Origin: Modestobacter italicus
Lineage (GTDB): Bacteria > Actinomycetota > Actinomycetes > Mycobacteriales > Geodermatophilaceae
DNA length: 64,000 nucleotides
Direction: 5' to 3'
Assembly: GCF_000306785.1 (NCBI RefSeq)
Contig: NC_017955.1
Span: 3,224,001 to 3,288,000 of the forward strand
The translations under genes and the position numbers were made by a program. Under the pieces are notes generated by a model, which did no database searches, was not told the origin of the DNA, and worked only from the letters and a program-made list of their open reading frames with translations. This document shows positions 1 to 64,000 of the stretch, piece after piece. Numbering within the stretch: position 1 is the stretch's first letter; every line of letters starts with the position of its first letter.

Positions 1-1
1 G

Positions 2-520
2 GTGCGCACCGACGGCTTCTTCAGCGTGACCACCGCCGCGCGCTCGGCCGCCGAGCGGCTGGTCGAGGACGTCGTCCAGGCGGCCCGGCGGACCACCGAG
101 GAGCGGCGGGTGCGGCACCTGGGCTACCTGGTGGCCGAGGTCGTCGTCTCCCCCGACATCGACGTGGCGCTGGCCGCCCGGGCGCTGCAGCTGGCCGAGT
201 CCTGCAGCTGGCGGCAGCTGGTGCTGCTGGCCGCGGTGGGCCGCCGGGACCGCGCACCGCTGCCGATGGCCCCGCTGGAGGACGACCCGCGGGCCTGGCG
301 GGCCTGGGGCGCCCGGGAGGACGTCGCCGACCTGCAGCGCGCCGGGCTGCTCGACCCGCCGCCCACCGTCGTCCGCCCGGGCTCCCGGCCGCGGCTGCGC
401 CCGGCCGACCTGCGGCTGACCCGCCGCGGTGTGCTCCTGCACCGGTTGCTGGCGCTGGACTTCGTCCGCGAGGACGACGTGCAGGCGGCGCTGGCCGACC
501 TGGACCTGCCGCCCGCCTGA
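2..520 (+). CDS. Hypothetical protein, possibly 5'-truncated by the window edge
   Basis: The frame is open from the first bases of the window and can start at GTG at base 2, but the true start may lie upstream, so the 172 residues are a minimum. I do not recognise the family. The protein looks helical and soluble: it is rich in Ala, Arg and Leu, has a central stretch CSWRQLVLLAAVGRRDR, and shows no signal peptide or membrane segment. Its stop TGA overlaps the ATG of the next gene by one base (TGATG), so the two are probably translationally coupled and act together. Codon bias is strongly G/C-ending, as in the real genes around it. Confidence 0.6.
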   Translation: MRTDGFFSVTTAARSAAERLVEDVVQAARRTTEERRVRHLGYLVAEVVVSPDIDVALAARALQLAESCSWRQLVLLAAVGRRDRAPLPMAPLEDDPRAWRAWGAREDVADLQRAGLLDPPPTVVRPGSRPRLRPADLRLTRRGVLLHRLLALDFVREDDVQAALADLDLPPA

Positions 521-2331
521 TGAAGGGCGGCGACGAGGACGTCGACGCCGCTGTCTCCCGCGTGCTCCCGGAGCTGACGCCGGCCGCCGTCCTGCTCACC
601 GACACCCCGGAGGAGGCCGTCCGGCTGCTGGGCGCCGCGCTGGGCCGCCCCGGCGCACTGGACTCCGGCGGGGCCGCGCGCCGCGCGCTGGCTGCGGCGC
701 ACCGGACCGGCCAGCAGCAGCTGATCGGGTCGCTGGACCTGTCCCCGTCCGAGCAGGACCCCGCGCTGGCCGAGGCGCTGCGCGCGCTCCCCGCCACCGA
801 CCGGGCGGCGGCCGTCCTCGAGCTGCTGGACGCCGGGCCGCACGGAGGCGCCGCGGTCGCTGCGCTGCGCGCGGAGCTGGCCGGACGGGACGAGCAGGCC
901 CGGGCCGCGCGCGCCCGGCAGCGCTCGCTGTTCGCCGTGCCCGGCACGGCACCGGGGCCCGAGGTCCCGGCCGCCCCGCTGCCCGAGCGGCTCGCCCGGC
1001 TGGCCGCCGGCCGGCGTCTCCCGCCCAGCGCGGCGGACACGGTCGCCGGCATGGTGACCGCCGCCCGGGCGGCCCGCCGCCGCCGACGGCTGCTGCTGGG
1101 GGCCGGCGCTCTCGTCGTGCTCGCGCTGGCGGTCGTCGTCCCGGTGCTGCCGCGCGGCGCACCGGCCCCGGCGCCACCGCCCGCCCCGTCCGCCGTCCCG
1201 GTGCCCACCGGGCCCTCCGTCTTCACCGGGGCTCCCCGCGGGTCGCTCGCCGGGGACGAGGCGTTCCTGGCGGGCCTGGTCGCGCTCGACTGGCCCCCGG
1301 CCCGCGCCGCGGACCCCCGGCGGGTGGTCTACGCCGGCGACGTGCCCGGCGGGCGGTGGGCGCTGCTCACGTCCGGCGGCACGGCGGACCGGCCGGCGGC
1401 AGCGGCGTGGTTCACCGGCCCCGCGGGCGCCGGACCGGACGGCCTGCGGCTGGTGTCGGGCTGGAGCACGCCCGACCCCGGCCGGCCGGTCGCGCTGACC
1501 GACCCGGCCACCGGCAGCCTGGTGGTGCTGGCCGCCCCGGACGACCAGGTCGCGGTGTCCGGGCGGCCGGAGGTCACCGCGGACGGCGGCGTGCAGCGCG
1601 CCTACGGTCTGGTCGGCACCGCGGCCGGCCTGGCCGAGGTGCACCTCCGACCGGTGCCGGGCGCCACGGGTAGCTCCGTCCAGCTGCTCTGGCGACGGGC
1701 CGGCCGGTCACCGCAGCCGCTCACCCCCGCCGTCGTCACGACGGAGGCCGCACCGGGGACGCCCCAGCTCGACCGGGTCCGCCCGGCTCCCCCGCCGGCC
1801 CGCGGGGACGCCGCGGTCGGTCCTCAGCTGGCGTCCGTGCTGGACCGGCTGGGCCAGCCCGCGCACGACGCCGTGGTCACCGTCCTCTGGGCCGGCGACG
1901 TGCCCGGCCCGCACGAGCTGCCCGCACGGGTGACCGTCCTCGCCGTCGGGCAGCAGTCCGGAGCCGCGGTCGTCACCGCGCCCTACGGCCTGGCCACCGG
2001 CCCGACCGGCGCGGCGGGCAGCTCGGTGTGCGTCACCGGGGTGCTGCCGGCCGGCGCGCCCCTCGAGGAGCAGGTCGTCGCGCTGCGGTGCGACGTCCGG
2101 GCCGGTCTCGCCGACCCCGCGAGCGCCCGGTCCCTGGTCGTGCTCGCCGCGCGCGACGCGGCCTCGGTGCAGCTGTTCGACGCCGCCGGGACCGTGCTGG
2201 GCGAGCACCCGCTGACCGACGGGGTCGCCGTCGTCGGCTCCCCCGGCGACGTCGCCCGCGTCCTGGTGCACGGTCCCGGGGACGCGGTCACCGGGGCGGC
2301 CGTGCTGGCGGAGGCCGACCTGTCCGGCTGA
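520..2331 (+). CDS. Hypothetical single-pass membrane protein with large extracytoplasmic domain
   Basis: A 603-residue protein coupled to the preceding gene by a TGATG overlap. Residues 1-185 are predicted cytoplasmic and helical. They end in an Arg cluster (RAARRRRR, about 184-190) directly before one membrane segment (about 190-210, LLLGAGALVVLALAVVVPVL). A Pro/Ala linker follows (about 212-230), then roughly 370 residues outside the membrane with no signature I recognise. The layout resembles a membrane-anchored sensor or anti-sigma-like protein. The cytoplasmic piece RALPATDRAAAVLELLDAG recalls sigma-factor region 4 spacing, but that is too weak to assign a function. It converges on the AraC-type gene with only four bases between stops. 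Confidence 0.75.
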   Translation: MKGGDEDVDAAVSRVLPELTPAAVLLTDTPEEAVRLLGAALGRPGALDSGGAARRALAAAHRTGQQQLIGSLDLSPSEQDPALAEALRALPATDRAAAVLELLDAGPHGGAAVAALRAELAGRDEQARAARARQRSLFAVPGTAPGPEVPAAPLPERLARLAAGRRLPPSAADTVAGMVTAARAARRRRRLLLGAGALVVLALAVVVPVLPRGAPAPAPPPAPSAVPVPTGPSVFTGAPRGSLAGDEAFLAGLVALDWPPARAADPRRVVYAGDVPGGRWALLTSGGTADRPAAAAWFTGPAGAGPDGLRLVSGWSTPDPGRPVALTDPATGSLVVLAAPDDQVAVSGRPEVTADGGVQRAYGLVGTAAGLAEVHLRPVPGATGSSVQLLWRRAGRSPQPLTPAVVTTEAAPGTPQLDRVRPAPPPARGDAAVGPQLASVLDRLGQPAHDAVVTVLWAGDVPGPHELPARVTVLAVGQQSGAAVVTAPYGLATGPTGAAGSSVCVTGVLPAGAPLEEQVVALRCDVRAGLADPASARSLVVLAARDAASVQLFDAAGTVLGEHPLTDGVAVVGSPGDVARVLVHGPGDAVTGAAVLAEADLSG

Positions 2332-2335
2332 CCGC

Positions 2336-3142
2336 TCAGCCGGCTCCACCGCGCCGGCCGGCGGACCGGGCGTAGGCGGCCGGCGTCGTGCCGAGCATCC
2401 GGCGGAAGTGCCGGGTCAGGTGCGGCTGGTCGACGAAACCGGCCGCGGCGGCCACCTCCGCGGCGGGCATCCCGGCCAGCAGCAGCCGGCGCGCGAGGTC
2501 GACCCGCCGGCCGGTCAGGTAGCGGTGCGGCGGCAGCCCGTGCCGGCGGGTGAAGGCGCGGACCACGGAGGTGGGGTGCACGTCGAAGAGCGCGGCGGCC
2601 CCCTCCAGCGACAGCCCCTCGGCCAGCCGGGCGTCCAGCAGGTCGCGCACCCGGTCGGCCAGCACGTCGTCCTGCACGTCCGGGGCCCCGACGGCGGCGC
2701 GGTCCAGGTGCTGCCGCAGCCGCTCCAGCACGAAGGCGAGCCGGCTCTCCGCCTCGAGCAGGTCGCCGCCGGGCGCGAGCGTGCGGTGCAGCGCGGACAA
2801 CCGGTCGCGCAGCGCGGCGTCGTCGAAGGCCGGCTGGTCGACCGACCGGTCGACCCGGTCGATGCCCAGCGTGGCCGGCTCCAGGTACAGCACCCGCTTG
2901 CGGAAGCCGGCCGGCGAGGAGGACCGCCCGTCGTGCGGCACCCCGGGCGGCAGCAGGGTGACCAGGGCGCGGGTGGCACCGTGCGCGTGCCGGTCCAGGT
3001 CGTAGCGGACGGCGCCGTCGTCGACGAGCAGCAGCGTCCAGGCCTCGTGGGTGTGCGCGGGGTAGACGTGGTCGGTGAAGTGCGCGTGGAAGACCTCGGT
3101 CAGCCCGGGCACGTCCGGCCGCCAGGCGACCACCTCGCTCAC
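2336..3142 (-). CDS. AraC family transcriptional regulator (AraC-binding N-domain)
   Basis: A 268-residue DNA-binding regulator. The N-terminal half has a cupin-like sensor pattern (FHAHFTDHVYPAHTHEAWTL, then LLPPGVPHDGR). The C-terminal 100 residues carry the two helix-turn-helix units of the family, with the second-helix signature AAAAGFVDQPHLTRHFRRML and the closing GTTPAAYARS. I chose GTG at 3142 because the cupin pattern begins about 20 residues later and upstream sequence in that frame has no coding character. It diverges from the DUF2000 gene across 48 bases, so it may control that gene as well as itself. The effector is unknown. Confidence 0.88.
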   Translation of the reverse strand: MSEVVAWRPDVPGLTEVFHAHFTDHVYPAHTHEAWTLLLVDDGAVRYDLDRHAHGATRALVTLLPPGVPHDGRSSSPAGFRKRVLYLEPATLGIDRVDRSVDQPAFDDAALRDRLSALHRTLAPGGDLLEAESRLAFVLERLRQHLDRAAVGAPDVQDDVLADRVRDLLDARLAEGLSLEGAAALFDVHPTSVVRAFTRRHGLPPHRYLTGRRVDLARRLLLAGMPAAEVAAAAGFVDQPHLTRHFRRMLGTTPAAYARSAGRRGGAG

Positions 3143-3190
3143 GCCAGGAACGTACAAGACCCGCAGTGCCCGGGACCCCAGGCTGGGAGC

Positions 3191-3622
3191 ATGGACACCC
3201 CCGCCGAGACGCCCCGCTGGGCCACCAAGATCGCCGTGCTGCTGCGCGAGGACCTCGCTCCCTGGCAGGCGCTCAACGTCACCTCGTTCCTGGTCAGCGG
3301 CATCACCGCGACCGGCCCCGAGCTGGTCGGCGAGCCGTACCAGGACGCCGACGGCACCGGGTACCTGCCGATGCTCCGCCAGCCGGTGCTGGTGCTGGCC
3401 GGGTCCGCGGAGCTGCTGACGACGGCCCGCACCCGCGCCCTGGACCGCGGCCTGACCCCCGCCGTGTTCACCGCGGAGCTGTTCGGCACCCCCGGCGACG
3501 TGCAGAACCGGGCGGCGGTGCGGGCGGTGGCCGGCACCGACCTGGACCTGGTCGGGCTCGCCGTCCACGGCCCGAAGAACGCCGTCGACAAGGTGGTCAA
3601 GGGCGCCCGCATGCACCCCTGA
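3191..3622 (+). CDS. DUF2000 domain protein (Pth2-like fold)
   Basis: A 143-residue soluble protein. The opening WATKIAVLLREDLAPWQALN and the later LAGSAELLTTARTRALDRGL fit the DUF2000 family, small proteins related in fold to peptidyl-tRNA hydrolase 2, often found beside AraC-type regulators. No enzymatic role is established for the family as far as I know. The ATG at 3191 begins right at the conserved domain. The gene diverges from the AraC regulator and runs into three tandem palindromes that separate it from the nitrite reductase genes. Confidence 0.82.
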   Translation: MDTPAETPRWATKIAVLLREDLAPWQALNVTSFLVSGITATGPELVGEPYQDADGTGYLPMLRQPVLVLAGSAELLTTARTRALDRGLTPAVFTAELFGTPGDVQNRAAVRAVAGTDLDLVGLAVHGPKNAVDKVVKGARMHP

Positions 3623-3624
3623 CA

Positions 3625-3690
3625 GGTTTCGGCGCCGAAACCTCGTCAGGGTTCGGCGCCGAAACCTGGTCGGGGTTCGGTGCCGAAACC
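3625..3690. repeat. Three tandem GGTTTCGGCGCCGAAACC palindromes (terminator-like)
   Basis: Copy 1 (3625-3642) is a perfect 18-base palindrome. Copies 2 (3650-3666) and 3 (3674-3690) are one base shorter in the left arm, and copy 3 has T in place of C at the centre. The copies repeat every 24-25 bases. They fill the gap between the convergent stops of the DUF2000 gene (3622) and nirD (3695), so they could serve as a bidirectional terminator. The near identity of all three copies is more than termination requires. Confidence 0.85.
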
Positions 3691-3694
3691 GGGG

Positions 3695-4021
3695 TCAGAG
3701 CTCGACGACGAGGTCGCCGTCCTCATCGCGGACGGCGAAGAGACGGACCGGGGCGGCGCCGCTGGTGGAGGCGCCGTCGGTCCAGCGGTAGGCGAACAGG
3801 TGCATCGGGCAGACCAGCACGTTCGCGTCGGTCTGCCCGTCGGCCAGCGGGCCGCCGGCGTGCGGGCAGCTGGCCTGGGTGGCGTGCAGCGACCCGTCGC
3901 GCAGCCGGAACACCGCCACCGGGACGTCGCCGGCGACGAACGCGCGGCCCTCGCCGGGCGGCACCTCCTCGACCCGGCCGACGACGAAGGCCCGGGTGGT
4001 CGTCTGCTGCACCACGCTCAT
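3695..4021 (-). CDS. nirD: Nitrite reductase (NAD(P)H) small subunit
   Basis: A 108-residue Rieske-type subunit of assimilatory nitrite reductase. The [2Fe-2S] ligands are present as CPHAGG and CPMHLFAYRW, the C-x-H ... C-x2-H pattern. It starts at ATG 4021, overlapping the nirB stop by four bases (ATGA), so it is translated as part of the nasA-nirB-nirD unit. With NirB it passes electrons for the six-electron reduction of nitrite to ammonium in the cytoplasm. Length is normal for the family. It is the last gene of the cluster and ends just before the tandem palindromes. Confidence 0.96.
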   Translation of the reverse strand: MSVVQQTTTRAFVVGRVEEVPPGEGRAFVAGDVPVAVFRLRDGSLHATQASCPHAGGPLADGQTDANVLVCPMHLFAYRWTDGASTSGAAPVRLFAVRDEDGDLVVEL

Positions 4022-6558
4022 CGGACCGGCACCTTCGGCAGGTCGACCAGCGGCAGCGCGGTGCGGAACTGGCCGGGGGTGGCCGGCTGCCGTCCGTCCT
4101 GACCCCACGGGTCGGTGTAGGCGTCGATCGAGCGCTGCATGCCCTCGTCGAGCTCGGCGAGGATGCCCTCGCTGTCCTCCAGCAGCACCTGCTTGATCTT
4201 CTCCAGGCCGACTCGAGGCACGAAGTCGTAGGTGCGCTCGAGCCAGTTGGCGTTCTCCCGGTAGTACTGCAGGAAACGGCCGGTCAGCTCGATCACCGCG
4301 GCCGGGGAGTCGACCGTGGCCAGCAGGTCGCCCTTGCGGATGGTGGCCCCGGCAGCGCCGCCGACGTAGACCTCCCACTTGCCGTTGCCGACCGCGACGA
4401 CGCCGACGTCCTTGACGTAGGCCTCCGCGCAGTTGCGCGGGCACCCCACGACGGCGAGCTTCATCTTCGCCGGGCTCTCGATGCCCTGGAACCGGGTCTC
4501 CAGGTCGATGCCCAGCTGGGTGGAGTCGCCCAGGCCGAACCGGCAGAAGTCCGTGCCGACGCAGGTCTTCACGGTGCGGAAGCTCTTGCCGTAGGCGTAC
4601 CCGGAGGGCATGCCCAGGTCGTCCCACATCGCCGGCAGGTCCTCCTTGCGGACGCCGAGCAGGTCGATCCGCTGGCCGCCGGTGATCTTGACCATCGGCA
4701 CCTCGTACTTCTCCGCGACGTCGGCGATCCGGCGCAGCTGCGCGGGCGTGGTCACCCCGCCCTTGATCTGCGGGACGACGGAGAAGGTGCCGTCGCGCTG
4801 GATGTTGCCGTGCACCCGGTCGTTGATGAACTTGGCGTCGTTCTCCTGCACGTAGTCGGCGCCCCAGATCATCCGCAGCAGCGAGGTGAGGCCCATCTTC
4901 GACTTCGCGTCCTCGGCGCCACCGGGGGCGAGCGCGGCGAAGACGGCGGAGACGCTGAGCAGGCCCTGTTCGCGGATGGCGGCCATCAGCGCCGGCTTGG
5001 CCAGCGGGATGCCGGGCACGTACCAGGACTCGGTGGGGTCCTCGACGACGTCGCCGTCCGCGGCCCACTCGACGATCTGCTTGACCAGGCCCTTGCACGA
5101 CCCGCAGCCCTTGCCGGCCCGGGTGCGGTCCATGACCCCGCCGACGGTGGTGCACCCGCCGGCCACGGTGTCGCAGATGGCCTGCTTGGACACGCCGTTG
5201 CAGTTGCACACCTGCGAGTCGCCGGGCAGCTCGGCGACACCGACCTCCGCCGCGCCGTCGGACAGGTCGACGAGCAGCTTGATCCGTTCCTGCGGCAGCG
5301 GCGTGCCCCGGTCGAAGGCCTGGGTGAGGAAGGCGACCTTGCGGGTGTCCCCGAGCAGGGTCGCGCCGATCAGCCGGTCGTCGCGGACGACGACGCTCAG
5401 GTGCACCCCGCGCCGGGGCTCGCTGATGACCAGGAACTCGTCGGTGTCCCGCTCGGGCCGGTTGACGCCCATGGTGGCCACGTCGACCCCGGCGACCTTG
5501 AGCTTGGTCGCCGTCCGGGAGCCGTGGTACTCGGCGTCCGGGTCGGTGCCGGTGAGCAGGTCGGCGAGCACCCGCGCCTGCTCCCACACCGGCGCGACCA
5601 GCCCGTAGACCTCGCCCCGGTGCTGCGCGCACTCCCCCACCGCGTAGACGTCGGGGTCGTCGGTGCGCAGCTGGTCGTCGACGACGACGCCGCGCTCGAC
5701 CTCGATGCCGCTCATCAGCGCGACCTCGGTGACCGGCCGGATGCCGGCGGCGACGACCAGCATGTCGGCGTCGACGGCCCGGCCGTCGGCGAGGACGACG
5801 CCGCGCACCCGGTCGGGCCCGATCACCTCGGTGGTGCGGGTGGCCAGGTGGACGACGATGCCCAGCGCCTCGACCGACTGCCGGAGGATGGCGCCGCCGT
5901 CGGGGTCCAGCTGCTGGTTCATCAGGTGGGTGCCGGCGTGGACCACCTCGACCTGCAGCCCGTGGCCCTGCAGCGCGCGGGCCGCCTCCAGGCCGAGCAG
6001 CCCGCCGCCGACGACGACGGCCTTCTCGTGCTCGGCGGCCGCCGCGAGCATCGCCCGGGTGTCGTCGATGGTCCGGAACCCGAACACGCCCGGGAGGAGC
6101 TCCTCCTCGGCCCGGTACAGCCCGGTCATCGGCGGGATGAACGAGCGGCTGCCGGTGGCCAGCACCAGCTGGTCGTAGGGGGTGCTCGTCCCGTCCGAGG
6201 CGTGCACCACCTTGGCGTGGGTGTCGATCCGCTGGACCCGCACCCCGGCGCGCAGCTGCACGCCGTTGTCGGCGTACCAGTCGTGGCTGTTGAGGACGAT
6301 GTCGTCCTCGTGCTCCTCGCCGGCCAGCACGTGGCTGAGCATGATCCGGTTGTAGTTGCCGTGCGGCTCCTCGCCGAAGACGGTGATCGCGAACTGCTCG
6401 CCGCCGCCGCGCTCGAGCACCTCCTCGACCACCCGGGCGCCGGCCATCCCGTTGCCCACCACGACCAGCCGCTGGCGGGTGTCGACGCCGTCCGCGTCGT
6501 CCATCGCGAAGTGCAGCGTGCTCACGCCCTCGGGGCGCCCGCCCAGGACCGCCGTCAT
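4018..6558 (-). CDS. nirB: Nitrite reductase (NAD(P)H) large subunit
   Basis: An 846-residue cytoplasmic enzyme reducing nitrite to ammonium. In order: FAD-binding VVVGNGMAG (about 32-40); NAD(P)-binding VVVGGGLLGLEAA (181-193); BFD-like [2Fe-2S] cysteines C451, C453, C485 and C488; and the siroheme/[4Fe-4S] ligands C666, C672, C706 and C710 in TCVGTDFC and GCPRNC. All key residues are present. The start overlaps the stop region of the upstream nitrate reductase gene and the stop overlaps nirD, so the three genes form one operon. A start about 18 codons further in (MDDADG) is possible. No nitrate transporter or siroheme synthase gene is nearby. Confidence 0.97.
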   Translation of the reverse strand: MTAVLGGRPEGVSTLHFAMDDADGVDTRQRLVVVGNGMAGARVVEEVLERGGGEQFAITVFGEEPHGNYNRIMLSHVLAGEEHEDDIVLNSHDWYADNGVQLRAGVRVQRIDTHAKVVHASDGTSTPYDQLVLATGSRSFIPPMTGLYRAEEELLPGVFGFRTIDDTRAMLAAAAEHEKAVVVGGGLLGLEAARALQGHGLQVEVVHAGTHLMNQQLDPDGGAILRQSVEALGIVVHLATRTTEVIGPDRVRGVVLADGRAVDADMLVVAAGIRPVTEVALMSGIEVERGVVVDDQLRTDDPDVYAVGECAQHRGEVYGLVAPVWEQARVLADLLTGTDPDAEYHGSRTATKLKVAGVDVATMGVNRPERDTDEFLVISEPRRGVHLSVVVRDDRLIGATLLGDTRKVAFLTQAFDRGTPLPQERIKLLVDLSDGAAEVGVAELPGDSQVCNCNGVSKQAICDTVAGGCTTVGGVMDRTRAGKGCGSCKGLVKQIVEWAADGDVVEDPTESWYVPGIPLAKPALMAAIREQGLLSVSAVFAALAPGGAEDAKSKMGLTSLLRMIWGADYVQENDAKFINDRVHGNIQRDGTFSVVPQIKGGVTTPAQLRRIADVAEKYEVPMVKITGGQRIDLLGVRKEDLPAMWDDLGMPSGYAYGKSFRTVKTCVGTDFCRFGLGDSTQLGIDLETRFQGIESPAKMKLAVVGCPRNCAEAYVKDVGVVAVGNGKWEVYVGGAAGATIRKGDLLATVDSPAAVIELTGRFLQYYRENANWLERTYDFVPRVGLEKIKQVLLEDSEGILAELDEGMQRSIDAYTDPWGQDGRQPATPGQFRTALPLVDLPKVPVR

Positions 6559-6905
6559 CAGACCTCCACCAGCCCGAGGTCGACGACGAGCTCACCGGTG
6601 ACGCCCACCGGGGCGGCGGCGTGCAGCTCGACGACCGTGCCGCCGTCGAGGTCCTCGACCACCCGCAGCGGCACGTGGCAGTCGCCCTTGGCGCCGATCG
6701 GGAACCAGCGCATCGGCTCGCCGTCCCGGACCAGCAGCAGGTAGACCAGCTCGTCGGTGGAGTTGCCGCCGCGGAAGTACAGCGCCTGCGCCGTCCGTCC
6801 CTCGGGGACCTGGTAGCGCAGCGCCGGGTCCAGCGGCCCGGGCTTGCCGAGCCCCTCGCCGGTGATCGGGTAGACGCCGTGCAGGAAGCGCGGGGTGCTC
6901 TTCAC
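6558..6905 (-). CDS. Alternative internal start: 115-residue nitrate-cluster protein inside the nasA frame
   Basis: Inside the nitrate reductase frame lies GTG at 6905, preceded by GGAGGAGGA (6914-6922) at an 8-base spacing. This is one of the strongest ribosome binding sites in the window. From here the frame encodes a compact 115-residue domain (PRFLHGVYPITGEG, LYFRGGNSTDELVYLLL, WFPIGAKGDCHVPLRVVED). Upstream, the nitrate reductase sequence has already reached its normal family end and passes through low-complexity linker. The simplest reading is a separate small gene whose upstream neighbour lost its stop codon, leaving both a fusion and a free form possible. Function unknown; its place between nitrate and nitrite reductase suggests a role in that pathway. 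Confidence 0.6.
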   Translation of the reverse strand: MKSTPRFLHGVYPITGEGLGKPGPLDPALRYQVPEGRTAQALYFRGGNSTDELVYLLLVRDGEPMRWFPIGAKGDCHVPLRVVEDLDGGTVVELHAAAPVGVTGELVVDLGLVEV

Positions 6906-9131
6906 GCGGGTGGTCCTCCTCCGTGTCGGGGGGTGCGGTGCAGGGGCGGACGGTCGTTCGTGGGCGCGCGGCTGCGGTTGGGTGGCGGGCACGGGAGCCG
7001 CGATGCGCTCCTCGGGCCCGCCGACGCGGGAGACGGCGACCGCGCAGACCTTGAAGGCCGGCATCCGGCTCGTCGGGTCCAGCGCGGGGTCGGTGAGCGC
7101 GTTGGCGCTGGACCCGCCGCCCCAGTGGAACGGGGCGAAGACGACGTCCGGCCGGACCGCGTCGGTGACCAGGGCGTGGAACCGGGCCCGGCCGCGCCGG
7201 GTGGCCAGCTCGACGACGTCGTCCGGGCCGACGCCCAGGCTCCGGGCCAGGTCGGGGTGCAGCTCGGCGCGCGGGGTCGGGGCGATGAGCTGCAGGCTGC
7301 GGGAGCGCCGGGTCTGGGTGCCGGACTGGTACTGCGCCAGCACCCGCCCGGTGGTGAGCACGTAGGGGTACTCGGCGTCGGGCTGCTCGTGCGCGTCGAC
7401 GTGCTCCACCCGCCAGAAGCGCGCCCGGCCGTCGGGGGTGGCGAACCGCTCGGTGAACAGCCGCGGCGTGCCCGGGTGGTCCGCCGAGGGGACCGGCCAG
7501 AACAGGCCCTGCTCGTCGTCCAGCCGCCGGTAGGTGATGCCCGAGTAGTCGGCGGTGCCCCCGGCGCTGGCCCGGCCGAGCTCGGTGAACACCGTCTCGG
7601 CGTCCCCGCTGAAGCCGGTGACCCCGAGCCGGCCGGCCAGCTCGGCGAGCAGCTGCAGGTCGTCGCGGACCCCGGTGGGCGGGTCCATCGCCTTGCGCCG
7701 GCGGATCACCCGGCCCTCGAGGTTGGTCATCGTGCCCTCCTCCTCCGCCCACATGGCGCTGGGCAGGACCACGTCGGCGAGCTCGGCGGTCTCGGAGAGG
7801 AAGAAGTCGCTGACGGCGAGGAAGTCGAGGTCGCGGAGGCGGCTGACCACCCGGCGGGCGTCGGGGGCGGAGACGGCGACGTTGCTGGCCAGCACCAGCA
7901 GCGTGCGGACGCCGCCCTCGGTGCCCAGGGCGTCGAGCAGCTCGAAGGCGCTGCGCCCGGGGCCGGGCAGGTCGTCGGGGTCGACGCCCCAGACGCCGGC
8001 GACGTGCGCGCGGGCGGCGGGGTCGGTGATCTTCCGGTAGCCGGGCAGCTGGTCGGCCTTCTGCCCGTGCTCCCGGCCGCCCTGCCCGTTGCCCTGCCCG
8101 GTGACGGTCGCCCAGCCGCTCCCCGCGCGGCCGGGCAGGCCCAGGGCGAGCGCCAGGTTGATCCAGGCCTGGGCGGTGTCGGTGCCGCTGCGGTGCTGCT
8201 CGGCGCCGCGGGCGGTGAGGACGATGGCGCGCCGGGCACGGGCCAGCGCGAGGACGATCCGGCGCTGCTGCTCGACCGGGACCCCGGTGAGCCGCTCCAC
8301 CCGGTCCGGCCAGTACCCGGCGACCCCGGCCCGGACGTCGGCGAACCCGGTGGTGCGCTCGGCGACGTAGGCCTCGTCGACCAGGCCCTCGGCCAGCGCG
8401 ATGTGCAGCAGCCCGTTGGCCAGCGCCAGGTCGGTGCCCGGCAGCGGCTGCACGTGCAGGCTCGCGTTCCGCGCGGTGCTCGTGCGCCGCGGGTCGATGA
8501 CGACGTGCTCGGCACCGCGCTCCCGGCCGGCGTCGAAGTACTGCATCGCCGGCGGCATGGTGTCCGCGGGGTTGCTGCCCACCAGGACGACGACGTCGGC
8601 CTCGGCGATGTCGGCGAGCGGGAAGGGCATCCCGCGGTCGAGGCCGAAGGCCCGGATGGCCGCGCCGGCGGCCGAGGACATGCAGAACCGGCCGTTGTAG
8701 TCGATGGCGCTGGTGCGCAGCGCGACCCGGGCGAACTTGCCGAACTGGTAGGCCTGCTCGTTGGTCAGCCCGCCGCCGCCGAAGCAGCCGACCGCGTCCC
8801 GCCCGTGCTCGCGCTGGGTGCGGGTGATCGCGGCGACCACCCGGTCCAGGGCGACGTCCCAGGTGGACTCGACCAGCGGGCTGGTGCGGTCGGCGGGGTC
8901 GGCGCGGACCAGCGGCCGGGTCAGCCGCTCGGGGTGGTCGAGCAGCTCGGGGGCGGACCAGCCCTTGGAGCACAGGCCCCCGCGGTTGGTCGGGAAGTCG
9001 GCCGGCACGAGGGTGGCCGGGCGGTCGCCGGCGGTCATGGTCACGCCGCACTGCAGCGAGCAGTAGGGGCAGTGCGTCTCGGTGGTGCGCGTGCCGGTGC
9101 CGGGGTGGGGCAACGACACAGCGGCGGACAC
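6558..9131 (-). CDS. nasA: Assimilatory nitrate reductase, molybdopterin type, fused in frame to a C-terminal small module
   Basis: An 857-residue frame. Residues 1 to about 715 are a molybdopterin oxidoreductase of the assimilatory nitrate reductase type. The N-terminal [4Fe-4S] ligands are C21, C24, C28 and C54 (CPYCSLQCG ... GGLCSKGW). The Mo-bis-MGD region includes GSNPADTMPPAMQYFDAGRE, and the usual family ending MPAFKVCAVAV is present. A Pro/Arg-rich linker follows, then a 115-residue module starting VKSTPRFLHGVYPITGEG. The GTG start is set by the first cysteine lying 21 codons in. The gene leads a nitrate-to-ammonium operon with nirB and nirD. Whether the product is one fused chain or two proteins is open. 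Confidence 0.92.
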   Translation of the reverse strand: MSAAVSLPHPGTGTRTTETHCPYCSLQCGVTMTAGDRPATLVPADFPTNRGGLCSKGWSAPELLDHPERLTRPLVRADPADRTSPLVESTWDVALDRVVAAITRTQREHGRDAVGCFGGGGLTNEQAYQFGKFARVALRTSAIDYNGRFCMSSAAGAAIRAFGLDRGMPFPLADIAEADVVVLVGSNPADTMPPAMQYFDAGRERGAEHVVIDPRRTSTARNASLHVQPLPGTDLALANGLLHIALAEGLVDEAYVAERTTGFADVRAGVAGYWPDRVERLTGVPVEQQRRIVLALARARRAIVLTARGAEQHRSGTDTAQAWINLALALGLPGRAGSGWATVTGQGNGQGGREHGQKADQLPGYRKITDPAARAHVAGVWGVDPDDLPGPGRSAFELLDALGTEGGVRTLLVLASNVAVSAPDARRVVSRLRDLDFLAVSDFFLSETAELADVVLPSAMWAEEEGTMTNLEGRVIRRRKAMDPPTGVRDDLQLLAELAGRLGVTGFSGDAETVFTELGRASAGGTADYSGITYRRLDDEQGLFWPVPSADHPGTPRLFTERFATPDGRARFWRVEHVDAHEQPDAEYPYVLTTGRVLAQYQSGTQTRRSRSLQLIAPTPRAELHPDLARSLGVGPDDVVELATRRGRARFHALVTDAVRPDVVFAPFHWGGGSSANALTDPALDPTSRMPAFKVCAVAVSRVGGPEERIAAPVPATQPQPRAHERPSAPAPHPPTRRRTTRVKSTPRFLHGVYPITGEGLGKPGPLDPALRYQVPEGRTAQALYFRGGNSTDELVYLLLVRDGEPMRWFPIGAKGDCHVPLRVVEDLDGGTVVELHAAAPVGVTGELVVDLGLVEV
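6914..6922 (-). promoter_or_regulatory. Strong internal Shine-Dalgarno for the small nitrate-cluster module
   Basis: The minus strand reads GGAGGAGGA, ending 8 bases before GTG at 6905. It sits within the linker-coding part of nasA, where a ribosome binding site has no purpose unless initiation occurs there. Confidence 0.65.
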
Positions 9132-9249
9132 ATCCCGAGGTTCCGGGGGCCCGGTTTCCCGGCGGCGGCGGTCACGTCAAGCTCGCGTTCCGTCGCCCTC
9201 ACACCCGGGCGCCCCGCACGGTGCGGCCGCCCAGAGGGAGGTCCACGAC
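9132..9249. promoter_or_regulatory. Promoter region of the nitrate assimilation operon
   Basis: This is the only space in which a promoter for nasA-nirB-nirD could lie before the upstream hairpin. I cannot identify a convincing -10/-35 pair. A GTGAC and a GAAAC half-site occur on the minus strand about 40-60 bases before the start, but with 12 bases between them instead of the 6 expected of a GlnR box, so GlnR control is only a possibility. Confidence 0.3.
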
Positions 9250-9288
9250 GCTCGTGCTCTGCTGCCTGGTGGGCAGCAGAGCACGAGC
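9250..9288 (-). terminator. 17-bp perfect hairpin downstream of the MmcQ/YjbR-like gene
   Basis: Arms 9250-9266 (GCTCGTGCTCTGCTGCC) and 9272-9288 are perfectly complementary around a 5-base loop. The hairpin lies 17 bases beyond the minus-strand stop at 9306. There is no T tract, which is common for terminators in such GC-rich genomes. It also shields the nitrate operon from upstream transcription. Confidence 0.75.
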
Positions 9289-9305
9289 CTCCGCGGGGTC
9301 CTGGC

Positions 9306-9632
9306 TCAGTCCCCGCGCTGGCGGCGCAGCGCTGCGGGGGCCTTGTGCGACCAGGCGTCGAGCAGCAGTTCCTCGAGCTGGCCGGGCTCGACGACGGCCA
9401 GCTGGACCCGGACGCCGGACAGCCGCTGACCCCACCACAGCAGCTCGATCCCGGGCTGGGCCGAGACGGCGCGCGCCAGGTCCTCGCCGACCATCACGTT
9501 GAGGACGCCGTCCTCCGGCACGGTGGCCAGCACCTTGCCCGCGCCGACCCGGAAGGACCGCCGGCCGTGGTGGTCGGCCTCGGTCACCCCGGGCAGCGCG
9601 AGCGCGAGCGCGGCGGCCTGGGCGGCGTCCAC
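9306..9632 (-). CDS. MmcQ/YjbR family protein
   Basis: A 108-residue soluble protein of the MmcQ/YjbR-like fold, a small DNA-binding-like alpha/beta domain of unsettled function. The usual elements are present: ALALPGVTEADHHGRRSFRV at the start, a beta-strand segment VLNVMVGEDLA, and a C-terminal helix EELLLDAWSHKAPAALRRQ. It starts at GTG 9632 and ends shortly before a strong hairpin, so it is probably a single transcription unit. Nothing links it to the nitrate genes. Confidence 0.75.
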   Translation of the reverse strand: MDAAQAAALALALPGVTEADHHGRRSFRVGAGKVLATVPEDGVLNVMVGEDLARAVSAQPGIELLWWGQRLSGVRVQLAVVEPGQLEELLLDAWSHKAPAALRRQRGD

Positions 9633-9832
9633 GTCAGTGCCGGGACGCCGCGGCGGCCCGACCGGTCCGTCCTCGACGGGCGGCGACCGGCCCGCGGCCG
9701 TGGGACGACCGGTTCGACGTCATGTGGCGGACCGTACGGCCCGGCTCAGCCGCAGGTCCAGGACGAGCCTCCCCCGGCCGAGCAGCTCGTGAGAGCTGTC
9801 GCCGGTGGCGCGGGTCGGCCAGGCTGTCGCCC

Positions 9833-9982
9833 ATGGAGCAGGAGACGGAGCGACGGCTGGTCCAGGTGGCGACCGACGAGTTGCGGGTGCCCTTCTGGGT
9901 CGTCCTGGCCGGCGTCGGGGTGGGAGCGTTCTGGGCGCTGATGGGGGTGCTGGTGGGCACCCGGATCGCGCACCGGAGCTGA
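9833..9982 (+). CDS. Small single-pass membrane protein
   Basis: A 49-residue protein from ATG 9833: a short charged N-terminus (MEQETERRLVQVATDELRV), one hydrophobic segment (WVVLAGVGVGAFWALMGVLVG) and a basic tail. Codon bias agrees with coding, but no clear ribosome binding site precedes it. The 200 bases upstream, between it and the MmcQ-like gene, hold no other recognisable gene. Function unknown. Confidence 0.5.
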   Translation: MEQETERRLVQVATDELRVPFWVVLAGVGVGAFWALMGVLVGTRIAHRS

Positions 9983-9997
9983 CCGGCCGGTGCCGGC

Positions 9998-10375
9998 TCA
10001 GTAGACCGAGATCTCCACGAGGTTCTGGTCGGGGTCGCGGAGGTAGACGCTGCGCATCGGCCCGAGCGCGCCCTGCTTGGTCACCGGCCCGACCTCGATC
10101 GGCACGCCGACGGCGGCCAGGTGCTGCTGGACCTCCGCCAGCGGGGTCTCGGTGACCAGGCAGAAGTCGCCGGTGCCGGTGCCGGCGTGGGCTGCCCGCG
10201 GCTCGAACTCGGCGCCGCGGACGTGCAGGTTGATCTTCTGCCGGCTGAAGCGCAGCGCCGTCCGCCCCTCGCCGAAGGTCTCGGCGGTCATGCCGAGGAC
10301 CTGCGTGTAGAACGCGACGGTCCGGTCGAGGTCGGCGACGGTCAGCACCAGGTGGTCGATCCGGTCGATGCGCAC
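9998..10375 (-). CDS. VOC family (glyoxalase/bleomycin-resistance fold) protein
   Basis: A 125-residue single-domain vicinal-oxygen-chelate protein. The first strand and metal ligand appear in IDHLVLTVADLDRTVAFY, followed by LGM, the central KINLHV and the C-terminal SVYLRDPDQNLVEIS with the usual Glu ligand. Such proteins are metal-dependent lyases, dioxygenases or resistance proteins; the substrate cannot be read from sequence. The closest general pattern is the 'virulence protein/glyoxalase' subgroup with KINLH. It stands alone between convergent neighbours. Confidence 0.88.
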   Translation of the reverse strand: MRIDRIDHLVLTVADLDRTVAFYTQVLGMTAETFGEGRTALRFSRQKINLHVRGAEFEPRAAHAGTGTGDFCLVTETPLAEVQQHLAAVGVPIEVGPVTKQGALGPMRSVYLRDPDQNLVEISVY

Positions 10376-10401
10376 CCGTCCGTCCTACACCCTGGATCGG
10401 C

Positions 10402-10860
10402 TCACCGATCTGCCCGGCGCTCGCTGACCGCGGTCCGCCGGCGCGGGCCCGTGCCCTCCGCGTACCGCCACAGCCGGTGGCTGGTCAGCACGGCGACGAG
10501 GGCCAGCACGCTGATCACCGCCTGGCCGACCCGCCCTGGGGTGACCCCGGCCGCGGGGTCCAGCCCGTAGTTCGCCCAGCCGTTCGCGAGGGCGTCGGTG
10601 ACGAGCACCGCCACCAGCAGCACGACCCCGGACCGTCGCCGACCGGCCAGCAGGACCGCGGCGAGCGGGTCGAGCACGGTCAGGGCGACGAAGTACCCCC
10701 GCAGCCACCCGGGCAGCTCCGGGTACGGGTCGAACCCGGAGCCGACCAGCTGGACGACGTGCACTCCGGTCCCGTACGCGAGGACGAGCACGGCCCCGCC
10801 CACCAGCGCCCGGACGTCGGCCGGGGCACCGGCCCAGCGGACCGGCGAGGCGTGCTCCAC
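10402..10860 (-). CDS. Hypothetical four-helix membrane protein
   Basis: A 152-residue protein with four hydrophobic segments (around ALVGGAVLVLAYGTGV, YFVALTVLDPLAAVLLAG, VVLLVAVLVTDALA and VGQAVISVLALVAVLT) and an Arg-rich cytoplasmic tail. I started it at GTG 10860, just after the arfB stop. Upstream of that point the frame loses membrane-protein character. Probably co-transcribed with arfB (8 bases apart). Function unknown. Confidence 0.7.
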   Translation of the reverse strand: MEHASPVRWAGAPADVRALVGGAVLVLAYGTGVHVVQLVGSGFDPYPELPGWLRGYFVALTVLDPLAAVLLAGRRRSGVVLLVAVLVTDALANGWANYGLDPAAGVTPGRVGQAVISVLALVAVLTSHRLWRYAEGTGPRRRTAVSERRADR

Positions 10861-10868
10861 GGCTGACC

Positions 10869-11306
10869 TCAGTCCGTGCTGCGGCGCAGGCGCTTGGTCT
10901 CGCCACGCTCCTTCTTGGCCTTGATCCGCCGCTCCTGCGACCCCCGGGACGGCTTGGTCTTCCGCCGGGCCGCCGGCGGGGCCGCGACCGCGGCGCGCAG
11001 GACGGCGGCCATCCGCGCCCGGGCCGCCTCCCGGTTCCGGAGCTGCTGGCGGTGCTCGCTCGCCGCGATGGTCAGCACCCCGTCGACCAGCCGCGGACCC
11101 AGCCGTTCCGTCAGCCGCCGGCGCTGCACGTCGGTCAGCCCGGCCAGCTCCAGCGGCGACACCGAGAGCTCCACCCGCGAGTCGGCGGTGTTGACGCCCT
11201 GCCCGCCGGGGCCCGAGGAGCGGGAGAACCGCCACGTCAGCGCACCGGCCGGGACGACGAGGCGGTCGCTCACCGGCAGGTCGGCGTAGGCGTCGTCCCC
11301 GGGCAC
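10869..11306 (-). CDS. arfB: Alternative ribosome-rescue factor ArfB (peptidyl-tRNA hydrolase YaeJ/ICT1 family)
   Basis: A 145-residue protein that hydrolyses peptidyl-tRNA on ribosomes stalled without a stop codon. The release-factor-like domain has the catalytic GGQ at residues 34-36 in SGPGGQGVNT. The C-terminal tail is Lys/Arg-rich (RRKTKPSRGSQERRIKAKKE), the feature that enters the empty mRNA channel. Length is typical. The GTG at 11306 leaves the normal short N-terminus before the domain. A small membrane protein follows on the same strand. Confidence 0.93.
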   Translation of the reverse strand: MPGDDAYADLPVSDRLVVPAGALTWRFSRSSGPGGQGVNTADSRVELSVSPLELAGLTDVQRRRLTERLGPRLVDGVLTIAASEHRQQLRNREAARARMAAVLRAAVAAPPAARRKTKPSRGSQERRIKAKKERGETKRLRRSTD

Positions 11307-11426
11307 GCGGGTCAGTGTCCCGGACCGTCGCCGCGGGGACGACCGCAGGTGGGAACACCCCCTGACGCCGGTCCGGTCGTCCTACGGTGAGCATGCCGAG
11401 GCGCTCACCACCAGGAGGTGGTCCCG

Positions 11427-11891
11427 ATGGCCGGTGAACTGAGGACCTCCGTCGACGTCGACGCCGGCCCCGAGCTCGTCTGGGAGGTGCTCACCGACGT
11501 GCCCGCCTACCCGCAGTGGGCCCCGGTGCTCACCGGCGCGGAGGGGACCTTCGCCGACGGGGGCCAGGTCTTCCTCAGCTTCCCGCCGTCCAACCCGCTG
11601 CTCCGGACGAGGGTGCGCGCCCGGGTCGTCGAGGTGATCCCGTACCGACGGCTGCGGTTCGGTCTGCGGCTGGCCCGGCTGGGCACGCCGGGCCTGCTGG
11701 ACACCGACCACACCATGACCATCGTCGAGCGGGACGCAGGGGTGCGGCTCTGGCTGGAGATCCGGTTCCGCGGCCTGCTGCTGCCGGTGCTGACCCGGTC
11801 CCTCAACCGCAATCGGGCACCCGCCTTCGAGCCGGTGCCCGAGAACCTCAAGGCGCGGATCGAGCGGCTGCAGGCGACCCGGTCCGACTGA
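11427..11891 (+). CDS. SRPBCC family protein
   Basis: A 154-residue protein of the START/Bet v 1-like fold, which binds hydrophobic ligands in a deep pocket. The family opening is present (ELRTSVDVDAGPELVWEVLT, then YPQWAPVLTG). I prefer ATG 11427 over the in-frame GTG at 11418, because AGGAGG (11413-11418) sits 8 bases before the ATG. A TACGGT hexamer (11383-11388) could be the -10 element. No partner indicates a ligand. The SixA-like phosphatase gene follows on the same strand. Confidence 0.85.
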   Translation: MAGELRTSVDVDAGPELVWEVLTDVPAYPQWAPVLTGAEGTFADGGQVFLSFPPSNPLLRTRVRARVVEVIPYRRLRFGLRLARLGTPGLLDTDHTMTIVERDAGVRLWLEIRFRGLLLPVLTRSLNRNRAPAFEPVPENLKARIERLQATRSD

Positions 11892-11932
11892 GCGGAGGCC
11901 GACCGGCCGAGCCGCAGTGCCACACTCGGCCG

Positions 11933-12427
11933 GTGCAGCAGCGCCGGCTCGTCTTCGTCCGCCACGCCCAGGCCGCCGCTGCACCCGTCGACGTCGACCG
12001 GCCGCTGACCCCGCACGGGCGCGAGCGCGCCGCCGCCCTCGGGAGCTGGCTCGCCGCGAGCGGCCTCGTCCCCGACCGGGTGCTCGTCTCCCCCGCCACC
12101 CGGGCGCGGGAGACCTGGGAGGGCGCCGGCGCCGGGCAGCGGCCCGTCGTCGACGAGCGGGTGTACGACAACACCGCCGAGGCACTGCTCGAGGCCGTCC
12201 GGGAGACCCCGGCGGACGTTGCGGTGCTCGCCGTCGTCGGCCACAACCCCTCGATCGGCGAGCTCACCGCCGCCCTGGACGACGGGGCCGGCGACCCGGC
12301 GGCCCGACGGGACGCTGCGGCCGGGTTCCCGACCGGCGGGGTGGTCGTGTTCGACCTCGACCGGCCGTTCGCCGAGCTCGCGCCCGGCACCGCCCGGCTG
12401 GTGGCGTTCGCCGTCCCGGGCAGCTGA
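11933..12427 (+). CDS. SixA-type histidine phosphatase
   Basis: A 164-residue member of the histidine phosphatase superfamily. It has the catalytic RHA near the N-terminus (LVFVRHAQAAAAP), the second Arg in SPATRARETWEG, and the second histidine in VVGHNPSIGEL. The short chain and PLTPHGRERAAALGSWL place it with SixA, which removes phosphate from phosphohistidine proteins in E. coli. It starts at GTG 11933 without a clear ribosome binding site. Exact substrate not deducible. Confidence 0.85.
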   Translation: MQQRRLVFVRHAQAAAAPVDVDRPLTPHGRERAAALGSWLAASGLVPDRVLVSPATRARETWEGAGAGQRPVVDERVYDNTAEALLEAVRETPADVAVLAVVGHNPSIGELTAALDDGAGDPAARRDAAAGFPTGGVVVFDLDRPFAELAPGTARLVAFAVPGS

Positions 12428-12431
12428 CCGG

Positions 12432-12845
12432 TCAGGCGGCGGGCTGCGAGATGTTGACCATCCAGGCCACGCCGAACGGGTCGACGCACATGCCGAACTC
12501 GTCGCCCCACACCTGCTTCTCCAGCGGCATGGTCACCGCGCCGCCCTCGGACAGCCCGGCGAAGTAGCCGCGCAGCTCGTCGCCGTCGTCGCCGCTGAGG
12601 CTGATCGACACGCTGCTGCCGACGCTGCGGTCCATGCCCGCCGGGGTGTCCGACGCCATCAGCGTGTAGCCGGCGGGCGTCTCGAGCTGGGCGTGCATGA
12701 TCTTGTCGGCGTCCGGGCCCTCGGCGCCACCGGCCTCGCCGAACGTGCTGAGCGCGAGCTCCCCGCCGAACACACCGCGGTAGAACTCCATGGCCTGCCG
12801 GGCGGTGTCGGAGAAGCTCAGGTAGGGGTTGAGTCGAGAGGTCAC
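12432..12845 (-). CDS. VOC family protein, PhnB-like
   Basis: A 137-residue protein with the PhnB/glyoxalase layout: NPYLSFSDTARQAMEFYRGV at the start, the GGELALSTFGEAG loop, and the C-terminal WGDEFGMCVDPFGVAWMVNI. Homologues called PhnB-like or '3-demethylubiquinone methyltransferase-like' have no firm activity. It converges on the phosphatase gene with a 4-base gap. Its upstream region holds a 15-base direct repeat. Confidence 0.88.
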   Translation of the reverse strand: MTSRLNPYLSFSDTARQAMEFYRGVFGGELALSTFGEAGGAEGPDADKIMHAQLETPAGYTLMASDTPAGMDRSVGSSVSISLSGDDGDELRGYFAGLSEGGAVTMPLEKQVWGDEFGMCVDPFGVAWMVNISQPAA

Positions 12846-12899
12846 GGCCGTCCTCCGGAGGTCGGGTGCGGGACGGCCAACCTAGCGAGGACCGCGCCC

Positions 12900-12996
12900 G
12901 AACGGGGCGTCCTCGTCACCGCTCGCGGCCGGCCGGCGGACGACGCCCTCGACCGGCGGACGGAGGGTCGCCCGGTCAGGTGAACGGGGCGTCCTC
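12900..12996. repeat. 15-bp direct repeat in a divergent intergenic region
   Basis: GAACGGGGCGTCCTC occurs at 12900-12914 and again at 12982-12996, 82 bases apart, between the divergent PhnB-like gene and a membrane protein gene. Both copies are followed within three bases by ACC. It could be a pair of regulator sites or the trace of a small duplication. Confidence 0.6.
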
Positions 12997-13034
12997 ACCT
13001 CGCCGGTGGCATCACCGTGTGTGACGCTCGGCCG

Positions 13035-13781
13035 GTGACGCAGGACGCTCCCGGCCGACTCCACCTGGTGACCGGCAACCACGTCGACCGGCTCCCGGAC
13101 GCGAGCCGGGACGAGGCCCGGGACGACGGGGCGGCGCTGGCCGACCTGCTCCGCCGCGCCGAGGCCCTGGACGCCCGCGCAGCCGCCGAGCACTCTCCCC
13201 GCCTGGCCGGTCCGCTGCTGGTCGGCGCGGCGCTGACCCTGGTGCTCGCGGCGCTCGCCCGCCAGTCGTGGCAGCTCCCCTCGCGGGGCCCGGGCGGCGT
13301 GGCCGACGTCCCGCAGTCGCTGCTCACCTTCCTGCTGCTGGCCGCCGCCGCGTGCGTCTGGGCCGCCGGCCGGGCGGTGCGGCCGGCGGAGACCCTCCCG
13401 TCGGCCGGCACTGCCCGGCTGTGGTGGGGGCTGGTGTCCGGCGCGGCCCTGGTCTCGGTCGCCGCGGCCCTGTCGCTGGCGTCCTACGCCGGGACCGGCG
13501 ACCGGCCCGCCGACCTGGTGGTGCGCTGCGCCGTCCCGCTGGTGCCGGCCGTGCTCGCCGGCGTCCTGGCCGCCGACGCCGGCCGCGCCGCCCGGGTGCG
13601 CGCGGCGCTCGGCACCGGCCTGGTCACCGTGCCGCTGGGCGGGCTGGGGTGGGCGCTGCTGTCCTCGGACGGACGCTCGACCGCCGGGCTCGTCGACGTG
13701 CTCGGCATGACCGCGCTGGCCGCCGTCGCCCCGCTGCTGCTGGCGGTGGCCTTCGTCGCCGCCGACCGCCGCCGCCGCTGA
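13035..13781 (+). CDS. Hypothetical multi-pass membrane protein
   Basis: A 248-residue protein. A hydrophilic N-terminal 50 residues (including ADLLRRAEALDARAAAEH) precede about six hydrophobic segments, the last ending at a C-terminal Arg tail (FVAADRRRR). Start is uncertain: GTG 13017 (six residues longer) or GTG 13035; neither has a good ribosome binding site. No family recognised and no operon partner. Confidence 0.65.
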   Translation: MTQDAPGRLHLVTGNHVDRLPDASRDEARDDGAALADLLRRAEALDARAAAEHSPRLAGPLLVGAALTLVLAALARQSWQLPSRGPGGVADVPQSLLTFLLLAAAACVWAAGRAVRPAETLPSAGTARLWWGLVSGAALVSVAAALSLASYAGTGDRPADLVVRCAVPLVPAVLAGVLAADAGRAARVRAALGTGLVTVPLGGLGWALLSSDGRSTAGLVDVLGMTALAAVAPLLLAVAFVAADRRRR

Positions 13782-13794
13782 CCGGTCCCGCTGG

Positions 13795-13956
13795 TCAGCG
13801 CAGCGGCGGCAGGTCGACCACCTCACCGGCCGGCGTCACCAGCCGGTGCTCGTCGGCTGCCGGGCGGCCCAGCACCCGGTCGTGCAGCCGGTCGACGGTG
13901 AGGCCGTGCCACGAGGGCCCGAGGGCCGCGGTGGGCCGTAGCTCACGCCAGGCAGG
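13795..13956 (-). pseudogene. Orphan open segment, possible 3' remnant of a lost gene
   Basis: Between an in-frame stop (13957-13959) and TGA at 13795-13797, the minus strand encodes a protein-like stretch with strong G/C third positions: RPTAALGPSWHGLTVDRLHD, then RVLGRPAADEHRLVTPAGEV. It has no start codon before its middle and it overlaps the metallo-hydrolase 3' end in another frame. It reads like the C-terminus of a protein whose front was deleted. I do not recognise the family. It may also be chance. Confidence 0.35.
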
Positions 13957-14887
13957 TCAGCGGCGCGCCGCCGTTGTAGGTGACCATGTCGCGCAGCGCG
14001 GACATCGCGTCGATGGGCCCCCCGGCCGGCGTCCCGGCCAGCTCGGCCATGGCCCGGTGCAGGTTGCCGACGATCCGCTCGGGGTCGGTCCAGCCGGCGA
14101 ACCGCCCCAGGTCGGTCTCCCGGGCCGCCTCGAGCGGCCCGACGCCCGCCGCGGCGGCCCGCTGGGCGACGTCCAGGACGAAGCGCAGGTAGCCGAGCAC
14201 GTCCTCGATCACCTCCGGTCCGCAGACCGGCCCGTGCCCCGGGACGATCGTGCGGGCCCCGAGGGGGCGCACCACCTCCTCCAGCACCGTGATCGCACCG
14301 GCCACCGACCCGGACAGCAGGAACGGCGTGCCGCCGTTGAACAGCAGGTCGCCGGCGTAGAGCACCTCGGCGTCCGGCACCCAGACGACGACGTCGTTGG
14401 TGGTGTGCGCCGGCCCGCCGACGTGCCGCACCTCGCAGGGCCGGTCCCCGAGCCAGAGGGTCAGCCGGTCCGGGAAGGTCAGGAACGGCGGCGTGAAGGG
14501 GAGGACGCCGGCGTCGAACTCCGACCAGATGCCCGGCGGGTGGGCCGCACCCAGCGCGATCATCTCGGCGCGGGCGTTGTCCTGGGCCACGATCGTCGCC
14601 TTGGGAAGCAGCCCGTTGCCGGCCGTGTGGTCGGGGTGGTGGTGGGTGTTGAGCAGGGTGCGCACCGGCAGCGGGGTGACCCGGGCGAGCGCGTCGAGGT
14701 AGGTGCGGGTGCGCCGCTCGGTCGAGCAGGTGTCGATGCTGGTCACGCCGTCCGGGCCCACCAGGAAGCCGGTGTTGTTCACCATCCAGCTGCCGTCGGG
14801 CTGCACGTAGGCGAACAGCCCGTCGCCGACCTCCTGGACGCTCGGTGCGCCACCTCGCAGGACCGTCCCCTCGGTGACCGTGCTCAT
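13943..14887 (-). CDS. MBL-fold metallo-hydrolase
   Basis: A 314-residue metallo-beta-lactamase-fold hydrolase with the metal-binding motif HHHPDHTAGN (H-x-H-x-D-H), the later His in GGPAHTTNDVV, the bridging Asp in YAGDLLFNGG, and a C-terminal His in IVPGHGPVCG. The start at ATG 14887 (MSTVTEG) is followed by the domain at about residue 30 (GWLVNNTGF-type strand). Sequence from this subgroup does not tell whether the substrate is a lactone, thioester or other ester. Its 3' end overlaps an orphan open segment. Confidence 0.9.
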   Translation of the reverse strand: MSTVTEGTVLRGGAPSVQEVGDGLFAYVQPDGSWMVNNTGFLVGPDGVTSIDTCSTERRTRTYLDALARVTPLPVRTLLNTHHHPDHTAGNGLLPKATIVAQDNARAEMIALGAAHPPGIWSEFDAGVLPFTPPFLTFPDRLTLWLGDRPCEVRHVGGPAHTTNDVVVWVPDAEVLYAGDLLFNGGTPFLLSGSVAGAITVLEEVVRPLGARTIVPGHGPVCGPEVIEDVLGYLRFVLDVAQRAAAAGVGPLEAARETDLGRFAGWTDPERIVGNLHRAMAELAGTPAGGPIDAMSALRDMVTYNGGAPLTCLA

Positions 14888-15001
14888 CGGCGCTGACCCT
14901 CCCGGCCTCGTCGTCCGCCCGCGGCGGCTGCCTCCCGGGAGGCTAGGCCGCCGCCCGGCGCCCCCGGGCAGGAGGGCAGCCGGTCGGCGGAGGATGGGCG
15001 C

Positions 15002-15895
15002 ATGGCCACCCTCGCGACCGCGCTCGCCGCCGGACCCGTCGTCCTCGACGGCGGGCTGTCGACCGAGCTGGAGGCCGCCGGGCACGACGTCACCTCGGCG
15101 CTGTGGTCGGCCCGGCTGCTCCGGGACGACCCGGGCGCCGTGGTCGCCGCGCACGCCGCCTTCGCCGCGGCCGGCGCCCGGGTGGCCACGACGGCGAGCT
15201 ACCAGGCCACCTTCCCGGGGTTCGCCGCCGTCGGCATCGACGAGACCGAGGCCGCCACGCTGATGACCCGCTCGGTGCAGCTGGCCCGGGAGGGCGCGCC
15301 CGACGGCTGGGTCGCCGCCTCGGTCGGCCCGTACGGTGCGTACCTCGCCGACGGGTCGGAGTACACCGGCGGCTACGTCAGCGACCTGGGCGTCGCCGAC
15401 CTGCGGGCGTTCCACCGCCCCCGCCTGCAGGTGCTGGCCGAGGCCGGCGCCGACGTGCTGGCCTGCGAGACGCTGCCCGCCGCCGCCGAGGTGGAGGCGC
15501 TGCTGGGCGAGCTGGCCGGCCTCGACGTCCCGGCGTGGCTGTCACTGACCGCCGTGGTCGACGACGCCGGGGTCCCGCGGACCCGGCGCGGCGAGCGCCT
15601 CGCGGACGTCGCGGCGATGGCCCGCGACGTCGACGCGGTGATCGCCGTCGGCGTCAACTGCACCGACCCGGGTGCGGTGCCGGCCGCCGTCGCCGTCGCC
15701 ACGACCGCCAGCGGGAAGCCGGGGGTGGCCTACCCGAACAGCGGCGAGCGGTGGGACGCGACCGCGCGCCGCTGGACAGGGCAGCCCGGGGTGGGTGACG
15801 TCTCGGGGTGGCTGGCCGCCGGCGCCCGGCTGGTCGGTGGGTGCTGCCGGGTCCGGCCGGACGACGTCCGCGCGATCGCGGACGCCGTCCGGTAG
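15002..15895 (+). CDS. mmuM: Homocysteine S-methyltransferase
   Basis: A 297-residue cytoplasmic enzyme that methylates homocysteine to methionine using S-methylmethionine or SAM. Diagnostic features: the opening LDGGLSTELEAAG, VATTASYQATFPGF, and zinc ligands in VNCTDP (first Cys) and the C-terminal GGCCRVRPDD (Cys pair). Length fits the cobalamin-independent MmuM family. Start ATG 15002 is preceded by GGAGG at 14989-14993. It is monocistronic here; no S-methylmethionine permease is nearby. Confidence 0.94.
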   Translation: MATLATALAAGPVVLDGGLSTELEAAGHDVTSALWSARLLRDDPGAVVAAHAAFAAAGARVATTASYQATFPGFAAVGIDETEAATLMTRSVQLAREGAPDGWVAASVGPYGAYLADGSEYTGGYVSDLGVADLRAFHRPRLQVLAEAGADVLACETLPAAAEVEALLGELAGLDVPAWLSLTAVVDDAGVPRTRRGERLADVAAMARDVDAVIAVGVNCTDPGAVPAAVAVATTASGKPGVAYPNSGERWDATARRWTGQPGVGDVSGWLAAGARLVGGCCRVRPDDVRAIADAVR

Positions 15896-15905
15896 CGGTC
15901 CTCCC

Positions 15906-16388
15906 TCAGGAGGGCACGGGGTCCGCACCCCGCCGACCGCCCGGCCGGCAGCGCACCAGCCGGCGGGCCGTGAGCCAGCTGCCGCGCAGCGCGCCGTGCT
16001 GCTGCAACGCCTCGACCGCGTACGCGGAGCAGGTCGGGGTGAAGTGGCAGCACGGTGGGCGCCGCGGGCTCACCTCCCGCTGGTAGAGCCGGACCGCCGC
16101 GACCAGGCGGTCGGCGACCCGTCCGCCGGTGCTCTCCGCCCGGACCCGGCGCACCGTCGACGGCGCGACCAGCAGCATCTCCATCCCGCAGCCGAGCGCC
16201 TGGGCCAGGCAGCAGCCGGTGTTGAGGAACAGCAGGTCGCGCAGGCACGAGTCGTTCCGCCGGTAGCCGGGCCCGTACCCGCCGTAGCCGTAGCCCGGGG
16301 GCGGCCCGTAGCCGCGCCGGTAGCCGGGGCCGCCCCAGCCCCGCCGCCGCCGCGGGCCGCCACCGCCCGAGCCCCAGACGAAGACCAC
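15906..16388 (-). CDS. yidD: Membrane protein insertion efficiency factor YidD with N-terminal Gly/Arg/Tyr- and Cys-rich extension
   Basis: The last 75 residues are YidD, a small factor that helps YidC insert membrane proteins: [20 protein letters not shown], then [20 protein letters not shown]. The preceding 80 residues are unusual: a [19 protein letters not shown]-type low-complexity stretch and a hydrophobic Cys-rich segment ([20 protein letters not shown]). YidD alone is normally 70-110 residues, so this is an extended or fused form. It starts at GTG 16388, two bases after the stop of the upstream SDR gene, with which it is probably co-transcribed. Confidence 0.88.
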
Positions 16389-16390
16389 CG

Positions 16391-17248
16391 CTAGAGGATC
16401 GGGTTGCCGCCGGTGACGGCGACCCGGGCCCCGGATACGTAGCTGGCCTCGTCGCTGGCGAGGAGCACGTACACGGGAGCGAGCTCGGCCGGCTGGGCAG
16501 CTCGGCCCATCGGCACCTGCTGACCGAAGCTGGCCACCTTCTCCGGGGGCATCGTGGCGGGGATCAGCGGCGTCCAGACCGGGCCGGGGGCCACGCTGTT
16601 GGCGCGGATCCCCTTCTCGGCGTAGAGCTGGGCGAGGCTGGCGGTGAAGTTCGCGATCCCGGCCTTGGTCATCGCGTAGACGGCCAGCGTGGGGCTCGGC
16701 ATGTCGGAGTTCACCGACGAGGAGTTGATGATCGACGAGCCCGGCTGCATGTGCGGCACCGCGTCCTTGCACAGGGTGAACATCGCGCCGAGGTTCAGCC
16801 CGACGGTGAGGTCGAACTCCTCGTCCGGGATCTCCTCCAGGGTGTCGTGGCTCATCTGGAACGCGGCGTTGTTGACCAGGACGTCGATGCCGCCGAGCTC
16901 CTCGAGCGCCCTGGGCACGATCGTCTTCGCGTGCGCCCGGTCCGACAGGTCACCGGCGACGAGCACGCACTTCCGGCCGGCCTCCTCGACGTACTTGGCG
17001 GTGTCCCGGGCGTCGTCGTGCTCGTCGAGGTAGGAGATGAGGACGTCGGCGCCCTCCCGGGCGAAGGCGATCGCGACGGCGCGGCCGATGCCGCTGTCGC
17101 CGCCGGTGATCACCGCCCGCTTGCCGGTGAGCTTCCCGGAGCCGCGGTAGCTCTCCTCGCCGTGGTCGGGCTTGGGGGTCATCTCACCGAGGACGCCCGG
17201 CGGGGTCTGCTGCTGCTCGGGCTGGGACTCGGGACGCGGTGACGACAC
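16391..17248 (-). CDS. SDR family oxidoreductase (YghA/general-stress type)
   Basis: A 285-residue NAD(P)-dependent short-chain dehydrogenase. It has the cofactor motif [10 protein letters not shown], the NNAA motif (VNNAAFQ), catalytic Ser in INSSSVN, and the YAMTK active-site Tyr/Lys. A Gln/Pro-rich N-terminal 45 residues with [17 protein letters not shown] match the YghA/Gsp39 subgroup, often stress-induced. GTG 17248 is chosen for the GGAGGAA lying 4-11 bases upstream. yidD follows after two bases. Confidence 0.92.
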
Positions 17249-17409
17249 GGTGGTTCCTCCTGCACGTCGGGCCGGCGGCACTCCTGCGCTCTGCTCACGC
17301 GGCCGGTGCGTCGAGGGCCCCGGCCCGGTGCTGCCTCGCCCAGCGCCTACCCGCTCCGGGAGCCGGGACACCTGCGTCGAGCTGCGGCCGGTCCGGGCCC
17401 GGACGGCCA

Positions 17410-17468
17410 GCGACCCGGGAGGTGTCGAGGGAGCGCGGCACTGCGCGCCTCGACACCTCCCGGGTCGC
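17410..17468 (-). terminator. 21-bp perfect hairpin behind the 49-residue Cys-pair gene
   Basis: Arms 17410-17430 (starting GCGACCCGGGAGGTG) and 17448-17468 are exact reverse complements around a 17-base loop. It lies 14 bases past the minus-strand stop at 17482, directly after the motif GAAGGACCCCC. It is the longest perfect stem in the window and acts most simply as a factor-independent terminator without a T tract. Confidence 0.8.
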
Positions 17469-17481
17469 CGGGGGTCCTTCC

Positions 17482-17631
17482 TCAGGCCGCGCGTGTCCCG
17501 GCAGCCGCAGGGCTGCGGACGGCGAGCGGCGTCACGGTGCCGGGCCGCGTCCACCGCATCTCCAGCCGGCGGTGCCCGGCCTCGTCGACCACGGGCACCC
17601 AGCTGCACTGCGGGCAGTTCTGCACGCTCAT
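17482..17631 (-). CDS. 49-residue protein with CPQC motif
   Basis: A short gene in the gap between the SDR and the helicase: ATG 17631 with GGAGG four bases before it, stop TGA at 17482. The product begins MSVQNCPQCSWVPVVDEAGH and ends with an Ala/Arg-rich tail. One Cys-x2-Cys pair could bind half a zinc site, so dimerisation or partner binding is likely if it binds metal. Three signs support a real gene: good codon bias, a ribosome binding site and a strong hairpin just downstream. Function unknown. Confidence 0.65.
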   Translation of the reverse strand: MSVQNCPQCSWVPVVDEAGHRRLEMRWTRPGTVTPLAVRSPAAAGTRAA

Positions 17632-17647
17632 CACTCCTCCATCTCTC

Positions 17648-17680
17648 GTTCACCTGCTGTTCACTTTGTGTCCAGGAATT
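17648..17680 (+). promoter_or_regulatory. PhoP-box-like direct repeats (GTTCAC every 11 bases)
   Basis: GTTCACCTGCT (17648-17658) and GTTCACTTTGT (17659-17669), followed by a weaker GTCCAGGAATT, match the 11-base direct-repeat plan of actinobacterial PhoP boxes. The stretch is markedly less GC-rich than its surroundings. It lies between the Cys-pair gene (minus) and the helicase (plus) and could act on either. Confidence 0.4.
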
Positions 17681-17787
17681 CGCCACCTTACGCACCTGTG
17701 CGTGGATCGTGACCTCATCGAGACCGCGTGTCCCCCGGAGGAGTCGCCGCCGGGGGACGCCGGCCATCGGGCACCCTGGTGGGCACG

Positions 17788-20394
17788 ATGACGCTCTCCC
17801 CCGCCGGCACCGACACGACCCCGGCCGACTCCCCCGCCACCGCGCTGCCCTCGCCGGACGTGTCGGCGCTGATCGCCGACCCCGACGACCTGTCGGAGCT
17901 GTTCGCCCTCGGCGACGACCCGGACGCGGTCTTCGCCCGCTTCGCCGAGTGGGCCGAGGCGGCCGGCACCCCGCTGTACCCGGCGCAGGAGGAGGCGCTC
18001 ATCGAGCTGGTCAGCGGCGCCAACGTCGTGCTGGCCACCCCGACCGGCTCGGGCAAGTCGCTGGTGGCCACCGGCGCGCAGTACGCCGCGCTGGCGAGCG
18101 ACCGGGTCAGCTTCTACACCGCGCCGATCAAGGCGCTGGTCAGCGAGAAGTTCTTCGCCCTCTGCGGGGTCTTCGGTGCGGCGAACGTCGGGATGCTGAC
18201 CGGCGACGCCAGCGTCAACGCCGACGCGCCGATCATCGCCTGCACCGCCGAGGTGCTGGCCAACATCGCGCTGCGCGAGGGACCGGACGCCGACATCGGC
18301 CTCGTGGTCATGGACGAGTTCCACTTCTACGGCGACCCCGACCGCGGCTGGGCGTGGCAGGTGCCGCTGATCGAGCTGCCGAAGGCGCAGTTCCTGCTGA
18401 TGAGCGCGACCCTCGGCGACGTCAGCACGCTGCGGGAGGACCTCACCCGGCGCACCGGGCGGCCCACCGCGCTCGTCGCCCACGCCGAGCGCCCGGTGCC
18501 GCTGCACCACTACTACGCGACCACCCCGATGCACGAGACGATCGACGAGCTGCTCTCCACCCGGCAGGCACCGGTCTACGTCGTCCACTTCACCCAGGCC
18601 TCGGCGCTGGAGCGGGCACAGGCGCTGATGAGCGTCAACGTCTCCACCAAGGAGGAGAAGCAGGCGATCGCCGACCAGATCGGCGGCTTCCGCTTCTCCT
18701 CCGCCTTCGGGACGACGCTGTCCCGGCTGGTCCGGCACGGCATCGGCGTGCACCACGCCGGGATGCTGCCCAAGTACCGGCGGCTGGTGGAGCAGCTGGC
18801 CCAGGCCGGGTTGCTCAAGGTCATCTGCGGCACCGACACCCTCGGGGTGGGCATCAACGTGCCGATCCGCACCGTCGTGTTCTCCGCGCTGAGCAAGTAC
18901 GACGGCACCCGCACCCGGCTGCTCAACGCCCGGGAGTTCCACCAGATCGCCGGGCGGGCCGGTCGCGCGGGCTACGACACCGCCGGCACCGTCGTCGTCC
19001 AGGCGCCCGAGCACGAGGTGGAGAACCTCAAGCAGTTCGCCAAGGTCGCCGACGACCCGAAGAAGCGCCGCAAGCTGGTCCGGCGCAAGGCACCCGAGGG
19101 CATGGTGCCGTGGAGCGAGGCGACCCAGCAGCGGCTGATCGCCGCCGAGCCCGAGCCGCTGAGCAGCCACTTCCGGGTCTCCACCGGGATGGTCCTCAAC
19201 GTGCTCGCCCGGCCCGGCGACCCGGTCGCGGCGATGCGGCACCTGCTCACCGACAACCACGAGCCGCGCAAGCGGCAGCTGCGGCACATCCGGGAGGCCA
19301 TCGGCATCGCCCGCGGTCTGCTGCAGGCCGGCGTCATCGAGCGGCTCGCCACCCCCGAGCCCGACGGCCGCCGCTACCGGCTGACCGTCGACCTCCCGCC
19401 GGACTTCCAGCTCAACCAGCCGCTGTCCACCTTCGCGCTGGCCGCCATCGGCCTGCTGGACCAGGAGTCCGACACCTATGCGCTCGACGTGGTCAGCGTC
19501 ATCGAGGCGACCCTGGACGACCCCCGGCAGGTCCTGGCCGCGCAGCTGAACAAGGCCAAGGGCGCCGCGGTGGCGCAGATGAAGGCCGAGGGCATCGAGT
19601 ACGACGAGCGGATGGAGCTGCTGGAGGAGATCACCTACCCCAAGCCGCTCGAGGAACTGCTCGAGTACGCCTTCGAGACCTACCGCTCGTCCAACCCGTG
19701 GGTGGCCGACGCCCAGCTCTCCCCGAAGTCGGTGGTGCGGGACATGTGGGAGCAGGCGATGACCTTCCGCGAGCTGGTCAACACCTACCAGCTGACCCGC
19801 TCCGAGGGCGCGGTGCTGCGGTACCTGTCCGACGCGTTCAAGGCGCTGCGCTCCGGGGTGCCGGCCGACGCCCGCACCGAGGAGGTCACCGACCTCGTCG
19901 AGTGGCTCGGCGAGCTGGTCCGCCAGGTCGACTCCTCGCTGCTGGACGAGTGGGAGCAGCTGACCAGCCCCGACCAGCCGCTGGACGCCCCGGTGGCCGT
20001 GCCTGCCCGGCCGCGCCCGCTCACCGGCAACGAGCGCGCGTTCACCGCGATGGTGCGCAACGCGCTGTTCCGCCGGGTGGAGCTCATCGCGCTGCGCCGC
20101 TGGTACGACCTGGGCCAGCTCGACGCCGCCTCGGGCTGGGACGCCGACCGGTGGGGGGAGGTCGTGCAGGCCTACTTCGCCGAGCACGGTGAGCTCGGCA
20201 CCGGTGCCGACGCCCGCGGCCCGGCGCTGCTCGTCGTCGACAAGAGCGAGCCGGGGCTCTGGCGGGTGCGGCAGATCCTGGACGACCCGGCCGGCGACCA
20301 CGACTGGGGCTTCGACGTCGAGGTCGACCTGGCGGCCTCCGACGAGGAGGGCGTCGTGGTGCTGCGGCTGGTGGACGCCGGCCGCAAGGACTGA
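17788..20394 (+). CDS. DEAD/DEAH-box RNA helicase with C-terminal DUF3516
   Basis: An 868-residue Ski2-like superfamily 2 helicase found widely in Actinobacteria. Motif I is TPTGSGKS (84-91), motif II DEFH (176-179), motif III SAT (206-208) and motif VI QIAGRAGRAGYD. The C-terminal half (from about 450) is the DUF3516 region (PLEELLEYAFETYRSSNPWV, LRSGVPADARTEEVTDLVEW). All ATPase residues are intact. The ATG at 17788 is chosen over upstream starts because sequence before it lacks coding bias. Role presumably RNA unwinding or decay; no partner gene adjoins it. Confidence 0.93.
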   Translation: MTLSPAGTDTTPADSPATALPSPDVSALIADPDDLSELFALGDDPDAVFARFAEWAEAAGTPLYPAQEEALIELVSGANVVLATPTGSGKSLVATGAQYAALASDRVSFYTAPIKALVSEKFFALCGVFGAANVGMLTGDASVNADAPIIACTAEVLANIALREGPDADIGLVVMDEFHFYGDPDRGWAWQVPLIELPKAQFLLMSATLGDVSTLREDLTRRTGRPTALVAHAERPVPLHHYYATTPMHETIDELLSTRQAPVYVVHFTQASALERAQALMSVNVSTKEEKQAIADQIGGFRFSSAFGTTLSRLVRHGIGVHHAGMLPKYRRLVEQLAQAGLLKVICGTDTLGVGINVPIRTVVFSALSKYDGTRTRLLNAREFHQIAGRAGRAGYDTAGTVVVQAPEHEVENLKQFAKVADDPKKRRKLVRRKAPEGMVPWSEATQQRLIAAEPEPLSSHFRVSTGMVLNVLARPGDPVAAMRHLLTDNHEPRKRQLRHIREAIGIARGLLQAGVIERLATPEPDGRRYRLTVDLPPDFQLNQPLSTFALAAIGLLDQESDTYALDVVSVIEATLDDPRQVLAAQLNKAKGAAVAQMKAEGIEYDERMELLEEITYPKPLEELLEYAFETYRSSNPWVADAQLSPKSVVRDMWEQAMTFRELVNTYQLTRSEGAVLRYLSDAFKALRSGVPADARTEEVTDLVEWLGELVRQVDSSLLDEWEQLTSPDQPLDAPVAVPARPRPLTGNERAFTAMVRNALFRRVELIALRRWYDLGQLDAASGWDADRWGEVVQAYFAEHGELGTGADARGPALLVVDKSEPGLWRVRQILDDPAGDHDWGFDVEVDLAASDEEGVVVLRLVDAGRKD

Positions 20395-20504
20395 AGAGCA
20401 CCCCCGGACGGGGGATGCAGAGCGGAACGGCTCGTGCCGAAACTGTCCTCGACGAGGGAGCCGCCCGACGGGGGCACGCACCCCGCACGAGACGGGCAGG
20501 GTGG

Positions 20505-22850
20505 ATGGGCGACTTCCGCACGGCGCGGCCGGGTGGCGGGCCGGCTGCGCGATGGCCCTGGGCCGTGCTGCTCCCCCGACCGGCCGAACTGCTGCGCCGG
20601 CCCGCCGAGCCGGTGGAACGCGTCCGGTGGCTGTTCGCCCTCTCGGCGTTGTCCGCGCTGTTCCTGACCCCGGTCGGCATGCTGCTCGCCGGGGACCGCT
20701 GGACGATCGCCCTGGTCGCCGTCTCCTGCAGCGGGCTCGCCGCCTCGTGGGTGCACCGCTACCGCACCCGCGAGGTGCCGCTCGTCCTCGACCTCACCGA
20801 CACGACGTGCCTGTTGCTGTTCGCCCTGTCCTGCACCCAGCCGGCCATCGCGTTCGGCGTGGTGGTCCCCGCCCTGTGGTTCCGCGGCGCCTACGGCAGC
20901 AACGGGCGGGTCGCCGGCTACGCGGCGGGCGCGTGCCTGGCGATCTCGCTGGCCGTACCGCTGTGGGGCGTCGTCCCCGGGCAGGCGCCCTGGACGTCGC
21001 CGGCTCCGGTGCTCGGCTCGCTGCCGGTCATCGCGATCAACGCGCTCGTCGCCCGATACCTCGCGCTGGGGCTCTTCCAGCGCGACGTGGACCACGAGCG
21101 CGACCGCGCCCTGGCGGCCTTCGCGAGCCGGCTGATCGGGGTGACCGACCGGCTCGCGGTGATGGCGGCGTCGTGGGTCACCGCAGAGGCGATCTGCCGG
21201 TCGACCCCCGGCCTGCGCCTGGCCGTCGTCTACGACGAGGGCGGTGACACCCTGCGCGTCTCCGGGACCGCCGGCGGGTGGCGCCGGCAGCCGAGCACGC
21301 TGCCGCGCACGCTGCTGCCGCCGGCATCGACCGGCCAGGAGGCGGCGGTCATCACGGCGCCGCCGGAGCTCGTGCTGGCCTCCGGCGTGGCCGGCCAGTG
21401 GGTGTGCCTGCCCCTCCCGGACACCGCCGGCGGCCACCTGCTGCTGGGTGCCACGCCGCGGGTGCCGCGCGAGGGCATTGTCGCGACCCGGTCGATGCTC
21501 GCCCAGGTCGCGCTGGCCCTGCGCACCTGCGACGCGCACGCCGAGCTCCGCACCCAGGCCCGCACCGACGGGCTCACCGGCCTGGCCAACCGGCCCGCCT
21601 TCACCGCTGCGCTGGTGCAGGCGCTGGCCACGCCGGACACCGAGTCGTGGCTGCTGTTCCTCGACCTGGACGACTTCAAGGTCGTCAACGACCAGCTGGG
21701 GCACCTCGCCGGCGACCGGCTGCTGGCCCACCTCGGCGGCCAGCTCCGCTCGGTGCTGCGGAGCGGTGACCTGTGCGCCCGGCTGGGTGGCGACGAGTTC
21801 GCGGTGCTGCTGCGCGACGCCGGCGAGGCCGACGCCCGGGCGATCGGCCGTCGGCTGGTGCAGCTGATCTCCACGCCGGTGCAGCTGGCGGAGGGGCTGG
21901 CCCGGATCGGCGCCAGCATCGGGGTCACCCCGGTGCCGGCCGGCCACGCGGAGAGCCTCGTCGTCCACCAGGCCGACGTCGCCATGTACGCCGCGAAGGC
22001 AGCCGGCAAGAACCGGGTGCAGTTCTTCTCCCCCGCCCTGCTGCAGCTCGACGACCGGGCGGCCGCCGAGGCCGAGCTGCGGGCGGCCGTGGCCGACGGT
22101 CAGCTGGTGCTCGCCTACCAGCCGGTGGTGTCGGCGGTCGACGGCCGCTGCACCGCCGTGGAGGCGCTGGTGCGCTGGCACCACCCGGTCCGCGGCCTGC
22201 TCGGTCCCGACGAGTTCCTGGGCCTGGCCGAGGAGACCGGCGCCGTGCTCGAGCTCGGGGAGTGGGTGCTCCGGTCGGCCTGCGCCGACGCGGCCGGCTG
22301 GGACGACGGGTCGACGCCGGTCGCCCTGCACGTCAACGCCTCACCCGTGCAGCTGGCCCATCCGCAGTTCGTCGACCTGGTCCGGGCCGCGCTGGCCGGC
22401 ACCGGCCTGGCCGCGGACCGGCTGGTCGTCGAGGTCACCGAGACCACGGTGCTGGACTCCCCCGCGGTGTCGGCGACGCTGGACGAGCTGGTCGGACTCG
22501 GGGTCGGGGTCGCGCTGGACGACTTCGGCACCGGCTACTCGGCGCTGACCACCCTGCGCAGCCTGCCGATCGGCATCGTGAAGATCGACAAGTCCTTCGT
22601 GGCCGGTGCGCTCACCCGGACCGCGGACGCCGCCGTGGTCGAGGCGATCGTGCAGATGGCCGGCCGGCTGGGGCTGGCCACGGTCGCCGAGGGCGTGGAG
22701 TCCGCCGAGCAGGAGGCCTTCCTCCGGATGGCCGGGATCACCGCCCTGCAGGGGTTCCGGTACCTGCGACCCGCCCCGGTCGCGGAGTTCGGCCGCTGGC
22801 TGGCGGGCAACCGGCGGCCGGCGTCCGACGGCGAGCTCACCCCGGCCTGA
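20505..22850 (+). CDS. Membrane-bound GGDEF-EAL cyclic-di-GMP protein
   Basis: About 781 residues. Several hydrophobic segments in the first 190 residues form a membrane sensor, then a GAF-like region, then a diguanylate cyclase domain with intact RLGGDEF (GGDEF at about 428-432). The inhibitory I-site RSGD lies exactly five residues before it. A phosphodiesterase domain follows with EAL at about 553-555, DDFGTGYSAL, KIDKSFV and EGVES. Both active sites look complete, so the enzyme may make and break c-di-GMP. ATG 20505 is preferred; an earlier ATG at 20415 would add 30 uncharacteristic residues. Its 3' end overlaps the next, convergent gene by 14 bases. Confidence 0.93.
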   Translation: MGDFRTARPGGGPAARWPWAVLLPRPAELLRRPAEPVERVRWLFALSALSALFLTPVGMLLAGDRWTIALVAVSCSGLAASWVHRYRTREVPLVLDLTDTTCLLLFALSCTQPAIAFGVVVPALWFRGAYGSNGRVAGYAAGACLAISLAVPLWGVVPGQAPWTSPAPVLGSLPVIAINALVARYLALGLFQRDVDHERDRALAAFASRLIGVTDRLAVMAASWVTAEAICRSTPGLRLAVVYDEGGDTLRVSGTAGGWRRQPSTLPRTLLPPASTGQEAAVITAPPELVLASGVAGQWVCLPLPDTAGGHLLLGATPRVPREGIVATRSMLAQVALALRTCDAHAELRTQARTDGLTGLANRPAFTAALVQALATPDTESWLLFLDLDDFKVVNDQLGHLAGDRLLAHLGGQLRSVLRSGDLCARLGGDEFAVLLRDAGEADARAIGRRLVQLISTPVQLAEGLARIGASIGVTPVPAGHAESLVVHQADVAMYAAKAAGKNRVQFFSPALLQLDDRAAAEAELRAAVADGQLVLAYQPVVSAVDGRCTAVEALVRWHHPVRGLLGPDEFLGLAEETGAVLELGEWVLRSACADAAGWDDGSTPVALHVNASPVQLAHPQFVDLVRAALAGTGLAADRLVVEVTETTVLDSPAVSATLDELVGLGVGVALDDFGTGYSALTTLRSLPIGIVKIDKSFVAGALTRTADAAVVEAIVQMAGRLGLATVAEGVESAEQEAFLRMAGITALQGFRYLRPAPVAEFGRWLAGNRRPASDGELTPA

Positions 22851-23142
22851 GGCGCGGGTTCGTCCGCGTCCAGCCGCGCTCGTCCCGGCGGGCGCCCTGG
22901 GCCGCCCGGCACCGCCGGCACACCTCCGCGACCTCCTCCGCGTGCCGCCCCGACTCGGGCTGCACGTCGGCCCAGGTCACGTGCGGGAACCGGGACAACT
23001 GCGACCGGCTCAGCGACAGCCCGCAGACCGTCTCGTTGTGCCCGGGCACCCAGGCGTGCACCTCACCGGCGGGGTAGCCGATGCCGTCGTCGGGGTCCAC
23101 CCACCGGTCCGCGGCCGCCACCGCCGCGCTGCGTGCTGACAT
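22837..23142 (-). CDS. Hypothetical Cys-containing protein
   Basis: A 101-residue soluble protein. Visible features: CGLSLSRSQLSRFPHVTWAD and VCRRCRAAQ, three cysteines that could form part of a metal site. It overlaps the GGDEF-EAL gene tail-to-tail by 14 bases. ATG 23142 lies 80 bases from the divergent permease pair. I do not recognise an annotated family. Confidence 0.7.
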   Translation of the reverse strand: MSARSAAVAAADRWVDPDDGIGYPAGEVHAWVPGHNETVCGLSLSRSQLSRFPHVTWADVQPESGRHAEEVAEVCRRCRAAQGARRDERGWTRTNPRLRPG

Positions 23143-23222
23143 GGGTGCTCCCCTACCCGCTGGACCCCCGCGGTGTGCGCGCTCACAGGGACCCGCTGTG
23201 GCACCCTCGCGGCGATGCGGGC

Positions 23223-24008
23223 ATGACGGCGGTGGAGATGGTCGCGGTCGCGCTGGCCGGGCTGGCGGCCGGCTCGATCAACGCCGTCGTCGGCTCGGGC
23301 ACCCTGGTCACCTTCCCGGTGCTGCTGGCGGTGGGCCTGCCCCCGGTCACCGCCACGGTCTCCAACTCGCTGGGCCTGGTGCCGGGCAACCTCACCGGCG
23401 CCATCGGCTACCGCCGCGAGCTCACCGGGCAGCGCCGGCTGCTGCTGCGGCTCTTCCCCGCCTCGGTGCTCGGGGCGCTGACCGGCGCGTTCCTGCTGCT
23501 GCACCTGCCCGCCTCGGCGTTCGAGACGATCGTCCCGGGACTGGTCGCGCTCGCCGTCGTCCTGGTCGCGGTCCAGCCGGTGCTGCAGCGCCGGCTGGCG
23601 GCCCGCCGGGCCCGCGCCGGGACCGACCCCGACCCGCACGTCGGCGGCGGCCGGCTGGCCGCGCTGGTCGCCGGCGCGTACGCGACCGGCACCTACGGCG
23701 GGTACTTCGCCGCCAGCCAGGGCGTGCTGCAGATCGGCATCTTCGGCCTGCTGCTGCGCGAGCCGCTGCAGCGGCTCAACGCCATCAAGAACGTGCTGAC
23801 CCTCGGCGTCAACGCCGTGGCCGCGCTGACCTACGTCGTCGTGGCCACCGACCGGGTCGACTGGCGCGCCGCCGGGCTGGTGGCCGGCGGGTCGCTGGTC
23901 GGCGGGTACGTCGGGTCCACCCTCGGCCGGCGGCTGCCGGCACCGGTGCTGCGGACGGCGATCGTGCTGCTGGGCCTGGTCGCCATCGCCGTGCTGCTGA
24001 CCCGGTGA
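23223..24008 (+). CDS. TauE/SafE (TSUP) family permease, first of a tandem pair
   Basis: A 261-residue inner-membrane protein with about seven hydrophobic segments and the two repeated TSUP halves, each with its glycine-rich motif: GSINAVVGSGTLVTFPVLL near the N-terminus and TYGGYFAASQGVLQIG in the second half. TSUP proteins move sulfite, sulfonates or other organic anions. The ATG at 23223 begins at the first membrane segment. Its stop overlaps the GTG of the second permease (GTGA), so the pair is coupled and may form a heteromer. Confidence 0.9.
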   Translation: MTAVEMVAVALAGLAAGSINAVVGSGTLVTFPVLLAVGLPPVTATVSNSLGLVPGNLTGAIGYRRELTGQRRLLLRLFPASVLGALTGAFLLLHLPASAFETIVPGLVALAVVLVAVQPVLQRRLAARRARAGTDPDPHVGGGRLAALVAGAYATGTYGGYFAASQGVLQIGIFGLLLREPLQRLNAIKNVLTLGVNAVAALTYVVVATDRVDWRAAGLVAGGSLVGGYVGSTLGRRLPAPVLRTAIVLLGLVAIAVLLTR

Positions 24009-24766
24009 GCGCCCTGGAGTTCGCGCTGCTGGTGCTCGCCGGGGTCGCCGCGGGGCTGGTGGGCAGCGTCGCCGGTCTCGCCTCGCTGTTCAGCTACCCC
24101 GCGCTGCTGGCCACCGGCATCCCGCCGCTGACGGCCAACGTCACCAACACCGTCGCCCTGGCGTTCTCCAGCATCGGGTCGGTGAGCGCCTCCCGCCCCG
24201 AGCTGGCCGGGCAGCGGCGGCGGCTGGTGCCGCTGTGCGCGGTCGCGCTGCTGGGCGGGGTCACCGGCGCGGTGCTGCTGCTGCTCACCCCGTCGGCCGC
24301 CTTCGAGAAGCTCGTCCCGTTCCTCATCGCCGGGGCGTCGGCGGCGATCCTGGTGCAGCGCCCACCCCGTGAGCTGGCGGCGGAGGGGGCCCGGCACCCG
24401 CAGCGCGACTCGCGGTGGCTGGTCGTCGGGGCGTTCGGCGTCTCCGTCTACGGCGGGTACTTCGGCGCGGCCGCCGGCGTCCTGATGCTGGCGATGCTGC
24501 TGCTGGTCACCGGCGAGGGGGTGCCGCGCAGCAACGCCGTGAAGAACGTGGTGCTGGGCGTGGCCAACTCGGTCGCGGCGCTGGGCTACGCGTTCTTCGC
24601 CGACGTCGACTGGCTGGCGGCCCTGCCGCTGGCGCTCGGCTTCCTGGTCGGCGGCTCGCTCGGCCCCGGCGTGGTGCGCCGGGTGCCGCAGACCCTGCTG
24701 CGCCGGCTGATCGCCGTCGCCGGGCTCGGGCTCGCCGTCCACCTCGGGCTGGACGCCTTCGGCTGA
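24005..24766 (+). CDS. TauE/SafE (TSUP) family permease, second of a tandem pair
   Basis: A 253-residue paralogue of the preceding permease with the same two-half plan (GLVGSVAGLASLFSYPALLA; VYGGYFGAAAGVLMLAMLLL). The first glycine motif differs between the two (SAVAG versus INAVVGSG), hinting that the two halves of a heteromer have diverged. GTG start within the upstream TGA. The substrate is not evident, as no sulfonate or sulfite enzyme is next to it. Confidence 0.9.
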   Translation: MSALEFALLVLAGVAAGLVGSVAGLASLFSYPALLATGIPPLTANVTNTVALAFSSIGSVSASRPELAGQRRRLVPLCAVALLGGVTGAVLLLLTPSAAFEKLVPFLIAGASAAILVQRPPRELAAEGARHPQRDSRWLVVGAFGVSVYGGYFGAAAGVLMLAMLLLVTGEGVPRSNAVKNVVLGVANSVAALGYAFFADVDWLAALPLALGFLVGGSLGPGVVRRVPQTLLRRLIAVAGLGLAVHLGLDAFG

Positions 24767-24809
24767 TCATCTACGGTGGTGCCCGGGCCCCAGGACGGCA
24801 GGCTGACCG

Positions 24810-24826
24810 GTGCGCCGACGGCGCAC
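24810..24826 (+). other. Stem-loop in the leader of the GAF-ANTAR gene
   Basis: GTGCGCC-GAC-GGCGCAC is a perfect 7-bp stem with a 3-base loop ending 16 bases before ATG 24843. A TACGGT hexamer at 24772-24777 could be the -10 element, which would put the stem in the transcript leader. Confidence 0.45.
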
Positions 24827-24842
24827 GGACGACAGGAGACAC

Positions 24843-25583
24843 ATGTCCGCGGCAGGGCAGGCGGCACAGCGGTTCGCACGGGCGCTCGAGCAGCTGCCCC
24901 CGCCGGAGCTGCGCGGGCCGGAGATGCTCGCCGTCCGGTTGTCCCGGGCGTGCGTCGCGGCGCTGCCGGTCGACGGCGCCGGGATGAGCATCCACGACAT
25001 GAAGGGCCTGCGGACGCCGATCGGGGCCAGCGACCCGGTCGCCTCCCAGGCCGAGCGGCTGCAGTTCACCCACGGCGAGGGCCCCTGCCTGCGGGCGCAC
25101 GACGACGGCGTGGCGATCGCCTTCGACGACGCCGCGATCGCCCGCAACTGGCCGGACCTGTACACCGCCCTGGTCGGCGACACGCCCTTCCACGCGGTGC
25201 TGTCGGTGCCCCTGCTCCCCCCGCTCGGGCCGCTGGTGGTGCTCGACCTCTACGTCCGCGACCCCGAGCAGCTGCCGGCCACCGACCGGGACGACGTCGA
25301 GGAGGTGACCATCGCGCTGACCCGGGCGATGGTCGCCGCGGCCCTGGGCGCGCCGAAGGAGGAGGGCCGCCCCGGCTGGTGGGACGGCCCGGACGCGCTG
25401 CAGCGGGCCCGGGTGTGGCAGGCCACCGGGATGGTCAACGTCGCCCTGGGGCTGGACACCGAGGACGCCCTGGCCGCGCTGAAGGCCTACGCCTTCGCCA
25501 GCGACCGGGTGGTCGACGACGTCGCCGACGACGTGCTCGCCGGCCGCATCTCGCTGTCCGAGCTCAGCCCGTCGGAGAGCTGA
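24843..25583 (+). CDS. GAF and ANTAR domain-containing regulator
   Basis: A 246-residue soluble protein. Residues about 30-165 form a GAF sensor domain (VDGAGMSIHDMKG, HGEGPCLRAHDDG, VLSVPLLPPLGPLVVLDLYV). The C-terminal 60 residues are an ANTAR RNA-binding domain (ALQRARVWQATGMVNVALGL, then ALAALKAYAFASDRVVDDVA). ANTAR proteins act as antiterminators by binding nascent RNA. This is the common actinobacterial form. ATG 24843 has AGGAG six bases upstream. The gene is alone; the target transcripts cannot be named. Confidence 0.9.
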   Translation: MSAAGQAAQRFARALEQLPPPELRGPEMLAVRLSRACVAALPVDGAGMSIHDMKGLRTPIGASDPVASQAERLQFTHGEGPCLRAHDDGVAIAFDDAAIARNWPDLYTALVGDTPFHAVLSVPLLPPLGPLVVLDLYVRDPEQLPATDRDDVEEVTIALTRAMVAAALGAPKEEGRPGWWDGPDALQRARVWQATGMVNVALGLDTEDALAALKAYAFASDRVVDDVADDVLAGRISLSELSPSES

Positions 25584-25590
25584 CTCCTTC

Positions 25591-25606
25591 TCAACCAACT
25601 GGTTGA
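25591..25606 (+). promoter_or_regulatory. ArsR-type operator 1 overlapping a TTGACA -35
   Basis: TCAACCAACTGGTTGA is a 16-base inverted repeat (TCAACC-N4-GGTTGA). Its right arm overlaps TTGACA (25603-25608), a consensus -35 that pairs with TACCCT at 25627-25632 across 18 bases. Confidence 0.75.
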
Positions 25607-25637
25607 CAACCGGCGCAGGACGTCACTACCCTCTTCC

Positions 25638-25653
25638 TCAACCGATTGGTTGA
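25638..25653 (+). promoter_or_regulatory. ArsR-type operator 2 near the transcription start
   Basis: TCAACCGATTGGTTGA repeats operator 1 with two central changes, 47 bases downstream, just past the predicted -10 and before the ribosome binding site GGAGG (25661-25665). Two sites bracketing a promoter indicate autorepression by the ArsR protein encoded next. Confidence 0.75.
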
Positions 25654-25670
25654 CGAGAGAGGAGGTCCGC

Positions 25671-26036
25671 GTGGCGGCAGACGCGCTGTCCCGGGTGTTC
25701 TCGGCCCTGGCCGACCCCACCCGGCGCGACATGGTGGCCAGGCTCGCCGTCGGCGACGCCACCGTGAACGAGCTCGCCGCCCCCTACGAGGTGAGCCTGC
25801 AGGCGGTGTCCAAGCACCTCAAGGTGCTCGAGGACGCCGGCCTGGTCAGCCGCAGCCGGGAGGCCCAGCGCCGTCCGGTGCACCTGGAAGCGCAGGTCTT
25901 CGACCTGATGACGAAGTGGATCGAGCGCTACCGGCGCGAGGCCGAGGAGCGCTACCGCCGCCTGGACGACGTGCTGGCCGCGATGCCGGACGACGTCGAC
26001 CCCACCCCTGCTCGGAAGGAAGGCACCCCGTCATGA
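25671..26036 (+). CDS. ArsR family transcriptional regulator
   Basis: A 121-residue winged-helix repressor: RVFSALADPTRRDMVARLAV, recognition helix AVSKHLKVLEDAGLVSRSR and a charged C-terminus. It lacks the Cys box of metal-sensing ArsR proteins and belongs to the group paired with SRPBCC proteins. GTG 25671 is chosen for GGAGG five bases before it; a TTG further up lies inside operator 2. Its stop overlaps the next ATG (ATGA), forming a two-gene operon controlled by the twin operators upstream. Confidence 0.93.
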   Translation: MAADALSRVFSALADPTRRDMVARLAVGDATVNELAAPYEVSLQAVSKHLKVLEDAGLVSRSREAQRRPVHLEAQVFDLMTKWIERYRREAEERYRRLDDVLAAMPDDVDPTPARKEGTPS

Positions 26037-26515
26037 GCACCACCAGCACCCACGAGACCGAGATCGTCGCCGACCCGCGGGTCCCGCTCGTCCGGATCAC
26101 CCGCGAGTTCGACGCCCCCAAGGAGAAGGTCTTCCGCGCGCACACCGACCCGGAGCTGGTGGTGCAGTGGCAGGGCCCGCGCGGGACCGAGGCCCGGATC
26201 GACCACTACGACTGCCGCACCGGGGGCTCCTACCGCTACGTGCACGTCCACGAGGGCCAGGAGTACGGCTTCCACGGCAGCTTCCACGAGGTGCGCCCGG
26301 CCGAGCTGATCGTCCAGACGTTCACCTTCGAGGGCTTCCCGGACGGCGTCGCCCTGGAGCGGCTGGAGCTGGAGGACCTGCCCGGCGGCCGCAGCCGGCT
26401 CACCGCCACCTCGCTGGTCGACTCCTTCGAGGGGCGGGACGCCTTCCTGGCCAGCGGCATGGACTCGGGCGTCCGCGAGGGCTACGAGCGCCTCGACGCC
26501 CTGCTCGCCGGCTGA
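26033..26515 (+). CDS. SRPBCC protein (AHSA1/activator of Hsp90-like family)
   Basis: A 160-residue protein of the AHSA1-type START-like fold: VRITREFDAPKEKVFRAHTD at the start, GPRGTEARIDHYDCRTGGSY and a C-terminal GMDSGVREGYERLDALLA. It is the standard partner of ArsR-like repressors in Actinobacteria. Such proteins may bind small hydrophobic molecules; the ligand is unknown. Coupled to the ArsR gene by ATGA. Confidence 0.9.
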   Translation: MSTTSTHETEIVADPRVPLVRITREFDAPKEKVFRAHTDPELVVQWQGPRGTEARIDHYDCRTGGSYRYVHVHEGQEYGFHGSFHEVRPAELIVQTFTFEGFPDGVALERLELEDLPGGRSRLTATSLVDSFEGRDAFLASGMDSGVREGYERLDALLAG

Positions 26516-26532
26516 CGGCCCGGGCCGGCGGC

Positions 26533-26551
26533 CCCGGCCGCTCGGGCCGGG
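26533..26551. terminator. Short hairpin between convergent genes
   Basis: CCCGGCC (26533-26539) and GGCCGGG (26545-26551) form a 7-bp stem with a 5-base loop between stops at 26515 and 26562. It could end transcription from both sides. Confidence 0.5.
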
Positions 26552-26561
26552 ACCGCCGGGC

Positions 26562-27236
26562 TCAGCTGCCCTGGGTCACGTAGGCGCTGAGCAGCAGCAC
26601 GAACGCGCTGGCCGCGATGAGCAGCCGGGCCGGGGTGAGGCCGTTGAGCAGCCCGGCGATCACCCCGGCACCCGCGGCGCGGGCCTCGGCCGCCTGGGCC
26701 CCGCGCCGCATGATCCGCACCTCGTCGGCCAGCAGCGTGCCCCCAGCACCGAGCAGCGACAGGCCGAGCACGACGAAGACCAGGGCCAGCCGCTGGTCGA
26801 AGCTCTCCACGGCCGGGGCGAGCAGCAGCACCACCACGATCCCGAGCAGCAGCCCGACCGCCGCGCCGGCGACCGGTGCCCACGGGCCCATCCGGATCAT
26901 CGGGTCCCGCCGCGGCAGCCGCGGGAGCCGCGGCTGGGGACGCCCGCCGACCGGGGCCGTCGGGTGCGGCGCCGCACCGGGCTCGGCGTCGGGCCCGGGT
27001 GCCGGGGCCGCCTCCGGCGTCGCGGCGGCCGTCGGCTCACCGACCGGCTGGGGCTCCGGGTCCGGGTTCGGGCCTGGTGCCCCAGCCGCCGCCGGTGCCG
27101 GGGTGGCCGGCGGGGCCTCCGTCCGCTGCCCGGGCACGACGGCGGTGGCGCCCGCCGGCGCCGCTCCGGTCTCCGTCGCACGGGCACCCCGCGGGTCGAC
27201 CCAGCCGGGGGTCAGCACGTCCTGCTCGTCGCTCAT
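26562..27236 (-). CDS. Hypothetical membrane protein with Pro/Ala-rich N-terminus
   Basis: A 224-residue protein. Residues 1-110 are a disordered Pro/Ala/Gly stretch that begins MSDEQDVLTPGWVDPRG. Three membrane segments follow (WAPVAGAAVGLLLGIVVVLL, LALVFVVLGLSLLGAGG and LLIAASAFVLLLSAYV). An in-frame start slightly upstream is possible. No family recognised. Confidence 0.7.
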   Translation of the reverse strand: MSDEQDVLTPGWVDPRGARATETGAAPAGATAVVPGQRTEAPPATPAPAAAGAPGPNPDPEPQPVGEPTAAATPEAAPAPGPDAEPGAAPHPTAPVGGRPQPRLPRLPRRDPMIRMGPWAPVAGAAVGLLLGIVVVLLLAPAVESFDQRLALVFVVLGLSLLGAGGTLLADEVRIMRRGAQAAEARAAGAGVIAGLLNGLTPARLLIAASAFVLLLSAYVTQGS

Positions 27237-27306
27237 CTGTCCGATCACCTCGCCGGAGAAGCTAGGCGGGAGCTCCGACGATCCCGGGGAGGCGGCCGGG
27301 TGTGGC

Positions 27307-27346
27307 GGACGGTGCGGCCCGCGCCCCGGCGCGGGCCTCACCGTCC
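27307..27346 (-). terminator. Compound hairpin downstream of the GH13 gene
   Basis: An outer stem GGACGGTG (27307-27314) with CACCGTCC (27339-27346) encloses an inner stem GCCCGCG/CGCGGGC (27317-27323 and 27330-27336). It lies 22 bases past the minus-strand stop at 27369, in position to terminate the LLM-GH13 transcript. Confidence 0.75.
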
Positions 27347-27368
27347 GTGCCGTGCCGGGACCGCAGCG

Positions 27369-29048
27369 TCAGAGCAGCCGGCGGCTGCCCTCGGCGACCA
27401 CCCGCAGCCAGCGGTGGCCGTACCCCTCCAGCGCGAGCTCGACCGACCCGTCGTCGGCCAGCGCCGCGCTGCCCACGGTCAGCAGGTCCTCCAGCCGGTG
27501 GGTGCTGCCGCAGCCGGCCAGCACCAGCGGCACGGTGCGCGGCTCGGGCCCGAGGTTGTGCAGCGCGACCAGCGCCCCGTCGTCCCAGGAGCTCAGCGAG
27601 GCGAGCACCTCCGGGTGCGGCTGGCCGAGCACCTCGTACTCACCCCAGCCCAGCTCCGGGCACTCCCGGTAGCGCCGGATGAGCAGCTTCATGAACGACA
27701 GCAGCGAGTCCGGGTCGCGCCGCTGGTCGGCGACGTTGACGAACTCCGGGGCGAAGCCGCCCTCGACCACCGGCCCGGGCAGCTTGCCGGGCGCGGCCGA
27801 GGAGAAGCCGCCGTTGCGGCCGGCGGTCCACTGCATCGGCGTCCGGACGGCGAGCCGGCCCTCGGCGGCGAGGTTCTCCCCCATCCCGATCTCCTCGCCG
27901 TAGAACAGCACCGGCGTGCCGGGCAGGGAGAACATCAGGCTGTAGACCATCCGGATGCGGCGCGGGTCGCCGGCCAGCATCGGCGGCAGCCGGCGGGTGA
28001 GGCCGCGGTCGTAGACCTGCATGTCCGGGTCCGGGCCGAAGGCGCCGAACACCTCGGCGCGCTCGTCGTCGGAGAGCTTGTCCAGGGTGAGCTCGTCGTG
28101 GTTGCGCACGAACGTCCCCCACTGGTTGTCCGGGGAGGTCGCCGGCCGGGCGGTCAGCGCGTCGACCAGCGGGGCGACGTCGGCCCGTGCCAGCGACAGG
28201 TACATCGCCTGCATGGCGATGAAGTCGAACTGCATGGTCAGCTCGTCGCCGTCGGTGCCGCCGAAGAACTCCGCCTGCTGGTCGTGCGGCAGGTTCACCT
28301 CACCGAGCAGCACGCCGTCGCCGGAGCGGCGGTCGACCAGCGAGCGCAGCGCCCGCAGGTACTCGTGCGGGTCGGGGAACCGCTCCGCCTCGGCCGGGTC
28401 GATGCCCTCGGTCTCCAGCAGGAAGGGGACGGCGTCCACCCGGAAGCCGTCCAGGCCCAGCTGCAGCCAGAAGCCGATGACCTTGGCGATCTCGTCGCGG
28501 ACCCGCGGGTTCGCCACGTTCAGGTCGGGCTGGGTCTTGTAGAACTTGTGCAGGTACCACTCCCCCGTCTTCTCCTCCAGCTCCCAGATGCTGTCCTCCT
28601 TGTCCGGGAAGACCACCTGGGCCGAGGTGTCCGGCGGCGGGTCGGACCGCCACACGTAGAAGTCGCGGAACGGGTCGTCCTTCGACCGCCGGGCCGCCTG
28701 GAACCACGGGTGCTTGTCGCTGGTGTGGTTGACCACCAGGTCGACGATGACCCGCATGCCGCGGTCCTTCGCCGTCCGGATGACCTCGACCAGGTCACCG
28801 TGCGTGCCCAGCCGCGGGTCGACGCCGTAGAAGTCGGTGATGTCGTAGCCGTCGTCCCGCTCGGTGGTCGGGTAGAAGGGCATCAGCCACAGGCAGGTGA
28901 CGCCCAGGTCGGCCAGGTGCTCGATGCGCTGGGCGAGGCCGGCGAAGTCGCCGATGCCGTCGCCGTTCCAGTCCATGTAGGTCTCGACGTCCAGGCAGTA
29001 GACGACGGCGTTCTTCCACCACAGGTCGGCGGTGTCGGTGATCCGCAT
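27369..29048 (-). CDS. GH13 alpha-amylase family enzyme, trehalose-synthase-like
   Basis: A 559-residue (beta/alpha)8 glycosidase. Catalytic residues: nucleophile D205 (GFRVDAVP), acid/base E250 (LLGEV) and D318 (VRNHDEL). The stretches DDGYDITDFYGVDPRLGTHG and YKTQPDLNVANP follow trehalose synthase (TreS, maltose-trehalose interconversion). It is not paired with a maltokinase, so the exact reaction is uncertain. Start ATG 29048 follows GAGGAGCACC. The LLM flavin gene lies 28 bases upstream on the same strand, and together they look like one unit. MalQ at 41.6 kb is the only other alpha-glucan enzyme in the window. Confidence 0.88.
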   Translation of the reverse strand: MRITDTADLWWKNAVVYCLDVETYMDWNGDGIGDFAGLAQRIEHLADLGVTCLWLMPFYPTTERDDGYDITDFYGVDPRLGTHGDLVEVIRTAKDRGMRVIVDLVVNHTSDKHPWFQAARRSKDDPFRDFYVWRSDPPPDTSAQVVFPDKEDSIWELEEKTGEWYLHKFYKTQPDLNVANPRVRDEIAKVIGFWLQLGLDGFRVDAVPFLLETEGIDPAEAERFPDPHEYLRALRSLVDRRSGDGVLLGEVNLPHDQQAEFFGGTDGDELTMQFDFIAMQAMYLSLARADVAPLVDALTARPATSPDNQWGTFVRNHDELTLDKLSDDERAEVFGAFGPDPDMQVYDRGLTRRLPPMLAGDPRRIRMVYSLMFSLPGTPVLFYGEEIGMGENLAAEGRLAVRTPMQWTAGRNGGFSSAAPGKLPGPVVEGGFAPEFVNVADQRRDPDSLLSFMKLLIRRYRECPELGWGEYEVLGQPHPEVLASLSSWDDGALVALHNLGPEPRTVPLVLAGCGSTHRLEDLLTVGSAALADDGSVELALEGYGHRWLRVVAEGSRRLL

Positions 29049-29076
29049 GGTGCTCCTCTTCTCGGAACGGTCGGGA

Positions 29077-30126
29077 TCAGGGCAGGACGGCGGGCTGCGG
29101 CGTCTGCTCGGGACGGCGGGGCTCCGGCGGGCCGGGCGGGTCGATGGCGACCGCGGGCGCGGGCGCGGTGACGTCGAGCTGGGGCAGCACGTGCTCGCCG
29201 AAGGCGTCCAGGAACGCGGTCTGCTCCTTGGGCACGTGGTGCAGGTAGACCTGGTCGAAGCCGAGCTCGACGTACTCCTGGATCCACGCGGCGTGCTGGC
29301 CCAGGTCGCTGGAGATGCGCACCGCGTCGTGCATGTCCTCGGGGCGGACGTGCGTGCTGGCCTGGTCGAAGGCCCGGGTGGTGTCCAGGTCCCAGCACAG
29401 CGGCGGCGGGAAGACGTTGCTGCGCCACTGGTCGTGCGCCAGGGCCAGCGCCCGGTCGGGGTCGGGGTCCCAGGAGACGTGCACCTGGATGGTCAGCGAG
29501 CCCTGGCCGCCGGCGTCCCGGTAGGCGGCGATCACCTCGCGCAGGGTGTCGTACGGCTGGTTGATGGTGACCAGGCCGTCGGCCCACTCGGCGTGCCGGG
29601 CGGCGGTCCTCGCGCTGACCGCCGGGGCGATGAGCGCGGGCTGCTGCTCGGGCAGCGTCCAGATCCGGGCCCGGTCGACGGTCACCAGGCCCTCGTGGCT
29701 GACCTCCTCACCGGCCAGCAGCGCCCGGATGACGTCGACGCACTCGCGCAGCCGGGCGTCGCGCAGCTCCTTGTTCGGCCAGACGTGCCCGGTGACGTGC
29801 TCGTTCATCGCCTCGCCCGACCCCAGCGCGACCCAGAAGCGGCCCGGGAACATCGACCCCAGCGTGGCGATCGCCTGGGCGATGATCACCGGGTGGTACC
29901 GCTGGCCGGGGGCGTTGACCGCACCGAAGGGCAGGTCAGTGGTGGCCAGCGCCGCGCCCAGCCAGGACCAGGCGAAACCGGAGTGGCCCTGCCGCTCGTT
30001 CCAGGGCTCGAGGTGGTCCGAGCACATCGCTGCGGTGAACCCGACCTGCTCTGCGTGCTGCACCGCGCGGAGCAGGTCGGCGGGGTGCACCTGCTCGTGG
30101 GAGTTGTGGAAGCCGATCACCGTCAT
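29077..30126 (-). CDS. LLM class oxidoreductase, non-F420 flavin type (TIGR03885-like)
   Basis: A 349-residue luciferase-like (beta/alpha)8 protein: GFHNSHEQVHPADLLRAVQH, CSDHLEPWNERQGHSGFAWS and GSGEAMNEHVTGH are characteristic of the subgroup predicted to use FMN, not F420. The C-terminal tail is Pro-rich. The substrate is unknown. It is followed on the same strand by the trehalose-synthase-like gene, suggesting shared expression. Confidence 0.86.
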   Translation of the reverse strand: MTVIGFHNSHEQVHPADLLRAVQHAEQVGFTAAMCSDHLEPWNERQGHSGFAWSWLGAALATTDLPFGAVNAPGQRYHPVIIAQAIATLGSMFPGRFWVALGSGEAMNEHVTGHVWPNKELRDARLRECVDVIRALLAGEEVSHEGLVTVDRARIWTLPEQQPALIAPAVSARTAARHAEWADGLVTINQPYDTLREVIAAYRDAGGQGSLTIQVHVSWDPDPDRALALAHDQWRSNVFPPPLCWDLDTTRAFDQASTHVRPEDMHDAVRISSDLGQHAAWIQEYVELGFDQVYLHHVPKEQTAFLDAFGEHVLPQLDVTAPAPAVAIDPPGPPEPRRPEQTPQPAVLP

Positions 30127-30182
30127 GGCGCATGCCTACCGAGGATCACGATCAGCTGCAGGACGGATGACCCGCGCAACGA

Positions 30183-30980
30183 TCACGTCGCCCGGCTCCG
30201 CAGCAGCTCCCGGGTGCGCTCGTCGGCCGGGAAGAACGACTCGACCGCCAGCTCGGACAGCGTGACGTCGTGCGGGTCGCCGAAGCTGGTCACCGTGGTG
30301 TGCAGGGCCAGCTCGCCGTCCGGCGAGGCCAGCTGGACGGTCATCAGCAGCTCGTTGCCCGGCGGGCGGGCGGCCAGCGCCTCGACGACCCCCGGGTAGC
30401 CGCGCACCTCGGCCAGCAGCCGGGTGAGCCGGCGGTCGCCGGTCAGCCGCTCGAGCCGGGTCAGCCGGTGCACCAGGTGGGCGGTCCAGCCGGCCCGGTC
30501 CCGGATCCGCGGCGCCAGCCCGCCGGGGTGCAGCCCGAGCCGGTAGACGTTCACCGGCGGCCCCAGCAACGCCGGGTCGGCGCCCTCGAGCAGCGGGCCG
30601 ACGGCCCGGTTGGTGAGCACCACGTCGCCGTACCGGTCGAACACGACCGCCGGGTAGGGCTCGTGCCCGGCCAGCAGGTGGGCCAGGGACTCCCGCACCG
30701 CGGCGGCCTGCTCGCCCTCCAGCGCGGTCTCGGAGTAGGCCGGGGCGTAGCCGGCGGCCAGCAGCAGCGCGTTGCGCTCGCGCAGCGGGACCTCGAGCTG
30801 CTCGGCGAGCGCGAGCAGCAGCCCGCTGCTGGGCCGGGCGCGGCCGGTCTCCACGAAGCTCAGGTGCCGGGCCGAGACCCCGGCGTCCAGGGCCAGGTCC
30901 AGCTGGCTGCGCCGGCGCTGCTGGCGCCAGTGCCGCAGCAGGTCACCGGCCCCGCGGGACGTCGTCCGGCTGCTGGTCAC
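30183..30980 (-). CDS. XRE-family regulator with MmyB-like ligand-binding domain
   Basis: A 265-residue regulator. The N-terminal helix-turn-helix (residues about 12-65: LLRHWRQQRRRSQLDLALDA, GVSARHLSFVETGRARPS) is followed by the MmyB-like PAS-related domain (AVVFDRYGDVVLTNRAVGPL ... FFPADERTRELLR). Members usually sit next to the gene they control, and the sensor binds a fatty-acid-like molecule in the studied case. GTG 30980 faces the SnoaL-like gene across 131 bases that hold a two-tier palindrome beginning 12 bases upstream of this start. Confidence 0.92.
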   Translation of the reverse strand: MTSSRTTSRGAGDLLRHWRQQRRRSQLDLALDAGVSARHLSFVETGRARPSSGLLLALAEQLEVPLRERNALLLAAGYAPAYSETALEGEQAAAVRESLAHLLAGHEPYPAVVFDRYGDVVLTNRAVGPLLEGADPALLGPPVNVYRLGLHPGGLAPRIRDRAGWTAHLVHRLTRLERLTGDRRLTRLLAEVRGYPGVVEALAARPPGNELLMTVQLASPDGELALHTTVTSFGDPHDVTLSELAVESFFPADERTRELLRSRAT

Positions 30981-30992
30981 GGCGCGACGGTA

Positions 30993-31055
30993 GGGCAGCC
31001 GAGGTGCCCGGCACGACTACCTGGCAGGTAATCGACGCGACGACCTCGGCTGCCC
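30993..31055. promoter_or_regulatory. Concentric palindromes, candidate operator of the XRE regulator
   Basis: Outer arms GGGCAGCCGAGGT (30993-31005) and ACCTCGGCTGCCC (31043-31055) are perfect reverse complements. Exactly centred between them, at 31024, lies the inner palindrome TACCTGGCAGGTA (31018-31030). The intervening 12-base spacers do not pair. The element occupies the divergent gap between the XRE regulator and the SnoaL-like gene. Confidence 0.7.
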
Positions 31056-31111
31056 ACGCTGGTCCCCGACGGCCCGGGGAGCGGGTCGCACCACCGAGGA
31101 GAGGACGCACC

Positions 31112-31480
31112 GTGACCGACTTCGACACCCTGGCCCACCGCTACATCGCGGCCTGGAACGAGACCGACGCCGACGCCCGCAGCGCGGCGGTGGCCGCCCT
31201 GTACGCCGAGGACGCCCGCTACACCGACCCGATGGTCGACGCGGAGGGCCGTGAGGCGATCGCGGCGACCATCGGCGCCGTGCAGCAGCAGTTCCCCGGC
31301 TTCGTCTTCCGGCTGGCCGGACCGGTCGACGCCCACCACGACCAGGCCCGGTTCAGCTGGGAGCTCGGGCCGGCCGGGGCCCCCGAGGCACCGATCGTCG
31401 GGTTCGACGTCGCCGTCCGCGACGCCGACGGCCGGCTGCGCAGCGTGCTCGGCTTCCTCGACCGGGTGCCAACCGCCTGA
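31112..31480 (+). CDS. SnoaL-like / NTF2-fold protein
   Basis: A 122-residue single-domain protein: DTLAHRYIAAWNETDADARS, YAEDARYTDPMVDAEGREAI and FRLAGPVDAHHDQARFSWEL are typical of the SnoaL-like polyketide-cyclase/ketosteroid-isomerase-type fold. The activity is not predictable; many are small-molecule isomerases or binding proteins. GTG 31112 has GAGGAGAGGA upstream. It is divergent from the XRE regulator and is its most likely target. Confidence 0.85.
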   Translation: MTDFDTLAHRYIAAWNETDADARSAAVAALYAEDARYTDPMVDAEGREAIAATIGAVQQQFPGFVFRLAGPVDAHHDQARFSWELGPAGAPEAPIVGFDVAVRDADGRLRSVLGFLDRVPTA

Positions 31481-31488
31481 CCCGTCCC

Positions 31489-31541
31489 GACCACGGGCCG
31501 GGCGCCGTCTCCGCGTCTGGAGGCCGGCCCGGCCCGTGGTC
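31489..31541 (+). terminator. 15-bp perfect hairpin after the SnoaL-like gene
   Basis: GACCACGGGCCGGGC (31489-31503) pairs perfectly with 31527-31541 around a 23-base loop, 9 bases past the stop at 31480. Confidence 0.75.
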
Positions 31542-31624
31542 CCCACCTGCGACCGATGATCCTGGCGTCGTCGCAGGGTCCTGTCCTCGTCACCCCTTGC
31601 GAGAGGAACGCCGTACGCCCGGTC

Positions 31625-32158
31625 GTGCTGTACCAGCTGTTGTCGGTGGACGGGGTCGCGGAGGAGCCCGGCGACTGGGTCCTCGACGTCGACGAGGAGG
31701 TGTTCGCCCACCTGGGCCGGGTCATCGCGCGGCAGGACGACGTCCTGCTCGGGCGCGGGACCTACGACTACTGGGCCGGGTACTGGCCCACCTCGGACGT
31801 CGAGCCGTTCGCCGCCTTCATCAACGGCACCCCCAAGCACGTGCTGACCTCCACCCCGCTGACCCAGCCGTGGTCGAACAGCACCGCCGTGCACGACCCG
31901 GCCGTCGGGTACGTGACCGCGCTCAAGCAGCGACCGGGCGGGGACATCGGCGTCCACGGCAGCACCACCCTCGCCCGCGCGCTGCTGGCCGCCGGCCTGG
32001 TCGACGAGCTGCAGCTGGTGGTGGCCCCGACGATCGCCGGGTCGGGGCGGCGGCTGTTCGAGGCCGGCGACCTGCGCCGGCTCGACCTGCGCGACGTCGC
32101 CCGGACCCCGACCGGCATCCTGCTGCTGCACTACGGCGTGCCCGCACCCCGCGACTGA
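31625..32158 (+). CDS. Dihydrofolate reductase family (RibD C-terminal-like) protein
   Basis: A protein of about 177 residues with the RibD-C/DHFR-like fold: [52 protein letters not shown] and GSGRRLFEAGDLRRL. Such stand-alone proteins bind NADPH and probably reduce a small molecule. The start is doubtful. GTG 31625 is the nearest accepted codon. A good site (GAGAGGA, 31601-31607) instead points at GTA 31613, while an ATG at 31556 would add 23 residues with poor codon bias and no binding site. Confidence 0.83.
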   Translation: MLYQLLSVDGVAEEPGDWVLDVDEEVFAHLGRVIARQDDVLLGRGTYDYWAGYWPTSDVEPFAAFINGTPKHVLTSTPLTQPWSNSTAVHDPAVGYVTALKQRPGGDIGVHGSTTLARALLAAGLVDELQLVVAPTIAGSGRRLFEAGDLRRLDLRDVARTPTGILLLHYGVPAPRD

Positions 32159-32168
32159 CGTCGACCGA

Positions 32169-32229
32169 GATCACCTCGGGTCGGGCGTCGTCTCCCGTCG
32201 CGCGAGGCACCGCTGCACCCGAGGTGATC
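32169..32229 (+). terminator. 13-bp perfect inverted repeat after the DHFR-like gene
   Basis: GATCACCTCGGGT (32169-32181) and ACCCGAGGTGATC (32217-32229) are exact reverse complements, separated by 35 bases, starting 10 bases past the stop. The long loop makes it a weaker terminator candidate; it could also be an operator for the following gene. Confidence 0.5.
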
Positions 32230-32277
32230 ACGCGACCGGCCGCCGCTACCGTGGCCCGGACCGTCAGCGGAGGTGGC

Positions 32278-33060
32278 ATGGCCGGGCAGGGCACCCGTTC
32301 CCGCACCGATCGAGCGGCCCCGGGCCCGCGCCCCGGGCGGCTGCCGGCGCTGGCGGACGCGGTCGCCGTCCACCTGGGCCGGTTCCTGGTCATGGTCGTG
32401 GTGCTGGAGGTGGCCGGCGCCCTCGGCGTCCGGGGGTGGTACCTCGGGCTGACCGCCAACGTGGCGGTCACCGGCTACGCGGTCGTGCTCGTCACCCGCC
32501 GCCGGCTGTGGCGGGCGATCGGGGCGACCACGGCCTGGCGGTCCTGGGCCGCCGCGCTGACGGCCGTGCCGCTGCTGGCCGAGGCGCTCTCCTGGGCGCT
32601 GCCGGCGGGTCTGCGGGACCGCGCGCCCGGCGTCGGGCTGTGGGCGCTCACCCTGCTGCTGGTCGGCGTGAACGAGGAGCTGACCAGCCGCGGCGTCGTC
32701 CTCTCCGGGCTGCTGACCCGCTACCGGCCGACCGTCGCGGTGGCGCTGACCGCAGCGCTGTTCGGCCTGCAGCACCTGTCCGCGCTGGCGCTGACCGACC
32801 GGCAGCTGGGTGACGTGCTGGGCAACGTCGGCCTCTCCGCGGTCGCCGGCTTCGCCTGGGCGGCCTGGCAGTGGCGCTTCCGGTGGATCCCCGTCCTGGT
32901 CGTCGTCCACGCCGTCGCCGACCTGGTCACCCTGCTGGCCGCCGAGCCGCTGCCGGACGCCGCGATCGCCGCAGCGCACGTGGGCCTGCTGCTCTTCGGC
33001 GTCGCGCTGCTGGCCTGGCCGCGGCGCGAGGTGGGACCGCCCGGCCTGCGGCTGGCCTAG
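32278..33060 (+). CDS. CPBP family intramembrane metalloprotease
   Basis: A 260-residue multi-pass membrane protein of the CAAX protease/bacteriocin-processing (Abi) family. The motifs are EELTSR (E-E-x3-R pattern, in NEELTSRGVVLSGLL), FGLQHLSAL with the first His, and VVVHAVADL with the second His. About seven hydrophobic segments. ATG 32278 with GCGGAGG upstream. The substrate is unknown. The leader around its start is nearly identical to that of the next gene. Confidence 0.9.
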   Translation: MAGQGTRSRTDRAAPGPRPGRLPALADAVAVHLGRFLVMVVVLEVAGALGVRGWYLGLTANVAVTGYAVVLVTRRRLWRAIGATTAWRSWAAALTAVPLLAEALSWALPAGLRDRAPGVGLWALTLLLVGVNEELTSRGVVLSGLLTRYRPTVAVALTAALFGLQHLSALALTDRQLGDVLGNVGLSAVAGFAWAAWQWRFRWIPVLVVVHAVADLVTLLAAEPLPDAAIAAAHVGLLLFGVALLAWPRREVGPPGLRLA

Positions 33061-33087
33061 CCTGGGACGCCCGTCAGCGGAGGCGAC

Positions 33088-33921
33088 ATGGCCGGACGAC
33101 GCAGCTACCCCCACGGCGTGACCTGCTGGATCGACAGCGAGCAGCCCGACCTCGAGGCGGCGGCGGGCTTCTACCGCGGGCTCTTCGGCTGGACGCTCAC
33201 CGACGTCGTACCGCCGGACGCCCCCGGCTCCTACCTGATCGCGACCCTCGACGGGCAGGACGTCGCCGCGCTCGGGCCGGCGACCGGCAGCACCGCCACC
33301 TGGAACACCTACGTCGCGGTGGACGACGCCGACACCACGGCCGCCGCCGTCGCGGCGGCCGGCGGGTCGGTCCTGACGCCGCCGGCCGACGCCGGACCCG
33401 GCGGCCGGGCGGCCGCGTGCGCCGACCCGCAGGGCGCGGAGTTCGCGCTGTGGCAGGCCCGCCGGCGGCTCGGTGCGCAGCTGACCAACGCCCCGGGCAC
33501 CTGGAACTTCTCCGACCTGCACACCCCGGACCGCGACGCGGCGATGGCCTTCTACGCACCGCTGTTCGGCTGGCTGGCCGTCGACATGGCGCAGGGCGCC
33601 GGGACGATGCTGCAGGTGCCGGGGTACGGCGACCACCTGGCCGCCACGGTGGACCCCGGGATCCACGAGCGGCAGGCCGCGGCGCCGCCCGGCTTCGCGG
33701 ACGTGATCGGCAGCCTGGTGGTGGCCCCCGACGAGCCGGCGCACTGGCACGTCACGTTCACCGTCGCCGACCGGGACGACAGCGTCACGACCGCCGAGCG
33801 GCTCGGCGCGACCGTGCTGCGGTCGGCCGACGAGCTGTGGACCCGCAACGCGCTGCTGCGCGACCCGCAGGGTGCCGAGTTCACGGTCAGCCAGTTCACC
33901 CCGCCGGACGGCGACTGGTGA
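33088..33921 (+). CDS. VOC family protein with two glyoxalase-like domains
   Basis: A 277-residue protein made of two VOC domains in tandem: residues about 8-125 (HGVTCWIDSEQPDLEAAAGF ... DPQGAEFALWQA) and 140-275 (LHTPDRDAAMAFYAPLFGWL ... DPQGAEFTVSQF). Each begins with the helix FY.GLFGW/FYAPLFGWL and ends with DPQGAEF, as in hydroxylase/CFP30B-like proteins. ATG 33088 with GCGGAGG upstream. It converges on the epoxide hydrolase gene with no bases between stops. Confidence 0.9.
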   Translation: MAGRRSYPHGVTCWIDSEQPDLEAAAGFYRGLFGWTLTDVVPPDAPGSYLIATLDGQDVAALGPATGSTATWNTYVAVDDADTTAAAVAAAGGSVLTPPADAGPGGRAAACADPQGAEFALWQARRRLGAQLTNAPGTWNFSDLHTPDRDAAMAFYAPLFGWLAVDMAQGAGTMLQVPGYGDHLAATVDPGIHERQAAAPPGFADVIGSLVVAPDEPAHWHVTFTVADRDDSVTTAERLGATVLRSADELWTRNALLRDPQGAEFTVSQFTPPDGDW

Positions 33922-34857
33922 TCACCCGGGCCGATCGCCCGCCCGGGCGAGGGCGACCGCCTCGGCGACCCCGGCGGCGTACGCGGCCGGCTGCTCCCAG
34001 GCCGCGAAGTGCCCGCCGGAGGGGAGGTCGTGCCAGGCGTGCACGGCGAACACCCGCTCGGCGAACTCGCGGGGCGCGTTGACCAGGTCGCGCGGGCCCA
34101 CGGTGAACACCGCGGGGGCGACCGGCCGCCCGGCCGGGACCGAGCTCTGCGCGTAGGGGGTGAACGACGTGCCGATCGTGCCGGTCACCCAGTAGGCGGT
34201 GATCCAGGTGAGCAGCTCGTCGCGGGAGAACACCCTGGTCACGTCGCCGCCGTTGTCGGTCCACGAGGTGTACTTCTCCAGCAGCCAGGCGGCGAGGCCG
34301 GCCGGGGAGTCGCCCAGGCCGACGGCGAGGGTGCGCGGCTTCGTCGACTGCTCGTGCATGTACCCGCCCTCGGTCGCCTGCCAGTGCCGGCCGTGCGCGA
34401 CGTACGCCGTCTCGGTCGCCGACAGGTCGTCGGGGAGCGCGTCGAGGAAGTGGTACTGCGAGACGTCGGTGAGGTGCAGCGCGGACACCGCCTCCGGGTG
34501 CGCGGCGGCCAGCGCCTCGGCGACGTCGCACCCGACGTCCCCGGCGGAGAGGACGTACCGGTCGACGCCGAGCGCGGCCATGCCGTCGGCGACCACCTCG
34601 GCGATCTGCGCCGAGGCCAGCCCGCCTGTCGGCACCGGGGCGGCGAACGGGAAGCCGGGCAGCGCCGGGACGACGACGTGGTGCGCACCCAGCAGCGGCA
34701 GCAGCCGCTCGAAGCGCAGCACCGAGTCCGGCCAGCCGTGCAGCAGCACGACCGTCGTGGCCCGCGGGTCCGCCGACCGCTGGTGCACCAGCCGCAGCGG
34801 GCCGCGCGCGGTGTCCACGACCTCCCACGGGAGCGCCCGCACCCGGTCCTCGTGCAC
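33922..34857 (-). CDS. Epoxide hydrolase, alpha/beta fold, N-terminally short
   Basis: A 311-residue alpha/beta hydrolase of the epoxide hydrolase type: oxyanion HGWPDS, nucleophile Asp in SAGDVGCDVAEAL, GYMHEQSTKPRTLAVGLGDS, EKYTSWTD and the catalytic His in GGHFAAWEQPAAY. These open epoxides to diols. Family members begin with an EHN domain of about 100 residues. Here only its tail survives, and recognisable family sequence (DGYDWRVHED) extends seven codons upstream of the first start codon, GTG 34857. The gene therefore looks truncated at its 5' end, although the active site is whole. Confidence 0.82.
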   Translation of the reverse strand: MHEDRVRALPWEVVDTARGPLRLVHQRSADPRATTVVLLHGWPDSVLRFERLLPLLGAHHVVVPALPGFPFAAPVPTGGLASAQIAEVVADGMAALGVDRYVLSAGDVGCDVAEALAAAHPEAVSALHLTDVSQYHFLDALPDDLSATETAYVAHGRHWQATEGGYMHEQSTKPRTLAVGLGDSPAGLAAWLLEKYTSWTDNGGDVTRVFSRDELLTWITAYWVTGTIGTSFTPYAQSSVPAGRPVAPAVFTVGPRDLVNAPREFAERVFAVHAWHDLPSGGHFAAWEQPAAYAAGVAEAVALARAGDRPG

Positions 34858-34879
34858 CCGCCAGTCGTAGCCGTCGGCC

Positions 34880-35041
34880 CTACGCGAGCAGGTCGGCCAG
34901 CAGCGCCGGGTCGACCCCGTGCGCGGGGCCCAGCGTCGACGCCGTGGGGACGGCGCGGTGCCGGCGCACCCGGTCCCGCAGGTCGTCGAGGACGTCGGAC
35001 GGGACGGCGGCGGGCGCTCCGGTGACCACGGCCAGCATCAT
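34880..35041 (-). CDS. Hypothetical 53-residue protein
   Basis: A short frame between EF-G2 and the epoxide hydrolase, from ATG 35041 (MMLAVVTGAPAAVPSDVLDD) to TAG at 34880. Codon bias is excellent, but the ribosome binding site is only a GAGG four bases upstream. It could be a real small gene or the 3' remnant of a larger one. Its stop coincides with the point where the epoxide hydrolase homology breaks off. Function unknown. Confidence 0.45.
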   Translation of the reverse strand: MMLAVVTGAPAAVPSDVLDDLRDRVRRHRAVPTASTLGPAHGVDPALLADLLA

Positions 35042-35094
35042 GACCTCGACCGCCCGGGCCGGTCGAGCCCCCGACAACCGGCCGTGCCACCGGG

Positions 35095-37191
35095 TCAGAC
35101 GGGTTGCAGCTCCGCGACGACGGCGGCCGGGGCGGGCTCGTGGCCCAGCGGACGGCGGGTGAACCGGCCGGTGCCGTGGGACACCGACCGCAGCGCACCG
35201 GCGTAGCTCAGCAGCTCCCGTTCCGGCACCTCGGCCAGCACGGTCGTGGCGTCGCGGTCGGGCTGGGCGACGCTGCCGGTGACCCGGGCCCGCCGGCCGG
35301 CGAGGTCGCTGAGCACCGGCCCGACGTGCTCGGCCGGCACGGTCACCTCCACCGCGCACCACGGTTCCAGCACCGTCGTCCCGGCCGCCTGGGCGAGCTC
35401 CCGGAGCCCGAGCGCCCCGGCCGCCTGGAACGCGGCGTCGGAGGAGTCGACCGAGTGCGCCTTGCCGTCGACCAGGGTCACGGCGACGTCGACCAGCGGC
35501 CGGTTGCCGCTCACGCCCCGGGCCGCCTGCGCGCGCACGCCCTTCTCCACGCTGCCGTGGTACGCCGTCGGCACCGCTCCCCCGACCACCCGCTGGGCGA
35601 AGGTGATGCCCGATCCCGGGGGCCCGGGTTCGGCCTCCAGCACGACGACGGCGTACTGCCCGTGCCCGCCGGACTGCTTCACGTGCCGCGCGGTCACCGT
35701 GGCCGGGCCGGCCAGCGTCTCCACCATCGGGACCAGCACCGGCGGGGTCTGCAGGCTCACCCCGTACCGGGTGCGCAGCCGGTCCAGCAGCACCTCGGCG
35801 TGCGCGTCGCCGACGGTCCACAGCAGCAGCTGCCCGGTGTCGGCCCGCCGCTCCACCCGGACCGACGGGTCCTCGGTGGCGAGCCGGGTCAGCGCGCCGG
35901 CCAGCCGGTCCTCGTCGCTGCGGGACGCCGCCGCGACCGCGACCGGCTGCTGCGGGTCCGGCAGCGGCCACGGCGTGACCAGCAGCGGCCGGACCGGGTC
36001 GGACAGCGTGTCCCCGGTCTCGGCGCTGCCGAGCCGGGCGACCGCGCAGACGTCGCCGGCCGGGCACTCGGCCACCGGCCGCAGCGTGCTGCCCAGCACG
36101 CAGGAGATCGTGCCCACCCGTTCGTCGGCGTCGTGGTCGGGGTGGTTCTCCCCCCACCCGTGGAGGGTGCCGTGGCCGCAGACGTGCACCGCGGCGTCCG
36201 GGCGCAGCGTGCCGGAGAAGACCCGCACCAGCGAGATCCGGCCCAGGTAGGGGTCGGTCGTCGTCTTGACCACCTCGGCCACCAGCGGACCGGCGGGGTC
36301 GCAGCCGACCACGCCGGCCGGGGCGCCGTCGGGGCGGGAGACGGCGGGGCAGGGCCGCTCCAGCGGTGACGGGAAGGCGCTGACCAGCAGGTCGAGCAGC
36401 TCGCGCACGCCCACGCCGGACAGCGGGGCGGTGCACAGCACCGGGTGGAAGGCGCCGCGGGCGACCGCCGTCTCCAGGTCGGGCACCAGGTCGGCGACGG
36501 CGAGCGGTTCCCCGGCGAGGTAGCGGTCCATCAGCGACTCGTCCTCGCTCTCGGCGATCACCGCCTCGACCAGCTCGGCGCGCAGCCGGGCGGCCTCGGC
36601 GTCGCCCTGGTCCGGTTCGAGCAGCGACGTGAGCCGGCCACCCGCCGGGTCGAGGACGTGCAGCGGGTGCACGCCGAGGCCGAGCTGCTCCTGGCAGGCG
36701 CGGACGACGGCCGGGACGTCGGCCCGGGCCCGGTCGAGCTGGGTGACCACGACCGCGCGGGGCAGCCCCACCGCGGCGCACTCGTCCCACAGCTGCACGG
36801 TCGCGGCGTCGACGCCGCTGACCGCGGAGACGACGAAGAGCGCGGCGTCGGCTGCGCGCAGGGCAGCGCGCAGCTCCCCCACGAAGTCCGGCGCACCGGG
36901 GGTGTCGAGCAGGGTGATCCGGTGGTCGGCGTGCTCGACGGTCGCCGCGTGCAGGGTGACCGAGTGCTGCAGCCGGACCTCGACCTCGTCGGTGTCCAGG
37001 CAGGTGGTGCCGTCCTCGACCCGGCCGGCCCGGGTCAGCGCCCCCGTCGCCACCACGAGGGCCTCCGCCAGGGTGGTCTTGCCGGCCCCCGGGCGGCCGA
37101 CGAGCACGACGTTGCGCACCCGTTCCGGCGCCCGGGGCGCGGGCGCCCCGGAGGCCTCCTTGCTGCTGTCCTTGTTGCCGTGTGCCGCCAC
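35095..37191 (-). CDS. EF-G-like protein EF-G2 (translation GTPase paralogue)
   Basis: A 698-residue translation-factor GTPase. G1 is GRPGAGKTT (32-40) and G3 DTPG (96-99). G4 is TQLD (150-153) where canonical EF-G has NKxD. Domains II-V follow, including HVKQSGGHGQYAVVVLEAEP and GSVEKGVRAQAARGVSG. These match the actinobacterial second EF-G, whose role in translocation or recycling is not settled; it is not the main fusA. GTG 37191 has GGAGG five bases upstream. It is divergent from hrpB. Confidence 0.93.
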   Translation of the reverse strand: MAAHGNKDSSKEASGAPAPRAPERVRNVVLVGRPGAGKTTLAEALVVATGALTRAGRVEDGTTCLDTDEVEVRLQHSVTLHAATVEHADHRITLLDTPGAPDFVGELRAALRAADAALFVVSAVSGVDAATVQLWDECAAVGLPRAVVVTQLDRARADVPAVVRACQEQLGLGVHPLHVLDPAGGRLTSLLEPDQGDAEAARLRAELVEAVIAESEDESLMDRYLAGEPLAVADLVPDLETAVARGAFHPVLCTAPLSGVGVRELLDLLVSAFPSPLERPCPAVSRPDGAPAGVVGCDPAGPLVAEVVKTTTDPYLGRISLVRVFSGTLRPDAAVHVCGHGTLHGWGENHPDHDADERVGTISCVLGSTLRPVAECPAGDVCAVARLGSAETGDTLSDPVRPLLVTPWPLPDPQQPVAVAAASRSDEDRLAGALTRLATEDPSVRVERRADTGQLLLWTVGDAHAEVLLDRLRTRYGVSLQTPPVLVPMVETLAGPATVTARHVKQSGGHGQYAVVVLEAEPGPPGSGITFAQRVVGGAVPTAYHGSVEKGVRAQAARGVSGNRPLVDVAVTLVDGKAHSVDSSDAAFQAAGALGLRELAQAAGTTVLEPWCAVEVTVPAEHVGPVLSDLAGRRARVTGSVAQPDRDATTVLAEVPERELLSYAGALRSVSHGTGRFTRRPLGHEPAPAAVVAELQPV

Positions 37192-37278
37192 GCGGACCTC
37201 CGGTGAGACGTCGTTGTCCCCGTGGGTCCAGCCTGGCCCCGCTCCGCTCCGCGGACAAGGGCTGACCAGACTGAGCTC

Positions 37279-39747
37279 GTGCTGCCGCCGACCGGGACCC
37301 CGGGGACCGACCTCCCGGTCCGCTCGGTGCTGCCCGCCCTCGACGCCGCCCTGACCGCCGCGGGTGCCGCGGTGCTCGTCGCCCCACCGGGCACCGGCAA
37401 GACCACGCTGGTGCCGCTCGCACTGGCCGGCCGGGTGCCCGGCACCGTGCTCGTCGCCGAGCCGCGCCGGGTGGCGGCCCGGGCCGCGGCCCGGCGGATG
37501 GCCGCGCTGCTCGGCGAGCCGGTCGGGGCGTCGGTGGGCTACAGCGTCCGCGGCGACAGCCGGCGCAGCGCGGCGACCCGGGTGGAGGTGGTCACCACCG
37601 GGTTGCTGGTCCGCCGGCTGCAGGCCGACCCCGAGCTGCCCGGCGTCGGGGCCGTCGTGCTCGACGAGTGCCACGAGCGGCAGCTGGACACCGACCTCGC
37701 GCTGGCCTTCACCCTCGACGTGCGGGCGGCGCTGCGCCCCGAGCTGGCGCTGCTGGCCATGTCGGCGACGGCGCAGGCCGGCCGGCTCGCCGCGCTGATG
37801 GGGGACGCGCCCGTGCTGGAGGCGACCGGCGCGCTGCACGACGTCGAGCCGGTGTGGTGCCCGCCCAGCCCGCCGGTCGCCCCGCCGCTGGGCACCCGGG
37901 TCGACCCGCGGCTGCTGACGGCGGTGGCCGGCACGGTCCGCCGGGCGCTGGCGGAGACCGCCGGCGACGTGCTGGTCTTCCTGCCGGGCGCGGCGGAGAT
38001 CGGCCGGGTCGCCGGGCTGCTGGCCGGGGTGGACGCCGACGTCCGGCCGCTGCACGGCCGGCTGCCCGCGGCGGACCAGGACGCCGCGCTCACCCCGGGG
38101 CCGCGCCGCCGTGTCGTCCTGTCGACCGACGTCGCCGAGACCAGCCTGACCGTCCCCGGCGTGCGCACGGTGGTCGACGCGGGCCTGGCCCGGGTGCCGC
38201 GGTTCGACGTCGCCCGGGGCATGGGCGCGCTGGCCACCGTGCGGGTGTCCCGGGCCGCGGCCGTGCAGCGCGCCGGCCGCGCCGGCCGGGAGGCGCCGGG
38301 CCGGGTGTACCGGCTCTGGTCGGCCGCCGAGCACGACCGGCTGCCGGCCGCGGCGGAGCCCGAGATCGCCGCCGCCGACCTCACCGGCCTGGCGCTGGAG
38401 CTGGCCTGCTGGGGCGCGCCCGACGGCGCCGGCCTGGCGCTGCCCGACCCACCCCCCGCCGCGGCGTTCGACGTGGCCCGGGCGACCCTGCGCGAGCTCG
38501 GCGCGGTCGACGCCGCCGGCCGGGTGACCGCGCGCGGCCGGTCGCTGACCGCGGTCGGCGCGCACCCACGGCTGGCCCGCGCGCTGCTCGACGGCGCCCC
38601 GCTGGTCGGCCGGCGACGGGCGGCGGAGGTGGTGGCGCTGCTGTCGGCCGACGTCCCGGCCCGCTCCGACGACCTGGTGGCCGGCTGGCGGGAGCTGCGC
38701 CGCAACCGGGAACCCCGCTGGCGCGACGAGGTCGACCGGCTCGGCCGCGCCGCACCTCCCGCGCCCGACACCGACCTGACCGACGACGTCGCCGCCGGGC
38801 TGGTGGTCGGCCTGGCCCACCCGGAGTGGCTGGCCCGCCGCCGGCCGGGAGCGGAGCGGACCTACCTGCTGGCCGCCGGCACCGGCGCGGAGCTGGCGCC
38901 GGGCACCGCGCTGAACGGTGCGGAGTGGCTGGCCGTCGCCGCCGCGGACCGCTCCCCCGGGCGGCGCGACGCCCGAGTGCGGACGGCGGTGGCCGTCGAC
39001 CGGGCGACCGCGCTGGAGGCCGGCGCGGCCGCGCACACCGACGCCGCGGAGGTCGTGTGGCGGGACGGCGACGTGGCCGCCGCGCGGGTGGAGCGGCTGG
39101 GCGCGATCGTGCTCCGCGAACGGCCGCTGACCGACCCGGACCCGGCGGCGGTGGCCGCCGCGGTCGCCGCGGGCCTGCGCGCCGAGGGGCTGGACCTGCT
39201 CCGCTGGACGTCGGCCGCGACCGGCCTCCGGCAGCGGCTGGCCGCCGCGCACGCCGGGCTCGGGCCCCCGTGGCCACCGGTGGACAACGAGGCGCTGCGG
39301 GCCGCGTTCGCCGAGAGCCCGGCGGTCACCGCGGCGCGCAGCCGCCGGGACCTGGCCCGGGTCGACGTCGTCGCCGCGCTGCGCGCGCTGCTGCCGTGGC
39401 AGCTGGCCGGCCGGCTCGAGGAGCTGGTGCCCGAGCGGGTCGAGGTGCCGACCGGGTCGCGGGTCCGGGTCGACTACGCCGACCCCGCGGTGCCCACGCT
39501 GTCGGTGCGGGTGCAGGAGGTGTTCGGCTGGGCCGCCGCGCCGGTGGTCGCCGGCCGGCCGCTGCGGCTGCAGCTGCTGTCCCCCGCCGGCCGGGTGGTC
39601 GCCACCACCGCCGACCTGGCCGGCTTCTGGTCGACCGGCTGGCCCGCCGTCCGCAGCGAGCTCCGCGGCCGGTACCCGCGGCACCCCTGGCCCGAGGACC
39701 CGGCGAGCGCGGCGGCGACCCGCCGGGCGAAACCCCGCGGGACCTGA
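37279..39747 (+). CDS. hrpB: ATP-dependent helicase HrpB
   Basis: An 822-residue DEAH-type superfamily 2 helicase: Walker A APPGTGKTT (35-43), DECH (129-132), SAT (162-164), motif VI QRAGRAGR (about 335) and the HrpB C-terminal domain ending PWPEDPASAAATRRAKPRGT (usual ending HPWPEDP). HrpB is a putative RNA helicase whose targets are unclear. GTG 37279 is preferred because the family N-terminus (LPVRSVLPAL) follows directly. There are 87 bases to the divergent EF-G2 start. Confidence 0.95.
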   Translation: MLPPTGTPGTDLPVRSVLPALDAALTAAGAAVLVAPPGTGKTTLVPLALAGRVPGTVLVAEPRRVAARAAARRMAALLGEPVGASVGYSVRGDSRRSAATRVEVVTTGLLVRRLQADPELPGVGAVVLDECHERQLDTDLALAFTLDVRAALRPELALLAMSATAQAGRLAALMGDAPVLEATGALHDVEPVWCPPSPPVAPPLGTRVDPRLLTAVAGTVRRALAETAGDVLVFLPGAAEIGRVAGLLAGVDADVRPLHGRLPAADQDAALTPGPRRRVVLSTDVAETSLTVPGVRTVVDAGLARVPRFDVARGMGALATVRVSRAAAVQRAGRAGREAPGRVYRLWSAAEHDRLPAAAEPEIAAADLTGLALELACWGAPDGAGLALPDPPPAAAFDVARATLRELGAVDAAGRVTARGRSLTAVGAHPRLARALLDGAPLVGRRRAAEVVALLSADVPARSDDLVAGWRELRRNREPRWRDEVDRLGRAAPPAPDTDLTDDVAAGLVVGLAHPEWLARRRPGAERTYLLAAGTGAELAPGTALNGAEWLAVAAADRSPGRRDARVRTAVAVDRATALEAGAAAHTDAAEVVWRDGDVAAARVERLGAIVLRERPLTDPDPAAVAAAVAAGLRAEGLDLLRWTSAATGLRQRLAAAHAGLGPPWPPVDNEALRAAFAESPAVTAARSRRDLARVDVVAALRALLPWQLAGRLEELVPERVEVPTGSRVRVDYADPAVPTLSVRVQEVFGWAAAPVVAGRPLRLQLLSPAGRVVATTADLAGFWSTGWPAVRSELRGRYPRHPWPEDPASAAATRRAKPRGT

Positions 39748-39759
39748 CCGGCAGCGTCG

Positions 39760-39779
39760 ATGTGTACGCTCGTACACAT
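39760..39779 (+). promoter_or_regulatory. TetR operator overlapping the start codon and -10
   Basis: ATGTGTACG-CT-CGTACACAT is a perfect 20-base palindrome. It contains TACGCT (39765-39770), a TAnnnT -10 element, and its last two bases are the A and T of ATG 39778. With seven bases from -10 to ATG and no ribosome binding site, the transcript is probably leaderless and the repressor would cover both promoter and start. Confidence 0.75.
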
Positions 39780-40374
39780 GTGTGCGGACGGCGGTCGACC
39801 GGCCCGCCGGCACGACCCCGACCGGCACGACCGGATCGTCGAGGCGGCTCTCGGCGTCATCGCCGAGCACGGGGTCGCCGGGACGACGCACCGGCTGATC
39901 GCCGCCGCCGCGGACGTGCCGCTGGGCTCGCTCACCTACCACTTCACCGGCCTGGGCGACCTGCGCGCGCAGGCCTTCGCGCGGCACGCCGAGCGGATGG
40001 TGGTGCGGTACGAGGCGCACTTCGCCGCGGTGCGCACCACCGAGGACGTCGTCGACGCGGTCACCGCGCTGGTGCACGCCGACGCGGACGCCGACGACCG
40101 CGACTGGGCGGTGGCCTACGAGCTCTACCTCGCGGCGATGCGCGACCCGACGCTGCGCACGGTCACCGAGTCGTGGATGCGCCGCAGCCGCAGCGTCCTG
40201 GAGCGCTTCGTCGACCCGGTCACCGCCCGCGGCGTCGACGCGCTCATCGAGGGCCTGGTGATGCACAAGGTGCTCTCCACCGGACCGGTCTCCCGGGAGC
40301 AGACCCGGGAGATCATCGCCCGGGCCGTCCGCCCCACCCACCCCGACAGCAGCGAGGACGAGGACACCGCATGA
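39778..40374 (+). CDS. TetR family transcriptional regulator
   Basis: A 198-residue repressor. The helix-turn-helix spans about residues 15-60 (DRIVEAALGVIAEHGVAGTT, ADVPLGSLTYHFTGLGDL), and an all-helical ligand domain follows. ATG 39778 is chosen because translation from the earlier ATG at 39760 would place the whole palindromic operator inside the gene. It overlaps the MFS gene by ATGA, giving the common repressor-exporter operon, self-controlled through the operator at its own start. Confidence 0.93.
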   Translation: MCADGGRPARRHDPDRHDRIVEAALGVIAEHGVAGTTHRLIAAAADVPLGSLTYHFTGLGDLRAQAFARHAERMVVRYEAHFAAVRTTEDVVDAVTALVHADADADDRDWAVAYELYLAAMRDPTLRTVTESWMRRSRSVLERFVDPVTARGVDALIEGLVMHKVLSTGPVSREQTREIIARAVRPTHPDSSEDEDTA

Positions 40375-41585
40375 CGGCCACCGACGCACGCCCGGCACCC
40401 AGCGGGAGCCAGGTGCAGGCGGCCATCCGGGCCACCTACGCCGCGTTCATCGGCGCGGGCTTCACCTTCGCCAGCTGGGCCTCGCGGATCCCGCAGGTGC
40501 GCACCCACCTCGACCTCGGCCCCTCCGAGCTCGGGCTGGTGCTGCTGGCCATCGCCGCCGGGTCGGTGGTCGCGCTGCCGGCGTCCGGGCCGCTCATCGC
40601 CCGCTTCGGCTCGCGCCGCACGGTCACCTCGATGGCCGTGCTGCTGGCCGTCGCGGTGGCGCTGGTCGCGGCCGGTTCCCAGGTCGGCGTGCTGCTGCTG
40701 GTCGTCGGGCTGTTCCTCATGGGCATGGCCAACGGCGCCTGGGACGTCGCGATGAACGTGCAGGCCGCGGTGGTCGAGCGGCTGCTGGGCCGGGCCGTGA
40801 TGTCCCGCTTCCACGCCGGGTTCAGCCTCGGCACGGTGGTCGGCGCCGGGGTGGGCGCGGCGATGGTCGCCCTGGACGTGTCGGTGCTGGTCCACCTGCT
40901 CGCCGTCGCCGTGCTGGTCGGCGTCACGGTGCCGCTGGCGGTGCGCCGCTTCGTGCCGGACGTGCACGACGACGGCGCCGACGCCGCGCCGGCTCCCCGG
41001 GACAGCGCGCTGCGGGCCTGGCGGGAGCCCCGGACCCTGCTGATCGGCGTGTTCGTGCTGGCCTTCGCCTTCGCCGAGGGCGCGGCCAACGACTGGATCA
41101 GCGTCGCGCTCATCGACGGGCACGGCACCTCGGCCGTGGTCGGCACGCTGGGCTACGCGGTCTTCCTGGTGGCGATGACGGCGGTCCGCTGGGCCGGCCC
41201 GCCGCTGCTGGCGCGCTGGGGCCGGGTGCCGATGGTCCGGGTGCTCGCGGTGCTGAGCGTCGTCGGGCTGCTGCTGTTCGTCTTCGGCGGGCACCCCGCG
41301 GTCGCCTTCGCCGGCGCGCTGCTGTGGGGGGCCGGCGCCTCGCTGGGCTTCCCGGTCGGGATGAGCGCGGCGGCCGACGACCCGGCCCGCTCGGCCGGCC
41401 GGGTCAGCGTCGTCGCCTCGATCGGCTACTGCGCCTTCCTCGGCGGCCCGCCGCTGATCGGGCTCCTGGGGCAGTCCGTGGGCGTGCTGCAGGCGCTGAC
41501 CGTGGTCGCCGTGCTGATGGCCGTCGCGACCGCCATCGCCGGCGCGCTGCGCCCCCCGCCGGGGTTCACCGAGCAGGGGGTGTGA
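40371..41585 (+). CDS. MFS transporter (exporter controlled by adjacent TetR)
   Basis: A 404-residue, 12-helix major facilitator: FASWASRIPQVRTHLDLGPS, the loop motif GPLIARFGSRRT, GMANGAWDVAMNVQAAVVER, and a second-half SALIDGHGTSAVV-type segment. The pattern resembles the YbjJ/FucP-like branch. It is translationally coupled to the TetR gene, so its expression should be induced by the repressor's ligand, perhaps a toxic compound or metabolite. Confidence 0.92.
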   Translation: MTATDARPAPSGSQVQAAIRATYAAFIGAGFTFASWASRIPQVRTHLDLGPSELGLVLLAIAAGSVVALPASGPLIARFGSRRTVTSMAVLLAVAVALVAAGSQVGVLLLVVGLFLMGMANGAWDVAMNVQAAVVERLLGRAVMSRFHAGFSLGTVVGAGVGAAMVALDVSVLVHLLAVAVLVGVTVPLAVRRFVPDVHDDGADAAPAPRDSALRAWREPRTLLIGVFVLAFAFAEGAANDWISVALIDGHGTSAVVGTLGYAVFLVAMTAVRWAGPPLLARWGRVPMVRVLAVLSVVGLLLFVFGGHPAVAFAGALLWGAGASLGFPVGMSAAADDPARSAGRVSVVASIGYCAFLGGPPLIGLLGQSVGVLQALTVVAVLMAVATAIAGALRPPPGFTEQGV

Positions 41586-41642
41586 GGCGCTCCGCAGCCG
41601 CCCCACCCGGCGAACCGGACCGGGACCGGTGAGGATCGACCC

Positions 41643-43532
41643 GTGACGAGCACCGCGCCGCAGCAGCCCACGACCGACGCCTGGGGCATCGACGCCAGCT
41701 GGCTCGACGCCCTCGACGAGGAGCACACCGTCGCCGAGGCGACGATCGCCCGGCTGCGGCAGGTCATCGGCACGCCGCCTGAGGACCTCGTCGACCGCGC
41801 CCCGATCGTCGCCCGCCCCGGCGACGCCCTCGAGGTCGACGAGGCCGACGTCGAGTGCGAGGACGGGCAGACCCGGCACGTCGACGGCGAGCTGCCCGAG
41901 GACTTCCCGCTGGGCTACCACCGGCTGCGCACCCCCGACGGCCGCGAGCGCCGGCTCATCGTCTCCCCCGGCCGGTGCTGGCTGCCCGAGGGCTGGCGGG
42001 GCTGGGGCTGGGCGGTGCAGCTGTACGCCACCCGCGGCCGGGGCAGCTGGGGCATCGGCGACCTGGGCGACCTGCGCGCCGTCCGCGAGCTCGCCCAGGA
42101 GCAGGGCGCCGGCTTCGTGCTGGTCAACCCGCTGCACGCGGTGGCCCCGACGCCCGGCCAGGAGGCCAGCCCCTACCTGCCGGCCACCCGGCGGTTCCGC
42201 AACCCGCTGTACCTGCGGATCGCCGACGTGCCCGGCGCCGACGCGGTCGACGTCGAGGACGACGCCGGGCGGGCGCTCAACGACGGCGAGCTGATCGACC
42301 GGGACGCCGTCTGGGCGCTCAAGCGGCGGGTGCTGCAGCGCGTCTTCGACGCCCGGCCGGGCAGCGGCGAGGACGAGCAGGCCTTCCGCGACTGGTGGTG
42401 GCACCAGGGCCAGCCGCTGATGGACTGGGCCACCTGGTGCGCGCTGGCCGACCAGCACGGCCCGGACTGGCACACCTGGCCCCGGGAGCTGCAGGACCCG
42501 CGCGGTGCCGCCGTCCGCGACTTCGCGGCGGCCCGGGAGCGGGAGGTGGCCTTCCACGCGTGGCTGCAGTGGCAGCTCGACCTCCAGCTGCGGGCGGCCA
42601 CCGAGGGCATCACCGTCATCCAGGACCTGCCGATCGGCGTCGCCGGCGGCGGGGCCGACGCCTGGGCCTGGCAGGACGTGCTCGCCCCGGGGGTGAGCGT
42701 CGGCGCCCCGCCGGACGCCTTCAACAGCCAGGGCCAGGACTGGGGCTCCCCGCCGCTGGTCCCCTGGCAGCTGCAGGCGGCGGACTACGAGCCGTTCGTC
42801 CAGTCGATCCGGGCGACCATGGCCGGCGCCGGCGGGCTGCGGGTGGACCACGTGATGGGACTGTTCCGGCTCTGGTGGGTGCCCTCGGAGGGCAGCGCGG
42901 CCGACGGCGCCTACGTCCGCTACCCCTACGAGGACCTGCTCGACATCGTCGCGCTGGAGAGCCACCGGGCGCAGGCGATCGTCGTCGGCGAGGACCTCGG
43001 CACCGTCGAGGCCGGCGTCCGCGAGGCGATGGCCGAGCACGGGATCCTGTCCTACAAGCTGCTCTGGTTCGAGGACGACGAGCCGGCGCACTGGCCCGCC
43101 GAGGCGATGGCCGCGGTGACCACCCACGACCTGCCGACCATCCCGGGGCTGTGGACCGGGTCCGACCTCGCCGAGCAGCGCCACCACGGGCTGGGCACCG
43201 ACGAGGAGCTCGAGCGCGGGCGCGCCTCGCTGCTCGAGCACCTGGGGAAGGTGCCGAAGAAGGCGACGCCGGCCAAGGCCGTGACGGCGGCCTACAAGCG
43301 GCTGGCCGGCGCCCCGTGCACGCTGCTGTCGGCCACCCTGGACGACGCGCTCGCCGAGGAGCGCCGGCCGAACATGCCCGGCGCGGCCGACCGGCCCAAC
43401 TGGTGCCTCCCGCTGCCGGTGCCGACCGAGGAGCTGGCCACCCACCCCGGCGTGCAGTCCGTCGCGCAGGTGCTGGCGAACGGACTGCAGCCGGGGAAGA
43501 AGCGGACCGCCAAGACCAAGGGGAGGTCCTGA
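41643..43532 (+). CDS. malQ: 4-alpha-glucanotransferase (amylomaltase)
   Basis: A 629-residue GH77 enzyme that transfers alpha-1,4-glucan segments in maltodextrin and glycogen metabolism. Features: WGWAVQLYATRGRGSWGIGD, NPLHAV, IQDLPIGVAGGGADAW, GLRVDHVMGLFRLWWVP (catalytic Asp), VVGEDLGTVEAGVREAM (acid/base Glu) and TTHDLPTIPGLW (third Asp). The N-terminal 110-residue extension is usual in Actinobacteria. The C-terminal tail is Lys-rich (KKRTAKTKGRS). GTG 41643 with GAGG upstream. Convergent with the next gene. Confidence 0.96.
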   Translation: MTSTAPQQPTTDAWGIDASWLDALDEEHTVAEATIARLRQVIGTPPEDLVDRAPIVARPGDALEVDEADVECEDGQTRHVDGELPEDFPLGYHRLRTPDGRERRLIVSPGRCWLPEGWRGWGWAVQLYATRGRGSWGIGDLGDLRAVRELAQEQGAGFVLVNPLHAVAPTPGQEASPYLPATRRFRNPLYLRIADVPGADAVDVEDDAGRALNDGELIDRDAVWALKRRVLQRVFDARPGSGEDEQAFRDWWWHQGQPLMDWATWCALADQHGPDWHTWPRELQDPRGAAVRDFAAAREREVAFHAWLQWQLDLQLRAATEGITVIQDLPIGVAGGGADAWAWQDVLAPGVSVGAPPDAFNSQGQDWGSPPLVPWQLQAADYEPFVQSIRATMAGAGGLRVDHVMGLFRLWWVPSEGSAADGAYVRYPYEDLLDIVALESHRAQAIVVGEDLGTVEAGVREAMAEHGILSYKLLWFEDDEPAHWPAEAMAAVTTHDLPTIPGLWTGSDLAEQRHHGLGTDEELERGRASLLEHLGKVPKKATPAKAVTAAYKRLAGAPCTLLSATLDDALAEERRPNMPGAADRPNWCLPLPVPTEELATHPGVQSVAQVLANGLQPGKKRTAKTKGRS

Positions 43533-43544
43533 CCCGCCGGGCGG

Positions 43545-44369
43545 TCAGCCCTGGAGGAACGCCAGCAGGTCGGCGTTGATGGTGGCGGCCTCCGTCGTCG
43601 GCATGCCGTGCGGGAAGCCGGCGTAGGTCTTCAGGGTGCCGTTGGGCAGCAGCTCGGCCGACAGCGGCCCGGAGTCGGCGTAGGGCACGACCTGGTCGTC
43701 GTCGCCGTGCATGACCAGCACCGGCACCGTGATCTTCTTCAGGTCGTCGGTGAAGTCGGTCTGGGAGAAGGCGACCACGCCGTCGTAGTGGGCCTTGGCG
43801 CCGCCCATCATCCCCTGCCGCCACCAGTTCGCGATGATCGCCTCGACCGGCTCCCGCCCGGGCCGGTTGAACCCGTAGAACGCGGTGGAGGGCAGGTCGC
43901 GGTAGAAGGCCGAGCGGTTGGTGGCCACCTGCTCCTGGATGCCGTCGAAGACGCTCTTGGGCAGCCCGCCCGGGTTGGTGTCGGTCTGCACCATGATCGG
44001 CGGCACCGCGCTGAGCAGCGCGGCCTTGGCGACGCGGTCCTGGCCGTGCCGGGCGATGTAGTGCACGACCTCGCCGCCGCCGGTCGAGTGGCCGACGTGC
44101 ACGGCGTCGCGCAGGTCGAGGTGGGCGGTGAGCGCGGCCAGGTCGTCGGCGTAGTGGTCCATGTCGTGGCCGTCGGAGACCTGGGTGGAGCGGCCGTGAC
44201 CCCGCCGGTCGTGGGCGATCACCCGGTAGCCGTGCTGCAGGAAGAACATCAGCTGGGCGTCCCAGTCGTCGGAGGACAGCGGCCAGCCGTGGCTGAAGAC
44301 GATCGGCTGGCCGGTCCCCCAGTCCTTGTAGAAGATCTCGACGCCGTCGGGGGTGGTGACGAAGGGCAC
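43545..44369 (-). CDS. Alpha/beta hydrolase, non-heme haloperoxidase-like
   Basis: A 274-residue alpha/beta hydrolase of the cofactor-free chloroperoxidase/esterase group: [16 protein letters not shown] (oxyanion), [20 protein letters not shown], catalytic Ser in [13 protein letters not shown], Asp in [13 protein letters not shown] and His in [11 protein letters not shown]. In cells it is probably an esterase; bromination activity is an in vitro property of the family. GTG 44369 has AGAGGAGA upstream. It is divergent from the AraC-type gene by 226 bases with no other gene. Confidence 0.92.
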
Positions 44370-44595
44370 GGTGGGTTCTCCTCTGCGGGTGGGGGCACAG
44401 CGGCGGTGCCGCTGTCCCGGACGCTAGGTGCGGCCGCTGAACGCCGGGTGGACCCTGCGTGACGGGCTCCGGACCCTGGCTGCCGACTCACCCGGGGCCG
44501 GCGCGGGACCGGTGGGAGCCTTTACACCGGTCAGCCGAGCGCCCAGGATCGGCCTGTCAGGGCAGCGTCGCCGAGCACCCAGCCAGGGAGCGCCC

Positions 44596-45618
44596 GTGGT
44601 CACCCTCGTCGACACCGACCAGCTCCCCCCGGCCGAGCGCCGGCCCGCCCAGGTCGTCGCCCGGCTCGAGGAGGCCATGGTGTCCCGGGTCCGGTTCGCC
44701 GACCCCGCGGCCGCCGCACGCGCGCGGCTGGACGCCTGGGACGTCGGCGGGGTCGCGGTGCTCCGGGCCGACCTGACCGGGGACCCGGTGCTCGCCCGGT
44801 CGGGGCGGTCGGCCCGCGAGGACGTCGCGCCGGCGGTCTCCTTCGCCGTCCAGGAGGTCGGCGTCGGCATGCACGAGCAGTTCGGCGCGCAGCGGACGGT
44901 GCCGCGCGGCGGCCTGGTGCTCACCGAGGTCGCCGCGCCCTACGCCCACCGCTGGGTCGGTCACGGGGTGTGCCGCGCCCTGCAGCTGCCGGTGAGCCGG
45001 CTCGGCCTGCCCGTCGACGACGTCCGCCGGGCCCTGCCGCTGGCGCACCGCAGCCCGCTCTACGGGCTGGTCCGCGCCCACCTCACCGAGGTCACCCGGG
45101 ACGCCGGGCAGCTGGCCGGGGAGCCCCTGGTGCACGCGCTGGCCTCCCCCACCGTCCACCTCGCCCGGGCGCTGCTCGCCTCGGTCGCCGGGCCGGCGCC
45201 CTCGGTGGCGGACGTGGCCGCCGAGACGCTGCTGACCCGGGTGCGCAGCTACGTCCGCCAGCACCTCACCGACCCGGGCCTGGACGCCGAGCAGGTCGCT
45301 GCGGCGCACGCCGTGTCGGTGCGCCAGCTCTACCGGGTGTGCGCCGCGGCGCAGCTGAGCCTGGAGCAGTGGATCATCGCCCAGCGGCTGGAGTGCGCGC
45401 GGGCCGAGCTGGCCGCCCCGCGCAGCCGGGACCGCTCGATCGCGGTGGTCGCCCGCCGCTGGGGGTTCACCGACCCGTCCTACTTCAGCCGCCGGTTCCG
45501 GGCGACCTTCGGGCTCACCCCCAGCGAGTGGCGGCAGGTCGGGGCCGGCGCGCCGGTGCTCCCCCGGCCGCGCACCGAGGTCGACCTCACCCGGCCCTCT
45601 CCGCCCGCTGGCGGCTGA
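44596..45618 (+). CDS. AraC family transcriptional regulator (AraC-binding-like domain)
   Basis: A 340-residue regulator with an N-terminal AraC-binding-like domain (about 30-200) and a C-terminal helix-turn-helix pair: VRSYVRQHLTDPGLDAEQVA, VRQLYRVCAAAQLSLEQWII and RRWGFTDPSYFSRRFRATFG. GTG 44596 follows AGGGAG at a 5-base spacing. An upstream frame extension has no coding bias. It may regulate the divergent haloperoxidase-like gene. Confidence 0.9.
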   Translation: MVTLVDTDQLPPAERRPAQVVARLEEAMVSRVRFADPAAAARARLDAWDVGGVAVLRADLTGDPVLARSGRSAREDVAPAVSFAVQEVGVGMHEQFGAQRTVPRGGLVLTEVAAPYAHRWVGHGVCRALQLPVSRLGLPVDDVRRALPLAHRSPLYGLVRAHLTEVTRDAGQLAGEPLVHALASPTVHLARALLASVAGPAPSVADVAAETLLTRVRSYVRQHLTDPGLDAEQVAAAHAVSVRQLYRVCAAAQLSLEQWIIAQRLECARAELAAPRSRDRSIAVVARRWGFTDPSYFSRRFRATFGLTPSEWRQVGAGAPVLPRPRTEVDLTRPSPPAGG

Positions 45619-45668
45619 CCGGCCGCACGGGTCGAACAGGTGTTCGACGACCGTGAGAGCATCGTGCG

Positions 45669-45980
45669 GTGGCGGGTGGGATGAACCGGGGGCAGCACGG
45701 CGGGTCGCTGGCCGACCGCGCCGCCCGCTCCGGCGTCCCCGCGGCTGCCCCTCCGCCCGGGACGCCACCCCCGGTCCGCCGGCCGGCCGGCGAGGGCCAC
45801 GGCCGGCACTGCTGGGTACACGACCCGCCGGACGCGCCGGGCACCTGGCCGGGGCTGCTGGTCGAGTGGCGGCAGCGGGAGGACGGCTGGCACGGCCGGG
45901 TGGCCTACACCGTCGTCGGGGACCACGGCCCGGTGCTGGTGGAGGCGTGGCTCCCGGCCGAGCAGCTCAAGCAGGGCTGA
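45669..45980 (+). CDS. Hypothetical protein
   Basis: A 103-residue protein: a Gly/Pro-rich first half (GGMNRGQHGGSLADRAARSG) and an ordered second half (HCWVHDPPDAPGTWPGLLVE, AYTVVGDHGPVLVEAWLPAE) that looks like a small beta domain. GTG 45669 or ATG 45681 are both possible. No family recognised. Confidence 0.65.
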   Translation: MAGGMNRGQHGGSLADRAARSGVPAAAPPPGTPPPVRRPAGEGHGRHCWVHDPPDAPGTWPGLLVEWRQREDGWHGRVAYTVVGDHGPVLVEAWLPAEQLKQG

Positions 45981-46071
45981 CCGGGGAGCGCGGTTTGCGC
46001 AGGCACCCCCGCGGGATACCCGGGAGGGCAGGACGCCCGGACCAGCCGGGCCGGCAGAGCGGAGGACGAGG

Positions 46072-46275
46072 ATGACCAGCCCGCACGACGAACCGACGCT
46101 CGACGACGTGATCCTGCCGGAGGAGCCGGTGACCCGGGACCGCACCCAGCACGGCAAGGACCCGCACCCCTCCGACGAGGTGCTCGAGCACCGCACCGAG
46201 CTCGAGCGGCAGGCCGTGCAGTCCGACGACGCCGACCCGGCCGGCGCCTACGAGCACGACGCGACCGAGGCCTGA
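46072..46275 (+). CDS. Small acidic hypothetical protein
   Basis: A 67-residue hydrophilic, Asp/Glu/His-rich protein (DEPTLDDVILPEEPVTRDRT ... AGAYEHDATEA) without predicted fold. GCGGAGGACGAGG before ATG 46072 is a strong ribosome binding site. Probably disordered; function unknown. Confidence 0.7.
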   Translation: MTSPHDEPTLDDVILPEEPVTRDRTQHGKDPHPSDEVLEHRTELERQAVQSDDADPAGAYEHDATEA

Positions 46276-46299
46276 GCGTCGGCCCTGGGGCGCCGCTGC

Positions 46300-47541
46300 T
46301 CAGCGGCGCTCCAGGGAGCGCGTCCGGCCCAGCACCAGGCTGAGCAGCAGCGCGGCCAGGGTCGAGCCCCCGGCGAGCACGACCACCCCGGACCACCCGG
46401 CGTCGGACCACGCGCGGCCGGCCAGCGTGCCGCCGACCGACGAGCCGACGTAATACCAGAACGAGTACAGCGACGAGGCCTGCCCGACGGCCCGGCCGCC
46501 GAGCTGGGCGCGCGCCGCCACCCAGCCGCTGGCCACGCCGTGCGCGGCGAAGAAGCCGGTGGTGAGCACGCACAGCCCGAGCACCACGCACCACAGCGGT
46601 GCGGGCAGCGTCAGCGCGATGCCGGCCGCCATCAGCCCGATCGCCAGGGGCACGACCAGCCGGCGGCCGAAGCGCTCCGCCAGCGCGCCGGCGGTCGGTG
46701 AGCTCGCCGACCCCAGCAGGTAGGCCAGGAACACCAGCCCGGCCAGCGCCGGGGAGAGCGCGTACGGCGCCGCCTCCAGGCGGAAGGTGCCCGCGTTGTA
46801 GACCGCGACGAACCCGCCCATCAGCAGCGCGGCGACGCCGTACAGCGCCAGCAGCGCCGGGTCGGTGAACGCCGCGCCCAGCTGCCGCAGCAGCGGCCCC
46901 TGCCGGGTCACCGGGACGAACCGGCGGGAGGGCGGCAGCAGCAGCCGGACGGCGACCGCGCAGCCGACCGCGAGGACCGCGGCACCGCCGAGGGCCGTCC
47001 GCCAGCCGCCCAGCTCGGTGAGGAAGCCGCTGAGCAGCCGGCCGGTCAGCCCGCCGAGCGCCGTCCCGCTCACGTACAGCCCGATCGCCCGCGAGCTGAC
47101 CCCCGGGTGCAGCTCCTCCCGGAGGTAGGCGACCGCGACCGCCGGCAGGCCGGCCAGCGCGAAGCCCTGCAGGCCGCGCAACACCAGCAGCACCCACCAG
47201 GACGGGGCCAGCGCGATCAGCACGGCCAGCACCGCGGCGGAGGCGAGGCTGGCCTGCAGGATGCCGGTCCGGCCCCGGCGGTCGGAGACGGGTCCGAGCA
47301 CCAGCAGCCCGACGGCCAGCGCCGCGGTGCCGATCGAGATGGCCAGCGTCGAGGACGCCGGGGAGACGCCGAACGCGCGGGTCAGCTCGGGCAGCAGCGC
47401 CTGGGGCGCGTACAGCGTGGCGAAGACCGCGACGCCGGCCAGGAAGACGGCGACCGCCGCCCGCCGGAACCCGGGTTCACCGACCCGGTGGCCCGCCCAC
47501 TCCTCGGTCACGCCCTGCAGCGTGCTCCTGTGAGCGGGCAC
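46300..47541 (-). CDS. MFS transporter
   Basis: A 413-residue 12-helix major facilitator of the YnfM/drug-exporter type: YAPQALLPELTRAFGVSPAS, the loop motif GPVSDRRGRTGIL and PAVAVAYLREELHPGVSSRA. It may start at GTG 47541 or at GTG 47511. The Mur-like ligase lies 12 bases upstream on the same strand, so the two could be co-transcribed. Substrate unknown. Confidence 0.9.
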   Translation of the reverse strand: MPAHRSTLQGVTEEWAGHRVGEPGFRRAAVAVFLAGVAVFATLYAPQALLPELTRAFGVSPASSTLAISIGTAALAVGLLVLGPVSDRRGRTGILQASLASAAVLAVLIALAPSWWVLLVLRGLQGFALAGLPAVAVAYLREELHPGVSSRAIGLYVSGTALGGLTGRLLSGFLTELGGWRTALGGAAVLAVGCAVAVRLLLPPSRRFVPVTRQGPLLRQLGAAFTDPALLALYGVAALLMGGFVAVYNAGTFRLEAAPYALSPALAGLVFLAYLLGSASSPTAGALAERFGRRLVVPLAIGLMAAGIALTLPAPLWCVVLGLCVLTTGFFAAHGVASGWVAARAQLGGRAVGQASSLYSFWYYVGSSVGGTLAGRAWSDAGWSGVVVLAGGSTLAALLLSLVLGRTRSLERR

Positions 47542-47553
47542 ACCGCGCAGCGG

Positions 47554-49071
47554 TCAGGAGGCCTGCTCGGTGACCAGGTCGCGGGTGGTCTGCTCCAGCG
47601 CCTCCCGGGCCACCGCGACGTCGTCGAAGGGCAGCGGGGCGCCGTCGTCGGTCATCGTCGTCTCGTGCCCGCGGCCGACGACCAGCACGACGTCCCGCGG
47701 GCCGGCGGCGAGCACGGCGCCGGTGATGGCAGCCCGCCGGTCCAGCTCGGTCCGCACGGTCGCGTCGCCGCCGGCCAGCCCCACCCGCAGCTCCTCGACG
47801 ATGGCCTCCGGTCGCTCCCCGTGGCTGCCCTCGTTGGTCAGCCACACCTCGTCGGCGGCGCGGGCCGCGACGCCGAGCCCCTGGCGCTTGTACCGGTCCC
47901 GCCGGCCCCGCGCGCCGAGCACGAGGCGCACCCGGCCGGCCGGGCCGGCCAGCTCCCGCGCCGTCTGCAGGGCGGCTGCCAGCGCGCCGGGCGTGTGCGC
48001 GTAGTCGACCACGACCAGCGGGCCGCCCGGGCTGCGCAGCAGGGTGTTCCGGCCGGCGGGCGGCGCGGTGGCGGCCAGCCCGGCGGCGACGGTGCCCGGG
48101 TCCAGGCCCAGCGAGCGGCCGGTGGCCCAGGCGGCGGCGAGGTTGCCCACGTGCACCCGGCCGACCAGCGGCGAGCTGACCCGGTGCCGGCCGTCGGCGT
48201 CCTCGACGACCAGGGAGGTGCCCTCCGCGCCGGTGCGCCAGCTGACCACCCGGACGTCGGCGTCCGCGGCGGGGTCGGTGGCGACCCGGGTCACCGGGAT
48301 GCGGGCCTGGTCGGCGAGGCGCCGGCCCCAGGGCTCGTCGACGACCACGACGGCGCTGTCGGCGCGCTCGGGGCTGAACAGCCGCGCCTTGCTGGCCCAG
48401 TACTGCTCGATGGTGCCGTGGTGGTCGAGGTGGTCCTCCTCGAAGCCGGTGAACACCGCGACCTGCACGTGCACGGCGTCCACCCGGCCGACGTCCAGCG
48501 CGATCGACGACGCCTCGACCACGGCGCTGGTGGCACCCTCGTCCAGCATCCAGCGCAGCAGGCCGTGCAGCTCGGGCGCCTCCGGCGTGGTCAGCCGGGT
48601 GCTGCGCTCCAGGCCGCCGACCCGCGCGCCGAGCGTGGTGACCACCCCCGCGCACTCCCCTGCGGCCGCCAGCACCCCGCGGACCAGCGTGCTCGTCGTC
48701 GTCTTGCCGTTGCTGCCGGTGACCCCGACCAGCCGCAGCCGGTCGGCCGGGTCACCGGCGAGCTGGGCGCCGAGCGGACCGAGCGCGGCCCGTACCGAGG
48801 GCACCTGCAGCTGCGGCGCTCCCCCGGCCACCGGCCGGTCGACGAGCAGGGCGGCGGCACCGGCGGCCAGCGCCTGCTCGGCGAAGCGGTGCCCGTCGCT
48901 GCCCTGCCCGCGCACGCAGGCGAACAGGCAGCCCGGCGTGACCGCCCGCGAGTCGGTGACCAGCCCCTGCAGCACCAGGTCGGGAGGCGCCCCCGAGGAC
49001 GTGACCGGCCCGGCGGCGACCGCCCGTGCGCGCTGCTCGACCGCCTGCCAGGGCACCTGGGGGAACGCCAC
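47554..49071 (-). CDS. MurE-like Mur ligase family protein
   Basis: A 505-residue ATP-dependent amide ligase. N-terminal UDP-sugar-type domain, P-loop VTGSNGKTT (117-124), EASSIALDVGRVDAVHV, FTGFEEDHLDHHGT, the lysine carbamylation site K228 in YWASKARLF, and the C-terminal ligase domain. It aligns with MurE, yet at 412-421, where MurE has DNPR or DNPA, it reads TNEGSHGERP. It also stands outside any cell-division cluster. It may be a paralogue with another amino-acid substrate. GTG 49071 follows 62 bases of divergent promoter. Confidence 0.85.
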   Translation of the reverse strand: MAFPQVPWQAVEQRARAVAAGPVTSSGAPPDLVLQGLVTDSRAVTPGCLFACVRGQGSDGHRFAEQALAAGAAALLVDRPVAGGAPQLQVPSVRAALGPLGAQLAGDPADRLRLVGVTGSNGKTTTSTLVRGVLAAAGECAGVVTTLGARVGGLERSTRLTTPEAPELHGLLRWMLDEGATSAVVEASSIALDVGRVDAVHVQVAVFTGFEEDHLDHHGTIEQYWASKARLFSPERADSAVVVVDEPWGRRLADQARIPVTRVATDPAADADVRVVSWRTGAEGTSLVVEDADGRHRVSSPLVGRVHVGNLAAAWATGRSLGLDPGTVAAGLAATAPPAGRNTLLRSPGGPLVVVDYAHTPGALAAALQTARELAGPAGRVRLVLGARGRRDRYKRQGLGVAARAADEVWLTNEGSHGERPEAIVEELRVGLAGGDATVRTELDRRAAITGAVLAAGPRDVVLVVGRGHETTMTDDGAPLPFDDVAVAREALEQTTRDLVTEQAS

Positions 49072-49133
49072 GGGAGGAACGGTATGCGGGAACGCGCTGG
49101 TCGGCAGCGCGGGATCCGGCCGGGCACAACCGG

Positions 49134-49619
49134 ATGGGTGACGCAGCCGTCGCCCGACCGGGCTGGTTGGCTGGGCCGGTGCCACGACTGGAGCCCGGGG
49201 ACGTCGCCTGCTGGGTGCTCAAGAGCCGGACGGCGCCGGCGGACATCGACCCCGGCTGGGCACCGGGCGCCGACTCCGCGCTCGACCGCTGCGTCCGCCG
49301 CTCGTACCGGCTGGCGCTGATGACGCCGGGCCGGCCCTGCCTGCTGTGGGTCAGCGGCGCGCACCAGCCGGGCGTGCACGCGCTGGGCGAGGTGACCGCC
49401 GCCGCGGCCGACGGTGCGGGCGGGCCGGTGGTCGGCGTCCGGCTGACCCGGCTCGCGGAACCGGTGGCCCGCGCCGAGCTGCTCGCCCACCCCGCGGCCC
49501 GGGACGCGGAGGTGCTGCGGATGCCGGCCGGCAGCAACCCCTCGTGGCTGTCGGCCGCGCAGTACGCCGCCGTCCTCGACCTGGTCGGCCCGCCCGGGAG
49601 CCGCGCGACGCGTCCGTGA
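49134..49619 (+). CDS. Hypothetical protein, possibly EVE/PUA-like
   Basis: A 161-residue soluble protein: GDVACWVLKSRTAPADIDPG, CVRRSYRLALMTPGRPCLLW, HQPGVHALGEVTAAA and NPSWLSAAQYAAVLDLV. The WVxK...W...G pattern resembles the EVE/PUA-like fold that reads modified bases, but the match is weak. ATG 49134. Divergent from the Mur-like ligase. Confidence 0.6.
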   Translation: MGDAAVARPGWLAGPVPRLEPGDVACWVLKSRTAPADIDPGWAPGADSALDRCVRRSYRLALMTPGRPCLLWVSGAHQPGVHALGEVTAAAADGAGGPVVGVRLTRLAEPVARAELLAHPAARDAEVLRMPAGSNPSWLSAAQYAAVLDLVGPPGSRATRP

Positions 49620-49668
49620 GGCGGACACCCCGCCGCCTGCACAGCCGCGGCTGGGACGATGGCTCCCC

Positions 49669-50472
49669 GTGACAGACAGCCGGTACCGGTGGGGCGGCCT
49701 CGCCTGGGTCCTGACCCTGCAGTTCTTCGTCGTCGAGGCGATCGCGGCCGCGCGGTACGGCGGCTACTCGTACTCGGCGGACGTGATCAGCGACCTCGGG
49801 ACGGCGGACTCCGCGGCACGCCTGCTGATGAACGGCTCGTTCGTGGTGCAGGGCCTGCTGATCGCCGTCGGCGTCCTGCTGCTGGGGCCCGGGCTCGCCG
49901 GCAACGGCGGACGGCTGGCCCGGGTGCTGCTCGTGCTCGCCGGCCTCGGCGTGCTGCTCGTGGGGCTGTTCCCCTCCGACGGCGTGACCGCGGTGCACCA
50001 GGTCGCCGCCGGCGTGCACCTGGTGGCGGGGTCGATCGGGCTGATCGCGGTGGCCTACGCGGTGCGGCCGCGGTCGGAGGGCATCGGCACCACTCTCGCC
50101 GTCCTGGGCCTCGTCGGGGTCATCGCCACCATCTTCTTCGGCTCGGCGGTGTTCCTCGGGCTGGGTGAGGGCGGCATGGAGCGGATCGCCGCCTACGTCA
50201 TCCCGATCGGGCTGGCGGTGGCCGGGGCCGCCCTGTGGCGGCAGAAGGACGACTGGCTCGCGCTGACCAACCCCGACGGCAGCCCCAGCCGCCGGCAGCT
50301 GCGGGAGGACGCCCGGCTCGAGCGCGCCCAGCGGGCGGCCGAGCGGGACGCCGCGCTGGAGGCGGCCGCGCGCCGCGCCGCCGAGCGACCCGCGGCACCG
50401 GCCCGCCCCACCCCCACCGAGGACGACGACGACTTCGACCCCGACGACCCCTGGGCGCCCCGCCGCCGCTGA
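49669..50472 (+). CDS. DUF998 membrane protein with coiled-coil acidic tail
   Basis: A 267-residue protein. The first 190 residues form six membrane segments of the DUF998 family (GYSYSADVISDLGTADSAAR; FPSDGVTAVHQVAAGVHLVA). A charged Ala/Arg/Glu coiled-coil-like stretch follows (RQLREDARLERAQRAAERDA), then an acidic tail (TEDDDDFDPDDPWAPRRR). The tail is an addition to the normal family. GTG 49669. Function unknown. Confidence 0.85.
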   Translation: MTDSRYRWGGLAWVLTLQFFVVEAIAAARYGGYSYSADVISDLGTADSAARLLMNGSFVVQGLLIAVGVLLLGPGLAGNGGRLARVLLVLAGLGVLLVGLFPSDGVTAVHQVAAGVHLVAGSIGLIAVAYAVRPRSEGIGTTLAVLGLVGVIATIFFGSAVFLGLGEGGMERIAAYVIPIGLAVAGAALWRQKDDWLALTNPDGSPSRRQLREDARLERAQRAAERDAALEAAARRAAERPAAPARPTPTEDDDDFDPDDPWAPRRR

Positions 50473-50488
50473 CGGGGCCCCGCCGGCG

Positions 50489-50752
50489 TCAGCGCTGCAG
50501 CTCGGCGAGCAGTCCGCGGATGCGGCCCTCGATCTCGTCGCGGATGGGGCGCACGGAGTCCACGCCCTTGCCGGCCGGGTCCGCCAGCTCCCAGTCGAGG
50601 TAGCGCTTGCCCGGGAAGACCGGGCAGGCGTCACCGCAGCCCATGGTGATCACGACGTCGGAGACCTGGACGGCGTCGGTGGTGAGCACCTTCGGCCGCT
50701 GGTCGGAGATGTCGATGCCGACCTCGGCCATCGCGGCGACCGCGGTGTGTGG
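50489..50752 (-). pseudogene. arsC: arsC (low-molecular-weight-phosphatase-type arsenate reductase), 5'-truncated
   Basis: The minus strand encodes about 85 residues that match the C-terminal two thirds of thioredoxin-dependent arsenate reductase: AVAAMAEVGIDISDQRPKVL, TMGCGDACPVFPGKRYLDWE and DSVRPIRDEIEGRIRGLLAE. The first 45-50 residues, which hold the catalytic C-x5-R loop (HNAGRSQ-type), are absent. Homology stops at about 50750, where unrelated sequence begins. No other frame nearby supplies the missing part. An ATG at 50731 could still produce an inactive fragment. Confidence 0.82.
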
Positions 50753-50818
50753 GCCTGCTACGCGCTCGTGCCCGGTGCGCTCGACGCGGTGGCCGGCGTG
50801 CTGACCGCCGGCGGCTGA
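50747..50818 (+). pseudogene. 3' remnant of an unidentified plus-strand gene
   Basis: Starting exactly where arsC breaks off, the plus strand reads VWACYALVPGALDAVAGVLT, then AGG and TGA at 50816-50818, with G/C-ending codons. Upstream in this frame is only antisense arsC. It looks like the C-terminus of a protein whose 5' end was lost with the arsC 5' end. Too short to identify, and it overlaps the amidohydrolase C-terminus. Confidence 0.35.
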
Positions 50819-52032
50819 CACAGCACCACCCCGCCGCGCACGACCACCCGCGGTGCGGCGTGGTGCGCCAGCAGGTCGACGGTGCGGGCCGCGTCGTGCA
50901 CGAGCAGGTCGGCGGGGCCGCCGACGCGCAGCCCGTACCCGGTCAGCCCGAGCACCCGGGCGGCCGACGTCGTCACCAGGTCGACGAGCACCTCCTGCTG
51001 CGGCGCCGTGCGCATGTCCAGCAGGTGCGCGGCGAGGAAGGCGACCTCGAGCAGGTTGTGCCGGCCGAAGGGGTAGTAGGCGTCCTCGATGTCGTCCTGG
51101 CCCAGCGCCACGTCGACGCCCAGCGCGACCGCGCGCTCCACCGGCAGCGCCACCGAGCCGGTGTGCGGGTCGCTGACCAGCCCCAGGCCGACCTCGCGGG
51201 CCAGCTCGAGGACGGCGGTCTGCCGCTGCGCGTCGTAGTGACCCAGCGCCCGGGCGTGGCAGGCCACGCCGCGGCCCTGCAGACCGTGCCGCCGCAGGGC
51301 CTCGGCCAGCATCCGGGTCGTGTCGCAGGACGGGTCGGGGGCGTCGTCGGTGAGCATCGCGACCCGGCGGCCCAGCCGGGCGGCGAGCGCGCAGGCCCAC
51401 TCGACGTGCGCCTCCTGGTCGGCCGTCGTCTCCTCGAGCCACGGGATCCCGCCCACGACGTCCGCGCCGAGGGCCAGCGCCTCCTCCACCAGGTCGCCGG
51501 CACCCGGGTCGCGGAGCAGGCCGTCCTGCGGGAAGGCGACGACCGCGACGTCCACCCGGCCGCGGAACTCCTCGCGGGCGGCCAGCACCGCCTGCACGCC
51601 CACCAGCCCGGCGGCGGTGTCGACGTCGGCGAACGCCTGGACGTGCAGGACGCCGTGCCGTTCGCCGTCGGCGAGCGCCTGCCGGACGGCGGGGAGCAGC
51701 CGCTCGACGCTGTACTGCTCCTTCACCGCCCGGGCCAGGTCGATGCCGCGGGCGGAGTCGGCCATCCCGTCGCCGGTGTAGGCCTGCAGCGCCGCGTCAC
51801 CGACCCAGGGCAGCGTGCGGACCTTGTCCAGGTGCAGGTGGGCGTCGACGAACGGCTCGGTGACCAGCCCGCCGGCGGCGTCGACCACCGGGACCCCGGC
51901 CGGCCGGGGCAGCTCCCCGGCCGGGACGACGGCGGTCACCACCCCGTCGGCGCAGGCCATGTCGACGACGGAACCGTCCCGCAGCCGCGCGGCGGTCACG
52001 ACCAGGGACCCGGGGCTCTCAGAGGTGGTCAC
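50758..52032 (-). CDS. Cytosine-deaminase-like amidohydrolase
   Basis: A 424-residue amidohydrolase of the CodA branch: metal motif DAHLHLDK (H-x-H), GVACHARALGHYD (His), GQDDIEDAYYPFGRHNLLEV (Asp) and the C-terminal ADLLVHDAA. The segment equivalent to CodA HCDEIDDEQ reads MLTDDAPDPS, so the catalytic Glu is Asp here and the preceding His is absent; the substrate may differ from cytosine. About 20 C-terminal residues (PPAVSTPATASSAPGTSA) run into the scar beside arsC. The EamA exporter gene lies 39 bases upstream on the same strand, and a uracil-type permease and PucR follow further right. Confidence 0.86.
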   Translation of the reverse strand: MTTSESPGSLVVTAARLRDGSVVDMACADGVVTAVVPAGELPRPAGVPVVDAAGGLVTEPFVDAHLHLDKVRTLPWVGDAALQAYTGDGMADSARGIDLARAVKEQYSVERLLPAVRQALADGERHGVLHVQAFADVDTAAGLVGVQAVLAAREEFRGRVDVAVVAFPQDGLLRDPGAGDLVEEALALGADVVGGIPWLEETTADQEAHVEWACALAARLGRRVAMLTDDAPDPSCDTTRMLAEALRRHGLQGRGVACHARALGHYDAQRQTAVLELAREVGLGLVSDPHTGSVALPVERAVALGVDVALGQDDIEDAYYPFGRHNLLEVAFLAAHLLDMRTAPQQEVLVDLVTTSAARVLGLTGYGLRVGGPADLLVHDAARTVDLLAHHAAPRVVVRGGVVLCQPPAVSTPATASSAPGTSA

Positions 52033-52071
52033 CCGGCAGTCGTAGCAGCCGCAGATGTCGTGCCGGTGACC

Positions 52072-52989
52072 TCAGACCGTGGAGCCGGCCTCCTGCGGCA
52101 CGGCGACCGGCGGCCGCACCCGCCCCCGCCGACGGGAGATCGCGACACCGGCCAGGCAGACCGCCCCGCCGACCGCGGCCAGCGCCGGCGGGACCTCGTC
52201 GAGCAGCCACCAGCCAAGGAGCACGACGATCGGCGGCACCAGGTAGGTGGTGGCACCCAGCCGGCCGGCGTCCATCCGGGACAGCGCGTACGCCCAGGTG
52301 CTGAAGGCCAGGGCCGTGGGGACGGCGCCGAGGTAGACCATGCCCGCGATCGAGGACCCGGGCGCCGACCCCAGGTCGGCGACGAGGGCGCCGGCCCACG
52401 GCAGGCAGCAGACCGTGCCCATCGCGCACGCGGTGAACGTCACCTGCAGCGGCGGCAGCCGGCGCAGCAGCGGTTTCTGCGCCACCACCCCGGCGGCGTA
52501 GGTGACCGCCGCGACCACGCAGAGCACGACGCCGACCAGGTCGGCCCCGGCGTCCCGGGTGGCGAACCCGATGAGCAGGACCCCGCAGAACGCGACGCCC
52601 AGCCCGACGACCAGCCAGCGCGGGAAGCCCTCGCCGAGCAGCAGCCCGGCGAAGACGGCGATGAGCACCGGCCCGATGTTCACCAGCATCGCGGTGGTGC
52701 CGGCGTCCAGGTGCTGCTCGGCGGCGTTGAGCGCCAGGTTGTAGATGCCGAACCAGCCGACCCCGCAGACGACCAGCAGCCGCCACTCCGCGGCGGTGGG
52801 CCGGGTCCAGCCGCGCGGGGCGAGCAGCGCGCCGAGCACCACTGTGCCGACGGCGAGCCTGCCCAGCGCCAGCGCGCCGGGCGAGAGGTCCTCCCCCACC
52901 GCCCGGATGCCGATGAACGCCGACGCCCAGGCCAGCACGGTGACCGCGACGGCGAGCAGGGTCAGCGGGGCGCGGGTCGCGGTGGGCAC
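52072..52989 (-). CDS. EamA/DMT family transporter
   Basis: A 305-residue ten-helix transporter with two EamA repeats: VLAWASAFIGIRAVGEDLSP and NAAEQHLDAGTTAMLVNIGP in the first half; LAFSTWAYALSRMDAGRLGA and TYLVPPIVVLLGWWLLDEVP in the second. Related proteins export amino acids, nucleosides or drugs. GTG 52989 lacks a ribosome binding site, suggesting a leaderless mRNA. It is probably co-transcribed with the amidohydrolase. Confidence 0.9.
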   Translation of the reverse strand: MPTATRAPLTLLAVAVTVLAWASAFIGIRAVGEDLSPGALALGRLAVGTVVLGALLAPRGWTRPTAAEWRLLVVCGVGWFGIYNLALNAAEQHLDAGTTAMLVNIGPVLIAVFAGLLLGEGFPRWLVVGLGVAFCGVLLIGFATRDAGADLVGVVLCVVAAVTYAAGVVAQKPLLRRLPPLQVTFTACAMGTVCCLPWAGALVADLGSAPGSSIAGMVYLGAVPTALAFSTWAYALSRMDAGRLGATTYLVPPIVVLLGWWLLDEVPPALAAVGGAVCLAGVAISRRRGRVRPPVAVPQEAGSTV

Positions 52990-53128
52990 AGGGAGGACCC
53001 TAGGGATCCCCTCCGACAGGGTCCGGCGGTTTCCGGTCGCGGCACTGCGGCTGGCCGTCCTGCCCCGCACATCGGCCGGATCGTTGCGGTCGTCCCGTCG
53101 GGTCGGTGGGATGGGGCACCATGCCGGC

Positions 53129-53527
53129 ATGCCGACGGAGTCCCGCCACCTGACCGTGTCCATCGAGCGACCGGCGGACCGCGTGTACGCCTACGTCCGG
53201 GACCCGGCCCACCTGCCCGAGTGGGCGGCCGGGCTGGCCGCGGGCATCCGGCGGGAGCGGGGCGAGTGGGTGGCCGACTCCCCGATGGGACGGGTCCTGG
53301 TGCGGTTCGTACCGGTCAACGAGTACGGCGTCCTGGACCACGACGTCGTCCTGCCCGACGGGACCACGACCACCAACCCGGTCCGGGTGCTCGCCGACGG
53401 CGCGGACAGCGAGGTGGTCTTCACCCTGCGCCGCCAGCCCGGCACGACCGACGAGGCGTTCGCCGCCGACGCCGAGGCGATCACCGCCGACCTCGCCACC
53501 CTCAAGCGGGTGCTCGAGGCGGACTGA
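53129..53527 (+). CDS. SRPBCC family protein (polyketide-cyclase-like)
   Basis: A 132-residue START-like protein: HLTVSIERPADRVYAYVRDP, HLPEWAAGLAAGIRRERGEW and LDHDVVLPDGTTTTNPVRVL. Three in-frame ATGs lie at 53111, 53120-region and 53129; I used the last, closest to the domain. Small ligand-binding or stress-related role likely; no functional partner is obvious. Confidence 0.78.
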   Translation: MPTESRHLTVSIERPADRVYAYVRDPAHLPEWAAGLAAGIRRERGEWVADSPMGRVLVRFVPVNEYGVLDHDVVLPDGTTTTNPVRVLADGADSEVVFTLRRQPGTTDEAFAADAEAITADLATLKRVLEAD

Positions 53528-53604
53528 CCGCTCCCGCCTGCGCCCCCGGACGCAGACCTGCCCGGCCCCCGGGGACGGGGAGCCGGGCCGGCCGGAGCCT
53601 GTGA

Positions 53605-55077
53605 CTAGTGCGAGCGGTCGTTCCGGTCGTAGCGCGAGCGGTCGTTCTCGTCGACGTCGGAAGGGTCCGCCCCGCCGGCGTCGACCGTGTGCCGGCCGGT
53701 GGAACCCAGGGCGGGCCCGGTGCCACCCTCGAAGCCGCGCTCCTCGTGCAGGGCGGCCTTCATCTCCGCGGGCGCCAGCGCCCGGGCCAGGTGCCAGCCC
53801 ACCACTGCGACGATCGTGCCGAGCGAGATGCCGCCGAGGGAGAAGTTGTCGGTGAACTGCAGGTTGACGTTGCCGATCCCGATGATGATCCCGGCGGCCA
53901 GCGGCACCAGGTTGATCGGGTTGGCGAAGTCGACCCGGTTCTCCTTCCAGATCTTGGCGCCCAGCAGGCCGATCATCCCGTACAGGACGACGGTGATCCC
54001 GCCGAGCACGCCGCCGGGGGTCGCGTTGACGATCGCGCCGAACTTGGGCACCAGGCCGAGCAGGATGGCCACGATCGCGGCCACGTAGTAAGCCGCCGTC
54101 GAGTAGACGCGGGTGGCGGCCATGACGCCGATGTTCTCCGCGTAGGTAGTCGTCGGCGAGCCACCGACCGAGGTGGCGACGACGGTGCCGATGCCGTCGG
54201 CGAACACCGCGCGGCCGAGGACCGGGTCCAGGTTCCGCTTGGTCATCTCACCGACCGCCTTGACGTGGCCGGCGTTCTCGGCGACCAGGGCGATGACGGC
54301 GGGCAGCACCAGCAGCGAGAAGTTGAGGCCGAAGGACGGCGCGGTGAGGTCCGGGAACCCGAACCAGTCGGCCTGGCCGACACCGTCGAGGTTCACGCGG
54401 TCGTGCAGCGTCGGCTCGGTCGCGCCGCCCAGGACGGAGTTGATCGGGCCGGCGGTGGCGTCGAGCAGCAGCGAGAGCAGGTAGCCAAAGACCAGGCCGA
54501 GCAGGATCGAGATGCGGGCCCAGAAGCCGCGCAGCGCCAGCGACACGACGATGACGAAGGCCATCGTCGCCAGCGCGACCCACTGGTCCTGCGGCCAGTA
54601 CGTGGCGGCGGCGACCGGTGCCAGGTTGAAGCCGATCAGCAGCACCACGGCGCCGGTGACGGCCGGCGGCAGCACCCGGTTGACCACGGCCGGACCGGCG
54701 GCCTGGATCAGCAGGCCGACCAACGCCAGCACGATGCCGGAGACCAGGATCGCGCCGACGACGTCGCCGCTGTCACCGCCCTGCGCCCGCACCGCGGCCA
54801 CGCCACCGACGAACGAGGCGCTGGTGCCCAGGTAGGAGGGCACCTTCCCCTGCACGATGAGCAGGAAGATGATCGTCGCGATGCCGCTCATCAGGATCGC
54901 GAGGTTCGCGTCCAGCCCCATGATGAGCGGGAAGACGAACGTCGCCCCGAACATCGCGACGACGTGCTGCGCCCCGATCCCGACCGTCAACGGCCACGAG
55001 AGCCGTTCGTCGGGGGCCACCGCCTCACCCAGCGGCGGGGTCTTGCCGTCCCCGTAGAGCTTCCAGCCGAACGCCAT
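53605..55077 (-). CDS. Uracil/xanthine permease (NCS2 family)
   Basis: A 490-residue, 14-helix nucleobase transporter: VGIGAQHVVAMFGATFVFPL, YLGTSASFVGGVAAV, VALVAENAGHVKAVGEMTKR (the family's conserved Glu), SVGGSPTTTYAENIGVMAAT and the second-half GGVLGGITVVLYG. This is closest to UraA/PyrP uracil permeases. The polar tail ends SRYDRNDRSH. The 145 bases upstream hold an imperfect palindrome that could be a PucR site. It supplies substrate for the nucleobase catabolism that the neighbouring genes suggest. Confidence 0.93.
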   Translation of the reverse strand: MAFGWKLYGDGKTPPLGEAVAPDERLSWPLTVGIGAQHVVAMFGATFVFPLIMGLDANLAILMSGIATIIFLLIVQGKVPSYLGTSASFVGGVAAVRAQGGDSGDVVGAILVSGIVLALVGLLIQAAGPAVVNRVLPPAVTGAVVLLIGFNLAPVAAATYWPQDQWVALATMAFVIVVSLALRGFWARISILLGLVFGYLLSLLLDATAGPINSVLGGATEPTLHDRVNLDGVGQADWFGFPDLTAPSFGLNFSLLVLPAVIALVAENAGHVKAVGEMTKRNLDPVLGRAVFADGIGTVVATSVGGSPTTTYAENIGVMAATRVYSTAAYYVAAIVAILLGLVPKFGAIVNATPGGVLGGITVVLYGMIGLLGAKIWKENRVDFANPINLVPLAAGIIIGIGNVNLQFTDNFSLGGISLGTIVAVVGWHLARALAPAEMKAALHEERGFEGGTGPALGSTGRHTVDAGGADPSDVDENDRSRYDRNDRSH

Positions 55078-55151
55078 CAGGTCCTCCTCGAGCGGCCGCT
55101 GAGCCGAAGTAGCTCAGCGCTGAGGAATCGCACAGTGGCAGACCGGACGCG

Positions 55152-55171
55152 CCGACACCAGAGGTTGTCGG
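55152..55171. promoter_or_regulatory. Imperfect palindrome upstream of the permease gene
   Basis: CCGACACC-AGAG-GTTGTCGG has one mismatch per 8-base arm. It sits 75-94 bases upstream of the permease start, in the gap behind pucR, in position to control the permease promoter. Confidence 0.45.
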
Positions 55172-55222
55172 ACACGTTCCCGTCACGGCAACGAGCGGTA
55201 ACCGTGCCGGAACGCGCCCGAC

Positions 55223-57049
55223 TCAGACGAGCGACTCCAGGCCGTCGTCCAGGACCAGGGCCGCGATGCTCTCCACCGGCGGCCGGTGCGGCTGGTCCAG
55301 CCCGCGCATCCGCGCGGCGTGCAGGGCCAGCAGCAGGTTCAGCCGCAGCGTCGGGTCGGTGGTGAAGGGCCCGAGCAGCCGCTCGAGCTTGCCGATCCGG
55401 TACCGCATCGTGTTGTAGTGGAAGTGCAGCCGGCGCGCGGACTCGGCAACGTTGAGGTTGGTCTCCAGCAGCACCCGCAGCGTGTCGCGCAGGTCGGTGG
55501 AGTCCGGGTCGCCGGAGTCGGCCAGCGGCCCGAGCACCTCGTCGACGTAGGACCGCAGCTCGTTGCTGTCCGGGATCAGCGACAGCAGCCGGAACACCCC
55601 GAGCTGGTCGAAGTGGGTGACTGCGTGCCCGCCGTGGATCTCCTGGCCCACGACCAGCGCGCGCTGCGCCTGCTGGTAGGCCTCGGCCAGTGCCGACAGC
55701 GACTCCGCCGGGCGCCCGATGCCGGTGCCCAGCAGCCGGCCGACCCGGCGCAGCCGCGCGTTGACCCGGGCGGTGACCGCGGCGACCAGGGCGGAGAGCT
55801 CCTCGGGGGTGCGCCCGTCCAGCGGCAGCACGGTGACGATCTCGGTGGCCAGCCCCGCGACCGCGGCACCGGCCACCTCGGCGTCCACCGCGGCCCGCCA
55901 GCCGTCGGCGAGGCGGTCCAGCACGTCCAGCGCCCGGGTCGGGTCGGCGCTGGCGTCGGCGACGGTCTCGGTGCCGCTGACCAGGACGACGACCGGCCCG
56001 TCGAGCCGCCAGCCGAAGGAGCGCGTGTAGGCCAGCGTCCGCTCGGTGTGGCCGACGACGCCGCCGACCAGTCGGCGCACCAGGTCGCCCTGGAAGCGCA
56101 GCTCCACGGAGTGCACGGCCTGGGAGCGGATCTCCGACAGCGCCGCGATGACGGCGGCCTGCTCGAGGACGGCACCGGCGCCGAGCAGCATCGGGCCGTG
56201 CCGGTTGACCGCGACCAGCCAGCCGTGCCGCTGCTCGCCGGCCATGATCGGCGCGACGGCGTACTCGCCCGTCCCGCCGGGCAGCTCGTGGTGGCCGGGG
56301 ACGAGCAGGATCCCGTCGGCGGGTGACAGGTCGGCGTCGGCGAGCACGTCGGCCGGGGTGACCACGCTCTGGTCGGCCCGGTTCCCCGACAGCCGCCGGG
56401 AGGGCGTCAGGTCGGCGAACGCGTCGTCCGCCGCTGCGTCCAGCAGCCACAGCCAGTCACGGATCTCCGCGACCTCCTCCTGCGGACCCGCGCTGAAGGC
56501 GACCTCGCGGTCGGGGCCCAGCCCCAGCACCGCGGCGCCGGCGAGGATGGTCGACGCCTGGGCGGTCACCTCGGCCAGCCCACCGCCGGACAGCGCGACG
56601 TCGATGAACTGGTTGTGCATCCGGTTGGCGAGCGAGAGCGCCTGGGTCTGCTTGTCGATGATCGCGCCGAGCACCTCGGCGACGACCTCGTCCAGCCGGG
56701 TGCTGCTGGGCAGCGCGAGCACCGGGAAGCCGCGGCGGTCGGCCTCGGCGAGGACCTCCGCCGGCATCTCCCCCGCGACGCTGCCCGCCGCGACCTCCGA
56801 GCGGTAGGCGAGCGCGCCGCTGCCGCCGCGGTGCAGCTGCTCGATGAGCCCCCGGCTCTGCGCCGGGTCCGCCTGCGGCAACCGGCCGCCGAGCACGACC
56901 AGCACATCCGGACCGGCGCCGGCGAGCGGCTCCGCGGGGTCGTCGACGGCGACGTGCCGGACGATCCGCCGGGTGCCGGTGGCCCCGCCGACGACGACCG
57001 TGCCCTCGAGCCCGGGCAGCTGCAGCAACTGGTCGACGGTGAGCCCCAT
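55223..57049 (-). CDS. pucR: PucR family transcriptional regulator
   Basis: A 608-residue regulator of purine or ureide catabolism type. The N-terminal PucR domain (TVDQLLQLPGLEGTVVVGG ... SSTRLDEVVAEVLGAI) is followed by a central GGDEF-like region. The C-terminal helix-turn-helix reads LRDTLRVLLETNLNVAESAR, then RLHFHYNTMRYRIGKLERLL. I chose ATG 57049, with AGGAC upstream, because the family domain starts there; the possible extension to GTG 57184 has A/T-rich third positions, unlike coding sequence. It lies between the permease and the divergent DUF2877 gene and likely controls both. Confidence 0.92.
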   Translation of the reverse strand: MGLTVDQLLQLPGLEGTVVVGGATGTRRIVRHVAVDDPAEPLAGAGPDVLVVLGGRLPQADPAQSRGLIEQLHRGGSGALAYRSEVAAGSVAGEMPAEVLAEADRRGFPVLALPSSTRLDEVVAEVLGAIIDKQTQALSLANRMHNQFIDVALSGGGLAEVTAQASTILAGAAVLGLGPDREVAFSAGPQEEVAEIRDWLWLLDAAADDAFADLTPSRRLSGNRADQSVVTPADVLADADLSPADGILLVPGHHELPGGTGEYAVAPIMAGEQRHGWLVAVNRHGPMLLGAGAVLEQAAVIAALSEIRSQAVHSVELRFQGDLVRRLVGGVVGHTERTLAYTRSFGWRLDGPVVVLVSGTETVADASADPTRALDVLDRLADGWRAAVDAEVAGAAVAGLATEIVTVLPLDGRTPEELSALVAAVTARVNARLRRVGRLLGTGIGRPAESLSALAEAYQQAQRALVVGQEIHGGHAVTHFDQLGVFRLLSLIPDSNELRSYVDEVLGPLADSGDPDSTDLRDTLRVLLETNLNVAESARRLHFHYNTMRYRIGKLERLLGPFTTDPTLRLNLLLALHAARMRGLDQPHRPPVESIAALVLDDGLESLV

Positions 57050-57446
57050 GCTGTCCTGCAGGGTGCTCCGGTCGGCCGGGGCGACCTGGGACAGGACCGG
57101 TTCGGCAGACGCCGGCCCGGTACTGAAAGTAGCCGCCCGATCGCTGTGAGCGGCGTAGATCACGGATGCCTCACGTTCAGTCACTGTACGTACCCCCAAA
57201 ACGCCGCGCACGAGACATCTGCGCGAGATTCTGTCAGACGTCTCTGGACGGCAATAGCCGAGCTTGGCGAGAATCGCCATACAGGTACCGGGGACGCGCC
57301 ACCTAGGTTCATCTCCCGGGACCTGTGCCGGCTCGGATGGTAGGCCGCCTGTGATCCTGCGGGTCCGTCGACCTCCGACCGGACGGACGAACCGGGACGG
57401 GGCCGGCCCACCAGCGGGCTCCGTCAGCCGCACGGGTGGAGGGCAC
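57050..57446. promoter_or_regulatory. 397-base divergent control region between pucR and the DUF2877 gene
   Basis: This is the longest gene-free stretch of the window. Its composition is less GC-rich than that of the genes. It holds two self-complementary octamers, GTACGTAC (57186-57193) and AGACGTCT (about 57236-57243), but no consensus -35/-10 pair I would defend. Nothing resembling an RNA gene is visible. PucR or a global nitrogen regulator would be expected to bind here. Confidence 0.45.
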
Positions 57447-58454
57447 ATGCGCACCTACGAGAGCACCGGCGGACAGACTGCCGCCGGTACCCAGTCGACC
57501 ACGACCCACCGCACTCCGCACTCCGGGCGGGCGGCACGGGCGGGCGTACCCACGATCCACCTGCCGCACACCTCGGACAGGCACGGATCCGGGCACGCCC
57601 GCGCCTCCGTCCCGGCCCAGGCGAGCACCGGCGTGGCCGAGCTGCTCCGCGGCCCCGTCCGGTCGGCCCGGGTGCTGCTCAGCGTGCCGGCCGCGGTGTA
57701 CCTCACCGTGCAGACGCCGGCAGGTCCCGACGTCGTCGGCGTGCTGACCTCCGACGCGGCCCGGCTGCCGCTGGGCTGCGTGCTGTTCCGGCCGTCGAAC
57801 GGGCGTCCGCTGGTGTCGGTGCCCAGCGGTGCCCCCGCGCAGGTGGGCGGTGGCCGGCTCGTCGTCGGCGACCTGACGGTCAGCGCCGCCTCCTGGTGGG
57901 ACCCCCGGCCCAAGCTGCCCACCGCACAGCCGGCCCTGCTGCCGGAGGGGGTGCGCCAGCTGCGCGCGGCGCTCTACGGCGAGGGCGTGCCGCACAGCGC
58001 GTTCGTGCTGCCCGGCCTGCCCAGCGGTCCCAGCGGCCCGCTCGCCGCGCTGCGCGGCGCCGTCCGGCGCGCCGACCTCGACGCCGCGCTGCGCACCGCC
58101 ACCCGGCTCGTCGGGCTCGGCCCCGGGCTCACCCCGGCCGGCGACGACGTGCTGGCCGGCACCACCGCCGGGCTGGTGCTCCTCGGGCACCCGGCGGCCG
58201 AGCGCTTCGGCGCCGGGGTCACCGCGCTGGCCGCGGGCCGGACCACCGAGCTCTCCCGGGCACTGCTGCGGCACGCCGCGGCCGGCCGGGTCAGCGGCGA
58301 GTTCGCCGCGGTGCTCCGCGGGCTGGTCGGCGACGGGGCGCTCGCCCCGGCGATCCGGGCGCTGCTGGCGACCGGCTCGACCAGCGGCCGGGCCCTGGGC
58401 CTCGGGCTCTGCACCGCGATCGACCTGGTGGACCGCACCACGCGGCCGCGCTGA
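57447..58454 (+). CDS. DUF2877 protein (AllH-like, oxamate carbamoyltransferase subunit family)
   Basis: A 335-residue protein. After 65 low-complexity residues (Thr/His/Arg/Ser) comes the DUF2877 domain with its signature GLGPGLTPAGDDVLAG and the flanking RLVGL and TELSRALLRHAAAGRVSGEF. DUF2877 proteins include AllH, a subunit of the AllFGH oxamate carbamoyltransferase of allantoin breakdown. The other subunits (FdrA/AllF, AllG) are not in the window. ATG 57447 has GGAGG 6-8 bases upstream. Divergent from pucR, so it is probably part of its regulon. Confidence 0.85.
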   Translation: MRTYESTGGQTAAGTQSTTTHRTPHSGRAARAGVPTIHLPHTSDRHGSGHARASVPAQASTGVAELLRGPVRSARVLLSVPAAVYLTVQTPAGPDVVGVLTSDAARLPLGCVLFRPSNGRPLVSVPSGAPAQVGGGRLVVGDLTVSAASWWDPRPKLPTAQPALLPEGVRQLRAALYGEGVPHSAFVLPGLPSGPSGPLAALRGAVRRADLDAALRTATRLVGLGPGLTPAGDDVLAGTTAGLVLLGHPAAERFGAGVTALAAGRTTELSRALLRHAAAGRVSGEFAAVLRGLVGDGALAPAIRALLATGSTSGRALGLGLCTAIDLVDRTTRPR

Positions 58455-58469
58455 CCGCGACGCCCCGGG

Positions 58470-59000
58470 TCAGCCGCCCGGGGCGGGCAGCAGCGGACCC
58501 AGCGAGCTCCACTGGGCGAGCTGGCAGCCGTTGGTGCGGGCGAGGGCGAGGTCCACGTCGGCACCGGCCCACCGGCCGGTGACCTGCGCGGTCTCCGGCC
58601 CGCCGTACTGCTGGCTGCACACCTGGTCACCCGGTAGGGGCGCGAAGGGGTCGGTGAGCCCCTGCAGGTGGGCGCACACCGCCGCGGGGTCCGGCAGGTC
58701 GCCGCTGACCGGGTCGCCGCAGCTCAGCGTGTAGCGCTCGGGCTCCCCGCCCTCGCCGCGGTCCAGGACGACGACCAGCTCCCCGGTGACCGGTGCCGCG
58801 GACGAGGGAGCCGGCGACGAGGACGACGGCGACGCGCTCTCGGAGCCGCTACCGCAGCCGGCGAGCAGCACGCCCAGCACCACGGCTCCCATGACCCCGG
58901 TGCAGGGTCCCGCCGCGAGCCGAGGTGACGTGCTGGAACGGCCACCCTTCAGGGCCCCGCGCCGAGCGTGCGAGGCGTGGGGGGAAGGGTGGTCCTTCAT
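58470..59000 (-). CDS. Putative SSI-type serine protease inhibitor lipoprotein
   Basis: A protein of up to 176 residues. A lipobox VVLGVLLAGC precedes a Ser/Pro-rich linker. The remaining 110 residues match the subtilisin-inhibitor-like (SSI) family: YTLSCGDPVSG, PDPAAVCAHLQG, CSQQYGGPETAQVTGRWAGA and ARTNGCQLAQWSSLGPLLPA, with the usual cysteines. It would be secreted and anchored to inhibit proteases. ATG 59000 overlaps the hisG stop (TGATG), but the first 35 codons have poor bias and form a hairpin, so the true start may be later, perhaps ATG 58892. Confidence 0.75.
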   Translation of the reverse strand: MKDHPSPHASHARRGALKGGRSSTSPRLAAGPCTGVMGAVVLGVLLAGCGSGSESASPSSSSPAPSSAAPVTGELVVVLDRGEGGEPERYTLSCGDPVSGDLPDPAAVCAHLQGLTDPFAPLPGDQVCSQQYGGPETAQVTGRWAGADVDLALARTNGCQLAQWSSLGPLLPAPGG

Positions 59001-59866
59001 CAGATGCGGGAGGCGGCGATGCTGGTGACGAGGATCGCGCGCGCGCCGAGCTCCCACAGCTCGTCCATCACCCGGTTGGTGTCGGTGCTGCGGATCATCG
59101 CCCGCACCGCCGACCAGCCCTCGGTCTGCAGCGGGCTGACCGTCGGGCCCTCCAGGCCCGGGGTGACCGCGGTCGCCCGGGCCAGCAGGTCGTTGGGGCA
59201 GTCGTAGTCGAGCATCACGTACTGCCGGGCCACCAATACGCCCTTGAGCCGGCGCATCAGCTGGGCGACCTGCGGGATCTCCTCGGCGCCGGTCCGGCGG
59301 ACGAGCACCGCCTCGCTGGCCAGCACCGGGTCGCCGATGATCCGCAGGCCGGCCGCGCGCAGCGTCGTCCCGGTCTCGACGACGTCGCACACCGCGTCGG
59401 CGACCCCGAGCCGGCAGGCGGTCTCGACCGCGCCGTCCAGCTTGACGACCGAGGCTTTGATGCCCGACTCGTCCAGGAACCGCTGCAGCAGCCCGGGGTA
59501 GGCGGTGGCGATCCGCTTTCCCTCCAGCTTGGCCACCTCGTCGACCGGGGAGTCGGCGGGGCTGGCGAAGCGGAAGGACGAGCGGCCGAAGCCCAGCGTC
59601 ATGACCTCGGCGGCGACGGCACCCTCGCCGTCCGTCGGGGTGGTCTCCAGCAGCATGTCGCGCCCGGTGATCCCGACGTCCAGGGTCCCGGCGGCGACGT
59701 AGACGGCGATGTCCCGCGGCCGGAGGTAGAAGAACTCGGTGTCGTTCTCCGGGTCGTAGACCGCCAGCTCGCTGGTGGTGCGGCGCTGCCGGTACCCGCT
59801 CTCGGCGAGCATCGCCGCCGCGGGTTCGCTCAGGACGCCCTTGTTGGGCACGGCGACGCGCAGCAC
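59000..59866 (-). CDS. hisG: ATP phosphoribosyltransferase, long form
   Basis: A 288-residue HisG with its C-terminal regulatory domain, so a hexamer feedback-inhibited by histidine. It catalyses the first step of histidine synthesis, joining ATP and PRPP. Features: LRVAVPNKGVLSEPA, GITGRDML, IATAYPGLLQRFL and the PRPP loop AVCDVVETGTTLRAAGL. GTG 59866. It is the last metabolic gene of the rpe-rib-his operon, 59 bases after hisE. Confidence 0.97.
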   Translation of the reverse strand: MLRVAVPNKGVLSEPAAAMLAESGYRQRRTTSELAVYDPENDTEFFYLRPRDIAVYVAAGTLDVGITGRDMLLETTPTDGEGAVAAEVMTLGFGRSSFRFASPADSPVDEVAKLEGKRIATAYPGLLQRFLDESGIKASVVKLDGAVETACRLGVADAVCDVVETGTTLRAAGLRIIGDPVLASEAVLVRRTGAEEIPQVAQLMRRLKGVLVARQYVMLDYDCPNDLLARATAVTPGLEGPTVSPLQTEGWSAVRAMIRSTDTNRVMDELWELGARAILVTSIAASRI

Positions 59867-59892
59867 GGGAGAGCTCCTAGGTGAGGTGATGG

Positions 59893-59923
59893 AAGGCCCC
59901 GCGTCGGGGGCGAGGGGGTCCTT
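59893..59923 (-). terminator. Hairpin between hisE and hisG carrying the GAAGGACC motif
   Basis: On the minus strand AAGGACCCC (59923-59915) pairs, with one bulged A, with GGGGCCTT (59900-59893); an alternative inner stem is CCCCG-CGT-CGGGG. It begins two bases after the hisE stop. It may attenuate transcription into hisG. Confidence 0.55.
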
Positions 59924-59925
59924 CT

Positions 59926-62604
<2,679 letters not shown>

Positions 62605-62605
62605 C

Positions 62606-63661
62606 TCAGCTCCCTCCGCCGGTCGGTCCTGGCCCCCCAGTGTGCCGGGTGGACCGCAACCGGATCTGCACGTCCCCGCCCAGGCGGGTGACGTCGGTGA
62701 CGTGCAGGTGCAGCGCCGAGGTGATCGTGCTGATTCCCAGGTCCCCCACCAGCGGGGTCCCGGCGCCCAGCAGCTGGGGTGCGACGTGCACCACGGCCTC
62801 GTCGACCAGGCCCGCGGCGAGGAACGCCGCGGCCAGCGTGGGGCCGCCCTCGAGCAGCACCCGGCGGACGTCGCGGTCGTGGAGCTCGGCGAGCAGGGCA
62901 GCCGGGTCCGCGGCGCGGCTGACGTGGGTCGGGGCGGCGTCGTCGTGCACGCGGGCGGTGGCCGGCACCCGGCCGCGGCGGTCGAGGACCACGCGCAGCG
63001 GCTGGCGCTCGACGTTGCGGCCCTCGGCGTCGCGGACGGTGAGCTGGGGGTCGTCGGCCAGCGCCGTCCCGGAGCCGACCAGCACGGCGTCGCAGCCGGC
63101 CCGCAGCCGGTGCACCTCCGCCCGGGCCTCGGGTCCGGTGATCCACCGGCTGGTGCCGTCGGCGGCGGCGACCCGGCCGTCGAGCGTGCTGGCCACCTTC
63201 CACACCACGTGCGGCCGGTGCTCGGTGACGCCGGTCAGCCAGGCGGCGAGCGCGCCGAGCTCCGCCTCGGCCTGCTCGGCGCCGAGCTCGACGTCGATGC
63301 CGGCCGCACGCAGCCGCGCGGCCCCGCCCCCGGCGAGCCGGGTCGGCTCGGGGACGGCGACGACGACCCGGGCGACCCCGGCGGCCACCAGCGCGTCGGC
63401 GCACGGGCCGGTGCGGCCGGTGTGCGCGCACGGCTCGAGGGTCACCACGGCGGTGCCACCGCGGGCGCGCTCGCCGGCCTGCGCCAGCGCCTGCACCTCG
63501 GCGTGCGGTCCGCCCGGCGGCGAGGTGGCGCCCTCCCCCACGACCGTGCCGGCGGCGTCGAGCAGCACCGCGCCCACCGGCGGGTTGGGGCTCGTGGTGC
63601 CCAGGACCCGGAGCCCGAGCTCCCGGGCGCGTGCCATGGCCGCCTGCTCGGCGGGGGTCAC
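62606..63661 (-). CDS. ribD: Bifunctional pyrimidine deaminase/reductase
   Basis: A 351-residue RibD. The deaminase domain (1-145) has zinc ligands in PHAEVQAL (H53, with catalytic E55) and [12 protein letters not shown] (C78, C87). The reductase domain (150-345) has [35 protein letters not shown] and [12 protein letters not shown]. It carries out the second and third steps of riboflavin synthesis. GTG 63661 overlaps the rpe stop by four bases. Confidence 0.97.
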
Positions 63662-64000
63662 CGGGCGGCCAGTGCCCGCAGTCCGGCGATCGCCGCGGCC
63701 GGGTCCTCGGCGCCGTAGACCGCCGAGCCCGCCACGAACACGTCGGCACCGGCCTCGGCGGCCGCACCGATCGTGTCGGCGTTGATGCCGCCGTCGACCT
63801 CGAGGAACAGCTGCAGGTGACCGGTCTGCACCAGCCGGCGGGCCTCCCGGACCTTGGGGAGCACCTCGGGCATGAAGGACTGGCCGCCGAAGCCGGGCTC
63901 GACGGTCATCACCAGCAGGGTGTCGAACTCCGGGAGCACGTCGAGGTAGGCCTCCAGCGGGGTGCCCGGCTTCAGCGCCAGCCCGGCGAGCGCACCGGCG
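63658..64000 (-). CDS. rpe: Ribulose-phosphate 3-epimerase, 5' end beyond the window
   Basis: The C-terminal 113 residues of the epimerase that interconverts ribulose-5-phosphate and xylulose-5-phosphate. Visible: [40 protein letters not shown] (catalytic region), [11 protein letters not shown] (metal Asp) and [14 protein letters not shown]. Ribulose-5-phosphate is also the substrate of the DHBP synthase in RibBA, which explains the operon. The frame runs uninterrupted to the right edge. Confidence 0.96.

Follow-up and report, generated by a model that had tools for sequence, protein, structure and literature searches.

Comparison among relatives suggests that a single gene in the window (the whole stretch of 64,000 nucleotides that was analysed) gives rise to two in-frame proteins, a fusion of a NasC-like reductase, a linker and a small C-terminal module, and the same module in free form from an internal start codon, and we put the probability of this reading at about 0.8. 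Ribosomes starting at nasC would yield the NasC–linker–module fusion of about 90 kDa, which they must make because no stop codon precedes the module, and other ribosomes would start at an internal Shine–Dalgarno sequence and GTG 6905, giving a free module of 115 residues and about 12 kDa. From the conservation of this start we strongly infer that the free module is made by internal initiation. In relatives, the start of a separate module gene abuts, overlaps or closely follows the nasC stop, and the fused lineages would have joined both frames through the linker while keeping the start of the module. Positions of the features concerned are given in Table 1.

Table 1. Features of the fused frame and of its neighbours in the window
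Feature	Position	Strand	Remarks
Fused open frame: NasC-like molybdopterin oxidoreductase, linker and module, 857 aa	6558..9131	-	GTG start, stop-free inside
NasC-like part, residues 1-704: Fe4S4, molybdopterin and dinucleotide-binding domains	7020..9131	-	Pfam PF04879, PF00384, PF01568; residues 696-704 are the final model strand before the linker
Linker, residues 705-742, Pro/Arg/Ala/Thr-rich, predicted disordered	6906..7019	-	pLDDT <50 at residues 712-742
Internal Shine-Dalgarno sequence GGAGGAGGA	6914..6922	-	8 bases between it and GTG 6905
Internal start codon GTG of the module	6903..6905	-	GTG/ATG at 99/99 distinct fused genes
115-aa module (predicted jelly-roll domain) and stop codon	6558..6905	-	Free gene among other actinobacteria
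nirB, presumed nitrite reductase large subunit	4018..6558	-	ATG overlaps the module stop (TGATG)
Presumed nirD-like Rieske protein	3695..4021	-	Overlaps the nirB end

The sequence-only reading had the frame running past the reductase end (MPAFKVCAVAV) and through a Pro/Arg-rich stretch of about 45 residues into a module of 115 residues, and this description was borne out: all 857 codons are open, MPAFKVCAVAV (residue 700) lies near the end of the reductase, and the module begins 42 residues later, after a stretch rich in Pro, Arg and Ala. In Pfam and NCBIfam scans the first ~704 residues of the 857-aa frame showed the domain order of the NasC/formate dehydrogenase kind, with the Pfam Molydop_binding match ending at residue 697 and the match of the NCBIfam NasC model (NF047855) at residue 701. 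The identity of the reductase, previously given as nitrate reductase, was upheld only in part. NF047855 is still the best among the 27 models matching the frame, and the molybdopterin and Fe4S4 domains lie beside nirB and a nirD-like gene, which is the context looked for in an assimilatory nitrate reductase, but the score of 761 bits (profile positions 19–707 of 708) does not reach the curated cut-off of 1100. Since this equivalog cut-off was not passed, the name ‘nitrate reductase’ rests on the best match and on the adjacent nirB and nirD-like genes, both of which we take to be such from sequence features and position.

The module start was also found as claimed, GTG 6905 having its own Shine–Dalgarno sequence (GGAGGAGGA, read from 6922 to 6914) at an 8-base spacing. 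With a duplex energy of −11.8, this is by far the best of the four starts of the nasC–module/nirB/nirD set, the other values being −3.5 for nasC, −8.8 for nirB and −4.1 for nirD. The overlap of the module stop with the nirB start (TGATG) suggests translational coupling. The Shine–Dalgarno sequence of nirB sits within the last codons of the module (window 6558–6572).

The module was searched for in 112 genomes of the window's family, 298 of its order and 345 of its class, and with a profile in 396 genomes of the phylum, these sets overlapping one another; it was present in 81/112, 63/298, 29/345 and 12/396 genomes, respectively. Each of the 81 family genomes gave a single match, and because the module is single-copy in each of them, a free protein would have no other gene in the family to come from. 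An open upstream frame alone misleads in this DNA, hence a module was called fused only when an upstream tblastn match to nasC shared its frame without a stop; at two loci (L057 and L064) the long open frame upstream of the module is the wrong frame of nasC. On this definition all 80 assessable module genes of the family were fused to nasC in frame, the 81st genome (G066) being not assessable with a contig edge 33 codons upstream of the module and the frame still open there. Outside the family, fused genes were found at 9/9 modules of the family coded f4, at 6/6 of the Frankiaceae genus coded g141 (Pseudofrankia and Frankia nepalensis included), at the two Kineosporia loci, and in a single genome of f31 and another of f56, which makes 99 distinct fused genes in six groups (80 from the family and 19 others), although the genomes are related and counts across them are not independent. 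Two genomes (G462 and G651; loci L080, L082, L083 and L086) have two separate fused nasC–module loci each, and the internal ATG is kept in all four.

The prospect that the module would be a separate gene beside the nitrate reductase gene elsewhere was also realized, directly after nasC in other actinobacteria. A free module gene follows a nasC stop at 43 distinct loci, including those of Mycobacterium, Nocardia, Actinoplanes, Micromonospora, Lentzea and Motilibacter. At 34 of these loci the last base of the nasC stop falls no more than two bases before or four bases after the first residue of the module. The start of the free module coincides with the fused start residue at 18 of the 43 loci and lies upstream of it by one codon at 2 and by two codons at 23. 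A tree built from nasC, with 28 fused and 43 free genes among its 71 rows, which used 11 of the 80 family genes and from which the direction of change is not readable, holds at least four changes between fused and free, two of them forced by starred, well-supported branches. At one locus (L139, Candidatus Mycobacterium methanotrophicum), nasC, the free module and nirB are on a 282-kb plasmid, so that this gene set can be mobile; and at two Mycobacterium loci (L143 and L146) an in-frame stop falls within the nasC tblastn segment before the module, reflecting either a decayed gene or a gapped alignment.

Because stops are rare in this DNA, an open frame in one genome proves little, and a dinucleotide-shuffled family linker carries an in-frame stop in only some 9% of cases. 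The weight for a real fusion comes from the relatives, with open frames in 80/80 and NTG in 99/99. Over the family, linkers (P 27%, R 15%, A 12%) occur in 15 lengths, spanning 36 to 61 codons past NasC residue 702 and all in frame, and their 3341 codons contain no in-frame stop, where shuffles expect 7.2 and the other two frames contain 18. Genus members give dN/dS values of 0.45 in the linker, 0.22 in the module and 0.20 at the end of NasC. Third-position GC of the linker is 0.90, compared with 0.77 and 0.74. In an AlphaFold2 model of the fusion, confident domains flank a disordered stretch at residues 712–742. Judged by these signatures of the sequence, the linker is translated, and the fused frame is neither an error nor a product of chance. 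As to an assembly or sequencing error, i.e. a missing stop, it was refuted by the same open frame, which recurs in all 80 assessable genomes of the family and in five groups besides.

A translated linker could nevertheless be of no consequence if both products are made and only the free module matters, the NasC tail being a read-through tolerated after loss of the nasC stop. The free modules directly after nasC at 43 distinct loci and the quick divergence of the linker agree with such a history, but 15 linker lengths in the family imply at least 14 length changes, every one of them in frame, and neutral read-through predicts a stop or a frameshift somewhere among 80 genomes; we regard a merely tolerated tail as rather unlikely.

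Beside the fusion, the proposed free module depends on the internal start. All 99 distinct fused genes have NTG (76 GTG, 23 ATG) as the first codon of the module, while the highest NTG count at 30 other offsets within 15 codons is 11/99. GTC makes up 63% of Val codons in the family, and of 16 mostly-Val columns of the module, column 1 is the only one without GTC. Column 113 offers a positive control that was not planned for: it falls in the nirB Shine–Dalgarno sequence and has GTG in 79 of the 80 family genes and GTC in 1. The Val residue at position 1 is not itself needed, since a different residue occupies it at 25 of the 43 distinct free-adjacent loci, where the start lies one codon (2 loci) or two codons (23 loci) upstream.

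The Shine–Dalgarno sequence was compared with synonymous recodings of the same peptide, and in the family it was stronger in 80/80 cases (p ≤ 0.05), with a mean of −9.96 vs −2.61 kcal/mol for the recodings; it uses AGG, a rare codon (3.8% of Arg codons in the family). Among 21 members of the genus, the Shine–Dalgarno codons CGG AGG AGG show no base change, and pS is 0.000 for these codons, 0.409 for the rest of the linker and 0.226 for the module. Outside the family this comparison was significant in 0/19 fused ORFs, because linker peptides such as RKD or EEN force purine-rich codons. In f4, similar bases recur at the Shine–Dalgarno position although the residues differ (HRKD, NQKG, RTKD, TSKG, PEDN), a recurrence suggestive of a Shine–Dalgarno sequence that has been kept. 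Moreover, the folding energy of the start region in the family is −9.9 kcal/mol vs −16.2 kcal/mol in other linker windows, and four other comparable groups show weaker structure in the same direction; taken one by one against synonymous recodings, low structure was significant in only 20/80 family and 5/19 other ORFs, and in the two Kineosporia ORFs the start region was no less structured than their own recodings. Outside the family, the start codon and, less firmly, low structure carry the case for an internal start. Another in-frame NTG scores a stronger Shine–Dalgarno sequence in 51/80 family ORFs, and further stronger ones may exist because nasC is covered from near its start in only 34/80. 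Shine–Dalgarno strength alone would therefore not pick GTG 6905; conservation does, and by this measure the internal start is under selection. The idea of two products, raised in the sequence-only reading, has so far held: it is not the case that all relatives are fused without a conserved internal Shine–Dalgarno sequence, and in the family itself, fused in 80/80 assessable genomes, both this sequence and the start codon are conserved.

These observations bear on three ways in which the internal start might be dispensed with. If only the fusion were made, the internal Shine–Dalgarno sequence and start would be an unused relic of a once separate gene, and a relic is expected at first, as relatives carry a separate module gene with its own start. 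It should then decay, however, whereas the Shine–Dalgarno codons lack any synonymous difference in 21 genus members against a pS of 0.409 in the rest of the linker, and codon 1 is never GTC in 80 family genes and never departs from NTG in 99 fused genes, so that a relic appears improbable. We hold it to be just as improbable that the free module arises by cleavage of the fusion linker and not by internal initiation. The linker is long and predicted to be disordered, and a precedent is described in M. tuberculosis, where MoaX, a fused molybdopterin synthase, needs cleavage to work (PMC4326299), but cleavage leaves the conserved start codon, the Shine–Dalgarno sequence and the low structure unexplained. 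Less probable again is a role in pausing, in which the Shine–Dalgarno-like stretch, placed just before the domain boundary, would slow elongating ribosomes and let NasC fold before module synthesis; such pausing needs no start codon, yet NTG is kept in 99/99 genes and at the right distance. Internal initiation at GTG 6905 is thus the reading that we prefer for the origin of the free module.

The module is of no named family and represents an unnamed protein family found across several actinobacterial families. The window's copy had no match at E ≤ 1 in Pfam, NCBIfam or PHROGs, a profile of 22 members had no PDB sequence match at E ≤ 10, and a Pfam scan of 22 members gave one hit in one member (E 0.056). 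Its AlphaFold2 model is an all-beta sandwich with a pLDDT of 92.2, which in Foldseek matched C1q heads, cerebellins, the TNF-like BC2L-C domain, the Pgp3 C-domain, Ena spore-fibre subunits and phage tail-fibre proteins. TMq ranged from 0.37 to 0.64 at 7–19% identity in the best 50 PDB rows listed, with one PDB hit at E ≤ 0.001, and from 0.38 to 0.72 in the best 50 viral rows listed. The module is predicted from this model to be a C1q/TNF-like jelly roll, and many of the matched proteins are trimers or fibres. A NarM-like chaperone is another conceivable candidate for the module, on which the literature matches listed are silent.

Genomic association links the module to nirB. In the family, 83/112 genomes contain nirB, and 81 of them also contain the module, which is absent from all 29 genomes lacking nirB; the two nirB genomes without a module (G014 and G056) gave only a partial nirB match, and in G014 the nasC match stops at residue 630. 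Over all distinct module loci, nirB is downstream on the same strand in 181/200, within 150 bases in 180, and together with the co-occurrence in the family this supports the earlier suggestion that the module may be an accessory of nitrate assimilation. The 19 loci without a downstream nirB belong to Frankiaceae (14) and to remote relatives of family code f69 (5), and in 16 of the 19 genomes without an adjacent nirB a NirB relative of 40–48% identity is found elsewhere. The module precedes nirB at 30 distinct loci, most or all of them mycobacterial, where the nearest nasC relative (33–37% identity) is on the other strand, except at L190, where a nasC relative lies 1.9 kb upstream. Because these 30 loci keep nirB with no adjoining nasC, the module–nirB link looks tighter than the module–nasC link. 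In Frankia of the genus coded g113 (L087–L090, L092, L093, L095, L098 and L129–L133), the module stands alone with no nasC or nirB in the stretch covered, and a NirB relative of about 40–47% identity is found elsewhere in those genomes. In the window's genus, some genomes (G002, G005, G007 and G016–G019) have, besides the operon copy, a second NirB-like gene of 42–44% identity and no second module.

With a free module from the internal start and a fused one from nasC, the two forms may act together. We tentatively suggest that the module is an oligomeric jelly roll in which free and fused copies assemble, so that NasC would be tethered flexibly to an oligomer forming part of the nitrate/nitrite reductase machinery, nirB being the adjacent gene; the oligomer and scaffold steps are drawn from fold resemblance only, at moderate scores. 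By analogy with SpaO-L/SpaO-short and Cas11, the free module probably joins the fused module in a mixed oligomer, and that this oligomer keeps NasC near NirB is a guess. Somewhat more doubtful is a wider proposal from the same model, in which the jelly-roll module would serve actinobacterial nitrate/nitrite assimilation as an oligomeric scaffold so far unrecognised: the ratio of free to NasC-bound module would be set by internal initiation, one or a few reductases would be tethered, NirB would be held, and toxic nitrite would be passed on.

Genes organised with an internal in-frame start are already known, but to our knowledge no such start has been reported in a nitrate reductase. No title or abstract opening among the open-access literature matches listed describes this gene, an internal start in a nitrate reductase, or the module. 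If the reading given here is right, core nitrogen metabolism would offer here a clean and deeply conserved example of a single gene giving two products, the second of which a one-protein-per-frame annotation would miss. It also points to an unnamed actinobacterial family, mostly beside nirB, without an assigned function. A review of GlnR in actinomycetes names the nas genes of Amycolatopsis and NasN of M. smegmatis, and no such module appears in the parts of it that deal with them (PMC10704036).

Among known systems, the C1q/TNF-like jelly rolls (C1q heads, the BC2L-C N-domain, the Pgp3 C-domain and Ena2A/3A) are those that the module may resemble in its predicted fold; it differs in its low identity to them, with moderate TM-scores and no PDB sequence match at E ≤ 10. 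In gene organisation it resembles Cas11, a small protein that some related CRISPR–Cas systems encode separately. In types I-B, I-C and I-D, Cas11 is described as arising from an internal in-frame start in cas8/cas10, which gives a large subunit and a free C-terminal small protein, and this start was demonstrated with tagged protein, mass spectrometry and mutation of the start codon (PMC11899642). The nasC–module frame would likewise give a large protein together with its C-terminal part as a free small protein, but here the internal start rests on conservation, and the proteins are unrelated. In SpaO/SctQ of type III secretion, an internal start is reported to free a C-terminal domain, two free copies of which bind one long copy (PMC13059759); SpaO-L/SpaO-short is thus a model for the proposed mixed oligomer of free and fused module, although SpaO has the SPOA fold and belongs to a secretion machine, unlike the predicted jelly roll of the module. 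The nasC–module–nirB operons of Mycobacterium, Actinoplanes, Lentzea and Micromonospora have the same module and neighbours, with a start within two residues of the one described here, and differ in that nasC stops and there is no fusion. Since lineages thus differ, with the module apart in some and fused with its start kept in others, nature already supplies the comparison for why tethered and free copies would both be wanted.
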